From: Bacteroidota bacterium
Lineage (GTDB): Bacteria; Bacteroidota; Bacteroidia; Chitinophagales; Chitinophagaceae
Reading direction: 5' to 3'
Assembly: GCA_026391455.1 (NCBI GenBank)
Contig: JAPLEH010000010.1
Span: forward strand, 62,001-126,000
Length of the DNA stretch: 64,000 nt
Shown piece by piece: positions 1-64,000 of the stretch (positions within the stretch are counted from its first letter, which is position 1; every line of letters begins with the position of its first letter). Made by a program: the position numbers and the translations under genes. The notes below the pieces were generated by a model. That model did not search any database and had not been told where the DNA came from. It saw nothing but the letters and a program-made list of their open reading frames with translations.

Positions 1-2
1 AC

Positions 3-1103
3 AACCGTTTTAATTCACTTGCCGGGCAGATCAAACACCTTCCGGCCTTTCCCAAAACGGATATCAAGGATGTGAATTATCAGTTGGCAGCCCTGCTGGC
101 GTTTTGTAAAGTAGGCGAAGCGGTTACATTTCCCGAAGGGAGTATGCAGGAGTATGTGAAGCAATTAAAACATGAAGCAGATAGTGCGGGTGTGCCCGAA
201 TCGGTAATCAAAGCTTCCCAGCAATTTGCCGACAGTGTGGGAGGGCATATTCTCCGCTGGAGTAAAGGCGATAACTATTTGCGTTTGCGCACAGCACCTA
301 AGTATGAGGTAACCAATGAAGAAGGCAGATGGGTACCCACTCCGCCGATGTATGCACAGGCGGTGGAGCCTAACTGGAAAGAGATGCGCCCGATGGTGAT
401 GGACAGCGCTTCTCAATTCAAGCCCATGCGCCCGCCGGTTTATAACATAACGGATAAAAACAGTGAGTTCTACAAATACCTGCTTGAAGTGAAATCCGTT
501 TCAGATAGTCTTACTGAAGAGCAAAAGCATATTGCTGATTTCTGGGACGACAACCCCTTTAAGATGAATGTAAGCGGACATATTATGTTTGCCACAAAAA
601 AATTCTCCCCTCCCGGTCACTGGATGAACATTGTAGGCATTGGTGCCAAAAAAGCAAAAGCTGATTTTTCCACCACGGTGGCAGCTTATGCCGAAACATC
701 CATTGCTTTGTACGATGCATTTATCAGTTGCTGGGATGAAAAATACAGGAGCAATTTTGTAAGACCAGAAACAGTCATCAACAAATATATCAACAGCGAC
801 TGGCAGCCTTATATTCAAACACCGCCTTTCCCTTCTCATACGAGCGGACACGCCACGATCTCTGCTGCTGCTGCTGAAACAATGACCAACTGGCTGGGCG
901 ATCAACTGTCTTTTACCGATACCTCTTCGCTGGAATTTGGTATCAAAAGCAGGGAGATACAATCTTTCCGTAAAGCTGCGGAAGAAGCGGCCATGTCGAG
1001 ACTGTATGGAGGTATTCACTATCGGTTCGACAACGAACACGGAACAGAAGCCGGCCGGAAACTCGGTGAGTTTATTGTGAGCCGGTTAAACATGAAAAAA
1101 TAA
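3..1103 (+). CDS. Vanadium-dependent haloperoxidase / PAP2-superfamily protein, 5' truncated by window edge
   Basis: Frame stays open upstream of the listed GTG at 72 to the window edge (NRFNSLAGQIKHLPAFPKTDIKD-V...). Contains FPSHTSGHATISAAAAE and SRLYGGIHYRFDNEHG, matching the PAP2/vanadium-binding SGH...RxxGGxH pattern. Confidence 0.85.
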   Translation, partial: NRFNSLAGQIKHLPAFPKTDIKDVNYQLAALLAFCKVGEAVTFPEGSMQEYVKQLKHEADSAGVPESVIKASQQFADSVGGHILRWSKGDNYLRLRTAPKYEVTNEEGRWVPTPPMYAQAVEPNWKEMRPMVMDSASQFKPMRPPVYNITDKNSEFYKYLLEVKSVSDSLTEEQKHIADFWDDNPFKMNVSGHIMFATKKFSPPGHWMNIVGIGAKKAKADFSTTVAAYAETSIALYDAFISCWDEKYRSNFVRPETVINKYINSDWQPYIQTPPFPSHTSGHATISAAAAETMTNWLGDQLSFTDTSSLEFGIKSREIQSFRKAAEEAAMSRLYGGIHYRFDNEHGTEAGRKLGEFIVSRLNMKK

Positions 1104-1129
1104 GTATTAAAACAACCAACGATTTTACC

Positions 1130-2197
1130 ATGAAACAAATATATATTCTTATCATAGCAATGGCCGTACTGGCCGGCACGAAGACCCACGCACAGGGTTG
1201 CGTGGCTATCAAGGGCATGTCCGGCATATGTGGCCGTCCCGCTGATGCAAAAGGATGGGAGCTGAACCTGACTAACCGTTATTTTAAATCGTATAAACAT
1301 TTTGTAGGCACCGAAGAACAAAAAGAAAGAGAAGAACTGGGAACAAATGTGATCAATCATGCCTGGGAAATGAATATAACGGCCACCCGTACACTAAATA
1401 ACCGCTGGTCGCTTTCTGGCACGTTGCCCATCCTGAGTTTTACCCGTTCTTCGCTGTATGAGCATGACGGGAAATCGCGGCATACCACCCGATCATTCGG
1501 GATTGGAGATATCCGGCTGTCTGCTTACCGCTGGATGTTTGATCCGAAGAAAGCGCATAAGGCCAATCTGCAACTGGGGCTGGGTATCAAACTCCCCACG
1601 GGTAACTACCAGGTACAGGATTATTTTTATAAGAAAGCAGATTCCAGCATCATTGGCCCGGTTGATCAATCTATACAATTGGGTGATGGGGGTACCGGAA
1701 TTTCGATAGAAGCGAATAGTTTTTGGAATTTCTCACATAAGGCCGGATTGTATGGCAGTTTCTTTTACCTCGTAAATCCGATGGAAGTAAACGGCACCTC
1801 CACCGCACGTGGTTCTGCCCCTTCTGCCACGGCTAAAAAATACAATACGGATGTAATGAGTGTACCGGATTTGTTTATGGCCCGTGCAGGTGCCAGCTAT
1901 ATGGTAAAGGGATTCACCTTTGCCGGTGGTATTCGTATTGAAGGATTGCCTTCCAAAGACCTGGTGGGTGGAAGCCGCGGATTCAGAAGGCCGGGCTATA
2001 TCATTTCAGCAGAACCCTCTATTACATACGTTACAAAGAAAACAAGCTTCAACCTGTCAGTGCCGGTGGCGTTGAAAAGGGATCGCACACAAAGTGATTC
2101 GGATAAACGCCGTTCCGCTGATTCAAAAACACATATACAGGGTGATGCCGCTTTTGCCGATTATCTGGTAAGCGCAGGCATTACGATTAAGTTGTAA
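1130..2197 (+). CDS. Predicted outer-membrane beta-barrel protein of unknown function
   Basis: Signal peptide (MKQIYILIIAMAVLAGTKTHAQ) followed by alternating amphipathic/Gly-aromatic strands; 355 aa. Confidence 0.6.
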   Translation: MKQIYILIIAMAVLAGTKTHAQGCVAIKGMSGICGRPADAKGWELNLTNRYFKSYKHFVGTEEQKEREELGTNVINHAWEMNITATRTLNNRWSLSGTLPILSFTRSSLYEHDGKSRHTTRSFGIGDIRLSAYRWMFDPKKAHKANLQLGLGIKLPTGNYQVQDYFYKKADSSIIGPVDQSIQLGDGGTGISIEANSFWNFSHKAGLYGSFFYLVNPMEVNGTSTARGSAPSATAKKYNTDVMSVPDLFMARAGASYMVKGFTFAGGIRIEGLPSKDLVGGSRGFRRPGYIISAEPSITYVTKKTSFNLSVPVALKRDRTQSDSDKRRSADSKTHIQGDAAFADYLVSAGITIKL

Positions 2198-2326
2198 TTC
2201 ATTCAATCGCGAAAGCACTGAAATCGTTTGGATGTTATTCATGAAATAACTTCATTCAAACGTGTATGAAATGAATACAGCCTTATACGGCTGTTAATAC
2301 TATTCCTTTAAATAAATAATTTACAC

Positions 2327-3265
2327 ATGAATATGAGGTATAAACTATTCTGCATCATTATCCTGTGGATGAGTATCGGGCGGCTGCATGCACAGACAGA
2401 TATTGACGGTATTATGATGGAAAAAAATGCGTTGTGCGTGGGGCCGATGGCTAATTTCAGCAGTTGGAAAAACTATTGGGAAGGAACGCTGAAGAGAGAC
2501 AATCTCAATCTCGGTACTGTATCCACAAACACATACAGTATCATGGGTAACTATGGGATAACCCGGAAACTGAATATACTTTTTAATGTGCCGTATGTGA
2601 AAACAAAAGCATCTGCAGGCACACTCCATTCCATGAAAGGGATTCAGGATCTTAGTCTTTTTGCAAAATGGCGTTTTCTGCAAAAGAAAAAATGGGGTGG
2701 CAAAGTGTCGCTCTATGCAATTGGTGGATTATCTGCTCCGCTCAGTAATTATGTGGCGGACTTCCTTCCGCTTTCCATTGGTCTTCGCAGTAAAACGGCC
2801 TCCCTGCGCATTATGGGCGATTATGAAAAAGGAAAATTCTTCAGTACCGCATCAGCCACTTATACATTCCGCTCCAATATTGAGATAGACCGGACTGCCT
2901 ATTATACCACAGAAATGCATTATACCAATAAAGTAGCCATGCCGGATGGTATGAATGTGAATGTGCGGGTGGGGTATCGCAGTTTTCGGCTTATTGCTGA
3001 AGCGGTATTTAACAACTGGACTACATTAGGCGGTTTTGATATTACGCGCAACAATATGCCCTTCCCAAGCAACAGGATGAATGCATCTTCACTTGGTATC
3101 AACATCAAATACACCCTCCCTCCGTTGCCCCAACTATCAATCGTAGCCGGGGGTAATACCACAGTTGCGGGAAGGAACGTGGGTCAGGCTAGCAACGTGT
3201 ACGGCTCCGTATTCTATGTACTGAACCTGAGTGGAAAATCAAAAGAAAAAACAGCTAAAAACTAA
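2327..3265 (+). CDS. Predicted outer-membrane beta-barrel / transporter-like protein
   Basis: Signal peptide ending LHAQ, barrel-like strand pattern (ITRKLNILFNVPYV..., KVSLYAIGGLSAPL), followed 5 bp later by the next CDS. Confidence 0.6.
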   Translation: MNMRYKLFCIIILWMSIGRLHAQTDIDGIMMEKNALCVGPMANFSSWKNYWEGTLKRDNLNLGTVSTNTYSIMGNYGITRKLNILFNVPYVKTKASAGTLHSMKGIQDLSLFAKWRFLQKKKWGGKVSLYAIGGLSAPLSNYVADFLPLSIGLRSKTASLRIMGDYEKGKFFSTASATYTFRSNIEIDRTAYYTTEMHYTNKVAMPDGMNVNVRVGYRSFRLIAEAVFNNWTTLGGFDITRNNMPFPSNRMNASSLGINIKYTLPPLPQLSIVAGGNTTVAGRNVGQASNVYGSVFYVLNLSGKSKEKTAKN

Positions 3266-3270
3266 TTCAG

Positions 3271-4818
3271 ATGAAAAAATCAATTTTCTTAGCCATTATA
3301 GCAGCAGGTTCCGCCATTTTTCTTAACTCCTGTAAAAAAGATGTCGAAGGAAGAACAGATGATATTCCTGCACTGAACCCTGCGAATATTGATATTAATG
3401 CAGGTATCTGGAAACCGATACTGCTTACAGGCCCTACAGAATTTCCAGTACCCGCTCCGATTGCAGTAAACACACCGGAGTATATTGCACAGATCAATGA
3501 AATAAAATCCTGGCAAACCGATCTGACCAAAGAAGAAAAAGACCTGGTAAAATACTGGGGGGCTGGTGCAGTTCTTCGTTGGAATGAGATTCTCCGTGAA
3601 CTGGTAGCCAAACATAATCTGCCGCCTTACCAAAATGCAGATGGCACCTATCCGTTTCCCAATGCCAATAATCCGTTGGCGTACCCGCAGTTTCCTTTTG
3701 CCAATCCACCCTATGCAGCCCGCGCTTATGCCTATGTTGCCGCTTCACAATATGATGCGTTGGTAGCCGCCTGGCATTATAAAAAATTATATAACCGGCC
3801 AGCCCCATATGTTACCGACCCCACTGTACAAGTACTGATTCCGCGCTCCGCATTGCCTTCCTACCCTTCCGAAGATGCGGTAGTGGCCAGTGCATCGGTA
3901 GAAATGCTGAAGCTATTGTTTCCCGGCGACCAGGATTATATCAACCAGAAATTCGAAGAGCATAAAAAGGCCCGTCTTATTGCCGGAGCCAATGTACGCA
4001 GCGATCTGGAGGCAGGTGAAGTATTGGGCAAATCGGTTGCACAAAAGTTTGTAACCCGCGCCCGTAATGACAGGGCCGGAGCTGCTATCGGTAACCAGAC
4101 TTTATGGACACAATTGGAAAATGATGCGATTGCCAGAGGAGAGATTCCCTGGTACAGCCTTGAGTTACCCAAGAGACCTCCTATGCTTCCCCTCTTTGGA
4201 AAAGTAAGGGCATTTCTTTTTGATTCACTCACTGCTATATCGTTACGTCCCGGGCCACCACCATCTACCGGCAGCGAACAAATGAGGAGAGAGACAGAAG
4301 AAGTATATAATTATATTAAGAATCCGACACGGGAGAACACCCGCATCGTGCATTTCTGGGCTGATGGCGCTGGTACTTATACACCTCCGGGTCATTGGGA
4401 TGCCATTGCTGCGGAAGATTTTATTAAGAAAAATTTTAGCGAAGTTCGATGGGCCAGAAACATGGCTTTGCTCAATATGACCCTGATGGATGCAGGGATT
4501 GTGTGCTGGGATACGAAATATTTTTATTTTAATCCGCGACCAACGCAATTGAACCCTTCGATAAAAACATTAACAGGTATTCCCAATTTTCCTGCCTACA
4601 TATCCGGGCATTCCACTTTCAGCGGTGCTGCGGCAAGAATACTGGGACATATTATTCCTGAAAGGGCAAATGATTATGATGCCATGGCAAAAGAAGCGTC
4701 ACTTTCCCGACTTGTGGGGGGTATTCACTACAAGAGCGATTGCGAAGTGGGGTTGATTGTTGGAAAGAATGTGGGTGAATATGCTGTATCAAGAGCGCGA
4801 ACAGACGGGGCAGAATAA
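3271..4818 (+). CDS. Vanadium-dependent haloperoxidase / PAP2-superfamily lipoprotein
   Basis: Lipobox (IFLNSC), FYFNPRP, FPAYISGHSTFSGAAARIL and SRLVGGIHYKSDCEVG motifs. Confidence 0.85.
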   Translation: MKKSIFLAIIAAGSAIFLNSCKKDVEGRTDDIPALNPANIDINAGIWKPILLTGPTEFPVPAPIAVNTPEYIAQINEIKSWQTDLTKEEKDLVKYWGAGAVLRWNEILRELVAKHNLPPYQNADGTYPFPNANNPLAYPQFPFANPPYAARAYAYVAASQYDALVAAWHYKKLYNRPAPYVTDPTVQVLIPRSALPSYPSEDAVVASASVEMLKLLFPGDQDYINQKFEEHKKARLIAGANVRSDLEAGEVLGKSVAQKFVTRARNDRAGAAIGNQTLWTQLENDAIARGEIPWYSLELPKRPPMLPLFGKVRAFLFDSLTAISLRPGPPPSTGSEQMRRETEEVYNYIKNPTRENTRIVHFWADGAGTYTPPGHWDAIAAEDFIKKNFSEVRWARNMALLNMTLMDAGIVCWDTKYFYFNPRPTQLNPSIKTLTGIPNFPAYISGHSTFSGAAARILGHIIPERANDYDAMAKEASLSRLVGGIHYKSDCEVGLIVGKNVGEYAVSRARTDGAE

Positions 4819-4907
4819 GAAACTGAGAATTTTAATCTAAGCATAAAAGGCGTTGTAATTCCTTACGGACGCCTCCTTTTTCTTTTACCGAATCTAACAA
4901 TTTTGAA

Positions 4908-7082
4908 GTGAAGCGTTTTGTATTTATAACAGGCTTTCTGATCTTGGTGATGGCATCTTTTGCACAGGATACTACCAGTAAGATACATACACTCGACAGT
5001 GTGATGATTACATCATTGGCACAACACCGTATCCGGCCGCTGCCAGTTACCGTAGGTACTTTCCTCTTCAGCGGGAAGAAATCTGAGCTGATCGAACTGT
5101 CTGCATTGCCTGCGGATATAGCAAATAAAACGGGCAGGCAACTGTTTTCCAAGATACCCGGTATGTTTGTGTATGATATGGATGGCGCCGGCAACCAGAT
5201 CAATATTGCTTCACGCGGGCTCGATCCTCATCGCGGATGGGAATTCAATAACCGGAAAGATGGTATCGTCACCAATTCCGATATGTATGGCTATCCCGCC
5301 AGCCATTACAGCATGCCACTTGAAAGTATTAGCCGCATCGAGCTCGTACGTGGTACCGGCTCCTTGCAATATGGTGCCCAGTTTGGCGGAATGATCAATT
5401 ATATCAGCAAGCTGGGAGATACCACAAGACCATTCAGTTTTGAAAATATTTCCAGTACCGGTTCGTACGGACTGGTAAGCACCTATAATGCAGCCGGCGG
5501 TAAAAGCGGTGCATTCAGCTACTATGTATATGATTATCGCAAAGCCCGAAAGGGGTTTCGCGATATGGAAGAAAGCCGTTCTTCCGCCCAATCCGTTAGC
5601 CTCCTTTATGCACCCACCGCTAAATTATCGGTACGGGCCGAATGGTCCAGATCGATGTATGTGTATCGTATTCCCGGGCCACTTACCGATGCAATGTTTG
5701 CCGTAAACCCAAGACAGGCCACGCGCAAAAGAAATTATTACAGCCCTGACATACATGTGCCTTCTATTACGCTCAATTGGCAGCTTTCTCCTGCTACACG
5801 CATGCAGTTTATTTCCTCTGCTGTGCTGGGAAGAAGAAACAGTGTATTGTTTGATAAACCTTCTACAGTGATGGATACCATCAATGCGGCTACGGGGCTT
5901 TACAACAACCGGCAGGTGGATATAGATCGTTTCAACAGCTATACCTACGAAGCCAGGCTGCTGCATCAGTATCAAATGATGCACCATGAAACCGTTTTAG
6001 TAGCGGGTATACAATACATGCAAAATGACCTTCATCGTACACAGTTGGGCAAAGGCAGTACGGGTGATGATTATGATTTGACTCTGGTTGACCCTGTCTG
6101 GGGAAGGGACCTGCATTTTAAAACAAAAAACATTGCGCTCTTTGCTGAAAATAAATTTCAGTTTACCAAAAAGTTATCGCTTACAACAGGTGTGCGGGTC
6201 GAGGCCGGCCGTACCAATATGTCGGGCACCATCGTATATTATCCGGAAAATCAGATCCCCGTTACGATACACCATCGTTTTCCTTTATTTGGGTTGAATA
6301 TTTTATATAAATGGAAAAAAGAATGCGAATGGTATGCAGGCTTGTCGCAATCGTACCGGCCCATGCTGTTTAAAGATATCATACCCGGCTCATTGTTTGA
6401 GAAAGTAGATCCGGATATACAGGATGCAAAAGGATATAATGCAGAACTGGGTTTTCGCGGACGATGGAAATGGCTGAGCTGGGATGTGAATGGGTTTCTT
6501 TTGCAATACAACAACCGGTTTGGCACATTGGTGCAAACAGATAATGCCGGAACTTTCTATACCTACCGTACGAATATCGGCAACTCCTTTACAAAAGGTA
6601 TCGAAGCCCTGTTGCAGGCAGACTGGACACCCGCACCTAAATGGATGATCTCCGTATTTTCTTCCACGGCATTGGCCGATGCCCGTTACACTTCCGGAGA
6701 AATAAAATCCGGTAATAACAATATCAGTATTAAGGGGAAAAAAGTGGAGAGCGCTCCATCAGTGATCTCACGATCTGGTTTTACGATCCGTTATTACCGG
6801 CTGAGTATATCGGGTCTTTGCAGTTATACTTCAGCAACCTACGCAGATCCGCTCAATACAGCTTTACCTTCGGCATCCGGGTCTGTTGGGCTGGTACCTG
6901 CTTATTCCATCCTTGATCTGAATGCAGGTATACATATCATGCGGGGGTTGGATGTAAGACTTAGCATGAATAATCTGGCGGATAAAAGGTATTTTACCAA
7001 ACGTCCGGCATTTTATCCCGGACCGGGTGTATGGACGTCTGATGGGCGAAACTGTACCGCTACCGTATCAATAAAGTTGTAA
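4908..7082 (+). CDS. TonB-dependent outer-membrane receptor (FecA-like)
   Basis: Plug-domain features (IPGMFVYDMDGAGNQINIASRGLDPHRGWEFNNRKDG, SISRIELVRGTGSLQYGAQFGGMINYIS) and a C-terminal barrel ending in TATVSIKL. Confidence 0.88.
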   Translation: MKRFVFITGFLILVMASFAQDTTSKIHTLDSVMITSLAQHRIRPLPVTVGTFLFSGKKSELIELSALPADIANKTGRQLFSKIPGMFVYDMDGAGNQINIASRGLDPHRGWEFNNRKDGIVTNSDMYGYPASHYSMPLESISRIELVRGTGSLQYGAQFGGMINYISKLGDTTRPFSFENISSTGSYGLVSTYNAAGGKSGAFSYYVYDYRKARKGFRDMEESRSSAQSVSLLYAPTAKLSVRAEWSRSMYVYRIPGPLTDAMFAVNPRQATRKRNYYSPDIHVPSITLNWQLSPATRMQFISSAVLGRRNSVLFDKPSTVMDTINAATGLYNNRQVDIDRFNSYTYEARLLHQYQMMHHETVLVAGIQYMQNDLHRTQLGKGSTGDDYDLTLVDPVWGRDLHFKTKNIALFAENKFQFTKKLSLTTGVRVEAGRTNMSGTIVYYPENQIPVTIHHRFPLFGLNILYKWKKECEWYAGLSQSYRPMLFKDIIPGSLFEKVDPDIQDAKGYNAELGFRGRWKWLSWDVNGFLLQYNNRFGTLVQTDNAGTFYTYRTNIGNSFTKGIEALLQADWTPAPKWMISVFSSTALADARYTSGEIKSGNNNISIKGKKVESAPSVISRSGFTIRYYRLSISGLCSYTSATYADPLNTALPSASGSVGLVPAYSILDLNAGIHIMRGLDVRLSMNNLADKRYFTKRPAFYPGPGVWTSDGRNCTATVSIKL

Positions 7083-7157
7083 AACCCTTTGCCGCATTGC
7101 AAAGAGCATTGATAGAATAAAACAGAACTAAATAAACTTCGTTATAAAATCACTGCT

Positions 7158-8300
7158 ATGAAAAAATACTTTTGGATTGGTTTCGCTTGTTTTCTATTCT
7201 TTGAAGTAGCCAATGTGTACTTCATCATGCCGATGCCGGGCAGCCAGCGAATAAACAGTATCGGATTAGCGTATTTCCTGTATAAATTCCGCTGGGTATT
7301 CAGGGCAATGTTTGGCATTATGATTATTGCCGGATTGCTCAAAGGAAACTGGAAAAGAAAATGGGTACCCGTTGCCCCCCTGCTGATATTCATGGGTGTA
7401 TTTTATTTGGCCAACTTTAAAATGGCCGCCGATGCGATGTTCAAACAACCCAAAACGGTAGTGATGACCGACGCCCTTTCTAATAAAGTGGATAAGCAGC
7501 GGTTGGTTCTCGGTGTAGAGATTAATGGCGAAGCCAAAGCGTATCCGATACAATTCCTGGGTTACCATCATCATGTACAGGATGTGGTGGGAGGTAAACG
7601 CATACTGGTAACGTATTGTACCGTATGCCGTACGGGAAGAGTATTTGAACCGGTGGTAAACGGAAAACCGGAGCAATTCCGGCTCGTGGGTATGGATCAT
7701 TTCAATGCCATGCTGGAAGATCAATCCACCAAAAGCTGGTGGCGGCAGGCTACCGGAGAGGCGGTCAGTGGCAAGCTGAAGGGGCAACGTTTACCCGAAG
7801 TGTTCAGCAATCAAACCACACTGGCGGAATGGTTGCTGCTTTATCCAACATCAACGATCATGCAGGCAGACCCTGCGTTTGTACAGTCGTATGACAGCAC
7901 CATAAACTACGAAAATGGGATGAGCAGAAACACACTTACCGGCACAGACACTTCTTCCTGGAAGGATAAATCGTGGGTGATCGGTATCCGATCCGGAACA
8001 GCGAGCAAAGCCTATGACTGGAATAGACTTAAACGAGAAAAGATCATTTATGACCAACTGAACAGTACCCCGCTCATACTGGTACTGGCAAATGACAATA
8101 CCAGTTTCTTTGCACTTTCCATTGCAGGTATTGAAAAGCCGGTTTTGAAAAATGATACCCTCATTGCCGGTAATAAGCACTTCACCATTCATGGAAAAGG
8201 TTTGGATACCAATTTCAATCTTGTACCTATAGCCGCTTATCAGGAGTTCTGGCATAGTTGGCGCACTTTTAATCCGGGTACCGGGAGATATGACCAATGA
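7158..8300 (+). CDS. DUF3179 domain-containing protein with N-terminal membrane segments
   Basis: Motifs GEAKAYPIQFLGYHHHVQDVVGGKRILVTYCTVCRTGRVFEP are typical of DUF3179. Confidence 0.8.
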   Translation: MKKYFWIGFACFLFFEVANVYFIMPMPGSQRINSIGLAYFLYKFRWVFRAMFGIMIIAGLLKGNWKRKWVPVAPLLIFMGVFYLANFKMAADAMFKQPKTVVMTDALSNKVDKQRLVLGVEINGEAKAYPIQFLGYHHHVQDVVGGKRILVTYCTVCRTGRVFEPVVNGKPEQFRLVGMDHFNAMLEDQSTKSWWRQATGEAVSGKLKGQRLPEVFSNQTTLAEWLLLYPTSTIMQADPAFVQSYDSTINYENGMSRNTLTGTDTSSWKDKSWVIGIRSGTASKAYDWNRLKREKIIYDQLNSTPLILVLANDNTSFFALSIAGIEKPVLKNDTLIAGNKHFTIHGKGLDTNFNLVPIAAYQEFWHSWRTFNPGTGRYDQ

Positions 8301-8367
8301 GTTGAGAGTATTGAATGTGCTATCTTTAGCTGCACAACGCTACACACAAACAGCTTAACAAAGCATT

Positions 8368-9360
8368 ATGCAGCAAAGCACACTCAAGAAACTTTCTGAA
8401 GCCCTTGGTATCAGCATATCCACCGTGTCGCGCGCATTGAAGGATCATCCGGATATATCTGACAACACCAAAAAAAGGGTGAAAGAACTGGCCACTGCAC
8501 TGGAATATGAACCCAATACCTATGCGGTACAATTGCGCACCCGGCAGAGTAATGTATTAGGTATCCTTATTCCGATGATTGATAATTTTTTTTACGATTC
8601 CTTTATTGCAGCCGTAGAAGATGAAGCGAGAATGCATGGCTATTCCGTAATGATTATGCAATCAAGAGATAATGTGGCGATCGAAACGGCGAACCTGCAA
8701 CTCTTCCGTAAGAATATGGTGATGGGGCTTTTTGCAGCCGTATCTATCGAAACAGAAAACATGCTTCCCTTTCGTAAAATGGAGGAAATGAAAACGCCCG
8801 TGGTTTTCTTTGACAGGGTACCCGAAGAAAGCGGATACAATAAAGTTTGCCTGTCGGACGAGACCGCAGCACGGATCGCAGCCGAAGCACTCATACAAAA
8901 GAAAAAGAAACATGTGCTCGCCTTGTTCGGGCATCCGCACCTGAGTATTTCGAAAAAGCGATGCGCTTCCTTTACAGAAACCTTTGCCCGTTTATCACCT
9001 GATACTACGTTAACTGTATTGTACCCGGAAAGTATTGAAGCATCCCGGGAAACGGTGCTCACTTATTTTGGGGAGGGCAAACGACCGGATGCGATCTTTT
9101 GTATGGGCGATCTCATTCTTATCGGGGTGATGCATGCGGTACATGCATTAAAGCTGAATGTACCGGGTGATATCGGGGTGATCGGCATCAGCAACGGGCT
9201 AATACCCACCATGTATGATCCTAAAATAACGTATGTGGAAACCAGTGGCTTTAAGCTGGGCCAACTTGCATTTACACAAATGCTGCATTGTTTAAAGAAC
9301 GGGCCTGCCGAAAATGAAGTACTTCTCGAATCACTGCTGGTGGAAGGCGGTTCTTTATAA
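8368..9360 (+). CDS. LacI-family transcriptional regulator
   Basis: N-terminal HTH ALGISISTVSRALKDHPDISDNTKKRVKELA plus a periplasmic-binding-protein-like effector domain. Confidence 0.95.
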   Translation: MQQSTLKKLSEALGISISTVSRALKDHPDISDNTKKRVKELATALEYEPNTYAVQLRTRQSNVLGILIPMIDNFFYDSFIAAVEDEARMHGYSVMIMQSRDNVAIETANLQLFRKNMVMGLFAAVSIETENMLPFRKMEEMKTPVVFFDRVPEESGYNKVCLSDETAARIAAEALIQKKKKHVLALFGHPHLSISKKRCASFTETFARLSPDTTLTVLYPESIEASRETVLTYFGEGKRPDAIFCMGDLILIGVMHAVHALKLNVPGDIGVIGISNGLIPTMYDPKITYVETSGFKLGQLAFTQMLHCLKNGPAENEVLLESLLVEGGSL

Positions 9361-9460
9361 TTCACATATACTGTCATTTTTACACCGCAAACGTTATAGG
9401 TATGCCATCGGGTTATCGTTTCTCTGGAAGGTGGCTTATCTTACCTGAAACGATTGCACT

Positions 9461-10732
9461 ATGTCAAACTTAAAGATCAAAATATCCCTGTTCCTTAACT
9501 ATTTCGTTTTTGCTATTTTATTAAACAGTGTGGGCGTGGTAATCATGCAGGTGCAGGGAAATTTCGGCGTATCGAAAGGCTCCGCCAGTATTCTCGAAGC
9601 CTGCAAGGATCTCAGTATTGCGATCACTTCTTTTTTGGTGGCATCCTATGTGGTACGTATAGGGTATAAGCGCTCCATGCTGGTTGCGCTAGCCCTTGTA
9701 ACAGCTATTTGTCTGATGATGCCTTCTGCGGGAAGTTTTCTTAGCACTAAGTTATTGTTCATTACAGTAGGAGTGAGTTTTGCTTTAATAAAAGTCAGTG
9801 TATTTTCCACCCTTGGACTTGTTACAGCTAATAAAAAGGAGCATATCAGCCTCATGAGTTTTCTCGAGTCGTTTTTTATGATCGGGGTGTTAAGTGGCAA
9901 TTTTATTTTCAGTGCGTTTGTTGATAATGATCATCCGCAGTCTACGAGCTGGTTCAATGTATATTATATATTGGCAGGTTTGTCGGCAGTGGCTTTTGTG
10001 TTATTACTAACCACGCGTCTCGATGAGTCGAAAGTAAAGGAAGCCGAGCGTAAGGAAGTAAAAACGCTGGCTGATGACTTTTCCGGAATGCTAAAACTGA
10101 TCATATTGCCTTTAGTGGTTGTTTTTATTCTGAGTGCTTTCTTTTATGTACTGATCGAGCAAAGTATACAAAGCTGGCTGCCTACTTTCAATAAAGATGT
10201 GCTGAAATTGTCCAGCAGCCTGTCTATCCAGATGGCAGGCATTCTGTCTGCCTCGATTGCATTGGGAAGATTTCTTGCCGGACTACTGTTGCGGAAGCTG
10301 GATTGGCTGGTTGTATTGGTCGGTTGTGTTATTTCGGCTGCGGCACTGGTGTTAATTACCGTTCCGCTTACAAAAGGCATTTCGGTAACAGAAATCAAAA
10401 ACCTGTCTGATGTTCCAATGGTCGCTTTTGCATTTCCATTGATTGGTCTTTTTCTTGCTCCGATTTATCCGGCTATCAATTCTGTGATACTCAGCAACCT
10501 TCCTGCCCATAAGCATGCGGCCATGTCGGGACTGATAGTAGTATTCTCCGCATTGGGTGGCACCACAGGTTCCATCATTACAGGAAATATATTTGATAAA
10601 TACGGCGGGCAAACGGCATTTTACTTTTCACTGGCGCCTATGGTCATCCTGATTATTGTGCTCGTCATATTTAAACGACTTCAGCCAAAACTACCTCCTG
10701 TACCTTCGGCAGGTAATCCGGAAGGTCATTAA
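9461..10732 (+). CDS. MFS sugar transporter
   Basis: 12-TM-like hydrophobic protein between a LacI regulator and a trehalase. Confidence 0.82.
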   Translation: MSNLKIKISLFLNYFVFAILLNSVGVVIMQVQGNFGVSKGSASILEACKDLSIAITSFLVASYVVRIGYKRSMLVALALVTAICLMMPSAGSFLSTKLLFITVGVSFALIKVSVFSTLGLVTANKKEHISLMSFLESFFMIGVLSGNFIFSAFVDNDHPQSTSWFNVYYILAGLSAVAFVLLLTTRLDESKVKEAERKEVKTLADDFSGMLKLIILPLVVVFILSAFFYVLIEQSIQSWLPTFNKDVLKLSSSLSIQMAGILSASIALGRFLAGLLLRKLDWLVVLVGCVISAAALVLITVPLTKGISVTEIKNLSDVPMVAFAFPLIGLFLAPIYPAINSVILSNLPAHKHAAMSGLIVVFSALGGTTGSIITGNIFDKYGGQTAFYFSLAPMVILIIVLVIFKRLQPKLPPVPSAGNPEGH

Positions 10733-10782
10733 AAGACACAACCGGTAAAATTGTTATGTACCTTAGTGGTATAAACAGCACT

Positions 10783-12372
10783 ATGAAAAAAATCCTGTTC
10801 ACCGGTATTTGTCTTTTATTCTTATTTTCATTAAACGCGCAAAAAGTGCAAACACCAGACCAACTTTACGGAGAACTTTTTACAGACGTACAACTTAGCC
10901 GCATTTTTCCGGACAACAAGACCTTTGTGGATTGTGTACCCAAACGGAAACCGGCTGCTATACTGGCCGATTACCGAAAGATCAAAAACAATCCGGCTAT
11001 CCGCTTTTCACTCCAGCTTTTTGTAGAAGAGAATTTTGAGATGCCTCCTTCCCCACCTGCTTTCAATTATTTTCAGCAGGAAAAAGATGTAACGGCACAT
11101 ATAAAAAACCTTTGGGGTAATTTAAAGCGCGAACAGGATAAATCTGTAGCGGGCTCATCGCTGCTTCCACTGCCCCATCCCTATATGGTACCGGGCGGGC
11201 GTTTCCGGGAGATCTATTATTGGGATTCGTATTTCACGATGCTGGGATTGAAAGAAAGTGGTGAAACAGAAACGATCCGTGATATGCTTGATAATTTTTC
11301 CTTTCTCATCAATACATATGGTCATATCCCCAATGGCAACCGGAGCTATTATCTCAGCAGGAGCCAACCGCCTTTTTTCAGTCTGATGGTACAATTGTAT
11401 GCATCTATCAAAGGAAAAGAAGCTTTTGCTGCTTACCTGCCGGCCATTGAAAAAGAATATAATTACTGGATGAATGGTTATGCTACTGTGAAAAAAGGTG
11501 CCGCTTTTAAAAAGCTGGTATGCCTTCCCGATGGCAGTAAACTGAACCGGTATTTCGATGAACTTTTCATTCCCCGTCAGGAAAGCTATGCAGATGATGT
11601 GGAGACCGCAGCAAAAAGCAAGCGGGATAAAAAGATCGTGTACAATAATCTACGTTCCGCAGCCGAAAGCGGTTGGGATTTCAGCAGTCGCTGGCTGGCC
11701 GATGATCAGGATCTGTCGAGCATAGAAACGGTGGACATCATTCCCATCGACCTCAATTGCCTGCTGTATAATACAGAAAGAATGCTGGCAGAGTATTATG
11801 AAAATGCCGGCGATAATAAGAAACGCGGTATGTACAATTCCCGGGCAGTAAAAAGGATGAATGCCCTGCAGCAATATTGTTTTAACAGTAAAGAAAAAAT
11901 CTATTACGATTACAACTGGAAAAAGAAAAAACAAACCGGGAAATTCACTCCGGCTGCATTTTTTCCCATCTGGCTGATGGCATCTCATCCGGAGTCGAAT
12001 GAAGCAAATGGCAAAGCGGCCGGTGAAAAACTGCAAAGCCTGTTATTAAAAGAAGGAGGTGTGCTGACAACTCCGGTTACCAATCACCAGCAATGGGACG
12101 CACCCAATGGCTGGGCACCGCTGCAATGGGTAGTTATAACGGCATTGGATAGGGCCAATCAAAAAGAGCTTGCTGCCAATATTGCCCGCCGGTGGATCAA
12201 ACTCAATGATGATGTATACCAGCGCACTGGTAAGCTGATGGAAAAATACAATGTAGTGGATACCCAACTGGAAGCCGGCGGTGGTGAATACCCCGGACAA
12301 GACGGGTTTGGCTGGACTAATGGTGTATTGCTGGCATTGATCGCTAAGTACGGCAAGCCCGCTGTTAAATAA
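10783..12372 (+). CDS. treA: Alpha,alpha-trehalase (GH37)
   Basis: Trehalase signatures PGGRFREIYYWDSYFTMLGL and QWDAPNGWAPLQW; signal peptide from internal ATG at 10783. Confidence 0.93.
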   Translation: MKKILFTGICLLFLFSLNAQKVQTPDQLYGELFTDVQLSRIFPDNKTFVDCVPKRKPAAILADYRKIKNNPAIRFSLQLFVEENFEMPPSPPAFNYFQQEKDVTAHIKNLWGNLKREQDKSVAGSSLLPLPHPYMVPGGRFREIYYWDSYFTMLGLKESGETETIRDMLDNFSFLINTYGHIPNGNRSYYLSRSQPPFFSLMVQLYASIKGKEAFAAYLPAIEKEYNYWMNGYATVKKGAAFKKLVCLPDGSKLNRYFDELFIPRQESYADDVETAAKSKRDKKIVYNNLRSAAESGWDFSSRWLADDQDLSSIETVDIIPIDLNCLLYNTERMLAEYYENAGDNKKRGMYNSRAVKRMNALQQYCFNSKEKIYYDYNWKKKKQTGKFTPAAFFPIWLMASHPESNEANGKAAGEKLQSLLLKEGGVLTTPVTNHQQWDAPNGWAPLQWVVITALDRANQKELAANIARRWIKLNDDVYQRTGKLMEKYNVVDTQLEAGGGEYPGQDGFGWTNGVLLALIAKYGKPAVK

Positions 12373-12406
12373 TCAATGACAGTAATACCTGATCATCTCT
12401 CTTGTA

Positions 12407-14356
12407 TTATGAAGCAGGTTCCAGCAGCAGAATTCCATAAGGCGGAATGATCAGGTGTTGCCTGTCATCCCCTACCTCATAAGTTTTTTCTTCCCAATGA
12501 TCGAAGAGACGGGCAGGTTTATCTCCATGCTCCTTGAATGCATACCAGGTAAGATAAGATGCCTTATTACTGAAATTGAAGACACAGTATAGCTTTTGAT
12601 CCCCTTCTGTACGGAGATAACCGGCCACATGGTCATTGTGGGGCGTCATCCAGATAAGGTTGCTCATGTCTTTTACCACAGGCAATTTTCTTCGTACAGC
12701 TATGAGGCGGCTGGTGGCGGAGAATACCCGGTTCTCAATACTACCGGTCTCGTATATGCGCTTATTTTTCTCCCAACTGATAACGGGGCGGTGCATCCAT
12801 CGGTTATCATAGCTTTTCCCGCTATCCTGCAGGTACGAATAATCATTGGTATACCCGGCCTCATCTCCATAAAATAGCATGGGAAGTCCGCCAAGAAAAA
12901 AGCTATGGGCCTGCATTAATATAATTTTTTGCACGGCCGTATTAATAGCAGCATCATCATTTTGCTCCAGCGCCGTTTCCAGGCCGCATAAAGAAGCCAG
13001 CGAGCCGCTGATACGGGCATCCCCGGTGCGCGGGTTGCTGGCAAACAGGGCACCTTTGGCAGTAGAGCCGTTGAATTCACCGGAATAATATTCTTTGAGA
13101 AAGCGCCGGTGTTCATACGGATTGTATCCTGCCTGTTGTATCATATAGTCATCATACCCCAGGCCGATATCGTCGTGGCAACGGGTATAGGTGATCCAGG
13201 ATGTGCCGTATGGTTTTTTTAATAATTCATGTTGGGCAGCGAGCATAACTTTAGTATCGCCAGTGGCCAGCATATCCCATTGCAGGGCCATATGGGTGGC
13301 ATTGTAGGCAAAATCACATTCTTTGGCCAGGTATTCACCCGTACCGAAATAATTCAGAATTTCTTTTGGTGCCACGATGGCTTCTCCGAGCAATGCCATA
13401 CCGGGTGTAGCCACTTCCACGCATTGTTTTATTAACCGCAGAATGGTGTGCGCCTGAGGTAAGTTTTGACAGGTGGTGCCGAGTTGTTTCCAGATGAATG
13501 CGGGTGCATCGATCCGCAATACATCCACGCCCAGATTGGCATAGAAAAAGATATTGTCGAGCATTTCGACAAATACGCGCGGGTTATTGTAATTCAGATC
13601 CCACTGGTATGTATGAAATACCGTCATCACCCATTTCTTCGATTCTTCGATATAGGTAAAACTACCGGGAGCCGCTTCCGGAAATACTTCGGGCATGGTC
13701 TTATCGTAAGCATCCGGAAGGCTGCGATCATTGTAGAAATAATAATAATCCTGGTATTCCTTGTCGCCTTTACGCGCTTTTACTGCCCACTCGTGCTGAT
13801 CGGATGTGTGATTAAGCACAATGTCGAGCATGAGGTACATATCCTTTTGCTGCATGGAGGCCTGCAGCGCTTTTAAGCGATCGAGGGTGCCAAACCGGGC
13901 TGCAACCTTACGAAAATCGGATACGGCATATCCACCGTCGCTGGCTTCGGGTGGGCTTTCGAAGAGTGGCATCAGGTGAAGAAAATTGACACCGAGTTCA
14001 TCAAAATAACTGAGTTTTTGTTCAAGCCCATCGAGATCGCCGCAAAAGCGATCCACATAGAGGCTCATTGCAGTGAGTTCATTACTGAGAAACCAATGTC
14101 CTTTTTTAATTTTTTCCGCATCCCGTTGTTTATGTAAGGCACTGCGTTCCCGATCGGCTTTTACTACCAATCGAATCAGTTGATTAAAATATTTTTCAGC
14201 CTCGGGGTGATGTTCATACAATTGCATATACAGGCTGAAGATATTGGCTGTATTGGCCATAAAGCGTGTATAGAATAAATTATCCTCGCCGCTGATATCG
14301 GTTCCTGCCTGCTGTATGGCTTCATTTACCTGCTGATGTAATCCGTAGTTATACAT
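12407..14356 (-). CDS. GH13 alpha-amylase family enzyme, amylosucrase-like
   Basis: DIVLNHTSDQHEWA, GVDVLRIDAPAFIWKQLGTTCQNLPQAH, LLGEAIV and YTRCHDDIG correspond to GH13 regions and resemble the amylosucrase/sucrose hydrolase subgroup. Confidence 0.87.
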   Translation of the reverse strand: MYNYGLHQQVNEAIQQAGTDISGEDNLFYTRFMANTANIFSLYMQLYEHHPEAEKYFNQLIRLVVKADRERSALHKQRDAEKIKKGHWFLSNELTAMSLYVDRFCGDLDGLEQKLSYFDELGVNFLHLMPLFESPPEASDGGYAVSDFRKVAARFGTLDRLKALQASMQQKDMYLMLDIVLNHTSDQHEWAVKARKGDKEYQDYYYFYNDRSLPDAYDKTMPEVFPEAAPGSFTYIEESKKWVMTVFHTYQWDLNYNNPRVFVEMLDNIFFYANLGVDVLRIDAPAFIWKQLGTTCQNLPQAHTILRLIKQCVEVATPGMALLGEAIVAPKEILNYFGTGEYLAKECDFAYNATHMALQWDMLATGDTKVMLAAQHELLKKPYGTSWITYTRCHDDIGLGYDDYMIQQAGYNPYEHRRFLKEYYSGEFNGSTAKGALFASNPRTGDARISGSLASLCGLETALEQNDDAAINTAVQKIILMQAHSFFLGGLPMLFYGDEAGYTNDYSYLQDSGKSYDNRWMHRPVISWEKNKRIYETGSIENRVFSATSRLIAVRRKLPVVKDMSNLIWMTPHNDHVAGYLRTEGDQKLYCVFNFSNKASYLTWYAFKEHGDKPARLFDHWEEKTYEVGDDRQHLIIPPYGILLLEPAS

Positions 14357-14359
14357 ATT

Positions 14360-15313
14360 CTATTTAAAAATATCGCTGCTTAAATGTTTAAATGCTTCCA
14401 TAGCACCCAGGTATTCGCAGGTGCGCGCACCGGCCTTATTACCATTGCGGATGATGGCAGCCCAGGCGTCGGGAGTAAGGGTTTTTATTTCCTGCATGGA
14501 TTTGCCTGCCAGTTGAAATAGTACGGCTCCCACAAAAGCATCTCCGGCACCGGTAGTGTCCACCGGTTTTACTTCAATACTGTTTATTATCTGTGTCTGC
14601 CCATTGAGCCCGAGCAGGGTGCCTTCTTTTCCTAATGTAATGGCGAATACTGCGCTGGTGCGTTCGAGGAAATCATGTGCTGCATCCGTTACAGTGGATC
14701 TGCCGGTGAGCATCATGGCTTCTTCGTCGCTCACTTTGAAGAAATGACAGCTATTCAGAAAATTCCAGCTCTGGTCTTTGAAGGATTGCTGATCATGCTG
14801 AAATAACAAATGCCTGTAATTAGGATCGAAGCTGATCAGTATGTCCTGCTGCAATGATTTCTGCAACAGGCTCTGATAAGCCGCCTGTAGTGGCCCGGGC
14901 AGAAATCCGGTGGCTGACCCAAAATGAACTACTGCAAATTCAGCCAGATCGATATAGTCTACTTCATCCCGGCTGAGTTGACCGTCGGCACCGCGGTTAA
15001 AATAAAAATCACGTTCACCATTTTCCATGAGTGATACGAACGCAAATGTGGTAAAATGGGATTCATCCTGCAGCATCCATTTCGTGGATACACCGAAGGA
15101 TTTCATCACATCAATGAGGTGCTTTCCAAAGGGATCGATGCCTACTTTGGCAGCCAATTCCACTTCACCACCAAGTGCGGCAATGGCAGCAGCCACATTG
15201 GTGGGGGCGCCTCCGGGCTTTTTCAAAAAATTCTCTCCGTCTGATAAAGCTTTTCCTTTATCGGTACAGATCATATCGATCAGTGCTTCGCCGATGCAAA
15301 GTATTTTATGCAT
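14360..15313 (-). CDS. PfkB-family carbohydrate kinase, probable fructokinase
   Basis: GEALIDMI, KKPGGAPTNVAAAIAALGG and DTTGAGDAFVGA motifs; likely start is the internal ATG (MHKILCIGEALID) at 15313. Confidence 0.9.
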   Translation of the reverse strand: MHKILCIGEALIDMICTDKGKALSDGENFLKKPGGAPTNVAAAIAALGGEVELAAKVGIDPFGKHLIDVMKSFGVSTKWMLQDESHFTTFAFVSLMENGERDFYFNRGADGQLSRDEVDYIDLAEFAVVHFGSATGFLPGPLQAAYQSLLQKSLQQDILISFDPNYRHLLFQHDQQSFKDQSWNFLNSCHFFKVSDEEAMMLTGRSTVTDAAHDFLERTSAVFAITLGKEGTLLGLNGQTQIINSIEVKPVDTTGAGDAFVGAVLFQLAGKSMQEIKTLTPDAWAAIIRNGNKAGARTCEYLGAMEAFKHLSSDIFK

Positions 15314-15323
15314 GTGTTTATAT

Positions 15324-16640
15324 TTAATGTCCGACTGTACGATCCATTTTTTCCAATGCCACACCTTTTGTTTCCGGCATCATTTTCCAAACAAACAGCA
15401 ATTGGAATACCATCATTACGGCAAAGAATCCGAAAATCTTTGCACCTCCTATATTCGGGTTTCCTGCAAAAAAAGGAAAGGTTTGTGAAATGACTGCTGC
15501 GAAAACCCAGTGCGTCAAACACCCGAAGGAGGTACCGGCTGCACGCACGGAATTCGGGAATATTTCCGAAAGGAATACCCATATTACGGAACCCTGTCCG
15601 ATGGCATGTGCGGCTATGAAGAGGAATACAAAAATGGTAATACCGCCATGTATATAGCCGGCGAAAGCCAATGACATCAATGTGAGTGAAATGATATACC
15701 CCACAGAGCCGATATACATGAGGGTGCGGCGACCACTGCGGTCGATGAGGTACCATCCCAATACTGTAAAGAGAAAATTAATGATACCTATACCTGCGCT
15801 GGAAAGAAACGCAGCATTGGTACCGAGCCCTGCCATTTCAAATACACGTGGTGCGAAATAAATAATTGCATTGATACCAGAAGCCTGGTTGAAGAAGGCC
15901 AGTAAAAAAGCGAGTAATAATGGTTTTGAAAATTTTCCTGAAAAGAGCGATTCCTTCTTTTGCTGTACCTGTGCAGATTGCCTTATTTCAGCAATGATCT
16001 CATCGGCCGGTGCGCCACTTGCTTCAAATACTTTCCGGGCGCCTGCTTCATCATTGCGATAGAGGATGAGCCATCTCGGGCTTTCGGGCGTAATGAACAT
16101 TAATAATGTAAAAGCCAGTGAAGGCAATGCGATAATACCGAGCATATATCGCCAGTCGTTTTCGCCACCCACTCCCCGCAGGAGATAATTGACCAGGTAA
16201 GCGAGCAAGATACCACTCACTACATTGATCTGAAAAGCAATGCCCATTTTACCGCGGTGCTGTGGTGGGGCTATCTCAGAAATAAACATCGGTGCCACTA
16301 CAGAGGAAGCACCAATACTGAGGCCTCCCAGGAAACGAAAGAACATGAATGTGTATACATCATTGGCTAATGCACTGCCGATCGATGATACGAGAAACAC
16401 CAACCCGATTGCGATCAGTGTTTTCTTTCTGCCGAACCGATTAGCCGGTACACCGCCAAATCCGGCACCAAACACAGTCCCGTAGAGTGCCATGGCGATA
16501 GCCGTCCCGTGCATCCATTTGCTGAGGCCCCATAGTTGCTGAATGCGTTGTTCGGCCCCGGAAATATTCGCTACGTCCATCCCAAAAAGCAATCCGCCTA
16601 GTGCAACGGTGATGGACCACAGGATCAGTTTTTTATTCAT
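15324..16640 (-). CDS. MFS sugar porter family transporter
   Basis: GxxxDxxxxxxxGRRxxx-type signatures (YGTVFGAGFGGVPANRFGRKKTL, IDRSGRRTLMYIG) and PESPRWLI. Confidence 0.92.
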   Translation of the reverse strand: MNKKLILWSITVALGGLLFGMDVANISGAEQRIQQLWGLSKWMHGTAIAMALYGTVFGAGFGGVPANRFGRKKTLIAIGLVFLVSSIGSALANDVYTFMFFRFLGGLSIGASSVVAPMFISEIAPPQHRGKMGIAFQINVVSGILLAYLVNYLLRGVGGENDWRYMLGIIALPSLAFTLLMFITPESPRWLILYRNDEAGARKVFEASGAPADEIIAEIRQSAQVQQKKESLFSGKFSKPLLLAFLLAFFNQASGINAIIYFAPRVFEMAGLGTNAAFLSSAGIGIINFLFTVLGWYLIDRSGRRTLMYIGSVGYIISLTLMSLAFAGYIHGGITIFVFLFIAAHAIGQGSVIWVFLSEIFPNSVRAAGTSFGCLTHWVFAAVISQTFPFFAGNPNIGGAKIFGFFAVMMVFQLLFVWKMMPETKGVALEKMDRTVGH

Positions 16641-16812
16641 GTGATTATTTTACTTTGAGTTTACCATTTTCTCTATTCGCAATACGATCATTTCGATCAG
16701 TCTATATTATTATTCCACGATGATGGCTTCGTATGATATCAGGCTGCCACCCTGCGAAGGATCTGAATAATTATGAATCAACATTTCTTATTGCAATTCG
16801 CCAATATATAAA

Positions 16813-18558
16813 TTAATGTCCGCCACCGGCCGGTAATGCCACATCATCGCTGACCTTGGTCGATTTGATCAATAAAGTACAGAGTGCCGCAATGAGTAAC
16901 AATGCGCCGGCAAAGAGCACCGCTTTGGTGGAATCATTATTTAAGAAATGTTTCATTACATAGCCGAATGTGGTGGTCTGGATGAACATGGGGATCACGA
17001 TCATCATATTGATGATACCCATGTACACGCCATATTTTTCTTTGGGAATATTGTTTACGACCATCAGGTAGGGAATTCCCATCATACTGGCCCATCCAAT
17101 ACCAAAGCCGGTAATGGCCACATAAAACAAGATGAGTTGGTGTACTTGTGAAAAAACGAGGAAACCGGTACCTGCCAGCAGGAGACAAACAAAATGTACA
17201 TATTTAGCGCTGATCTTTTTGGCCAGCCATACCAATCCAAATGCTACTATGAAAGTGATGATATTGTACCATCCGTTGATGCCGCCGGTAGCAGACACGG
17301 CCTTCTCATACTTTTTATTATTTGCGTCCACACTTTCAATCAATGGTAAATCGGTCTCGTTGAACCCTGTTGGTGTTACTCTGTTTTTCCAGTTGGCATA
17401 TAAAGCTGCGGCAGACAGATCGTTGCTGAGTTCTTTTTTCTCATCCAGCTTATTGGTCACTGCGTATTGTTTGATCCCATCTCTGAATGTGGCATAGCCT
17501 TTCATGACCGAATCCTGTTGCGGGTTGAGTTCTTTATATTCCCAACCGTATGCATTGCGGGCTACGGCCTTGGATGAGTTTTGCCAATAGCAAAACAGGG
17601 CATACCATTGAAACAGGTATACCAGTGCCAACAGCCACATTACCCGGGGCATGGTTTTTATCGTTTCCACTATTTCGAGAAATGGAGTTAATACACCGCG
17701 CAAAACTTTTATCAATGCGTTATCCGGGAATTTTTTTATGATATAGTATAAAAATGTAACCCAGATAAAACAGATCGGCAACAGGAGCAGGCTGAGCAAT
17801 TCACCATTGATGGTATTTTTCAGCAGTTGCCGGATCACAATGGGGCCAATGGCAATGGCCACCAATACACTGATGATCTGAAAAAGCGGGTGTGGTTTGT
17901 CTTTATTGTACTCCCGAATCTCTTTTATTTCTTCATCGGTTGGAGGTATCTCTGGCGTGGTTTTCATGCTCCACCATACGGTTGCGATGGAGCAGATCGC
18001 TCCCAGTATAAAGGATGCGAACACCCAATTGGGCAGTTTACCGGTTTTTCCTAAAATCATCATTGGGAAAAAGAGGAGTGACAAATTAGCCAGTGTCTGT
18101 CCGAGGCCAGTAAAAAAACTCTGCGCCTGAAACCCGGTACCTTGTTGTGAGCTATCCAGTTTGTCGGCCACAAATGCCCGGTAGGGCTCCATGGCCGTAT
18201 TGTTGCCTATGTCCAGTATCCACAATAAACCTACCGCCATCCATAGAGAGCTGCTGAAGGGAAAGAAAAACAAGGCGATACTGCATAGAATAGCACCAAT
18301 GAAAAAATAGGGTTTTCTTCTGCCCCAGGTCGGATGCCAGGTCTTATCGCTGAGGGCCCCGATAATGGGTTGAATGATGAGCCCGGTGAGCGGGCCGGCG
18401 AGGTTCAGCAGGGGTATTTCATCGGGTCTTGCTCCCAGAAAATCATAAATGGGATTGACGGCGCTTTGTTGTAATCCAAAGCTGTATTGAATACCAAAAA
18501 AACCGAGATTCATGTTAATGATCTGCCAGAAACTCAGTCGGGGTTTGGTAAAGTTCAT
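16813..18558 (-). CDS. MFS/GPH transporter, SLC45-like (disaccharide/sucrose transporter type)
   Basis: NMNLGFFGIQYSFGLQQSAVNPIYDFLGARPDEIPLLNLAGPLTGLIIQPIIGALSDKTW; ATG at 18558 preferred to the TTG at 18564. Confidence 0.85.
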   Translation of the reverse strand: MNFTKPRLSFWQIINMNLGFFGIQYSFGLQQSAVNPIYDFLGARPDEIPLLNLAGPLTGLIIQPIIGALSDKTWHPTWGRRKPYFFIGAILCSIALFFFPFSSSLWMAVGLLWILDIGNNTAMEPYRAFVADKLDSSQQGTGFQAQSFFTGLGQTLANLSLLFFPMMILGKTGKLPNWVFASFILGAICSIATVWWSMKTTPEIPPTDEEIKEIREYNKDKPHPLFQIISVLVAIAIGPIVIRQLLKNTINGELLSLLLLPICFIWVTFLYYIIKKFPDNALIKVLRGVLTPFLEIVETIKTMPRVMWLLALVYLFQWYALFCYWQNSSKAVARNAYGWEYKELNPQQDSVMKGYATFRDGIKQYAVTNKLDEKKELSNDLSAAALYANWKNRVTPTGFNETDLPLIESVDANNKKYEKAVSATGGINGWYNIITFIVAFGLVWLAKKISAKYVHFVCLLLAGTGFLVFSQVHQLILFYVAITGFGIGWASMMGIPYLMVVNNIPKEKYGVYMGIINMMIVIPMFIQTTTFGYVMKHFLNNDSTKAVLFAGALLLIAALCTLLIKSTKVSDDVALPAGGGH

Positions 18559-18633
18559 AAGCAATCGTTTAGATTGGTAAAATACAAAAAAGCACTCTGT
18601 ATCTTCTGTGTAAAGTTGAAGATGGGCAATGTT

Positions 18634-18645
18634 GCAAACGTTTGT
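18634..18645. promoter_or_regulatory. Candidate LacI-family operator GCAAACGTTTGT
   Basis: Palindromic core CAAACGTTTG about 76 bp upstream of the SLC45-like transporter start; resembles sites at 9387 and 31940. Confidence 0.45.
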
Positions 18646-18768
18646 TGTTGGGAAAAAACAAGCATCGTTTTCTTATCCTGCTGCAATGGGCTTCCTATCC
18701 CAAACTGATTGCCGGATATGCCTGCTTGCTTATTTTTGTTTACCCGGTCAATAAACGGTTATTAACTG

Positions 18769-19704
18769 ATGAAAAGGATTCTGCTTGCTGTTGCCATCTT
18801 ACTTGTACTGTTTCTTGCTGTTGTTTATCTGTTCATTCCCAATCGGGTGAAATTCTCCCAACAGACGACCATTCACATGAACAGCAAGGGGCTGCTTCGT
18901 AACCTGGGCAATAAACAGGAATGGGCGAAATGGTGGCCGGAAAAAAATCAACCAGCCGGAGGGCCTTACACGCTTAATGGGCACAGCTATGAACCGCTCG
19001 ATGCTAAAATACTTTCCGTTCCCTTCCGGATAGGGGTTGACGGTGGCCATGTTATTGCAGATATTGGTGTGGTTGCAGACGGACTGGAAAATACCACTGT
19101 TTTTATAGAGGGTAGTTTGCCCACTTCCTACAATCCATTTAAAAGAATTCAACGGTATTTCACAGCCCGGGGTATACGAAAGGATGCCGGTACTTTACTG
19201 ATGCAACTCAATGACCACTACGCTACGGTTTTATCGGTATACGGGTATGATATCCGCAGTGAACGGGTGGTGGACTCTACCCTGCTTACCAATATGAAAG
19301 AAGTAACCGGTTATCCTGGCAACGGGGTGGTGTATGGCATGGTTGATGAACTGAAAGCGTATATCAAAGCGCAGGGTGCCGAGGAAACGGGCTTTCCCAT
19401 GCTCAATATTTTTACAAAAGACAGTTTACAGTATCTCGTAAAAGTGGCCATTCCGGTAAATAAAAAGCTGCCTGATTCGGGTACTATGAGTTATCGCTGG
19501 ATGCTGGGTGGCGGCAATATCCTGATCACGGAAGTGAAAGGCGGGCCTGCAGCACTGCGCAAAGCCTACTTGCAGATTGAGCAATTCATCAGTGATTTTC
19601 AACGGGTGGCTCCGGCTATTCCTTTTGAATCATTGGTGACCGACAGAAGACAGCAACCTGACAGCAGTCAATGGATAACGCGCATATACTACCCCGTTAT
19701 GTGA
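18769..19704 (+). CDS. Membrane-anchored protein, possibly SRPBCC plus GyrI-like effector domain
   Basis: N-terminal TM helix, two-domain 311 aa protein; domain names are tentative. Confidence 0.5.
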   Translation: MKRILLAVAILLVLFLAVVYLFIPNRVKFSQQTTIHMNSKGLLRNLGNKQEWAKWWPEKNQPAGGPYTLNGHSYEPLDAKILSVPFRIGVDGGHVIADIGVVADGLENTTVFIEGSLPTSYNPFKRIQRYFTARGIRKDAGTLLMQLNDHYATVLSVYGYDIRSERVVDSTLLTNMKEVTGYPGNGVVYGMVDELKAYIKAQGAEETGFPMLNIFTKDSLQYLVKVAIPVNKKLPDSGTMSYRWMLGGGNILITEVKGGPAALRKAYLQIEQFISDFQRVAPAIPFESLVTDRRQQPDSSQWITRIYYPVM

Positions 19705-19816
19705 TAATGAGATAATGTGATGATGTGGAAATTTGAAAATGAATCCAGTGGTATTTTCTGTGTTCATCTTCTTTATCTCCCGCTTTGGCGGGACAGGTTG
19801 TGGCAAAATGAGCCAG

Positions 19817-22800
19817 CTACTTTGTAGCTGAGAATTGAATGATTCGCAATGAATCATTATTACAGGCCAATACCAACGCCTCTTTCTCCCCTATTTTGAT
19901 CTTACGAATATGCCGTACCTGCCCTTTAATGGAAAGACCATTCATGGGTTCACAAATAAACTGACCCTTGCCTTTATTCACGAGTATGGTACCAAAGTCT
20001 GCATCATAGCGCCCCATTTCAATATTGTTGCCATAGTAATTGCCCATTATCAAGAGGTCAGGAAGTTCATCATTATTGGCATTGATGATCAAGGCATCCC
20101 GGTACGAACTGAGCTGTGCTTCAAAGGGCAATTCCTTTGCTTCGAATGATCCTTTACCATTATTGATCAATATGGCATTGGGGAAATAATCAGCGGTGAG
20201 CAAATCCGCAGCTTTTAATTTATCGGCACCAAAAAGATCTTTCAGACTCGCTTTGGCAAAATCTTCGGCGTAGAGGTATTTCTTTTTTAAGAATGGCATT
20301 TGCTTTTCCAGTTCGGCCTTATTGGCAAAGGGGATTTCTTTACCCCCCAGGTAGTAAGTAAGTACCTGGTCTTTCTTTCCATTATTATCATAATCGTTGT
20401 AGTAAAGCCGGATGGGTTCTTTGACGGTGGGTTTAAGCCGGCTGTTGCGCCCGGTATTGCCGGCTACGAGGTCCAGGTCGCCATCGTTGTCGATATCTAC
20501 CGGCAGCAAAAAATTCCACCAGCCCTTTTTATCGGTGAGCAATTTTTTTACCAGTTTATCTTTCTCTTTGATGAATGCAGTCGGGCTTCCCCACTCCATA
20601 CATACCAACAGGTCGTTGTCGCCATCTTTATCGATATCTGTCCATAAGGAATGGGTGATAAACCCTGCGTACGACAGGTCGGGGCAAATGGTGGACGTTA
20701 CATCTATGAATTTTCCGGTACCATCATTTTGCAGCAAATAGGATCTTGGTATTTTTCCATATTCCCAGGGTACATCCCGGGCCCCTATGAAGAGGTCAGG
20801 ATATCCATCGTTATTGAAATCATTCGCCGTAATGCACGAGGCCGTGAGGTACAAATTGTCGAATGCGTTTTCCTTTTTGGTGAAATGGCCACTTCCGTCA
20901 TTGAGGTATATACGGGGTGTATTATGAATTTCAGGACCAAAAAATTCATTACCGCCGCTGGCCACCACCAGATCAGGGTAGGTATCCTTATTCACATCTG
21001 CCCAAATAGCATCTGTATTTTCGTAGGTGCTGTCTGCTTCCAGTGCCGGTTGTGACATGCGGGTGAAACGACCACCGGCCTGCTGTACATACACTGCCTG
21101 TTTTGAATTACGTGCTCCGCCAATATATATATCCTCGAGTCCGTCGTGATTGATATCTGCTACGACCAGACAGGGTGATTCGGTGGAGAGCATATGTGGT
21201 ATGAGAGGTTCCCTGTCAAATTCAACAAACCTGTTTTCGCGGTGCAGGTATTCGATGCCGGTCTGCCGGGTAATATCCGTTACCTGATTGGTATTGTTCT
21301 TATAGAATGTACGCAGGGCCTCATAGTTGAATAGAGGCAGGCCTTTTTTATATGTAAAGCGCATAACCTCTTTGGCAGTATCGGGTTGTATTCTTTCGCA
21401 GGTATTATCGGGCCAGATAAGAAACACTGAATCAGCACGGGTATTTTTCAAACCGAGCAGCAATGGTATTTCCATGCTGGAAAGAAACCCTCTGGCGGGT
21501 GTTTTCTCCCAGGTCTTTATTTCGTTGCCGGCATAGAGCACCACCTTTGCACCTACTGAATTCCGGTTGGATGTATCTCCTTTCAGATGGAGACTGACGG
21601 AATGGGCTGTGGTACCTGTAGCGGTTTTATTCTCATACAGCAATGCTTCATCGTCAATGTTATTCACGATTATGTCCAGGTCACCGTCATTATCAAAATC
21701 CGCATAGGCGGCACCGTTAGAAAAGGTAAGCGGGCTTCCTGCTACTGCGTCTGCTTCGTCGGAAAAAGAAAGATCGCCGGTATTGCGGTAAAATTTATTC
21801 GGCAGTTTTATTTCCGGAAACTTATTGATCAATGCCATATTTTTCCCTTCCATGGTATTGGTATTGATGCGCTCCTGTATTTCCGAATTGGAAATAAAGT
21901 TGATATAATCAATATCATTCATTCTTTTGGGAATGCCATTGGAAATGAACAGGTCTTTCAGTCCATCATTATCAAAATCCATCCAAAGGGGTGCCCAGCT
22001 CCAGTCGGTGGCGGCCACGCCGCTGTACAAGCCCGTTTCACTGAAGAGTCCGTTGCGACGATTGTATTGCAGATTGTTGCGGGTGTATTGGTGACTGTAA
22101 CCCACACTTACCTTATAATTAAAAATATCATATGCATCTTCCCCGAGTGAGCGTTTCAAAATATACGGATCTGCCGGCAGCATATCCATCGATATGATCT
22201 CCGGCCAGGCATCGTTATTTATATCCGCCACATCCACTCCCATAGAAAACTGGCTCGTATGCATCAGTTCCTGCTCACCCATTTCTTTAAAGGTGCCATT
22301 GCGCTGGTTGATATAGAGGTAATCGTCTTCGTGAAAGTCATTGCCGATATAGATATCCGGATAACCATCAAGGTTGATGTCGGCGATGGCAATACCCAGA
22401 CCGTACCCGATGGCTGAACTGTTGATACCACATTCTTTGGTTACATCGGTAAATCCTCCCCGTTTTTTCCCATCAGTCAAACTTGAAGGCGGGCCATCAT
22501 TTCGATACAGCCTGTCGCCCGATAAAGGATGATAAGTGCCAACGAATTCTTTGCGTGGCTTGAATGTACCATTCTGGTGTACGGAATGATTCAGCAGAAA
22601 CATATCCAGGTCGCCATCCATATCATAATCAAAAAAAGCAGATTGTGTACTGAAGCCGGAGAAGCGTAGTCCGTACAGATCAGCTTCATCGGCAAATACC
22701 GGTATACCTTCTTTATTGATGCCTTTATTGATCAGTAATAAATTTTTTCCATGCAGTGTTTCGAATTCGCCAACGCGGCATACATATACATCGAGCAGGC

Positions 22801-23206
22801 CATCATTATTGATATCCACTACGGAAATACCGGTGGTCCATCCGCCGTCATCCGGTAAGCCAGCCTGGCTGGTGATATCCGTGAAATGCAGTTCGCCTTT
22901 ATTCAGATAGAGTTTATTCCTCCCCTGGTTGGATCCGAAGAACAGATCGATGAGTCCGTCATTATTAAAATCGCCGGCGCCCACACCACTTCCATTATAG
23001 AAATAGATATACTTAAAGAGGTTGAACTCGTTGTTATAAGTGAGTTTGTTCACAAAATCGAGGCCGGTTCGTTTGCTGCCGAGTGTTTCAAATAGAACGG
23101 GGCCTTTCTTTTTTTCCCCGTTGCGACAGGAAACAAAGCATAGCAACAGGCCCGACAGGATGATCAGGCTTGCCCGGTATTTTGGATATATGTTAATTTT
23201 CGACAT
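19817..23206 (-). CDS. FG-GAP/VCBS repeat protein with ASPIC/UnbV domain (CRTAC1-like), secreted lipoprotein
   Basis: Repeated DxNxDGxxDxxxG calcium-type motifs (DFNNDGLIDLFFGSN, DINNDGLLDVYV etc.). Start MSKINIYPKYRASLIILSGLLLCFVSC at 23206; the listed N-terminal extension is translated repeat DNA. Confidence 0.9.
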   Translation of the reverse strand: MSKINIYPKYRASLIILSGLLLCFVSCRNGEKKKGPVLFETLGSKRTGLDFVNKLTYNNEFNLFKYIYFYNGSGVGAGDFNNDGLIDLFFGSNQGRNKLYLNKGELHFTDITSQAGLPDDGGWTTGISVVDINNDGLLDVYVCRVGEFETLHGKNLLLINKGINKEGIPVFADEADLYGLRFSGFSTQSAFFDYDMDGDLDMFLLNHSVHQNGTFKPRKEFVGTYHPLSGDRLYRNDGPPSSLTDGKKRGGFTDVTKECGINSSAIGYGLGIAIADINLDGYPDIYIGNDFHEDDYLYINQRNGTFKEMGEQELMHTSQFSMGVDVADINNDAWPEIISMDMLPADPYILKRSLGEDAYDIFNYKVSVGYSHQYTRNNLQYNRRNGLFSETGLYSGVAATDWSWAPLWMDFDNDGLKDLFISNGIPKRMNDIDYINFISNSEIQERINTNTMEGKNMALINKFPEIKLPNKFYRNTGDLSFSDEADAVAGSPLTFSNGAAYADFDNDGDLDIIVNNIDDEALLYENKTATGTTAHSVSLHLKGDTSNRNSVGAKVVLYAGNEIKTWEKTPARGFLSSMEIPLLLGLKNTRADSVFLIWPDNTCERIQPDTAKEVMRFTYKKGLPLFNYEALRTFYKNNTNQVTDITRQTGIEYLHRENRFVEFDREPLIPHMLSTESPCLVVADINHDGLEDIYIGGARNSKQAVYVQQAGGRFTRMSQPALEADSTYENTDAIWADVNKDTYPDLVVASGGNEFFGPEIHNTPRIYLNDGSGHFTKKENAFDNLYLTASCITANDFNNDGYPDLFIGARDVPWEYGKIPRSYLLQNDGTGKFIDVTSTICPDLSYAGFITHSLWTDIDKDGDNDLLVCMEWGSPTAFIKEKDKLVKKLLTDKKGWWNFLLPVDIDNDGDLDLVAGNTGRNSRLKPTVKEPIRLYYNDYDNNGKKDQVLTYYLGGKEIPFANKAELEKQMPFLKKKYLYAEDFAKASLKDLFGADKLKAADLLTADYFPNAILINNGKGSFEAKELPFEAQLSSYRDALIINANNDELPDLLIMGNYYGNNIEMGRYDADFGTILVNKGKGQFICEPMNGLSIKGQVRHIRKIKIGEKEALVLACNNDSLRIIQFSATK

Positions 23207-23223
23207 TACTAATTTTCTAATTA

Positions 23224-23576
23224 CAAGGAACAGCCAGCTCCCACATTTATCTGCCGTCAGGCATGAAAGACCACAAAGGGCACAAAGAAACAGCCAATCA
23301 TCTCCCACATTTATCTGCCGTCAGGCATGAAAGAAAACAAAGCACACTAAGGAACAGCCATTCATTTCCCACCAAGAACACAAAGGGCACAAAAGAACAG
23401 CCAATACATTTCCCACCAAGAACACAAAGCACACAAAGGAACAGCCAATACATTTCCCACCAAGAACACAAAGTACACAAAGGAACAGCCATTCATCTCC
23501 CACTAAGATCACAAAGTACACAAAGGAACAGCCTTTCATCTCCCACCAAGATCACAAAGCATACTAAGGAACAACC
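23224..23576. repeat. Degenerate tandem repeat of (CACAAAGNA)-type units in ~43-44 bp and ~62 bp higher-order copies
   Basis: About seven copies of AACAGCCAnTCATnTCCCACCAAGAnCACAAAGnnCACAAAGG. The first two copies carry an extra TTTATCTGCCGTCAGGCATGAAAGA insert. Confidence 0.9.
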
Positions 23577-23658
23577 AGCTCCAACTGTATTTCATTCCCA
23601 CATTCTCACATCTTCACATTCTCTCATTATCACATTATCAAATTAGCACATTAGCTAA

Positions 23659-26600
23659 TTATCTCATTATCCCAAATAACAACGGCCGCTCATTATTCAT
23701 CGTTATCACTATATACTTCTTCCCGATCTCCCGGATATCTTTCACCTCTCCTCTCATCAATACACCCGTTTCCGCAGGCCCCTCTACCTTCCAGCCTCCC
23801 TTGCCATTGTTCAATAACACCTGACCATAACTCCCATCCAGTCTACCAAACTGCGGCGGAAAATTATACAGATTTCCGCCCAGCAACATATCCGTCTTTC
23901 CATCTTTATTGATATCCGTCAGGCATACCGCATTCAAACTCGATAATTGAACTTCCTGCGGCAGGGCTTCCACCCGGAAGTGTCCCTTACCATCATTGTA
24001 CGCCACCACCGACGGGCAGTAATTGAATAGCTTCTGTTTCGACTGGCGAATCAGTTCCTTGCTGAATAATTCCTGTACACTCTTCTTCGCATACTCACTG
24101 TGTTTCAGGTTTCCTTTCTTCAACGCAGGAAACTGCTCCGTGATCTCCCGCTTTAAAAACACCGGCATATCCCGCCCTTCCACCGTTCGCGTCAGAAACT
24201 GGTCCATCGTGCGCCGTTCACATCACCCGTATGCAGTGTTTGCCACCAGCCGTACAGTCCTTCCAGGTTCGTTTTCGTTTGCTCTTCCAGTTTGTTCAAC
24301 GTCTTGTTATAGCTGTAGATCCGTGTCGTCATCCATTCTCCCGTGATCACCAGTTCTTTCTTGCCATCTCCGTTCAGGTCGGCCCATGCTGCTCCGGTGA
24401 TCATCCCTGACTGGCCCAGTTCCGCGTTCAGTTCTCCTGTTACATCGGTGAAATGACCCTGACCATCGTTATTGAATACATAGCTGCGGGGCGTTACTCC
24501 ATAATTGAAGGGTACGCTACGACCCCCGATGAACAGGTCTTCGTCTCCATCTCCGTCGTAATCATAATTCACCGCCACTGATATGTTCATATCATTATTC
24601 GGAAACGATTTATAATCGATCGTGAAGTTGCCTTTACCGTCATTGAGGTACAACCGGTGCTGCGCTTCCCGTACTCCCTTTTCCATATCATTGCCGCCGG
24701 GGCCGATGTACAGGTCAAGGTCTTTGTCTTTGTCCGCATCAAACAACAAGACCGCCACATCTTCCAAGTCGGCAAACATTTTGAATATATCCTGTTCTTT
24801 TTTTACAAAACCAGTGGCCGTCTGAAGGTACAACTGACCCGCCTGCCCTTTGGCTCCCCCGATATACATATCTTCCAGTCCGTCGCCGTTCACGTCACCC
24901 TGTGCTATATGCGGGCCTTCTCTGGACAGCATCTCCGGAAGGTTGCGCTCATAGTAAAAATCGATATAGTCGTTCTCTGCGTGCTTGTCCAGGCTTACCG
25001 GCAAGGCCGTGAGCAATGTGCTTGTCTGCAAGGATGCGGGTGGTATGGGTTTGGATACAGCGCCTGCTTCCGGTTGCTGCAGTTCGTGTACTTTATTCAA
25101 TGCAGGATGATCATACCGGCTCACGCTGCCATCCGGCCAGGTGATCGTCATTGAATCCACCGAGCTCAGCTTGCCAAGACCTATCACCTGTTTATAATCC
25201 ATACTGCTCTGGAAGCCGCGGCTCGGTACCAGCTCCCGGTAGTAGATCGTATCGCTTTTGAATAATTTGATCTTGCTGCCGATCGCATACGTATTACCGC
25301 CGCGACCCTTCAGCTTTATTCCAATATAACTGTTACCGTTCTGCTCCCGGCTGTTGTTCTTATACACAAAGCTCGGCTGGTTCTCATTGTTCACTATCAA
25401 ATCCAAATCGCCGTCGTTGTCTAAATCGCCGTAGGCGGCGCCATTGGAAAAAGAGGGTTCCATAAAGCCCCAATCCTCACCTGCATCGGTGAAAGTGAGG
25501 TTGCCGTTATTTCGAAATGCTTTATTGGGCATGGGAAAAATAGGAATATGTTTTAATACAGAGTCGACGCTTTGCTTTTGTCCGTATATGACCATATTCT
25601 TTACAATATCATCGGCAAAGAATTCCATAAAGTCGAGGTTGGTCACATCGTGGTTGATACCGTTGCAGGCGTAGATATCGTTGTATCCATCGTTATCGGC
25701 ATCGAAGAAAAGGGCGCCCCAGCTCCAGTCGGTAGCGGATACACCGCTGTAGTTGGCAGTTTCAATAAATTGTCCGTTGCGGTTGTTGATCATCAGGCAA
25801 TTCTTCATGAACTGACGGTAGAGTCCGTTCTTGATACGAACATTGTAGAGATCGATATTATCAAATGCGCCCAGGGTTTTCAGGCGGTAATCATCGCCGG
25901 GAAGCATATCGGTGGTAAATACATCGGAGTAGCCGTCGTTGTTTACATCGGCCAGATCGGCTCCCATCGAAGAGAAGCTGTTTTGCTCCATGCATTCTTC
26001 GAGCTGATCTTTGAAGGTCCCGTTCTTTTGATTGATGTAGAGATAATCCCGTTCGTAGGAGTCGTTGGCAACATATATGTCCGGCCAGCCATCATTGTTC
26101 AGATCGCCTACCGATACACCCAGTCCAAAACTGATCAGCGTGCCGTGGATGCCGGCTTGCCGGGATACTTCGGTGAATTTATTATTGTCGTTTCGGTACA
26201 GGTGATCGCCGCCACCTTTCAGGAAATCGGCCACCGGCCATTGGTCTTCAGGCAGGTCTCTTTTGTTTTCATACCCGAGGTTATTGATGGGCATGGGGCT
26301 GTTATTGATGATAAAGCAATCAAGATCACCATCGAGATCATAATCGAAAAAAGAAGCCTGTGTAGGATAGGCTTTAAAATCGAGCCCATATGCAGCGGCA
26401 GATTCGGTGAACGTATTATTCTTGTTGTTGATATATAGTTTATTCCGGCGATGGCCAGATTTCATATGGCCGGAATTGCAGATATAAATATCGAGCCAGC
26501 CGTCGCTATTGATATCAGCCATTACCACACCGGCGCTCCACATACTATCTTGACGCATACCGGAGCGGGGAGTGATGTCTTCGAAGGCAAAGTTGCCTTT

Positions 26601-26876
26601 GTTGAGGTAGAGTTTATTCTCGCCCTGGTTGCTGGTGAGCAGTACATCGCTTAGTCCGTCGTTGTTGATATCGCCGATGGCCACGCCGCCACCGTTGTAA
26701 TAATTGCGGTAGAAGAAGCTATTTTCTTCGGGCCCATCTACTACATTATTGGCAAAGTTGATGCCAGTATTTTTTTCCAGTGTAAATAAAGGCGGAGCTT
26801 TTTTATGGGAAGTGCAGCCAGCCATGAATAAAAGCGGCAGCAACAAGGTCCGGGTTCTTGCAATAAATTTATTCAT
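23659..26876 (-). pseudogene. FG-GAP/ASPIC-UnbV protein split into two ORFs (24192-26876 and 23659-24207) by apparent internal deletion/frameshift
   Basis: The 894 aa ORF ends GWWQTLHTGDVNGARWTSF*. The adjoining ORF continues the family in another frame (MDQFLTRTVEGRDMPVFLKREITEQFP...). The intact paralogue at 19817-23206 has ~36 extra residues at this junction. Confidence 0.8.
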
Positions 26877-27000
26877 GTGGAATATATGGCGATCAATTAT
26901 ACAGGCTGTGTTCTGCAGCAGGGAAAATGTTAGCCCCCAAAATTATTGTATTTCACTGAGTGAAGGTGGTCTTTTCAGTCATTGGAGCGTTATAAAAAAG

Positions 27001-27028
27001 AAAAAAGCCATTAGAAAATGGCTTTTTT
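27001..27028 (-). terminator. Rho-independent terminator downstream of susC-susD
   Basis: AAAAAAGCCATT-AGAA-AATGGCTTTTTT perfect 12-bp stem. Confidence 0.85.
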
Positions 27029-27078
27029 CGAATTGCTAAATTACACTAACTGCTAATGCTCATTAAAAAACAGCGTTA

Positions 27079-28653
27079 TTAGAATCCCGGATTCTGGGTC
27101 AGGTTGGGATTAGCAGCCAACTGACCGTTGGGGATCGGGAAATACAGGTATTTAGGATCGCTGGCGGGTTTTTCCTGCCAGGGCAGAAGGAATTTACCAA
27201 AGCGGATCAGGTCTTGTTTTCTCCAGCTTTCCAGATACAGTTCACGAGCTCTTTCATCGAGCAACTGATCGAGTGTAACTGAACCAAGTGAAGAAGCACC
27301 GCGTGAAACATGTGTTCTTACTGAGTTAACCAGTTGAACTGCAGTAGTACCAAAACCACCAGCGTTGGTAGCACCAGTACCGCCTCTGAGAATAGCTTCC
27401 GCTTTCATCAACAGTACATCAGCAAGTCTGAAAACAACATAATCGTTATCAGCGTTTCCGTTTGCATCATACTGGAAGTCGATGGGGTATTTGTATGCAC
27501 GGATACCGGTTACTTCCAGGTTGGTTCCTTTCTCAATGATTTTTACATCATCGGTGAAAGAAAGGGGAGCACCAGTTCTGTCATTCAGCGAAGCATCGGT
27601 ATTCCAGTTGTATTGCTGACCTCTCAGGAAGCCCACGTTAACCCTGTTTCCGGGGTTGGCGGGAGCGCCGGGAGTAGAATAAGGATAAGCAATACCTCTT
27701 CTTTTATCTGAAGATTCAAATTTGTTGTACAGATCAGAGAGTGTGGTAAAGCCATTCCAACCGGAAATGGTCATATTGTAGTGCGTAGTGGAATAGTACC
27801 TGGAACGGATATTACCAGAAGATACACCACCGAGGTTTTCCTGTGTCCAGATATTTTCTGTACCGATCGTAGCATTATTGGGTGCAAACGCATCAAAATA
27901 TACGGGGCGGAAAGAATACAAACCAGAAGTGATTATCTGATCAGCCAGTGTGATCACCTGACTCATATCGGCTGCAGCAAATGTGGGAGCAGCGCGGTTG
28001 GCGATCATTCCTTTATTGAGGTAACATTTCATCAGCAGTACGCGGGCTGCATTTTTGTTAGCCCTTGTTTTGGGTGCATCTGGCAAATCGGGCAAAGCCG
28101 CTTGCAGTTCGCTGATGATATAATCCAGTTCTTCAACTCCTTTACGTACACGGGGAGGTTGCAGGGTGCTTTCTCCCGGATCACGGTAAGGAACCTGTCC
28201 CCAACCATCCAGCATCATGAATTCAGCGAAGGCACGCAGCATGCGGGCTTCAGCTTTTTGCTGGGGGTTAGGATTAAAACGGAGCAGGTCAGTAGCACTG
28301 TACATAACACCTCCGAGGTTTGCGAATACTTCGCGAATACGAATATGATCGCCGTCAAATTTGTGAGAGTGTAATACTCTCCAGGCGCCGTTATCATCCC
28401 AGTCGCCACCACGTGTGGGGCCGATCAGTTCATCGGTGGTCATTTCCCAAAGGGCATAGATACCTTCTTGACCCTGGAATGTACCACGAATGTTATCATA
28501 GATACCTGTGAGGAGGGCTGCAGCACTGGCAGAGCTGCCACCGCCACTTACCTGGCTTTCAGAAAGCTGACCATTCAGGTCTTCATCGAGCTTGGTACAG
28601 CCAGCTGCAACAAGCGTGATGATAGAGAGTGAAAAAATTAATTTACGTATCAT
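27079..28653 (-). CDS. SusD/RagB family nutrient-binding outer-membrane lipoprotein
   Basis: Lipobox (LVAAGC), RAFAEFMMLDGWGQVPYRD, LLDERARELYLESWRKQDLIRFGKF. Confidence 0.93.
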   Translation of the reverse strand: MIRKLIFSLSIITLVAAGCTKLDEDLNGQLSESQVSGGGSSASAAALLTGIYDNIRGTFQGQEGIYALWEMTTDELIGPTRGGDWDDNGAWRVLHSHKFDGDHIRIREVFANLGGVMYSATDLLRFNPNPQQKAEARMLRAFAEFMMLDGWGQVPYRDPGESTLQPPRVRKGVEELDYIISELQAALPDLPDAPKTRANKNAARVLLMKCYLNKGMIANRAAPTFAAADMSQVITLADQIITSGLYSFRPVYFDAFAPNNATIGTENIWTQENLGGVSSGNIRSRYYSTTHYNMTISGWNGFTTLSDLYNKFESSDKRRGIAYPYSTPGAPANPGNRVNVGFLRGQQYNWNTDASLNDRTGAPLSFTDDVKIIEKGTNLEVTGIRAYKYPIDFQYDANGNADNDYVVFRLADVLLMKAEAILRGGTGATNAGGFGTTAVQLVNSVRTHVSRGASSLGSVTLDQLLDERARELYLESWRKQDLIRFGKFLLPWQEKPASDPKYLYFPIPNGQLAANPNLTQNPGF

Positions 28654-28678
28654 AAGTATTTATTTAAATGGTTATTAC

Positions 28679-31600
28679 TTAAAAACCTACATTAATACCA
28701 AAGCTGAATGTTCTGGCTGAAGGGTAAGGGATATACTCGATGCTCGCTGAAGGAACACCATTTTGATTTTTATCCACGTTTACTTCCGGATCGAATCCAG
28801 AGAAGTCAGTCAGCACAAACAGGTTCTGCCCTGTAATATAAACGCTCAACCCTTTGATATGTTTACCTATGTCGCCAAAGGCATAAGACAGGGTCATGTT
28901 GGCCATTTTCAGGTAGTTACCTTTTTCAAGGAAACGGGAAGAAGCCGTAAGCGGGTTAGCAAAGGACTCTTTTACGGGATCTCTGAAAACGGATACAGCG
29001 ATATTTTTACCGTTGTTGATGCTACCTACGTTGATCACACTGTTGAGGGTGTTATTGTAGATATCATGTCCAAAAGCACCATTCATGTTGGCAATCAGGC
29101 TCAGTTTTTTGTAACGGAACGTTGTACTAAGACCTAACGTCATTTTGGGGTTGGGGTTGCCTACGTAGTATAAAACGTCACCACCATCGGTATAGATCGC
29201 AAGACCGGTAGCCTTGTCAAATCCTTCAAACCTTCTGGTAAAGAACGCATTAATAGGAAGACCATTCTTGATAACCTGTACAGTAGTACCTGTAATACCC
29301 TGACCATGCAGACCACCAGTATTTAAGGGAGCTGGTAATCCGGATACTTCGTTGTTGATGAATGTAGCGTTCACACCGAAATCCCATGACATGTCTTTCT
29401 TGGTGATGATAGCGGCGTTAACAGCAGCTTCCACACCTTTGTTATCGATGTTACCGGCCAGGTTAACCCATTTAACCACACCACCGGGGGCAGCAGGCTG
29501 AGGGGGTTCGCTGGGGAACAGCAGATTGGTTGTTCTTTTATTGAAATAGTCAACTGTGATATTGATACGGTTTTTGAGGATCGCCATATCAAATCCTACG
29601 TTGAACTGACGGTCTGCCTGCCATTTCAGGTCTTTGTTGGCGTTGTTGGCAGCACTGAAGGCGCCAGAACCACCACCAGAGAAGGAATAACGCAGTTGAG
29701 AAGAACCAGAGGGGAACTCAGAGTTACCGGTTTTACCCCAGCCAGCACGGAGTTTCAAACTGTTGATGAAATTCACTTTGAAGAAGTCTTCTTTGCTGAT
29801 ATTCCAGGCTGCGCCAATTGAAGGGAAGTAGCCGTATCTGTTATTCTCTCCAAACTTGGTTGAACCGTCTGCACGAATAGTAGCAGTCAGTAAATATTTC
29901 TCTTTGAAATTGAATACTGTTCTTGCAAAATAAGATTGCAATTCATTCGTGGGATCAGAATAAGAACCAAAAGTTCTGTTGGTGGGGTTTGAATACTGGA
30001 TGTAATCTTCATAATCCAGACCAAAATCACCAAATCCACCGGCTGCACCAGCCTGGCCATAGCCACTCAGGTCAAAGCCTTTGTTGATATATTTCACATA
30101 CTCATAACCGACAACAGCCTGCAGATTCAGGTTTGATGTAACCTGCTTGTTATAGCTAAGGGTATGCGTAATATTCTGAGTGATTAGTTCAGCCTGTGCG
30201 AGTCTTACCCTTCCTCTTCCGTAAACATCGTTGAAGTTGATGAAGGGTTTGATAGAAGTACCTCTTTTACCGATACCATAGTTATAGCTGTAAAGGAAGC
30301 GGTACTCAAGGTCTTTGCTGAATTTGTAATAAGGAGAGATACTGGCCAGTACCGTAGTAATGCGAGAGCGGTCAGTAACAGCTTCCTGTACAGCAACGGG
30401 GTTGAGCAGGTCACCACCCACGCGTACGTTGATGGAGTCTTGTCCGTTTGCTTTACGGATGCGCAGTCTTTCGGTGGGGTTCCACTGAAGGGCGTTACCG
30501 ATCAGTGATCCACGGGAACCAGCGTCGTTAGAAATAGGAGCAATCTCCTCTTTATACTGGCTGGGAACGATATTTACGTCGAGACCCAGCTTTTTGCTTT
30601 CGAGAAACTTAAAGTTCAGGTTTACGTTGGCAGTATATTTTTTGATACCGCTTTTCTTCACGATACCTTCCTGATCGAGTACACCCAGTGACAGTCTGTA
30701 GCGGGCATTCTCATTACCGCCGTTCACACTAACATTGTAATTCTGGATCATACCGGTGCGGGTGATTTCACCAAGCGCATCTACATCTGATCCGAGGTCG
30801 TTTGAATTGCTCAGGCCATAGTAGGTCAGCGCAGAGCGGAATTCGCTTGCATTCAGTACATCAATGCGTTTGAGCAACTTAGAACTTCCGATAGAAGCGT
30901 TAACCTCAATGCGGGGTTCGCCTGACTTACCTCTTTTGGTGGTAATTAATACCACACCGTAAGCAGCGCGTGAACCGTAGATCGCTGTAGCAGATGCGTC
31001 TTTCAATACATCGATAGAAGCGATGTCGGAAGGGTTGATGAAGTTCAGCGGGTTGTTGCCGGGGTTGCTTCCACCCAGACCGATATCACCGATACCGGGA
31101 CGAACTGATCTTCCATCGAGAGGCACTCCGTCAACCACATATAAAGGAGAACCAGAACCAGTAACGGCAGATGCACCACGGATTTTTACCGTAGCGGCAC
31201 CACCGGGCTGTCCACTGTTGTTGATTACCTGAACGCCGGAAATTTTTCCCTGCATCAGTTGGTCAGGAGAGGTGAACACACCCTTGTTAAAATCTTTTTC
31301 TTTGATAGAACCTACAGAACCTGTAAGGTCTTTCTTTTTGGAACTACCGTAACCAGTAACAACCACTTCATTGAGGTTGGCACCAGCGTTGGCAACAAAG
31401 GAAACTTCAATGGCCGAACCGGTGATAGCTACTTCCTGTTTGTCGAAACCAACAGAAGTAATTACCAGCGTAGTGGCGTTTGAAGGAACCGACAGACTGA
31501 ACGTACCGTCGGCTTTGGTTGATGTTCCTGTTCTGGAACCTTTTACTTGAACAGAAGCACCGGAAACAGGAGAACCGTCTTTAGAATCAGTAACCTTACC

Positions 31601-31690
31601 TGTAACCGTCTTGTTCTGAGCAAAAGCAACTTGCAGAACAAAAACGAAAACCATGCTAAACAATGCAGAAAGCAGTTTTTGTGCAGACAT
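28679..31690 (-). CDS. SusC/RagA family TonB-linked outer-membrane protein
   Basis: CarboxypepD-like domain (VTGKVTDSKDGSPVSGASVQVKG), NEVVVTGYG, plug and SusC motifs (DVLKDASATAIYGSRAAYGVVLITTKRGK). Confidence 0.95.
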   Translation of the reverse strand: MSAQKLLSALFSMVFVFVLQVAFAQNKTVTGKVTDSKDGSPVSGASVQVKGSRTGTSTKADGTFSLSVPSNATTLVITSVGFDKQEVAITGSAIEVSFVANAGANLNEVVVTGYGSSKKKDLTGSVGSIKEKDFNKGVFTSPDQLMQGKISGVQVINNSGQPGGAATVKIRGASAVTGSGSPLYVVDGVPLDGRSVRPGIGDIGLGGSNPGNNPLNFINPSDIASIDVLKDASATAIYGSRAAYGVVLITTKRGKSGEPRIEVNASIGSSKLLKRIDVLNASEFRSALTYYGLSNSNDLGSDVDALGEITRTGMIQNYNVSVNGGNENARYRLSLGVLDQEGIVKKSGIKKYTANVNLNFKFLESKKLGLDVNIVPSQYKEEIAPISNDAGSRGSLIGNALQWNPTERLRIRKANGQDSINVRVGGDLLNPVAVQEAVTDRSRITTVLASISPYYKFSKDLEYRFLYSYNYGIGKRGTSIKPFINFNDVYGRGRVRLAQAELITQNITHTLSYNKQVTSNLNLQAVVGYEYVKYINKGFDLSGYGQAGAAGGFGDFGLDYEDYIQYSNPTNRTFGSYSDPTNELQSYFARTVFNFKEKYLLTATIRADGSTKFGENNRYGYFPSIGAAWNISKEDFFKVNFINSLKLRAGWGKTGNSEFPSGSSQLRYSFSGGGSGAFSAANNANKDLKWQADRQFNVGFDMAILKNRINITVDYFNKRTTNLLFPSEPPQPAAPGGVVKWVNLAGNIDNKGVEAAVNAAIITKKDMSWDFGVNATFINNEVSGLPAPLNTGGLHGQGITGTTVQVIKNGLPINAFFTRRFEGFDKATGLAIYTDGGDVLYYVGNPNPKMTLGLSTTFRYKKLSLIANMNGAFGHDIYNNTLNSVINVGSINNGKNIAVSVFRDPVKESFANPLTASSRFLEKGNYLKMANMTLSYAFGDIGKHIKGLSVYITGQNLFVLTDFSGFDPEVNVDKNQNGVPSASIEYIPYPSARTFSFGINVGF

Positions 31691-31939
31691 AAGCAATCGG
31701 GTTTTTAAATTTATAATCTAAGCGTTAAACACTAGGTAGTGAGTTTTCATATGGCCTGAAACTGCATATAACAATAAAAGGCTGGACAAGGTTTTAATCG
31801 TTGCCCGCAATTTCCTGCACACATCCCCACCACTCACCCTCAATGGTGAATGTTAAATAATTGCGAAAGCGGTATAAATTTAGGCTGAATTATGTGTATT
31901 TTGAACACTAACCCCAAGTATTTTTGCAGGATTCTGCCT

Positions 31940-31951
31940 GCAAACATTTGC
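31940..31951. promoter_or_regulatory. Candidate LacI-family operator GCAAACATTTGC
   Basis: Arms GCAAA/TTTGC with a 2-nt centre in the divergent region between susC and a LacI gene; 10/12 identical to the site at 18634. Confidence 0.45.
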
Positions 31952-32000
31952 GGAAATGTTTTCGGTGGATAAAATATTACTTAGTTTTACAGTACAAATC

Positions 32001-32990
32001 ATGGGACAAAACGCCACTTTAAAGAAGATTTCGGCCCAGTTAAACCTAAGTATTTCCACTGTATCCCGGGCACTTAAGAACCATCCGGATATTTCTGAAA
32101 ATACCAAACGGAAGGTAAAAGAACTGGCTGCCCTCATGGAATATGAGCCAAACAGCTATGCGATCAACCTGCGTACCAATAAAAGCCGGGTATTGGGGCT
32201 GATCGTGCCGGATATTTCCAATATGTTCAATGATTCCTTTATAGCTGCCGCTGAAACCGATGCCCGTAAGAGTGGATATTCCCTTATGATCCTTCAATCG
32301 GCCAATGACCCCCAGCAGGAAGCTGAAAACCTGAAACTTTGTAAACACTACCGGGTGGATGGGATCCTGATCTCCCAATCTGCGGGTAGTTTTTCTACCG
32401 AACTGGTGAATAAGTACCAGGAAGCGGGAATCCCCATCCTGTTTTTCGACCGGGTGCCGGAATCAGGGAATTTTGATACCGTATGTATGGCCGATGAAGA
32501 GGCCGCCACTATAGCCGCTCATACCATTATTACCTACAAAAAGAAAAATGTACTGGCCCTTTTTGGTGATCCTGAATTATCGATAACCAAAAAGAGAATG
32601 GAAGCGTTTTCCCGTATTCTGGAAAAGCATAAAAACATCGAAACAGATATACGGTATTGTATCAATAGTGATGAGGCCAAAGTACATACCACTTCAGCCC
32701 TTAAGAACACAAGGCCCGATCATATTTTCTGTATGAGTGATGAGATACTCATCGGCGTTATGAAAGCATTGCACCAAACAAAACTCCGGATTCCTGAAGA
32801 TATTTCCATTCTGGCCATGAGCAATGGCTTTATTCCCGGATTATTTAAACCCGAGATCAGTTATATTGAAACAAGCGGATATGAACTCGGTAAACTGGCT
32901 ATGAAACGTATGCTGGAGAATATGGACAATAAAAGTGCGGCGAGGGCCATACTTCTTCCTGCCAGGCTGGTGGAAGGAGGTTCGCTGTAA
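32001..32990 (+). CDS. LacI-family transcriptional regulator (paralogue of 8368-9360)
   Basis: HTH LNLSISTVSRALKNHPDISENTKRKVKELA; start MGQNATLKKIS at 32001. Confidence 0.95.
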   Translation: MGQNATLKKISAQLNLSISTVSRALKNHPDISENTKRKVKELAALMEYEPNSYAINLRTNKSRVLGLIVPDISNMFNDSFIAAAETDARKSGYSLMILQSANDPQQEAENLKLCKHYRVDGILISQSAGSFSTELVNKYQEAGIPILFFDRVPESGNFDTVCMADEEAATIAAHTIITYKKKNVLALFGDPELSITKKRMEAFSRILEKHKNIETDIRYCINSDEAKVHTTSALKNTRPDHIFCMSDEILIGVMKALHQTKLRIPEDISILAMSNGFIPGLFKPEISYIETSGYELGKLAMKRMLENMDNKSAARAILLPARLVEGGSL

Positions 32991-33004
32991 ATTATCATGA
33001 ACGA

Positions 33005-36011
<3,007 letters not shown>

Positions 36012-36124
36012 CAGTCATTAGTTTTATTTTTTTACCTTAGAGTTAGTCTGATCTATATAACCCACGTTAAATCAACGTCAAGGTGATATCAATCGGCCCA
36101 CACCATCCTTACAAACCTTATGTT

Positions 36125-36688
36125 ATGATTAAAAAATTAACCGGCGAAACCTGGAAGCAACTTACATTTTCCGGGTGGAAGCTACTTCGTAATCGCTATG
36201 CCATCTCGAACCATGGCAGATTAGCAAGTTATAAAGAGAACCTGCTCGAAGACGGCAAATTATTGAATGGGTCGCTCACCACTGGGTATCGTACACTCAA
36301 TCTTCATCGGCCCGGAAGTAAAGGCACCTTGTATGTACACCGCGAAATGGCCAAACTCTTTTTGCCCAAACCAACTGCTGCGCAGAGATATGTTGTACAC
36401 CGCAATCATAATAAACTGGATAACAGTTTAAAAAATCTGAAATGGGCCACGCTGGAGCAAATGATCCAGCATCAGCAGGATAGTCCGGCCAAACGTGCTT
36501 ATAAAAAACAACAATCCACCAAAACTGCCGGTCTCAAATTATCTGCTGCGCAGGTAAAGAAGATCAAAGCCACGCTGGAAAACAAAAGACGGAATATCAC
36601 GATCCGGCAACTGGCTGAAAAATTTGGAGTAAGTGAAATGACCATGTACCGTATCAAAAGCGGTGAAAACTGGGGAAAAGTCAAATAG
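36125..36688 (+). CDS. NUMOD4/HNH endonuclease-like protein with C-terminal HTH
   Basis: NUMOD4-like GWKLLRNRYAISNHGRLASYKE, HNH-like VHREMAKLFLP...YVVHRNHNKLDNSLKNLKWAT, HTH IRQLAEKFGVSEMTMYRIKSGENW. Confidence 0.8.
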   Translation: MIKKLTGETWKQLTFSGWKLLRNRYAISNHGRLASYKENLLEDGKLLNGSLTTGYRTLNLHRPGSKGTLYVHREMAKLFLPKPTAAQRYVVHRNHNKLDNSLKNLKWATLEQMIQHQQDSPAKRAYKKQQSTKTAGLKLSAAQVKKIKATLENKRRNITIRQLAEKFGVSEMTMYRIKSGENWGKVK

Positions 36689-36750
36689 TCTCATTTTTTA
36701 ACATTCTCACTAGCTTATTGTATCACGGCCTTCCTAATTTCATTGCATTA

Positions 36751-37749
36751 ATGAAAGATATGAAGACCTTAACCTGCTTTATACTCCTTTTACTTTATTG
36801 TCTCAGCGTACCTGCACAAGCCGGGCCTGTTGTACATAATCTTGTATTTGAGGGAGCCGGTATTCGTGGCATCGCCTATTGCGGCGCCGTAGCCGAATTG
36901 GAAAATACAGGACGAATGCCCGGTGTAAAAAAAGTAGCCGGTACTTCTGCCGGAGCCATTGCCGCTTTGCTGGTGGCACTCGGGTATAGTGCAGAAGAGA
37001 TGCAAGCCATCATTGCGGGTACCAATTTCCGAAAATTCAATGACGGCCGATATTTTTTTCCGGGAGGTATTCATCGCACCAATAAATTCTTTGGCTGGTA
37101 CAGAGGGCTACGAGTGGAGCGTTGGATCGAAGCGCTGATCGAAAAGAAAACCGGTGATGCATCCATCAGTTTTTCTGCATTGTATGAAAAAGGTTTTAAA
37201 GAGCTGTATATAACCGGTACCAATGTAAACAAACAACAACTGGTGATCTTCTCCCGGCACCATTACCCGAATATGAAAGTGAAAGATGCTATCCGAATAT
37301 CCATGAGCATACCTTTTTATTTTGAAGCGGTATTTATTGATAAAAACGGACTAGTTGTACGCCATCCGAAAGACAGACAAGGACTGGATGTTTTTATTGA
37401 TGGCGGACTGACCGGTAATTTCCCGATCCAGGTTTTTGATTCTTCTGGCACCGCAGATCCGCATACGCTTGGTTTTCGTATTGATCGCGATGAACAGATA
37501 CAAATGGATAAGGGAGCACGCACCATTGCGCCGATGCCGGTAAACTCTTTCAAAGAATATGCCGGTGCATTTTATAATATGATCATCGAAAACCTGAACC
37601 GGCAGCAGTTGACGAATGAGGACTGGCGGCGTACCGTTTCTATCAGCGACGGAAAGATCGGTCCCCGTATTCGTAAACTGTCGGCAGCAGAAATAAAGAT
37701 CCTTACGGATAATGGGAGAGCTGCCACCCGGAAATTCTTATTAAATTGA
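36751..37749 (+). CDS. Patatin-like phospholipase
   Basis: LVFEGAGIRGIAYCGAVAEL, GTSAG lipase motif and DGG motif. Confidence 0.92.
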   Translation: MKDMKTLTCFILLLLYCLSVPAQAGPVVHNLVFEGAGIRGIAYCGAVAELENTGRMPGVKKVAGTSAGAIAALLVALGYSAEEMQAIIAGTNFRKFNDGRYFFPGGIHRTNKFFGWYRGLRVERWIEALIEKKTGDASISFSALYEKGFKELYITGTNVNKQQLVIFSRHHYPNMKVKDAIRISMSIPFYFEAVFIDKNGLVVRHPKDRQGLDVFIDGGLTGNFPIQVFDSSGTADPHTLGFRIDRDEQIQMDKGARTIAPMPVNSFKEYAGAFYNMIIENLNRQQLTNEDWRRTVSISDGKIGPRIRKLSAAEIKILTDNGRAATRKFLLN

Positions 37750-37772
37750 GCCCCTGAAACAACTACTACTAT

Positions 37773-38441
37773 ATGTTACAAACGACCACGATCAAATTTA
37801 TCAAAGACTTAAAGAAAAATAATAACAAAGCCTGGTTTGACCAGCATCGGAAAGTATATGAGGCCGCGAAAGCAGATTTTGCCGGTTTCATTCAAAAAGT
37901 GATTGACCTGCATGGAAAAAAAGATGAATCCATTCATACACTGGTGGCCAAAGATTGTATGTTTCGTATCAACCGGGATGTCCGTTTTTCAAAAGATAAA
38001 TCGCCTTACAAAACTAATTTCGGAGCCAGCATCAATAAGGGTGGTAAAAAAGCGATGAACACGGCTGGATATTATTTTCACCTGGAGCCCGGTAGTTGCT
38101 TCGCGGGTGGTGGCCTGTATCTGCCGATGCCGGAGGAATTGCGGAAAGTGCGGCAGGAGATCGATTATAATTTTGCAGATTTTAAAAAGATTATTCAGTC
38201 AAAAAAGTTTAAATCGCTATATGGCGATCTGGACCGCAGTGCTGAATATACCCTGAGCCGGGTACCAAAAGGATATGAAGCCGATAATGCTGCCGCTGAA
38301 TACCTGCGGCTTAAAAGCTATGTGGCCATGGTGCATTTCAGCGATGCCGATCTTACTTCGAAAGACCTGGTGAAGAAAACGGCTGCTGCCTTTGATGCGC
38401 TGCAACCTGTGATTGAATTTATTAATGAAGCAATGGCATGA
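37773..38441 (+). CDS. DUF2461 domain-containing protein
   Basis: FIKDLKKNNNKAWFDQHRKVYEAAKADF...RINRDVRFSKDKSPYKTNFGA. Confidence 0.92.
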   Translation: MLQTTTIKFIKDLKKNNNKAWFDQHRKVYEAAKADFAGFIQKVIDLHGKKDESIHTLVAKDCMFRINRDVRFSKDKSPYKTNFGASINKGGKKAMNTAGYYFHLEPGSCFAGGGLYLPMPEELRKVRQEIDYNFADFKKIIQSKKFKSLYGDLDRSAEYTLSRVPKGYEADNAAAEYLRLKSYVAMVHFSDADLTSKDLVKKTAAAFDALQPVIEFINEAMA

Positions 38442-38507
38442 AACTTTGAATTGCTCTATTTAAGCAATGTAATGCCAGTTGAGAGAATTATATAACAGAA
38501 ATATAAA

Positions 38508-38535
38508 GGGCCTGCAATGTATTCACTGCAGGCCC
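38508..38535. terminator. Terminator hairpin between convergent genes
   Basis: GGGCCTGCA...TGCAGGCCC 9-bp perfect stem. Confidence 0.6.
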
Positions 38536-38554
38536 TGTTCGTTCGGAGATTTAA

Positions 38555-39562
38555 TTAAAGAAGGTTTTTAGCCAGCAGGTATTCGGCTATCTGCACCGCA
38601 TTGGTGGCAGCCCCTTTCCGCAGATTATCACTTACCACCCACATATTAAGTGTATTGGGTTGTGATTCATCCCGGCGCAGCCTTCCTACAAACACTTCAT
38701 CCTTTTCATGTGCGTTCATGGGCATGGGATATTGCTGGTTGGCCGTATCGTCCACCACTACCACACCCGGTGCCTGTTCGAGCAGGGTACGGATATCATT
38801 TAGTTCATAGTCATTTTCAAACTCCACGTTCACCGCTTCGCTGTGTCCGCCCATCACCGGTATGCGCACGGTAGTGGCGGTAACACGTATGTTGTCGTCG
38901 CGCATGATCTTACAGGTTTCCTTCACCATCTTCATTTCTTCTTTGGTATATCCGTTTTCCAGAAACACATCGATCTGGGGAATGGCATTCAAATCTATCG
39001 GGTATTTATACGCCATCGGGTAGTTGGCATCTGCACCGTTGACTTCTTTTTCCCGCTCACCTTTTAATTGTTCCACTGCTTTTACACCGGTACCTGTAAC
39101 GCTCTGGTAGGTAGATACCACGACGCGCCTGATACCATATTTCTTATGAAGCGGATTGAGGGCCACTACCATCTGAATAGTGGAGCAATTGGGGTTGGCG
39201 ATAATTTTATCTTCACTGGTGAGTATATCTGCGTTGATCTCCGGTACCACCAGCGGCTTGGTGGGATCCATCCGCCAGGCAGATGAATTATCGATTACCG
39301 TAATGCCTGCTTCGGCAAAGCGGGGTGCCCATTCCAGGGATGTGCCTCCACCCGCAGAAAAGATAGCGACAGCAGGTTTGGCGGCAATGGCATCTGTCAT
39401 GCTCACTACTTTGTATTTGGCTCCCTTAAATTCAATCTCTTTACCTACGGAACGCTCTGAAGCAACGGGTACCAGTTCCGTAACCGGAAAATTCCGCTCA
39501 GCCAATACCTGTAACATTTTGGTGCCTACCAATCCGGTAGCACCTACAACTGCAACTTTCAT
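38555..39562 (-). CDS. asd: Aspartate-semialdehyde dehydrogenase
   Basis: VAVVGATGLVGTKMLQVL, IIANPNCSTIQMV, GGHSEAVNVEFE. Confidence 0.97.
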   Translation of the reverse strand: MKVAVVGATGLVGTKMLQVLAERNFPVTELVPVASERSVGKEIEFKGAKYKVVSMTDAIAAKPAVAIFSAGGGTSLEWAPRFAEAGITVIDNSSAWRMDPTKPLVVPEINADILTSEDKIIANPNCSTIQMVVALNPLHKKYGIRRVVVSTYQSVTGTGVKAVEQLKGEREKEVNGADANYPMAYKYPIDLNAIPQIDVFLENGYTKEEMKMVKETCKIMRDDNIRVTATTVRIPVMGGHSEAVNVEFENDYELNDIRTLLEQAPGVVVVDDTANQQYPMPMNAHEKDEVFVGRLRRDESQPNTLNMWVVSDNLRKGAATNAVQIAEYLLAKNLL

Positions 39563-39683
39563 TTTCTGTTTTTTTATTATTGTTAAAAATTAGTCTTTCT
39601 ATTCCGAATCGCAATTCAACTATCTGCCTCTCCAACAAACTTCCGTTCGTACACACATTTGTAAATAGCACCCTATAACGAAA

Positions 39684-39707
39684 CAGGCCCTCCGTAAGGA
39701 AGGCCTG
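39684..39707. terminator. Hairpin terminator downstream of the fulvocin-like operon
   Basis: CAGGCCCTCCGTAAGGAAGGCCTG stem with one mismatch and GTAA loop; T-rich on both sides. Confidence 0.55.
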
Positions 39708-39934
39708 CTAAACTTTTATGTTGCTACATACATAACGCTGCAAACCTTCCTCAGGAACGTTTTTTTGTGCGTTTTGTATGTTTCATCATTTTCATCTGTG
39801 CTGTTTGTCGCTTTAGCTCCAGAAATTCATTGGGAAAGTTCCTGTCATGCAACATGCTGATTGAGTTATTAAAATTGCATGTATGAAAATCGGGTGCTTC
39901 GCAAATTTAATACCCATGATGGTTTTATCCAATT

Positions 39935-40318
39935 TTATTTTTCTGCTTTCCCATAAAATGACAGAACGGTGTAAATGCTATCGGTGTTGGATCTGATCAC
40001 CAGTTTTTTGTCAAAGTCGCCGGTATCCGGTGGTTTGAATTGTACGGTAAGCAATACCGAATCCTGGGGAGCGATTTCGTACTTCGTTGCCGTAGGAATG
40101 GTACAGCCGCAGGATGCTGTAACGGTATCGATGGACAAAACTCCCGTACCGGTATTGATCAGACTGTATTGCAGCATATAAGCTGAATCCGCCTTTATCG
40201 TTGCGAGGTCAATCCGGCTTTTCGGAATATGTAACCGGGGCTTCTGTTTTGAAGCAGTGCAGGAAGTCATTAAAACTACCAGCCCAATAAGTTGCATTAG
40301 TTGTAATTGCTTATTCAT
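39935..40318 (-). CDS. DUF1573 domain-containing lipoprotein
   Basis: Lipobox VLMTSC, YSLINTGTGVLSIDTVTASCGCTIPTATKYEIAPQDSVLLTVQFKPPDTGDFDKKLVI. Confidence 0.88.
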   Translation of the reverse strand: MNKQLQLMQLIGLVVLMTSCTASKQKPRLHIPKSRIDLATIKADSAYMLQYSLINTGTGVLSIDTVTASCGCTIPTATKYEIAPQDSVLLTVQFKPPDTGDFDKKLVIRSNTDSIYTVLSFYGKAEK

Positions 40319-41153
40319 TTATTAAATTATTGATGATCCTGTCGGCATTGCCGTAAAATATATTCCAGCCTGTATTCAACTGGCCGGCATAGCGGCATGT
40401 AAAGTGCTTGTCCATAATCAATACAAGCGGCAACCCGTTTGCTGAAAAATGTCTGGCTACAGCGGTATCACTGAAATACATTTTTTCAAAACTATAGGGT
40501 GCAGTAAGACGTGCCAGCACAGCCTCTTTGTCCAGTTTCAGGGGTACATTTAGTGCGATGATACGAACAGCCGTATCGTTACGGTAGCTGTCATACAGTT
40601 TTTGCAGTTCCGGAAATTTTTTGATGCAATTATAACAGGATGTGCTCCAGAGGTCGAACAATATCACTTTTCCCTTCAGATTTTCCGGATCAACAGGCTG
40701 TCTGGCGTAGTTGAGCAACCCCACCCCGTTCATATTTCTAGCCGAGGGCTTCTTTTCGGTGTACGCCCAGGCAAATGTATTGGGCCAGAGAATAAGTCCG
40801 CCAAACGATACCAACAATGATAATATTAATATACTGGCAACCCGTGCTATTCGAAACTGAAGTAATAAAAAAGTGAACAGAAGTGTAGCCCATCCCATAA
40901 TCCAAACCGGATAAGTAGGATATTCCACATCCACCAGCATCGAAACGCCGGTATAGACTATAAAGAAAGGAAGTACAGGCAGGGTACTGGCAGCCGCATT
41001 AATCCCTGTTTTTTTATTTGCAAACACCATTGCCAGTAGAGTAACCACGGGAACAATAACCGTTTGCTTATCCCATCCCAAAGAACCGGATAAAACACAA
41101 ATCATGAAATGAACAAGCGACAACAGTACCGCCTGTACTATCTTTCCTTTCAT
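40311..41153 (-). CDS. Membrane-anchored TlpA/thioredoxin-like protein
   Basis: Several N-terminal TM segments then thioredoxin fold with CxxC: LKGKVILFDLWSTSCYNCIKKFPELQKLYDSY. Confidence 0.88.
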   Translation of the reverse strand: MKGKIVQAVLLSLVHFMICVLSGSLGWDKQTVIVPVVTLLAMVFANKKTGINAAASTLPVLPFFIVYTGVSMLVDVEYPTYPVWIMGWATLLFTFLLLQFRIARVASILILSLLVSFGGLILWPNTFAWAYTEKKPSARNMNGVGLLNYARQPVDPENLKGKVILFDLWSTSCYNCIKKFPELQKLYDSYRNDTAVRIIALNVPLKLDKEAVLARLTAPYSFEKMYFSDTAVARHFSANGLPLVLIMDKHFTCRYAGQLNTGWNIFYGNADRIINNLINE

Positions 41154-41165
41154 ACGTTTCTGCTT

Positions 41166-41813
41166 TTAAAAATTACAGTGACTCCCATAGCATGATTGTA
41201 ACCAAAGCCATCCGCACCCGGTGCTGGAACCTTTGCAATCGTTGGTTCGTTCACAAATACCATTGGTAATGGTAAAACCAGCGGGATACCTTACTTCAAT
41301 TTTTCTGCATGAAAACCCCGAAGAGCCGACATGACAAAAACAGTTTGCCATTCCGCCGGTACCAATATCATCAGGAGCAATCAAACTCATTTGATCAGAA
41401 ACCGGGTCGAATACCAGGTTATATAATTCAACCTGATCAAACAGTTTTTTTGCCGATTCATTCCATTTCGGCATAAAATAATTGGAGAAGATAGCTGCCT
41501 CCCTGGAACTGGGCACGAATACTTCTACGGAAACTGCTGCAAGTAATTCATCGATCTTACTGACACGGGCGGAATTTTCTTCCTGTAAGTACTGTGCTCT
41601 TGCTTTCAACAAATGACGATGCCACAGTTCATACCGCTCCCGGCTGGTAAAAACATCGAACAACTGAATGCGTGTTTGAAAATCGGACGTGTTTAGCAAA
41701 CGCTGTATCCGTGCTTCAGATACAGCATTGTTTTCCTTTTCCGTGATCGTTGATTTGGTGCATGACGCCAGCACAATGACAAGCGCCATCAGCGTAGTTA
41801 ATTGTCTTTTCAT
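41166..41813 (-). CDS. Fulvocin C-related (bacteriocin-like) lipoprotein with 8-Cys C-terminal tail
   Basis: Lipobox VLASC; C-terminus MANCFCHVGSSGFSCRKIEVRYPAGFTITNGICERTNDCKGSSTGCGWLWLQSCYGSHCNF with 8 Cys. Confidence 0.72.
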   Translation of the reverse strand: MKRQLTTLMALVIVLASCTKSTITEKENNAVSEARIQRLLNTSDFQTRIQLFDVFTSRERYELWHRHLLKARAQYLQEENSARVSKIDELLAAVSVEVFVPSSREAAIFSNYFMPKWNESAKKLFDQVELYNLVFDPVSDQMSLIAPDDIGTGGMANCFCHVGSSGFSCRKIEVRYPAGFTITNGICERTNDCKGSSTGCGWLWLQSCYGSHCNF

Positions 41814-42074
41814 ATTGGTACGTTTTGATTAAAGCGCAATACTACAATAATTATAAATTGCTTTTTACTCGTTTTCTCTATAATAGAATTTTATACTTAG
41901 AAAAAATTTTTCGAATCACTTCAAACATGTTTTTTAAAAATTTTCTACTACGTATTCATACATTTTATACCATATTGTTTTTATTTTTAGGTCTGTAATC
42001 CGTTATTATTTCGCACGAATTCTGTTTGTTGCCAGAACGCTTCCCTATTCGTACCACTATTAAAACCTATAGTC

Positions 42075-42293
42075 ATGATTCATCTTAAGATCAGGCAACT
42101 AAGAAAGGATATGGGGCTGACCCAGCAATCCATCGCCCGCCAGTTATGTATCAGTCAAAATGCGTATTCACTTATTGAAAGAGGCCATACCCGTATTGAT
42201 ATTGAGCGGCTGGTTCAAATCAGTAAACTGCTGAAGATTTCTGTTACCGAACTGATCAACCTTGAACTGGCCTTACATCCCGAATGGGAATAA
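42075..42293 (+). CDS. Small XRE-family HTH regulator
   Basis: IRQLRKDMGLTQQSIARQLCISQNAYSLIERGHTRIDIERLVQISKLL. Confidence 0.92.
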   Translation: MIHLKIRQLRKDMGLTQQSIARQLCISQNAYSLIERGHTRIDIERLVQISKLLKISVTELINLELALHPEWE

Positions 42294-42353
42294 AGCTTCG
42301 CTGTCGCCGGACCAACGATTATTTATTCAATTACTAAATACATACCCATACGT

Positions 42354-44057
42354 ATGCGTACCCTCCTTTGCCTGTTATTATTTATTCCTGGTTTCGTTTC
42401 ATCACAAAACCGTTATGATGTTGTCATTTCTGAAATCATGGCCGATCCTTCGCCAACGGTTGGTTTACCGGCCAATGAATGGATCGAATTAAAAAATACC
42501 AGCTCCCAGGCCGTAAACCTCCAAGGCTGGCGGATCGGAGATGCAAGCTCCATCAGCGGTCCGTTAGCTTCCTATACGTTGCTTCCCGATAGTTTTGTGA
42601 TCATCTGCGGCAGCAGTGCAGTTGCGGCAATGAGTGTATATGGCCCTGCGCTGACAGTAACGTCCTTTCCATCACTGGATAATAACGGGGATCTGCTGGT
42701 GGTGAAAGCGGCTAACGGACGTACCATTCATGCTGTATCCTATAATACAAATTGGTACCAACAGGATAGCAAAAAAGAAGGAGGCTGGTCGCTCGAAATG
42801 GCAGACACACGAAATCCCTGTGCTGGTGCAACCAATTGGATCGCCAGCAGTGATAATAAAGGTGGCACTCCGGGTCAAAAAAATTCGGCCGACCGGGTCA
42901 TGGCAGATAATACCGGCCCCCGTTTACTGCGTGCTTATACCAGCGGACCAACTGCTATTACACTGGTATATAATGAACCGGTGGACAGTTTATCCGGTGC
43001 CACCAGCAGTATGTACACGATAGATGGCGGCCTCCTCATACTGAAGGCGGTTACCCTACCACCGCTTTTTACGGAAGTGCAGTTAACAACGAGTATATCT
43101 ATGTCTCCATCGGTTATTTACACCATTGAGGCTAGTGCCGTGAAAGATTGCCTGGGCAACAGCAGCCCCGCTGCCGGAAAAGTAAGAGCTGGCCTCGCCA
43201 ACACTCCGGGCCCAGGTGAGTGGATCATCAATGAGCTACTTTTCAACCCGGTATCTAACGGTGATGACTATGCGGAATTTTTAAATAACAGCAATAAAAT
43301 ACTGGACGCTTCCCGCCTTTTTATTGCCAGCCGCAATAGTGCCGGTGCCCTTATCAGCATTAAGCCCCTCTATCCCAGCCCTTATCTTATTTTCCCCGGA
43401 GAATACATCTTATGTACTACGAATGCGGCTGCACTGGCCCGTCAGTATTTAGTACCAAATCCGGACCGGTTGCTTGAATTACCCGAACTCCCTTCTTTTC
43501 CCGATGACGAAGGAACCGTGGTAGCGCTGAATTTCCAGGGGGAGATTACAGATGAATTGCATTATCTTCAAAAATGGCATTTTAAATTATTATCCGCTAC
43601 CGAAGGCATTTCATTGGAACGAATAGATCCGAAAGCTGCCTCACAAGATGAACAGAACTGGCACAGTGCCGCATCAACGGCTGGATACGGAACTCCGGGT
43701 TACCAAAATTCGCAGTATAATAATCCGGGTGGTGAGCATGGACGGCTTACCATTTCCCCGCCCGTATTTTCTCCGGATAATGATGGCCGTGATGATGTGG
43801 TCACGCTGCAATACGCCATAGACGAATCCGGCTATGTGGCTACCGTTACCATTTACGATGCCTCGGGAAAACCGGTACGCAACCTGGTTCGTAATGCCCT
43901 CCTTGGATTAACCGGCTACTGGAACTGGGATGGGTTAGATGATAATGGCAATAAATTACCGGTGGGTACTTACGTAGTGTTTGCCAGGTTTTTTAATCTG
44001 CAGGGAAAAAAAACGGAGATGAAGCAAACCCTGGTACTGGCCCGGTATCTTCAATAA
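42354..44057 (+). CDS. Lamin-tail-domain secreted protein with FlgD-like/gliding-type C-terminus
   Basis: VISEIMADPSPTVGLPANEWIELKNTSSQAVNLQGWRIGD (LTD); C-terminal FSPDNDGRDDV...NWDGLDDNGNKLPVGTYVV. Confidence 0.82.
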   Translation: MRTLLCLLLFIPGFVSSQNRYDVVISEIMADPSPTVGLPANEWIELKNTSSQAVNLQGWRIGDASSISGPLASYTLLPDSFVIICGSSAVAAMSVYGPALTVTSFPSLDNNGDLLVVKAANGRTIHAVSYNTNWYQQDSKKEGGWSLEMADTRNPCAGATNWIASSDNKGGTPGQKNSADRVMADNTGPRLLRAYTSGPTAITLVYNEPVDSLSGATSSMYTIDGGLLILKAVTLPPLFTEVQLTTSISMSPSVIYTIEASAVKDCLGNSSPAAGKVRAGLANTPGPGEWIINELLFNPVSNGDDYAEFLNNSNKILDASRLFIASRNSAGALISIKPLYPSPYLIFPGEYILCTTNAAALARQYLVPNPDRLLELPELPSFPDDEGTVVALNFQGEITDELHYLQKWHFKLLSATEGISLERIDPKAASQDEQNWHSAASTAGYGTPGYQNSQYNNPGGEHGRLTISPPVFSPDNDGRDDVVTLQYAIDESGYVATVTIYDASGKPVRNLVRNALLGLTGYWNWDGLDDNGNKLPVGTYVVFARFFNLQGKKTEMKQTLVLARYLQ

Positions 44058-44109
44058 CTGAAATGATGTTGGCAGGCCTGATGATATATTCGGCAGAGGT
44101 ACCCAAAAA

Positions 44110-44137
44110 CAATAAGCCCGGACAACCGGGCTTATTG
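44110..44137. terminator. Bidirectional Rho-independent terminator
   Basis: CAATAAGCCCGG-ACAA-CCGGGCTTATTG perfect 12-bp stem between convergent genes. Confidence 0.85.
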
Positions 44138-44159
44138 TACTACATCAGTAACTTATTTA

Positions 44160-45083
44160 TCAGAGTAATTCGATCTCAAAGCTTACCAGATCTTTGAATT
44201 GCTGAATCCTGGAAGTGATATCTTCTTTGCTGATTTCTTTTAAGCGGGTAGGTCCGAATTTTTCCACGCAGAAACTGGCCATGGCTGAACCCACTATGAT
44301 ACCCCGTTTCATGTTCTCGAAAGAAATATCGCCTGTTTTAGCCAGGTGACCAATAAAGCCTCCGGCAAACGTATCACCGGCCCCGGTGGGATCAAATACT
44401 TCTTCGAGTGGCAGTGCGGGTGCATAGAACACGCTGTCGTTGTCGAACAACAGGGCTCCGTGTTCGCCTTTTTTAATGATCAGGTATTTCGGACCCATCG
44501 TCATAATGGTCTTGGCCGCTTTTACCAATGAATACTGACCGGTAAGCTGACGGGCCTCTGCATCATTTACCATCAGCATATCCACATGTTTCAGCACTTG
44601 TTCCAGGCCGGGCATGGCGATCTGCATCCAGAAATTCATGGTGTCCATCACGATCAGTTTGGGCCGTTGCTTCAATTGCTGAATCACGCTCAATTGAATA
44701 TCGGGTGAAAGGTTGCCCAGCATCAAAAATTCTGCACCCTGATAGCTTTCGGGTACTACCGGTTTGAAATCGGCGAGTACATTCAGGTCGGTCACGAGTG
44801 TATCGCGGCTATTCATATCCTCATGGTAACGGCCGCTCCAGAAGAATGACTTTTGTCCTTTTACGATCTCCACGCCTTCGAGTTGCACTCCGCGTCTTCT
44901 GAGTTCCGCCATTTCCTCTTCCGGAAAATCATCTCCCACGATGGATATCTGCTGCACAGGTTTTACAAAATTGCTGGCCGCATAGGCCACATATAAGGCA
45001 GAACCGCCTGTTATTTTATCTGTTTTTCCAAAAGGGGTTTCTATGGCATCAAAAGCCATGGTTCCTACGGTGATGAGGGACAT
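44160..45083 (-). CDS. PfkB-family sugar/nucleoside kinase
   Basis: ITVGTMAFDAIETPFGKTDKITGGSALY and DPTGAGDTFAGGFIGH; start ATG 45083. Confidence 0.92.
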   Translation of the reverse strand: MSLITVGTMAFDAIETPFGKTDKITGGSALYVAYAASNFVKPVQQISIVGDDFPEEEMAELRRRGVQLEGVEIVKGQKSFFWSGRYHEDMNSRDTLVTDLNVLADFKPVVPESYQGAEFLMLGNLSPDIQLSVIQQLKQRPKLIVMDTMNFWMQIAMPGLEQVLKHVDMLMVNDAEARQLTGQYSLVKAAKTIMTMGPKYLIIKKGEHGALLFDNDSVFYAPALPLEEVFDPTGAGDTFAGGFIGHLAKTGDISFENMKRGIIVGSAMASFCVEKFGPTRLKEISKEDITSRIQQFKDLVSFEIELL

Positions 45084-45237
45084 TGTTTGACTGATTTTTA
45101 TTGCGGTTTTTAATAAATGATCATTGCTAATAACCGTATTAGCTGCTGACCGCCATTCGGCGTGCAAACCTACATGAAATTCGTTACCCGGTAAAAACCA
45201 ATTCTGCAGCTTATCTTTGAAATAAGTATCCGTGAAT

Positions 45238-45825
45238 ATGCAAAAACGAACTTCATTTTTACTTGTAATTCTCTTGCTGGCACAACTTTCATTTGGCCAA
45301 TTCGATACCAGCTTTGCCCGCAAGCATATCACCCGCTGTACAGACAGTCTGGTAAAAGGTTTTCGTACCCAAAATTGGGAGTTGTTTGCCCTCTACAGCA
45401 ACCCTGCCATCATTGGTACCATGGGTGGTAAGGAAGCATTCATCAATACCATCCGTGAAACCTTTGCGGCTATTCCGGCCTCGGCCTGGAAATCGTATAA
45501 ACCGGGCAAAGTGATTCAGATAATACAATTGCCGCGCGAGCTGCAATCGGTGAGCGAATTAATATCTGTAGTGGAATTCCAGGGCAGGCGGGTCACGGCT
45601 ACTACGTATCTCATCGGTCAATCGTGGGATGGCGGACTCAACTGGACATTTTTTGATTCACAAAATGATATTAATACCGTGCGGGAGATCAAACCGGATA
45701 TCAGTCCGGCTATCAAACTGCCACCCAGAAAGGAAAAAATGGAACGGGTAGATGAGAATGGGAAGATCATTCCTCCCCCTGCTAAAACCCCAAAAAAGCG
45801 TTCCGGCAATAAAAAACCCGGGTGA
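45238..45825 (+). CDS. Secreted protein of unknown function
   Basis: Signal peptide MQKRTSFLLVILLLAQLSFGQ; no confident family. Confidence 0.7.
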   Translation: MQKRTSFLLVILLLAQLSFGQFDTSFARKHITRCTDSLVKGFRTQNWELFALYSNPAIIGTMGGKEAFINTIRETFAAIPASAWKSYKPGKVIQIIQLPRELQSVSELISVVEFQGRRVTATTYLIGQSWDGGLNWTFFDSQNDINTVREIKPDISPAIKLPPRKEKMERVDENGKIIPPPAKTPKKRSGNKKPG

Positions 45826-45869
45826 TAATTGTCATTCGTGCTTTACTAGCGGGTTTATTATCTTTGGGC

Positions 45870-46463
45870 ATGGCAAAATCTCAACGAAAAAAAGCATCTA
45901 AGAAAGGATTGATCTTGCATAAGGCCTCGGCGATGTTCCGGGAAAAAGGCTTTGCGGCCACCTCTATGCGCGACCTGGCAGAATCAGTTGGCATTGAAGC
46001 GGCCAGTTTATACAATCATATCCGCTCCAAGAATGAGATCCTGGAAGCGATCTGTTTTGACGTGGCAAATATCTTCAATACCAATATTGAAGCCGTGGAA
46101 GCCAGCAATCAGAAATCCATTACCAAGATCGACAACCTGCTCCGTTTTCATATCCGTCAAATGATCGAGAATTATGAAGAAGTATATGTAAGCGACCGGG
46201 AATGGAAACACCTGGAAGAACCCTATCTTTCTAATTTTCAAACACAGCGCCGCAATTACCGTAAAAAATTCGCCGCCATCATTGAAGATGGTATTGCCCG
46301 CAATGAGATCCGGAAAATAGATGCACCTACGGCAGTACTCATCATCCTGCATGCCATCAGTGGCATCGAGAGCTGGCACAGAAGCAAGGCCAAGATCAAT
46401 GCGGAAGAGCTGGAGAATAATATGGTTATGATCATGATTGACGGCTTACGAAAACACTCCTGA
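45870..46463 (+). CDS. TetR-family regulator, probably of the phenylacetate genes
   Basis: ASAMFREKGFAATSMRDLAESVGIEAASLYNHIRSKNEIL; 3 bp upstream of paaE. Confidence 0.92.
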   Translation: MAKSQRKKASKKGLILHKASAMFREKGFAATSMRDLAESVGIEAASLYNHIRSKNEILEAICFDVANIFNTNIEAVEASNQKSITKIDNLLRFHIRQMIENYEEVYVSDREWKHLEEPYLSNFQTQRRNYRKKFAAIIEDGIARNEIRKIDAPTAVLIILHAISGIESWHRSKAKINAEELENNMVMIMIDGLRKHS

Positions 46464-46466
46464 TAT

Positions 46467-47549
46467 ATGTCCCTTCATTTTCACCCCCTCACTGTAAAAG
46501 AGGTAAAGAAAGAAACTCCCGAATGTGTATCTGTATTATTTGAGGTGCCTGCTGAACTGTCGGGCCTCTTTCAATTCAGCCAGGGACAAAGCCTTACCTT
46601 GCGCGCTACCCTGAACGGAGAGGAGGTACGTCGTACGTATTCGATCTGTTCTTCCCCGTTGGATAAACAATTGAAAGTGGCCATCAAACAGGTGGAGGGC
46701 GGACTTTTTTCCGGCTTTGCCAATACGCAATTGAAAAAGGGTGATGTGCTGGAAGTAATGCAGCCCGTGGGGAAATTCTATACCCCGCTCGATACGGCGC
46801 AGCAAAAAGAATACCTGGCCTTTGCAGCAGGCAGCGGCATTACGCCGGTGCTTTCGTTAATAAAAACCACGCTGGCGACCGAACCCAAAAGCCACTTCAC
46901 CCTGGTGTATGGCAATAAGAACAGAGGTTCCATCATATTTTTTGAAGAGCTGGAAGCATTGAAGAATAAATATATGGACCGGTTTACGCTGGTACATATT
47001 TTAAGCCGTGAAAAAACCGATACCCCGCTTCAGTTTGGCAGAATTGATGCAGAGAAAATGAAGAGCCTGGGCAAACTGATCGATTTCAGCAACATGGATG
47101 AGTTTTTTATATGCGGTCCGGAAGAGATGATCTTCTGTATAAAGGACTACCTCGAAAAAAAGGGTGTTGAAAAAAAGAAGATCCATTTTGAATTGTTCAG
47201 TTCACCGGGACAGGCCAATTCAAAAGTAAAAAGTCAAAAGTCACAAAATGCAGATGCAGGCGCCAAAAGCAACATAACTATAAAACTGGATGGGCGCAGT
47301 TTTGAATTTGAACTTCCGCTCAGCAGCGATACCACCATCCTCGATGCGGCATTGAAACAGGGTGCCGACCTCCCTTATGCATGTAAGGGTGGTATGTGTT
47401 GTACCTGCAAAGCTAAATTGGTCGAAGGCGAAGTAATGATGGATGTGCATTGGGGACTGGAGGAAGAGGAAGTGGAGAAAGGGTATATCCTTACCTGCCA
47501 GAGCCATCCGAAAACGGAACGGGTGGTGGTGGATTTTGATGCGAAGTAA
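46467..47549 (+). CDS. paaE: Phenylacetyl-CoA epoxidase reductase subunit PaaE
   Basis: FNR-like domain (RRTYSICSSP, AAGSGITPVLSLIKT) fused to a 2Fe-2S ferredoxin (LPYACKGGMCCTCKAKLVEGEV). Confidence 0.93.
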   Translation: MSLHFHPLTVKEVKKETPECVSVLFEVPAELSGLFQFSQGQSLTLRATLNGEEVRRTYSICSSPLDKQLKVAIKQVEGGLFSGFANTQLKKGDVLEVMQPVGKFYTPLDTAQQKEYLAFAAGSGITPVLSLIKTTLATEPKSHFTLVYGNKNRGSIIFFEELEALKNKYMDRFTLVHILSREKTDTPLQFGRIDAEKMKSLGKLIDFSNMDEFFICGPEEMIFCIKDYLEKKGVEKKKIHFELFSSPGQANSKVKSQKSQNADAGAKSNITIKLDGRSFEFELPLSSDTTILDAALKQGADLPYACKGGMCCTCKAKLVEGEVMMDVHWGLEEEEVEKGYILTCQSHPKTERVVVDFDAK

Positions 47550-47583
47550 GTGCAGTCTTATCGTTTTATCAATAACACCATTT

Positions 47584-48159
47584 ATGAAAAGAGTACTTAT
47601 CACTATTTTCACGCTCATCTCTATACATGCTGCTTCACAAACAGAAGCCGACATCCGCAAACACTATAACGAAGTAAACGAACAGATTAAAGAATCCATA
47701 GAACTTGGATTCGAAGGCCCTCTGTATCAAAACCAATTGGTGATTAATAAAAACGGCAGGAGCTGGCCGGCAGTGGGTAACTACAGCGATACGGTTAATT
47801 TCTGGTATAATGATCCCCCCGATCATCTTCCGGCCATAGAACGTAACCCAAAAAATGTATTAGTAAAAGTGAATCTGTCGAGGGTGGCTTCCGGCTTCCG
47901 GATGATTGAAGAATACCTTTATAAAGATGGCAAACTGCTTTTTTACTATTCCTTTCAAGCTGAAGAAGGTAAAAAATGGGAAACAAGGGCCTGGTTCAAT
48001 AACAAAGGGATAATGATCAGAAGCAGTGTAAAAGCGGATGACCGGGATCTCACCAGCAAAGAGCTGTTGACCACCGAATTCAAAGATTTCAAACCAAAGC
48101 CGCTAACTATTCTGGCGGAGGCAAAGAAATTTCAGGATCTTTTTATTAAAAGCATGTAA
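47584..48159 (+). CDS. Secreted protein of unknown function
   Basis: Signal peptide MKRVLITIFTLISIHAASQ at 47584; the listed upstream extension overlaps paaE. Confidence 0.7.
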   Translation: MKRVLITIFTLISIHAASQTEADIRKHYNEVNEQIKESIELGFEGPLYQNQLVINKNGRSWPAVGNYSDTVNFWYNDPPDHLPAIERNPKNVLVKVNLSRVASGFRMIEEYLYKDGKLLFYYSFQAEEGKKWETRAWFNNKGIMIRSSVKADDRDLTSKELLTTEFKDFKPKPLTILAEAKKFQDLFIKSM

Positions 48160-48342
48160 CGCTTTTACGGGGCTAACTAGTCAGCAGTATTGTCGCTTAT
48201 AACGATCAACCGCGCCTCAGGTGCTGCTGTATGTATAACCATACTTTCTTTTTGATAACTCAAAATGCGAAGTAATTTTCTCTCTTTGGCAAGTAATTTG
48301 AATTCATTGGGAATACCACTGCCATCATTTTCTGTAACGGAT

Positions 48343-49422
48343 TCAATCGTTCAGCTTTATACTAACCGATACATTGCTGCTGAAAAAATTCAGGTAGATG
48401 ACCGCTACCCGTATCTTTCGTCCCTTATACTCCGTGATCAATTCATAAATTTTTTGATTCTTATCATCCGTTAGGTTCACCACCCCAGTCAGGCAGTTTT
48501 TGACCAACCCTTTCATTTTTTCATACATGTTCAATGCATCGGCGCTGCTGGTATATTCCTGGTCTGCACTATAGTAAACTACATTCTTACGGATCATTTC
48601 GCCATTGGCAAATTCAATATTCTTCGAATCCACTACAAATTTTTCCTTTAACCCAAGATCAGGAAGTGAGGTCGTATAGTATTTGGCGGGAATTTCTTCC
48701 TTCACAAAACTGCCTTTAACACCACTGTATCCTTCTATACATGATTTCAGGATTGTTTCCAATGATGCGCAACCTGTTTGTGGTGCTGGTGGAGGAGGCT
48801 GAACATTTACCTTTTCGGATTGTTCGTTGTACCTGATCCGGTTAATGCGCAGACGAATCAGTATACGGGAGCCTGTCTTTATTTTTTCCAGGTAAAAAAA
48901 TACTCCCCCATCTTCCGAAGCATATACATCCGAATAATTTTTACCACTATGGTTGTACGTAAGACGAACGCGCCGGTATGCCCCATCACAAGCCTTACTG
49001 TTAGCAAATAATTCATTGACAGACACCAGCACCTGATTCGTGTCGCTGATCTTTTCAGACAACCCGATCATGAGGGATACATTTAATGGCCCGGACTGTT
49101 TATAGTAAACGGGTAAACTACCGTTCTCACCGTTGTATGAAAAAGTAGTCAGTAAGGTTTTGTTATTTTCAAGCCTGACCGTTAATCTTTTATTCAGTTG
49201 ATTGGTACAAACTTCAGTCAGCATATTATCGAATGATGCCAGGCTGATAAAAACCGGAACAGGCGCTGCTTTTCCCGGACATCCTTTATCCTGTCGCGTG
49301 CCTTTTACAAAGGGACAAAGATCATCCGGATCGGCGATGCCATCTCCATCCGAATCTGGAACTTGCGAGAGTCCTATTGCAGAGATTACTATGCAAGCAC
49401 AAAATAAAAATACCTTTTGCAT
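48343..49422 (-). CDS. Secreted protein with thrombospondin-type-3-like repeat
   Basis: Signal peptide MQKVFLFCACIVISAIGLSQ then DSDGDGIADPDDLCPFVKGTRQDKGCP. Confidence 0.7.
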   Translation of the reverse strand: MQKVFLFCACIVISAIGLSQVPDSDGDGIADPDDLCPFVKGTRQDKGCPGKAAPVPVFISLASFDNMLTEVCTNQLNKRLTVRLENNKTLLTTFSYNGENGSLPVYYKQSGPLNVSLMIGLSEKISDTNQVLVSVNELFANSKACDGAYRRVRLTYNHSGKNYSDVYASEDGGVFFYLEKIKTGSRILIRLRINRIRYNEQSEKVNVQPPPPAPQTGCASLETILKSCIEGYSGVKGSFVKEEIPAKYYTTSLPDLGLKEKFVVDSKNIEFANGEMIRKNVVYYSADQEYTSSADALNMYEKMKGLVKNCLTGVVNLTDDKNQKIYELITEYKGRKIRVAVIYLNFFSSNVSVSIKLND

Positions 49423-49461
49423 AAATTTGAATATTTGACAACCCCAAACAATCAATGATCA

Positions 49462-52353
49462 CTATAAGTGCAACAGCGGCTGCTGTTCTTCCGCCCCATT
49501 CTTTTTTCGTATGCGCAGCAGGTACTGCCCACGGGGCAATTCCTTACCCAACAATAGTACTGCACCATTCACTTTCCATTGCCGCACCAGGTGTCCATTC
49601 ATATCATACAATACCACATCACTGATACCCTGCCAATTTACCAGATTTATCTGGTCGGCCACAGGATTGGGATAAAAAAGTACCGGTGCATCATTATCAA
49701 TCGTTATCGCTCTGATCTGGCTGAAGGTATACTTTCCATCTGTATCCACCTGCCGGATACGATACAAGAGAAGTTGCCGGCCTGAACCGGCCGCTGTTTC
49801 ATCCGAGATGCTATATTGATTATACGGCTGATTTCGTGCAGCGATATTCTTCAACGGCACAAATGCACCTCCGCCTTTACTTCTTTCCACGATAAAATGA
49901 GACACCTGTTGTTCATTGGCGGTTGTCCAGTTCAGGCAAACCTGATTATTGCATTTCGCTGCGTTAAATGACAAAAAGGTGAGCGGCAACACCGTTGCAT
50001 TGCTGCTGATTCCAAACGGTGAAAATGAACTGATACCAGCACGGCTTAATGTGTAAGGATTCAATCCCGAAGCATTGCCGGCTGTGCCCAGGTTCCAGGT
50101 ACCACCGGTATAATGACCGAGTAATGATTGTGTGCGGTCGAAACCGGGAAGTTCTTTCGATCCATTCCATTGCAATGTGAGGTTTACATTACTTCCGCCG
50201 GGGACCGTTTCGTTGATGAACCAGGTATGATTCACTGCCCCGGCTGAATATACAGATCCGGAGGGGGTTTCTCCTGTATAGTTGGGGTATAAACCATCCA
50301 TCACTCTGGCGGAAAAAGTATCTGCATCACCGGTATTGGTAATGGTTACGGGGGCATAACCGCTTACCGTTCCCACGGGAAAAACCCTCGGCTGGATAGA
50401 TTGACCGGTTCCCAACCCTTCTGCTACCAGCGAGCCCGTGCCATTGGTTACAAAATAATTACTGGCGGTAGCATTGGTGGTAGCATTGATCCGGAGCCTG
50501 AAGTTATTGTTGTTCAAAAAAAGTTTTCCGCCGCTAAAGTTCATTTGCTGATATAACAGGATGGAGCCGGAGAAAACACTGGCGGGGCTTTTTACTGCAA
50601 TATTATTTACTTCAAACCCTCCGTTTATCTTCACCGTATCCCCTTCATAGTTTTTAAAAGCAATAGTGCCGGGAAATCCAAACGTATTATTCGATGTGGT
50701 ATTCACCTGGCGGTTAATAAACAACGTGTCGGTACTGTTAAGCAGATTAATGTTGGCATTATTTCCGGCGTTCAGTACACCCACATAGGCATTGGCGCCA
50801 TCAACATGCAATATGTTGGGAGTGCCTGCATTTACGTACACGGTATCAGTAATACCCGGAGGCATCATACCATTCCAGTTGGCACTGTCTCTCCAGCGGC
50901 CGCCCGTTACAGATCCATTGAAGGTGAAGTCGCCGGTATATTGATACAGGTTATGCCCCGAAGGGATGCTTCGTTCTGCAAAAAAATATAACTTCCCGTT
51001 CTTCACAAAAAACGCATAGGGATTCGAGCTGAGAGGCGTAAATGTGGGCGAACCGGAATTGCCCGGCTCTATCTCAAATGCCCGGTTGGTGGCAGGTGCA
51101 ATACCTCCGCTGCGCCATGGCTCGGTATTGGCAGGTGAACCGGTATTTCGGCTTGCCATCCACAATCCGCCTTTATAGCTTTTCAGGTATTGGGCAAAGC
51201 TGAGACCGGAAGCCACCAGGTAGGTACCAGCTACGGTTCCATCGCTGCGGTACAATTTCTCATTGCTGCCGCTACCTGCACTATTATATTCGATCATCCA
51301 CAAACCGTTTTCATCGGTTTCTGTATAGCTGCCTCCGCTTACGCCGCTAAACACAGCCTGAGCATTGGAACTAAGTTGAATGGTACCCGCACTGGTGCCG
51401 TCCGTACGCCATAAACCATTGGCCGTGCCATTGAATGCAATGAAAAAACAATAATTGCTGTTGAAACGAAGGTGTACATTTTGCGATTGTGTAAGCCATG
51501 AGTTGCCGGCAGGATGAATATTCGCCAGCATAAAAGTGCCGGCAGCCGTGCCATCACTCACATAAGGCTCAAAACCATCCACTGTATTATGCGCATAGAA
51601 GATCATTTTATTATTTACGATGCCGACTGCATTATCCAGAATGAAAAAAGGTTCTGCTACGGATATTTGTATGGTACCCGCCTCCGTGCCATCTGTTTTC
51701 CAGAGTTTTCTTCCACTACTTTCAATGGCAGTAAAAAACACATCGTTGCCCAGTTTACAAAATGCTAACGGACTGCTGCCGCCTGACCCGGCATTAATAT
51801 CTTTTACAATATGGGTACCGGTGGCTGTTCCATCCGTCACCCAAAGTTCATTTCCGTTTGCCGCATCATAGCCATTGAAAAACATAGTATTTACAGACAC
51901 TGAAAAATTACGTTTAGCATCTCTGTCGCTTGTCCATACGTTGGAATTTGAAACACCTGCCAGCGGCATGGTATATACCAGTGAAGTTCCTCCAGCCGTG
52001 CCGTTACTTCTCCATATTTGTGCCTCATTCGCAAAAGGCGAAATAGAAGCCAGTCTGTTGGTAATGATAAACATAAAATCCTGTGCTGGTATTGTAGCCA
52101 CAACGGTACCCCCACCAATATCTGCCACAAACTGTGTTCCTGCATTGGTACCATCTGTTACACATAGTTTTGAGGGACTTCCCGTTCCCTGATAAAAGAA
52201 AAGGCCGTTCCATTCATTGCTTTTCCAACCCTCCTGATTCCTGGCACTGGGCTCCGTAACTGTGCCTGCAACAGCTTTGACCACCCCCGGAACCTGCGCC
52301 TGGGAAATCAGTGTTGTGAAGAGAGACAGGAGTGCTAATATTATCCTTTGCAT
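49462..52353 (-). CDS. ELWxxDGT-repeat protein with T9SS type A sorting domain
   Basis: Repeats ELWVTDGTATGTHIV, KLWKTDGTEAGTIQI, GLWRTDGTSAGTIQL, KLYRSDGTVAGTYLV; C-terminal FYPNPVADQINLVNW...PRGQYLLRI. Confidence 0.92.
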   Translation of the reverse strand: MQRIILALLSLFTTLISQAQVPGVVKAVAGTVTEPSARNQEGWKSNEWNGLFFYQGTGSPSKLCVTDGTNAGTQFVADIGGGTVVATIPAQDFMFIITNRLASISPFANEAQIWRSNGTAGGTSLVYTMPLAGVSNSNVWTSDRDAKRNFSVSVNTMFFNGYDAANGNELWVTDGTATGTHIVKDINAGSGGSSPLAFCKLGNDVFFTAIESSGRKLWKTDGTEAGTIQISVAEPFFILDNAVGIVNNKMIFYAHNTVDGFEPYVSDGTAAGTFMLANIHPAGNSWLTQSQNVHLRFNSNYCFFIAFNGTANGLWRTDGTSAGTIQLSSNAQAVFSGVSGGSYTETDENGLWMIEYNSAGSGSNEKLYRSDGTVAGTYLVASGLSFAQYLKSYKGGLWMASRNTGSPANTEPWRSGGIAPATNRAFEIEPGNSGSPTFTPLSSNPYAFFVKNGKLYFFAERSIPSGHNLYQYTGDFTFNGSVTGGRWRDSANWNGMMPPGITDTVYVNAGTPNILHVDGANAYVGVLNAGNNANINLLNSTDTLFINRQVNTTSNNTFGFPGTIAFKNYEGDTVKINGGFEVNNIAVKSPASVFSGSILLYQQMNFSGGKLFLNNNNFRLRINATTNATASNYFVTNGTGSLVAEGLGTGQSIQPRVFPVGTVSGYAPVTITNTGDADTFSARVMDGLYPNYTGETPSGSVYSAGAVNHTWFINETVPGGSNVNLTLQWNGSKELPGFDRTQSLLGHYTGGTWNLGTAGNASGLNPYTLSRAGISSFSPFGISSNATVLPLTFLSFNAAKCNNQVCLNWTTANEQQVSHFIVERSKGGGAFVPLKNIAARNQPYNQYSISDETAAGSGRQLLLYRIRQVDTDGKYTFSQIRAITIDNDAPVLFYPNPVADQINLVNWQGISDVVLYDMNGHLVRQWKVNGAVLLLGKELPRGQYLLRIRKKNGAEEQQPLLHL

Positions 52354-52483
52354 AACAGAAAATTTATTTACAGTAACAAATCTGGCTCTAATAAGCCTGC
52401 CTGCCTATACACTGATTAGTGTATTTTTTAGAGGAATAATATTCCACAACTTTGTGCGAAATAGTTAATTTACATCATCACCC

Positions 52484-53128
52484 ATGGAGATCAAGCGTGA
52501 TTTAATTTATATAGCCGATGACCATATTATGGTGGCGCAGGGTATCTCCAGCCTTTTGCAGCAATTGGGCTATACCAATATCCGCATCTTTACCAATGGC
52601 GATGAAGTACTGAAAGCCTGCAATACCAAAGCGCCATCGCTGATCTTCCTCGATATTTATATGCCTGAAGGCGACGGCATATCCACCCTTCAAAAACTGC
52701 GGGCCAATGGATACCAGATGCCGATCCTGATACTATCGATGACCGCAGAAAAAAAATATGTGGATACCAGCATGGATGCAGGGGCCAATGGATACCTGCA
52801 TAAAAGCTGCGATGTACAGGAAATCAGCAAAGCCATCGCAGCAATTGAAAATAATAACACCTATATTTCGTCTGCCGTAAATTATATCAACACTTCCACT
52901 ATCAAGGTGAGTATCAACAGTGAATACTATCTGAAAGAGGCATTGACAAAACGGGAAGTGGAAATACTGGGTAAATATTGCGAAGGGCTCACTACCGAAG
53001 AAATAGCCCAGCAGCTTTTTTTAAGTGCCGCCACGGTAGACACCCATAAGAAAAAGATCATGCAAAAATTTGGAGTGAGCACGCTGTCCAAACTGGTAGC
53101 GGTGGCCATTAAAAATTATTTTGTATAA
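52484..53128 (+). CDS. NarL/LuxR-family response regulator
   Basis: Receiver domain (IYIADDHIMVAQG, IFLDIYMPEGDG) and LuxR HTH (LTKREVEILGKYCEGLTTEEIAQQLFLSAATVDTHKKKIMQKFGV). Confidence 0.95.
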   Translation: MEIKRDLIYIADDHIMVAQGISSLLQQLGYTNIRIFTNGDEVLKACNTKAPSLIFLDIYMPEGDGISTLQKLRANGYQMPILILSMTAEKKYVDTSMDAGANGYLHKSCDVQEISKAIAAIENNNTYISSAVNYINTSTIKVSINSEYYLKEALTKREVEILGKYCEGLTTEEIAQQLFLSAATVDTHKKKIMQKFGVSTLSKLVAVAIKNYFV

Positions 53129-53130
53129 AC

Positions 53131-54795
53131 ATGCTGCGACTACTTCTGATATCGGTCCTTTTTCCGGCAATAATATTTGCGCAAAGCTATCAGCGATATG
53201 ATACCATCGCAGACCCTGACGCAGCCCTGCAGCAATTATTTCCAGCATTACGCAACGATGCCTCCAACGCCGAATTGCTGTACCTCGTTGCTAAACGAAA
53301 AATGCAAAAAGAAGAGTACGATTCCTCAATCCAATATGCCAATAAATGCATTGGTCTGCTTACGCGCGCAAAAAATAATAGTATATATATCCGTGTACTT
53401 TACCTGAAAGGCAGGGCACAATATTTAATGGACGACAAATCCAAAGCAGATGAGAACTGGCGGCAGAGCCTGCAACTTGCTTTAGCGGAAAAGGACTTTG
53501 AAGGTATTACCAGCGCCAGCACCGGACTCGGAGCTATTTACCTGGACCAGGGTTATAATAAACACAACGAGGCGAATTTCCATGTAGCCGATTCTTTTTT
53601 TGCGATCGCCCAACATGAAATACTGTCTCGCGACTCATTGATGTCCTTCGCCGGCGTACGCAATATGCGCCTGATGGCCACCAGTCTTCATTTTCAGAAA
53701 AAATATGATAGTGCCAATCATTACTACAGAAAAGTGATCGAGCTCGCCCGGGGAAAATATCCCAGCCCTTATCTGGGGGCATTAAGTTTTTATGCAAAAT
53801 CGCTCAGTGAAACGGGTGATCATGCAGCCGCCATTGCCGCTATTAAAGAAGCGGTGGTGTATACCACCAATAACTCCGTGAATTCAAAAGACCGCACCCA
53901 TATCATGCATGTATACGCAGAAGTGCTGAGTGAAAGCGGTAATTATAAAAACGCATATGCCCTTATCGACTCAGCCTACAAATTACTGGCAGCTGATTAT
54001 GAAAAGGTAAATGCACAGGCTTATTCGGAATCGGAATCAAAATTTAAAAACCAGATATTACAATACCAGGTGCAACTGGAACGGCAGAAAAAAAACAAAC
54101 TCTACTATTTAACAGGGGGAATTCTGTTGCTGGCCGCACTGACCTTTTTGTGGTTGCAAAACCGCAACAGTAAACGCATTGCCCGTGAAAAAGCCCGGCA
54201 GAAACAAATATCCATCGATGCCTTCATCGAAGGGGAAGAAAAAGAAAAAGTAAGGATCGGCCGGGAATTGCATGACGGCATTGCACAGGAGATCGTGGCC
54301 ATTAAGCTGGCCATGCTGCAGCAAAAAGCAGATCCCAAACTGATTGATGAGCTTACGCAAATAAGTCTCGACATACGGAACATATCCCATGAACTGATGC
54401 CGCAAACACTGAAAGAGTACGGATTGAAAATGGCGGTAGAAGATATTTGTCAGAAAATACTTGCGCCTTCCGGTATTCAATTTGAAGTACACTCTTCCCT
54501 CCCTGAAGAACGAATGTCTGATAAAATCGAGATCACCCTGTACCGGGTATTCCAGGAACTGGTACACAATATCATCAAGCATAGCCAGGCCACTGAAGTA
54601 CTGGTGCAATTGCGAAGATTAAATAATCATATCCTCCTCGTTGTAGAAGACAATGGCAAAGGTATGACCACCGAAAAAAGAAATGGTATTGGAATCAGCA
54701 ACCTGAAAAGCCGGGTACAATTGGTGGATGGCAACCTGCAATACGACTCCAGCGAAAACGAAGGCACCACCGCTATTGTACGGGTGCCTGTGTAA
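53131..54795 (+). CDS. TPR-containing sensor histidine kinase (HisKA_3 type)
   Basis: RIGRELHDGIAQEIVAIKLAML H-box, HATPase VVEDNGKGMTTEKRNGIGISNLKSRVQLVDG; 2 bp after the response regulator. Confidence 0.94.
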   Translation: MLRLLLISVLFPAIIFAQSYQRYDTIADPDAALQQLFPALRNDASNAELLYLVAKRKMQKEEYDSSIQYANKCIGLLTRAKNNSIYIRVLYLKGRAQYLMDDKSKADENWRQSLQLALAEKDFEGITSASTGLGAIYLDQGYNKHNEANFHVADSFFAIAQHEILSRDSLMSFAGVRNMRLMATSLHFQKKYDSANHYYRKVIELARGKYPSPYLGALSFYAKSLSETGDHAAAIAAIKEAVVYTTNNSVNSKDRTHIMHVYAEVLSESGNYKNAYALIDSAYKLLAADYEKVNAQAYSESESKFKNQILQYQVQLERQKKNKLYYLTGGILLLAALTFLWLQNRNSKRIAREKARQKQISIDAFIEGEEKEKVRIGRELHDGIAQEIVAIKLAMLQQKADPKLIDELTQISLDIRNISHELMPQTLKEYGLKMAVEDICQKILAPSGIQFEVHSSLPEERMSDKIEITLYRVFQELVHNIIKHSQATEVLVQLRRLNNHILLVVEDNGKGMTTEKRNGIGISNLKSRVQLVDGNLQYDSSENEGTTAIVRVPV

Positions 54796-54917
54796 ATAAC
54801 ATTTGTTATTACGCTGATTCGCTCGCTACACTTTTACCGGATCCAAATAAATACCCGCTCAAGGGTATGGCAAATAGGGTCACGCATGAATACCTTGCAT
54901 ACACTAAAAATAAAAAC

Positions 54918-55472
54918 ATGTCAACTGTTTCACAATGGATGAGCTGGGAAGGCGGCATCGACCTGGTAGCCGTAACTTCTCCCGATCTGCAAATGCCCAA
55001 TGTAATTGTACATCTCGGACGGATGGTAAACACGCCGGCAGGCAACGCCCCCAGCGGGATGATTTTCTGGCATCCCGATCCCACTGCCATGCCTTCGGTG
55101 ATGGGTTTTGTTAGTACTGATGAGGCGGTAGGAAAATATTTCGGGCCGAATATATTTGCCGGCACTCCCTTCGAAAATGCACCTGTACTCAATGCCACTA
55201 TTGATATAACAATTTCGTCAGACAAAGCAGTGTCGCGTTGTGTGGTGGGCGGACATACCTTTGAAGTGGAAATGAGCGATTTCAGTGAACCTTACCTGAT
55301 CGACCGCAAGCCCGCCGCTATGTCACCCTTTTACCAGCAAGGCGTGGAGATCCATGCAAAGCGTGTAACACTGAAAGTCAATGGAGAAATAATCAATATC
55401 ATTGTGCCGCCGGTGGGCATTACCGGAGGGCCTGCATCGGTGGTGTCACCCAATGGCGTGTATGCACGTTAA
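54918..55472 (+). CDS. Hypothetical protein
   Basis: Complete ORF from ATG 54918 (MSTVSQWMSWEGGIDLVAV); no family recognised. Confidence 0.6.
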   Translation: MSTVSQWMSWEGGIDLVAVTSPDLQMPNVIVHLGRMVNTPAGNAPSGMIFWHPDPTAMPSVMGFVSTDEAVGKYFGPNIFAGTPFENAPVLNATIDITISSDKAVSRCVVGGHTFEVEMSDFSEPYLIDRKPAAMSPFYQQGVEIHAKRVTLKVNGEIINIIVPPVGITGGPASVVSPNGVYAR

Positions 55473-56489
55473 ATGAAAGCGTTTATGATACGAAAACTTC
55501 TCATTACAGGGGGATTGATGTTCGCATCACTCCCCTTTTTTGCTCAGGACAACTTTGATAGCCCTGCATTCAGTACTGCTTTAAAAAAACTGGATGCAGA
55601 CCGTACAAAGCTGTTTGCAAACGGGAAAGGGTCGTTGATCCGGACGATCGGAAGTTTTTATTCCCTTTATCAATCCACGATTCCGATACCAGGTTCTGAC
55701 TCATTCACTGTATCGGTTCCCGTGTCATCAGGCCGGTTGTACGCATCCTATTTTTTTAAGTCCTCTGTCACGTTGATGGATGCAAAAGCCCGTTCTGCAA
55801 AACTTGTTAGTGCCCTGAAAAATACTTTTCCGGAATCACTCCAGGAAACACAGCGAACCGATACGGTCAATAATTTTATTTATTACAAAACCTGTTTGCA
55901 GCAAGCACCTTTTGCCAATTGCCCCGAAGCGGACTATGATGTATACATCGTATTCTTCAAGGGGGCTTACCAGCTTGTATTGCGGGCTTATGGAAAAAAA
56001 TCGCTGCCATTGCCTGTAAAGAAGCAGGAACTTATCACGAATATTACAGCCGATGACCCGCAACTGGAACAAAAGATCCGGTACCTGATGACCAGTATGG
56101 AAAATTTTTTTGAAACAGAAAAAGGCAAAGAGACCCTTAACTCCAACGAATTTTACAGGGAATTCGAAACAAAGACCAGTATCTGGGGCCTTACTGGTAA
56201 GATCAAAGATCGAAAGTTTGAAACCTCTGTTTATTTCAGTGCCGACTACCGGGTGCTCGTTGATCCGGCAGCTGCACAAAAATTATACGAAAAGCTGAAA
56301 TCGATTTTTATGGGGTTGGGGAAATTCCGTTTTTCCAACGAAACGGGCGACAGCAACCGCAAATCTATTTTCGGACGGCAGGACAATTCCGCTGCGGCAC
56401 CCGGGTTCACCGTTGTAATTGATTGTTATATGTTGGCTGGAGCACCTTCCGCCGGGTTTCTATTGATAAAAAAGAAAAATTCCAACTGA
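55473..56489 (+). CDS. Secreted hypothetical protein
   Basis: Signal peptide KLLITGGLMFASLPFFAQ; starts immediately after the previous stop. Confidence 0.65.
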   Translation: MKAFMIRKLLITGGLMFASLPFFAQDNFDSPAFSTALKKLDADRTKLFANGKGSLIRTIGSFYSLYQSTIPIPGSDSFTVSVPVSSGRLYASYFFKSSVTLMDAKARSAKLVSALKNTFPESLQETQRTDTVNNFIYYKTCLQQAPFANCPEADYDVYIVFFKGAYQLVLRAYGKKSLPLPVKKQELITNITADDPQLEQKIRYLMTSMENFFETEKGKETLNSNEFYREFETKTSIWGLTGKIKDRKFETSVYFSADYRVLVDPAAAQKLYEKLKSIFMGLGKFRFSNETGDSNRKSIFGRQDNSAAAPGFTVVIDCYMLAGAPSAGFLLIKKKNSN

Positions 56490-56558
56490 CCGGAATCATA
56501 AACAAATCATTCAAACAGGCGTTAGTTTTGATTACATTTGTGATCAAAATTTGCGCCC

Positions 56559-57500
56559 ATGTCTGTTCAGGATTTCGAGAAAATATTTCAGGATAAGATA
56601 GACAACGAGACCAAGATCGAGCCCAAGGATTGGATGCCCGATGCCTACCGCAAGACCAACCTGCGGCAGATCAGCCAGCATGCCCATAGCGAGATCGTGG
56701 GAATGCTGCCCGAGGGCAACTGGATATCCCGTGCCCCTTCCCTGAAACGAAAAGCTATCCTGCTGGCCAAGGTGCAGGATGAGGCCGGACATGGCCTTTA
56801 TCTTTATTCTGCTGCCGAAACGCTGGGCATGAGCCGCCAAGAAATGATCAATGACCTGCACAGTGGTAAGGCCAAGTATTCTTCTATTTTTAATTACCCC
56901 ACCCTTACCTGGGCCGATATCGGTGCGGTTGGCTGGCTGGTGGATGGTGCGGCCATTATGAATCAGGTAATGCTTACGCGTACCTCCTACGGTCCCTATG
57001 CACGTGCCATGGTGCGCATCTGTAAAGAAGAAAGTTTTCACCAGCGCCAGGGTTTTGAATCATTGCTGGTATTATCCAGAGGTTCAAAAGAACAACGCGA
57101 CATGTGCCAGGATGCCATCAACCGTTGGTGGTGGCCGGCATTGATGATGTTTGGCCCAAGAGATACCGAAAGCACCAACAGCGATCAGAGCATGAAATGG
57201 AAGATCAAACGCAAAAGCAACGACGAACTCCGTCAGCAATTTGTAGATATGATCGCCGAACAGATCAAAATACTGGGCATGAAATTGCCTGACGATAAAT
57301 TGAAATGGAATGAAGAGAGAAGGCATTATGATTTTGGAGAAATAAACTGGGACGAGTTCTGGCAAGTAGTAAAAGGCAACGGCCCCTGCAATAAACAACG
57401 GCTGGATGCACGGAGAAAAGCCTGGGAAGAGGGCGAATGGGTGAGAGAGGCGGCGGTGGCGTATGCGGAGAAGAAGAAGCTGAAGGTTGCTGCTGCGTGA
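56559..57500 (+). CDS. paaA: Phenylacetyl-CoA epoxidase subunit PaaA
   Basis: [36 protein letters not shown] and [14 protein letters not shown] di-iron motifs. Confidence 0.97.
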
Positions 57501-57543
57501 TAAGGCTAATTACTAATTATTAATTATTGATTATTTCGTACCC

Positions 57544-57936
57544 GTGCCCGTTTATAACTATTATTATGAATTGCCTGTATATAAAGTGTGCAGGGAATTC
57601 AGGAAAAAAGTATCAGCAGTTGTAAAAAGTCATTTTCCGAAAGAGGAAAATTACCTGCTGAAATCACAGCTGTTAGATGCCAGCAGGTCTGTAACAGCCA
57701 ATATTGCAGAAGGATTTGGACGGTATCATTATCAGGAAAATATTCAGTTCTGCAGACAGGCACGAGGATCGCTCGATGAATCGCATGAACACCTGGTAAC
57801 TGCTTATGATGATAAATATATCACAAAGGAAGTTTTGAGCGAATTCAATAAACAGTAGAGGGAATGCCGGAAACAAATAAATAGCTACTTAAAATATTTA
57901 AAGACTGCTAAATTAGCAGACACCAATAATAAATAA
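57544..57936 (+). pseudogene. Four-helix-bundle (S23/IVP-family) protein with in-frame amber stop at 57856-57858
   Basis: FRKKVSAVVKSHFPKEENYLLKSQLLDASRSVTANIAEGFGRYHYQENIQFCRQARGSLDES is typical of this family. After TAG the frame continues RECRKQINSYLKYLKTAKLADTNNK to TAA 57934-57936, resembling the usual C-terminal helix. Confidence 0.75.
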
Positions 57937-57961
57937 TGAATAATTATTAATCTGAGCAATC

Positions 57962-58324
57962 ATGAATATAGCAATCAGGAAATTCTATTACGGAGATATT
58001 CCAGAGGAAAAAGGCGGAGGGAAAACTGATGCCAAAGCATCCGGGCACGACTGGCCCCTCTGGGAAGTTTTCATCCGCAGCAAACAGGGTCTCGATCATA
58101 AACATGCGGGCAGCCTGCATGCCGCCGATGCACAAATGGCTATTGAAAATGCACGGGATGTATATACACGCCGTATGGAAGGAGTAAGTATATGGGTAGT
58201 GGAAAGTAAATATATCACTGCATCCAATCCCGATGAAGCAGGTGAATTGTATGAGCCTGCCATGGATAAGATATACCGGCACCCCACGTTTTATGAATTG
58301 CCGGACGAAGTAAACCACATGTAA
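57962..58324 (+). CDS. paaB: Phenylacetyl-CoA epoxidase subunit PaaB
   Basis: WPLWEVFIRSKQGLDHKHAGSLHAADAQMAIENARDVYTRRMEGVSIWVV. Confidence 0.97.
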   Translation: MNIAIRKFYYGDIPEEKGGGKTDAKASGHDWPLWEVFIRSKQGLDHKHAGSLHAADAQMAIENARDVYTRRMEGVSIWVVESKYITASNPDEAGELYEPAMDKIYRHPTFYELPDEVNHM

Positions 58325-58404
58325 AAGATTATTGAATACTCATTATTAATTATTGACAAAAACACGAAAAGCATAATCAGTAATTAATAATAAATAATTG
58401 CGAA

Positions 58405-59163
58405 ATGAGCGAATCGCTGATCAACTATACCCTACATCTTGCCGACAATGCCCTGATACTCGGACAACGCAACAGTGAATGGTGCGGACACGGACCCGTG
58501 CTGGAACAGGATATTGCCATTACCAATATATCACTCGATCTGATCGGCCAGGCAAGGAGTTTGTACCAATACGCCGCAGAAAAGATGAATGCTGCAGCTG
58601 GTAAGGAGCACCCCGCTGTGACCGAAGACACACTTGCCTACTACCGTACCGAAAGAGAGTTTAAGAATTGTTTACTCACCGAACAACCGCGTGGTGATTG
58701 GGCACAAACCGTATTACGTCAGTTCTTTTTCAGTACCTATCAGTATTATTTATACCAGCAACTACAGCAATACGCCGATACTAACCTGGCTGCTATTGCT
58801 GAAAAATCATTGAAAGAAGTAAGTTATCACCTGCGCTGGAGCAGCGAGTGGGTGATACGGCTGGGCGATGGCACGGATGAAAGCAACCGCCGTATGAAAG
58901 AAGCAGTGAATGAATTGTGGCGCTATACCGGTGAGTTATTCGTACCTGCCCCGTATGAAAAAGAATTAGGAATCGACCCCGGGAGCATGCAGGCAGACTG
59001 GATGAAAAAAGTATCCGCTGTTTTTGAAGAAGCGACCTTGCAGGTACCGGAAAAAATATTTATGCAAACCGGTGGCAAAACAGGAGTACACAGCGAGCAC
59101 CTGGGCTATATACTCACCGAACTGCAATATGTGCAACGAACCTATCCCGGTTGCGAGTGGTAA
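58405..59163 (+). CDS. paaC: Phenylacetyl-CoA epoxidase subunit PaaC
   Basis: LADNALILGQRNSEWCGHGPVLEQDIAITNISLDLIGQARSLYQYAAE. Confidence 0.97.
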   Translation: MSESLINYTLHLADNALILGQRNSEWCGHGPVLEQDIAITNISLDLIGQARSLYQYAAEKMNAAAGKEHPAVTEDTLAYYRTEREFKNCLLTEQPRGDWAQTVLRQFFFSTYQYYLYQQLQQYADTNLAAIAEKSLKEVSYHLRWSSEWVIRLGDGTDESNRRMKEAVNELWRYTGELFVPAPYEKELGIDPGSMQADWMKKVSAVFEEATLQVPEKIFMQTGGKTGVHSEHLGYILTELQYVQRTYPGCEW

Positions 59164-59175
59164 CCGGCAACGATC

Positions 59176-59658
59176 ATGAAAGCACCTGCCATTGATAAAA
59201 AAGTATTATACGCCTATCTCGAAGAAATAAAAGATCCCGAGATACCCGTACTCTCCATTATTGACCTGGGCATTGTTCGCGATGTGGTGATGAATGAGGA
59301 AGGCGAACTCGACGTTACTATTACCGCCACATACACAGGTTGCCCGGCCATGGATATGATCGCTGCCGCCATTCGGGTGGAAATGCATACCCTTGGTTTT
59401 AAAAAAGTAAATATCCGCTATGCCATTAGTCCGGCCTGGACCACTGAATGGATGAGCAAAGAGGGCAAACGAAAACTGAAAGAGTATGGTATTGCCGCAC
59501 CGGATAAAAGATTCAGCATACCGGCAGATGGCGTGGAATGTCCACGCTGCAATTCAGTAAATACCCGCCTCATCAGCGAATTCGGCAGCACCGCCTGCAA
59601 AGCATTATACCAATGCAATGACTGTATGGAGCCCTTTGATTATTTTAAATGCCATTGA
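59176..59658 (+). CDS. paaD: PaaD-type DUF59/MIP18 protein
   Basis: LEEIKDPEIPVLSIIDLGIVRDV, TATYTGCPAMDMI and C-terminal Cys cluster CPRCNSVNTRLISEFGSTACKALYQCNDCMEPFDYFKCH. Confidence 0.96.
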   Translation: MKAPAIDKKVLYAYLEEIKDPEIPVLSIIDLGIVRDVVMNEEGELDVTITATYTGCPAMDMIAAAIRVEMHTLGFKKVNIRYAISPAWTTEWMSKEGKRKLKEYGIAAPDKRFSIPADGVECPRCNSVNTRLISEFGSTACKALYQCNDCMEPFDYFKCH

Positions 59659-59974
59659 TTTAGTCTTTCATTCTTTTCAACTTCACATAATCGCTTTTAT
59701 TATTATACAATCATTCAGGCATATCGAATAGGTTTTGCTGTTACTGATAAATAGTCCACCTCATTGTGCAGCATCAATGACCCTCTATCGGATCTAAGCG
59801 GAGCGTTGTGCAATTAAATGAACCCTCTTAAAACACTGTATCCTGTTATCAGTAATGTATTCGCTTTGTGTAATTCACTGCCCGCTGTTGAAGGGATTTA
59901 TCATGATTTTGAAAAACAGGTTTTAACGGAGTTTCGGCTATTTATTTAGATATTTACAAAAATCAAACATTACC

Positions 59975-61456
59975 ATGAACCGTAAACTTCTGCTGACCGC
60001 CTTATCCTTCCTTACCATTTCTCATTTCACTCATGCACAGATCACCATCGGCTCGCCGGCTGGTACACCTGTTGCCGGAGCAGTGCTTGAATTGAGAGAT
60101 ACCACCCGGGGCTTGCTTTTGCCCCGCATGACACAAACACATATGAATGCGATCAGCACCCCACCTGACGGATTGCTGATCTACAATACTTCTTCCAATA
60201 CTATTTATCAGTACAGCCAGACCGCAGCACAATGGAAACCCATTGTAGCCGATAGCAGTGAATGGTTTTTTGAACCCACTTCTGCCAAATTATACCTGCG
60301 CCGGGCATTGAATAATGCAGATTCGTTTTATTATAATACCACGTCCCGCAAATTTATGTTTGCCGATACCCGGTTCTATCGTACCTCCACGGGTGGTACG
60401 TTCAACCTGGATGAAGGGAACAGTGACCGTTTTATTTTCAAAACTACTGCGTCACGTTTTCCCAGACCATTGGAAAATCTCAACAGTGCCAATATCTATT
60501 CGGTATATGAAGTGGATAATGATACGGCAGCAGTGAATCGTCCTTTCGAAGCCGCATATTACGGTCTTGGTGCAGACGCTACGGTTATTCCTACGGCCAC
60601 ACAACGTATTGGTCTTTTAGGCGGGTTGCGGGCCTTTACCACCTTCAATGGTGCCGATACGCTCAGTGTGGCAATGGGCGTTCAAAGTCTGGTAACGCTC
60701 CGGGGTAAAAAATATATTGAAGTGGCCTATGGCATCAACAATTCAGTAGCTATTCGCGACAGTGTTACTAAAGTTGGTCAGGTAACAGGTATTCAAAATA
60801 CGATCAGTTATGTATCCCCTCTCGGCACTCCCCGCATTGAAGGAAATCTGTATGGCTATTTCAGTAGCATGTCCACCGCATTGAATGGAAAAGTGGATGG
60901 CAATGCTTACGGAATCTTTTTAGGCAACGTGAATGCTGCGGGTGTAGGTACGAACCGCAACTTTGGCATTTTTACCAATAAAGGCTCCAACCGGTTTGGA
61001 GATTCGGTGTTGATCACTGATGGATCTGCATTCAGGGCGCGTACCGTGCTGGACGTTAATACCACTGCTGCCATGATCATTCCAACAGGTACTACTGCGC
61101 AACGGCCCACCATCCTGTATACGGGTATGCTCCGGTTCAATACGGATAACAGTACACCAGAAGCATTTACAGGCAGCAGTTGGGTAAACCTCAAAACACC
61201 GATCATTGCTGCTACCGCATTGCTGGACGCCCCATTGATTCCCAATCTTACAACCGGTACCGTTATCTATACACTAACGGGTGTAGCAGTGGGTAATACG
61301 GTTTCCATTTCACCTGCCAATCCGCTTCCCGATGGTATCGTTATTGCCTGGGCTCAGGTAAATGCAGTGAACCAGGTAACCGTGGGATTTGCCAATTTCT
61401 CCGGAGCAGGAGTTGATCTCCCGGCACAGACATTTTATATTAAAGTGATACAGTAA
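59975..61456 (+). CDS. Secreted/cell-surface hypothetical protein
   Basis: Signal peptide ending THAQ; GLLLPRMTQTHMNAISTPPDGLLIYNTSSNTIYQYS motif common in Bacteroidota surface proteins. Confidence 0.7.
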   Translation: MNRKLLLTALSFLTISHFTHAQITIGSPAGTPVAGAVLELRDTTRGLLLPRMTQTHMNAISTPPDGLLIYNTSSNTIYQYSQTAAQWKPIVADSSEWFFEPTSAKLYLRRALNNADSFYYNTTSRKFMFADTRFYRTSTGGTFNLDEGNSDRFIFKTTASRFPRPLENLNSANIYSVYEVDNDTAAVNRPFEAAYYGLGADATVIPTATQRIGLLGGLRAFTTFNGADTLSVAMGVQSLVTLRGKKYIEVAYGINNSVAIRDSVTKVGQVTGIQNTISYVSPLGTPRIEGNLYGYFSSMSTALNGKVDGNAYGIFLGNVNAAGVGTNRNFGIFTNKGSNRFGDSVLITDGSAFRARTVLDVNTTAAMIIPTGTTAQRPTILYTGMLRFNTDNSTPEAFTGSSWVNLKTPIIAATALLDAPLIPNLTTGTVIYTLTGVAVGNTVSISPANPLPDGIVIAWAQVNAVNQVTVGFANFSGAGVDLPAQTFYIKVIQ

Positions 61457-61467
61457 TCGCAACGAAA

Positions 61468-61500
61468 TAAAAAAGACACCCGGAAACGGGTGTTTTTTTT
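61468..61500. terminator. Bidirectional Rho-independent terminator
   Basis: ACACCCG-GAAA-CGGGTGT stem with A-run 5' and T-run 3' between convergent genes. Confidence 0.88.
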
Positions 61501-61511
61501 ATCCGCTCGGG

Positions 61512-62084
61512 TCAATAGAGTTTTACTTTGAATTTGCCCGATTCCACGCCGGCGCCACTTCCGTTTGTCCGCATCACATTGCCGGAAAATGTACCACTGA
61601 TGGTATGCGAAGCATGATCATACATTGTTATTGTAGCGGAGAAATTGCTGCTGGACTGGCTCATAAATATATAAGAAGGAGTAACCCGTTCATAGCAATA
61701 AAAAGCGGCCCTGTTATTAGTAAGATTGTGCAGGTCCCGGTTCAGTGTATCCGTATTCAGATAAATGGTAATAGCCATACCGGTATCCACGGAGCAGGCC
61801 GACGGGCCAAAAAAGGTAAACGCAGTTCTGTTTCCAAGCGCAATGGCTGAATCGGCCGTACCGCATAATTTCCAGCCACCCGATTTAAAACTCCATTCAT
61901 CAAGAGCAGGTTCCGTTACATTGGTACAGGCCGGGCATACCGGAAAAGGCGGTGGTGGCGGTGGCGGAGGGGTAATGGTATCCCGGGGAGGAGGATTGCC
62001 CCCGCCTTCGAAGCTGTATTCTTTGTCGCAACTGAAATTGATCAGCATCGACAGGAACAGGATAAATAGCATTAAGGTCCGCAT
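61512..62084 (-). CDS. Lipoprotein with polyproline linker, unknown function
   Basis: Lipobox LINFSC, then GGGNPPPRDTITPPPPPPPPFPVCPAC. Confidence 0.7.
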   Translation of the reverse strand: MRTLMLFILFLSMLINFSCDKEYSFEGGGNPPPRDTITPPPPPPPPFPVCPACTNVTEPALDEWSFKSGGWKLCGTADSAIALGNRTAFTFFGPSACSVDTGMAITIYLNTDTLNRDLHNLTNNRAAFYCYERVTPSYIFMSQSSSNFSATITMYDHASHTISGTFSGNVMRTNGSGAGVESGKFKVKLY

Positions 62085-62231
62085 AACATGTATTACCGGC
62101 TTTCACACCCCTTGGGTTGCCTCAGGTCGGGTAATCTTTAAAGCTACTATTTTTTATGATAATGGCTGAACAGCCCCGACGCTCCAATTGTATTGTATAT
62201 TGTTTTGTAAGTTTGTTCATAAATCAACGGC

Positions 62232-63005
62232 ATGCCTTCTATTATTTTTGAAATCAGTAATTCCATTGGATATATTACCCTGAACCGTCCTGAAAAATTC
62301 AATTCATTCAACCGGGAAATGGCCCTGCTGCTGCAATCGCATTTAGATGAATGTAAAGAGGATCGGGTGCGGGCTGTATATATTACCGGAGCCGGTAAAG
62401 CCTTTTGTGCCGGGCAGGATCTTGCTGAGGTAACTGACCCCGAAGGGCCGGGTATGCAGCGGATATTGAATGAGCATTATAATCCCATTGTGTCAAGAAT
62501 ACGGGCTTTGGAAAAACCGGTGGTGGCGGCGGTGAACGGGGTGGCCGCTGGTGCAGGAGCCAATATTGCTTTGTGCTGCGATGTGGTGGTGGCGGCAGCT
62601 TCGTCTTCTTTCATTCAGGCCTTTTCAAAGATCGGACTCATTCCGGACAGCGGAGGCACGCATACTTTACCACGGCTGATCGGCTGGCAAAAAGCGTCTG
62701 CATTGATGATGCTGGGCGATAAAGTACCGGCTGCAGAAGCAGAAAGGATCGGCATGATCTATAAAGTACTCGCCGATGAAGATTTTTCCGATTCATCGAA
62801 AAAGATTGCTGAAACGCTCGCCATCATGCCAACAAAGGGATTGGCTTATACCAAGCAGTTGCTGAACATGTCATTCAATGCATCATTTACAGAACAAATT
62901 CATGATGAAGATATCATTCAGCAAAAGGCCGCACAAACTGTGGATTTTAAAGAAGGGGTACAGGCTTTCCTCGAAAAAAGAACTCCGGTCTTTTCTGGTA
63001 AATAA
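62232..63005 (+). CDS. paaG: Enoyl-CoA hydratase/isomerase PaaG
   Basis: GYITLNRPEKFNSFNREM, AGKAFCAGQDLAEV, KIGLIPDSGGTHTLPRLIG. Confidence 0.93.
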   Translation: MPSIIFEISNSIGYITLNRPEKFNSFNREMALLLQSHLDECKEDRVRAVYITGAGKAFCAGQDLAEVTDPEGPGMQRILNEHYNPIVSRIRALEKPVVAAVNGVAAGAGANIALCCDVVVAAASSSFIQAFSKIGLIPDSGGTHTLPRLIGWQKASALMMLGDKVPAAEAERIGMIYKVLADEDFSDSSKKIAETLAIMPTKGLAYTKQLLNMSFNASFTEQIHDEDIIQQKAAQTVDFKEGVQAFLEKRTPVFSGK

Positions 63006-63119
63006 TGAAGGTATGAATGGGTAGCCATTATGACTTTATTGACTGAAAGGATCTGGCCGATGAAACAATAGCTACCAGCATTTTTAATTTTTATTTTTTC
63101 ATTTTTCATTCATTAACAT

Positions 63120-63548
63120 ATGTCAGAAAACGCAGATCAGCTTGCCGGCCAGGTAGTGGCACATATGATGCAGCACGACCAGTTCAGTCAATGGCTGGGA
63201 ATTGAGGTATTATCCGTTGCCGAAGGGCACAGTAAAATCAAAATGACCGTACGAAGTGAAATGGTGAATGGCTTTGGCATTGTGCATGGCGGTATTGCCT
63301 TTTCGCTGGCCGACAGTGCATTTGCCTTTGCCTGTAATAACCGGAATGTGCTTTCTGTAGCGCTCGACACTTCCATCAATTTTATCAAACCTGTACACGT
63401 GAATGATGTGCTGGTGGCAGAGGCGAAAGAACTCCACAATGGAAAATCCACGGGCCTTTATCATATTACCATCACCAATCAGCGGGATCATGAAGTGGCC
63501 GTATTCAAAGGACTTTGCTACCGTACGGATAAATCGCTTATACCCTGA
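63120..63548 (+). CDS. paaI: Hotdog-fold phenylacetyl-CoA thioesterase PaaI
   Basis: GFGIVHGGIAFSLADSAFAFACNNRN; downstream of paaG. Confidence 0.92.
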   Translation: MSENADQLAGQVVAHMMQHDQFSQWLGIEVLSVAEGHSKIKMTVRSEMVNGFGIVHGGIAFSLADSAFAFACNNRNVLSVALDTSINFIKPVHVNDVLVAEAKELHNGKSTGLYHITITNQRDHEVAVFKGLCYRTDKSLIP

Positions 63549-63573
63549 TCGGGCTTTACCTTAATCATACGTT

Positions 63574-64000
63574 ATGATCTACCGGTTCAACGATATTATT
63601 CCTGTAGTACATGAAAGTTCATTTGTACATCCCCAGGCTGCCGTAACGGGAAATGTAATCATTGGCAGGGATTGTTATATTGGTCCGGGGGCTGCCCTGC
63701 GCGGCGATTGGGGCCAGATCATACTCGAAGACGGGTGCAATGTACAGGAGAATTGCACGGTGCATATGTTTCCCGGTGTGACCGTATTACTGAAAGCCGG
63801 TGCACATATCGGTCACGGCGCTATTATTCACGGTGCCACCATTGGAAAAAATTGTCTCATTGGGATGAACAGTGTGATCATGGACAATGTGGAATTAGGG
63901 GATGAATGTATTGTAGGCGCACTTACTTTCATAAAAGAAAAAAGCAATATCCCGGCACGAAGCCTGGTGGTGGGCAACCCCGGAAAGATCATCAAAGATG
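63574..64000 (+). CDS. paaY: PaaY-like hexapeptide-repeat protein (gamma-carbonic-anhydrase fold), 3' truncated by window edge
   Basis: Hand translation from ATG 63574: MIYRFNDIIPVVHESSFVHPQAAVTGNVIIGRDCYIGPGAALRGDWGQIILEDGCNVQENCTVHMFPGVTVLL...GHGAIIHGATIGKNCLIGMNSVIMDNVELGDECIVGA, open to 64000. Confidence 0.9.
   Translation, partial: MIYRFNDIIPVVHESSFVHPQAAVTGNVIIGRDCYIGPGAALRGDWGQIILEDGCNVQENCTVHMFPGVTVLLKAGAHIGHGAIIHGATIGKNCLIGMNSVIMDNVELGDECIVGALTFIKEKSNIPARSLVVGNPGKIIKD

Follow-up and report, generated by a model that had tools for sequence, protein, structure and literature searches.

The window, a stretch of 64,000 nucleotides from a member of the Chitinophagaceae (contig JAPLEH010000010.1), carries three adjacent genes on its minus strand. 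The first, ful (gene 1; 41166..41813), encodes a fulvocin C-related lipoprotein of 215 amino acids (aa) with a lipobox (LASC18), a helical domain, and a tail with exactly eight cysteines. The second, tlp (gene 2; 40311..41153), encodes a membrane-anchored TlpA/ResA-like thioredoxin-fold protein of 280 aa with an N-terminal hydrophobic region and a CYNC site at residues 173 to 176. The third (gene 3; 39935..40318) encodes a DUF1573 lipoprotein of 127 aa with a CGC motif at residues 70 to 72. The original prediction had described three minus-strand genes, separated by 12 bp in one place and overlapping by 8 bp in the other, a lipobox and eight tail cysteines in the first product, and transmembrane (TM) segments and a CYNC site in the second. 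The coordinates re-read from the window agreed with this layout, and the protein features were found again, the TM segments as the hydrophobic region. Divergent from ful, a 72-aa Xre-family (HTH_3) regulator is encoded on the plus strand (42075..42293; PF01381, 58.2 bits), which is probably part of the same island and probably regulates the ful/tlp/DUF1573 unit. The original prediction had not mentioned this gene.

The genes lie on an island of approximately 39798..42353, extending from the asd leader to gene 42354. This extent is based on the congeners, where asd is the immediate neighbour of gene 42354 and the operon is missing (12 of 12 examined). The Xre gene was also absent from the 12 congeners. 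At the level of the genus, 3 of 42 genomes had matches, and at that of the family 17 of 399; in the class and phylum samples, the numbers were 9 of 395 and 4 of 398, respectively, with the window genome counted each time. Because the distribution is patchy and the site is empty in the 12 congeners, the gene set looks, from sequence comparison, like an accessory and laterally moving unit. When genome contigs were scanned with the single sequence, no relative was found; an alignment scan of genome contigs gave four loci, at least three of which were already among the loci from the other genome searches. A phage or virus origin was considered and rejected, with no match in the searches.

The hairpin (39682..39709, minus strand; fold z = -4.1) that had been assigned to the end of the operon belongs instead to the leader of the downstream asd gene. 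The hairpin stretch remains in congeners without the operon and is therefore not the operon's; a role as operon terminator was ruled out, the asd leader being conserved where asd adjoins gene 42354. The leader also contains a 14-codon open reading frame (ORF; 39751..39795, minus strand; MKMMKHTKRTKKRS) with the core KHT(K/E)R in congeners. The ORF lists of 11 of the 12 congeners include it, and in the twelfth (L114) it can be read from the DNA. With a short ORF followed by a hairpin, the leader (39682-39795) looks like a transcription attenuator of asd, an aspartate-family gene. At the hairpin site, an Rfam match to RsmY reached 26.2 bits, below its gathering score of 57, and was taken as chance. 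Elsewhere in the window, a plus-strand gene beside ligA (36083-36688) is conserved in congeners; presumably it resembles a homing-endonuclease-type HNH protein.

The ful protein within the fulvocin C-related family

The ful product is a member of the NCBIfam family NF033852 ("bacteriocin fulvocin C-related protein"), which it matched with 73 bits (E = 4.5e-20) over profile positions 5 to 147 of 150, about twice the curated cut-off of this model (NF033852.1; 35 bits). The two parts of the protein also matched separately: the N-terminal 156 residues alone at profile positions 5 to 86 (29.5 bits) and the tail alone at positions 108 to 148. The helical pro-domain was placed at residues 29 to 138 (41400..41729, minus strand) from the profile match and the AlphaFold helices, and the 8-Cys fulvocin-type tail at residues 158 to 215 (41166..41342, minus strand), ending two residues past the last cysteine. 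The tail cysteines are C158, C160, C169, C187, C193, C200, C208, and C213, and the C-terminal module of the family, CxC..C..C..C..GCG..C.G..C, is present. In an alignment of 22 full-length family members, window included, seven tail cysteines were invariant and the eighth was kept in 21, which bears out the expectation that homologues would conserve the cysteine spacing. On a tail HMM that excluded the window, the ful tail reached 27.9 bits, whereas 500 shuffles that kept the cysteines in place reached at most 19.4; its cysteine pattern is thus not due to chance. The commonest tail Cys spacing in the family is 1-6-5-4-6-7-3 and that of the window ful is 1-8-17-5-6-7-4; the long loop and the four residues before the last Cys (usually three in the family) are common to the window ful and the member at locus L035.

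Fulvocin C is reportedly a product of Myxococcus fulvus, described by Tsai and Hirsch in 1981. The 45-residue sequence used in the comparisons is assumed to be that of the peptide. It matched NF033852 at positions 108 to 148, the same positions as the ful tail, and scored 31.6 bits on the tail HMM, compared with a maximum of 14.9 for 500 Cys-fixed shuffles. With ful over the curated cut-off and its tail on the profile positions of this peptide sequence, the relation to fulvocin C that had been proposed from the sequence holds at the HMM level. The mature peptide presumably starts at the NCxC point, where the family tails also start, and the family tails end a median of three residues after the last Cys. 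Because of this start and this end, the fulvocin module is placed as a releasable peptide would be. There are also differences between the two. The known form of fulvocin C is the free peptide, whereas ful has the form of a lipoprotein precursor that carries a helical domain and lies in a redox cassette; the 17-residue loop between the third and fourth cysteines of ful is longer than that of fulvocin C; and the last Cys pair of fulvocin C, in the sequence assumed here, is spaced unlike that of the family. According to the reference list of PMC8708641, fulvocin C was sequenced in 1981. Almost nothing on the peptide beyond this sequencing was found in the full-text literature, and no report was found on the activity of any Bacteroidota family member.

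Thioredoxin-like and DUF1573 neighbours of ful

The tlp product matched a ResA-type model with an E value of 2.9e-9, but under the curated cut-off of that model, and Thioredoxin_8 with 24.5 bits, just below the cut-off of 27; no curated Pfam cut-off was passed. Its homologues at L041 and L055 do pass the Pfam cut-off. In addition to the CYNC site, tlp has Pro 242 at the cis-Pro position, and the CxxC and this Pro were invariant in an alignment of 19 tlp homologues. A low-confidence model placed helices at residues 2-25, 27-49, 53-73, 81-98, and 102-132; its thioredoxin part had a block-mean pLDDT of 52 to 88. No Pfam match to MauE was found in tlp or its homologues. The genome has a single protein of the full-length TM-TlpA type; the other matches cover just the thioredoxin part or little more. 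Gene 3 matched PF07610 (DUF1573) with 70 bits against a cut-off of 26.1 and carries a lipobox together with its CGC motif. DUF1573 also exists in a selenoprotein form in which the motif reads UGC (PMC9312934), and for this reason the CxC motif points to a redox role. Gene 3 has the domain and the CxC motif in common with this selenoprotein form, OS_HP2; unlike it, gene 3 encodes a lipoprotein, lies in an operon with a putative Cys-rich substrate, and has no selenocysteine.

Of 26 loci, 18 had a TlpA-like gene and 11 a DUF1573 gene next to ful and in its orientation; elsewhere in 320 kb of flanking sequence, there were three TlpA-like matches and one DUF1573 match. Because the TlpA-like and DUF1573 profiles were built from the same 26 loci that they scored, seven further loci were held out; a TlpA-like gene was adjacent at five of these and a DUF1573 gene at three. 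In total, a membrane-anchored TlpA-like gene was adjacent at 23 of 33 family loci and a DUF1573 gene at 14 of 33; on the sequence examined, 10 loci had no adjacent same-strand TlpA-like gene and 19 had no DUF1573 gene. The co-occurrence of 8-Cys tails with TlpA-like and DUF1573 genes, raised as a question in the original prediction, is thus real, held-out loci included. The opposite outcome, homologues lacking the Cys spacing or the neighbours, was checked and was not the pattern observed. A divergent Xre-type gene was present upstream of ful at six of the 33 loci (the window, L027, L028, L040, L129, and L131). On a Bacteroides finegoldii plasmid, the neighbouring genes are annotated as DUF1573, fulvocin C-related, and TlpA. 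The members on Streptomyces plasmids had no annotated TlpA neighbour, and in the S. goshikiensis protein, a CxxC stretch near the N-terminus matched no Pfam family.

Several other arrangements were observed among the family loci. On Streptomyces plasmids, L056 (5464-6411) and L057 have an N-terminal CxxC stretch, an internal Tat-like signal, and then a fulvocin-related part. L048 (7072-7389, 7367-7759) consists of no more than a signal peptide followed by the tail, and lies beside genes for a DCC1-like thiol-disulfide oxidoreductase and a TlpA-like protein. At L028 (7541-9302), one fulvocin-related gene is followed by two tandem TM-TlpA-like genes, and the same genome has a second fulvocin-related locus, L040. 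At L031 (6914-7237) and L035 (7328-7756), the gene between ful and DUF1573 encodes a small membrane protein that has no thioredoxin domain. These TM-only proteins were considered as homologues of the tlp membrane domain; because the similarity was weak or none, only their position is noted.

The arrangement has parallels in two known systems. PedC increases the potency of pediocin (PMC4919988), and in Streptomyces, MauE/MauD occur beside precursors with at least eight Cys (PMC7794033). Pediocin PA-1 (class IIa), a bacteriocin with disulfides, likewise has a thioredoxin-like accessory of its own, PedC, encoded next to it. In contrast to that system, no ABC transporter or immunity gene was conserved here among the partly annotated neighbours, export would be that of a lipoprotein, and the Cys number eight rather than four. 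MauD/MauE, found with the methylamine dehydrogenase beta-subunit and with Cys-rich RiPP candidates, similarly place a membrane-bound thioredoxin-like partner by a Cys-rich exported product; in tlp, by contrast, a single protein combines the membrane part with the thioredoxin part. No paper on NVEALA peptides as a parallel was found. A description of the cassette was not found in the full-text literature, a search whose scope leaves most subscription papers outside and which is weak as a sign of absence. The locus had been put forward as an under-described system, and this held in part: ful is less under-described than claimed because its family already has a curated, named entry at NCBI, and the surrounding cassette appears to be an undescribed variant.

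Possible maturation and role of the fulvocin-type module

We consider it fairly probable that the island was laterally acquired and encodes a disulfide-rich fulvocin C-type module with a dedicated maturation cassette. In this model, ful would be exported by Sec and lipidated at Cys18, yielding a lipoprotein pre-pro-peptide in which a helical pro-domain of about 135 residues precedes the C-terminal 8-Cys module. The tlp and gene 3 products would act in the periplasm as dedicated thiol-disulfide partners that make or proofread four disulfides. This maturation role is suggested because the adjacency recurs, the CxxC and Pro of the TlpA-like proteins are invariant, DUF1573 has a CxC motif, and PedC and MauE/MauD provide precedents. 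The divergent Xre protein would control the ful unit. The folded module, possibly after proteolytic release, would most likely be a weapon against related bacteria, and we give a killing function somewhat less than an even chance. Cleavage of the tail and an immunity role for the tlp membrane domain are, like killing, conjectured. The loci that have no adjacent TlpA-like or DUF1573 gene, the Streptomyces members, and the Cys-pair spacing in which fulvocin C departs from the family all speak against the model.

Because its pro-domain is confidently helical (block-mean pLDDT of 60 to 93 in the AlphaFold model), ful may also act uncleaved. The 8-Cys part would then stay on the helical domain as a binding or structural domain of an envelope lipoprotein, and the TlpA-like and DUF1573 proteins would serve for folding only. 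The pro-domain is common to the family and a lipobox was found in most members, both consistent with this reading, as is the gene content around ful, where no protease, exporter, or immunity gene was conserved by position and size among the partly annotated flanking genes. The structure prediction proposed as a check gave no confident fold for the tail (pLDDT of about 30 with a five-sequence alignment), which counts against the module model, and ful had no match in the PDB by sequence, nor its model by fold. However, the peptide that the tail matches is reported to be a bacteriocin of 45 residues in free form, a tail-only member exists (L048), and the distribution is very patchy. We regard an uncleaved lipoprotein as rather unlikely.

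A secreted signal or contact-dependent competition factor under Xre control, not a diffusible bacteriocin, would be in keeping with the recurrent divergent Xre gene and with lipid anchoring, but there is no receptor or sensor gene nearby. In Bacteroidetes, K-(D/E)2 or Q-A-(D/E)2 after the lipid Cys is the surface-lipoprotein export signal, LES (PMC5080379). This signal is absent from ful (CTKSTITEKE from the lipid Cys onward), which speaks against such a factor, and among the homologues it was clearly fitted only by L044 (CSKEEV). We judge this explanation to be improbable. A thiol-redox or metal-binding relay, with the 8-Cys protein as a redox partner or metal carrier and not a disulfide-locked substrate, would suit the two redox-type neighbours and the CxC in both ful and gene 3, but it is very improbable, as eight cysteines at fulvocin-like spacing better suit four structural disulfides and the family alignment has no invariant His or Met.

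Returning to the fulvocin C-type module with its maturation cassette, a further step would be a hitherto undescribed class of Bacteroidota bacteriocins, made as lipid-anchored pro-proteins, with folding by TM-TlpA and DUF1573 proteins, Xre control, and self-protection through the tlp membrane domain. Such a class is doubtful at present; if it were true, DUF1573 could be assigned a function as a partner in disulfide handling. The cassette provides a concrete and testable partner set for the fulvocin C peptide family. It also hints at what DUF1573, a widespread domain of unknown function, may do. Altogether, the analysis places the fulvocin-type family in Bacteroidota, a Bacteroides plasmid included.
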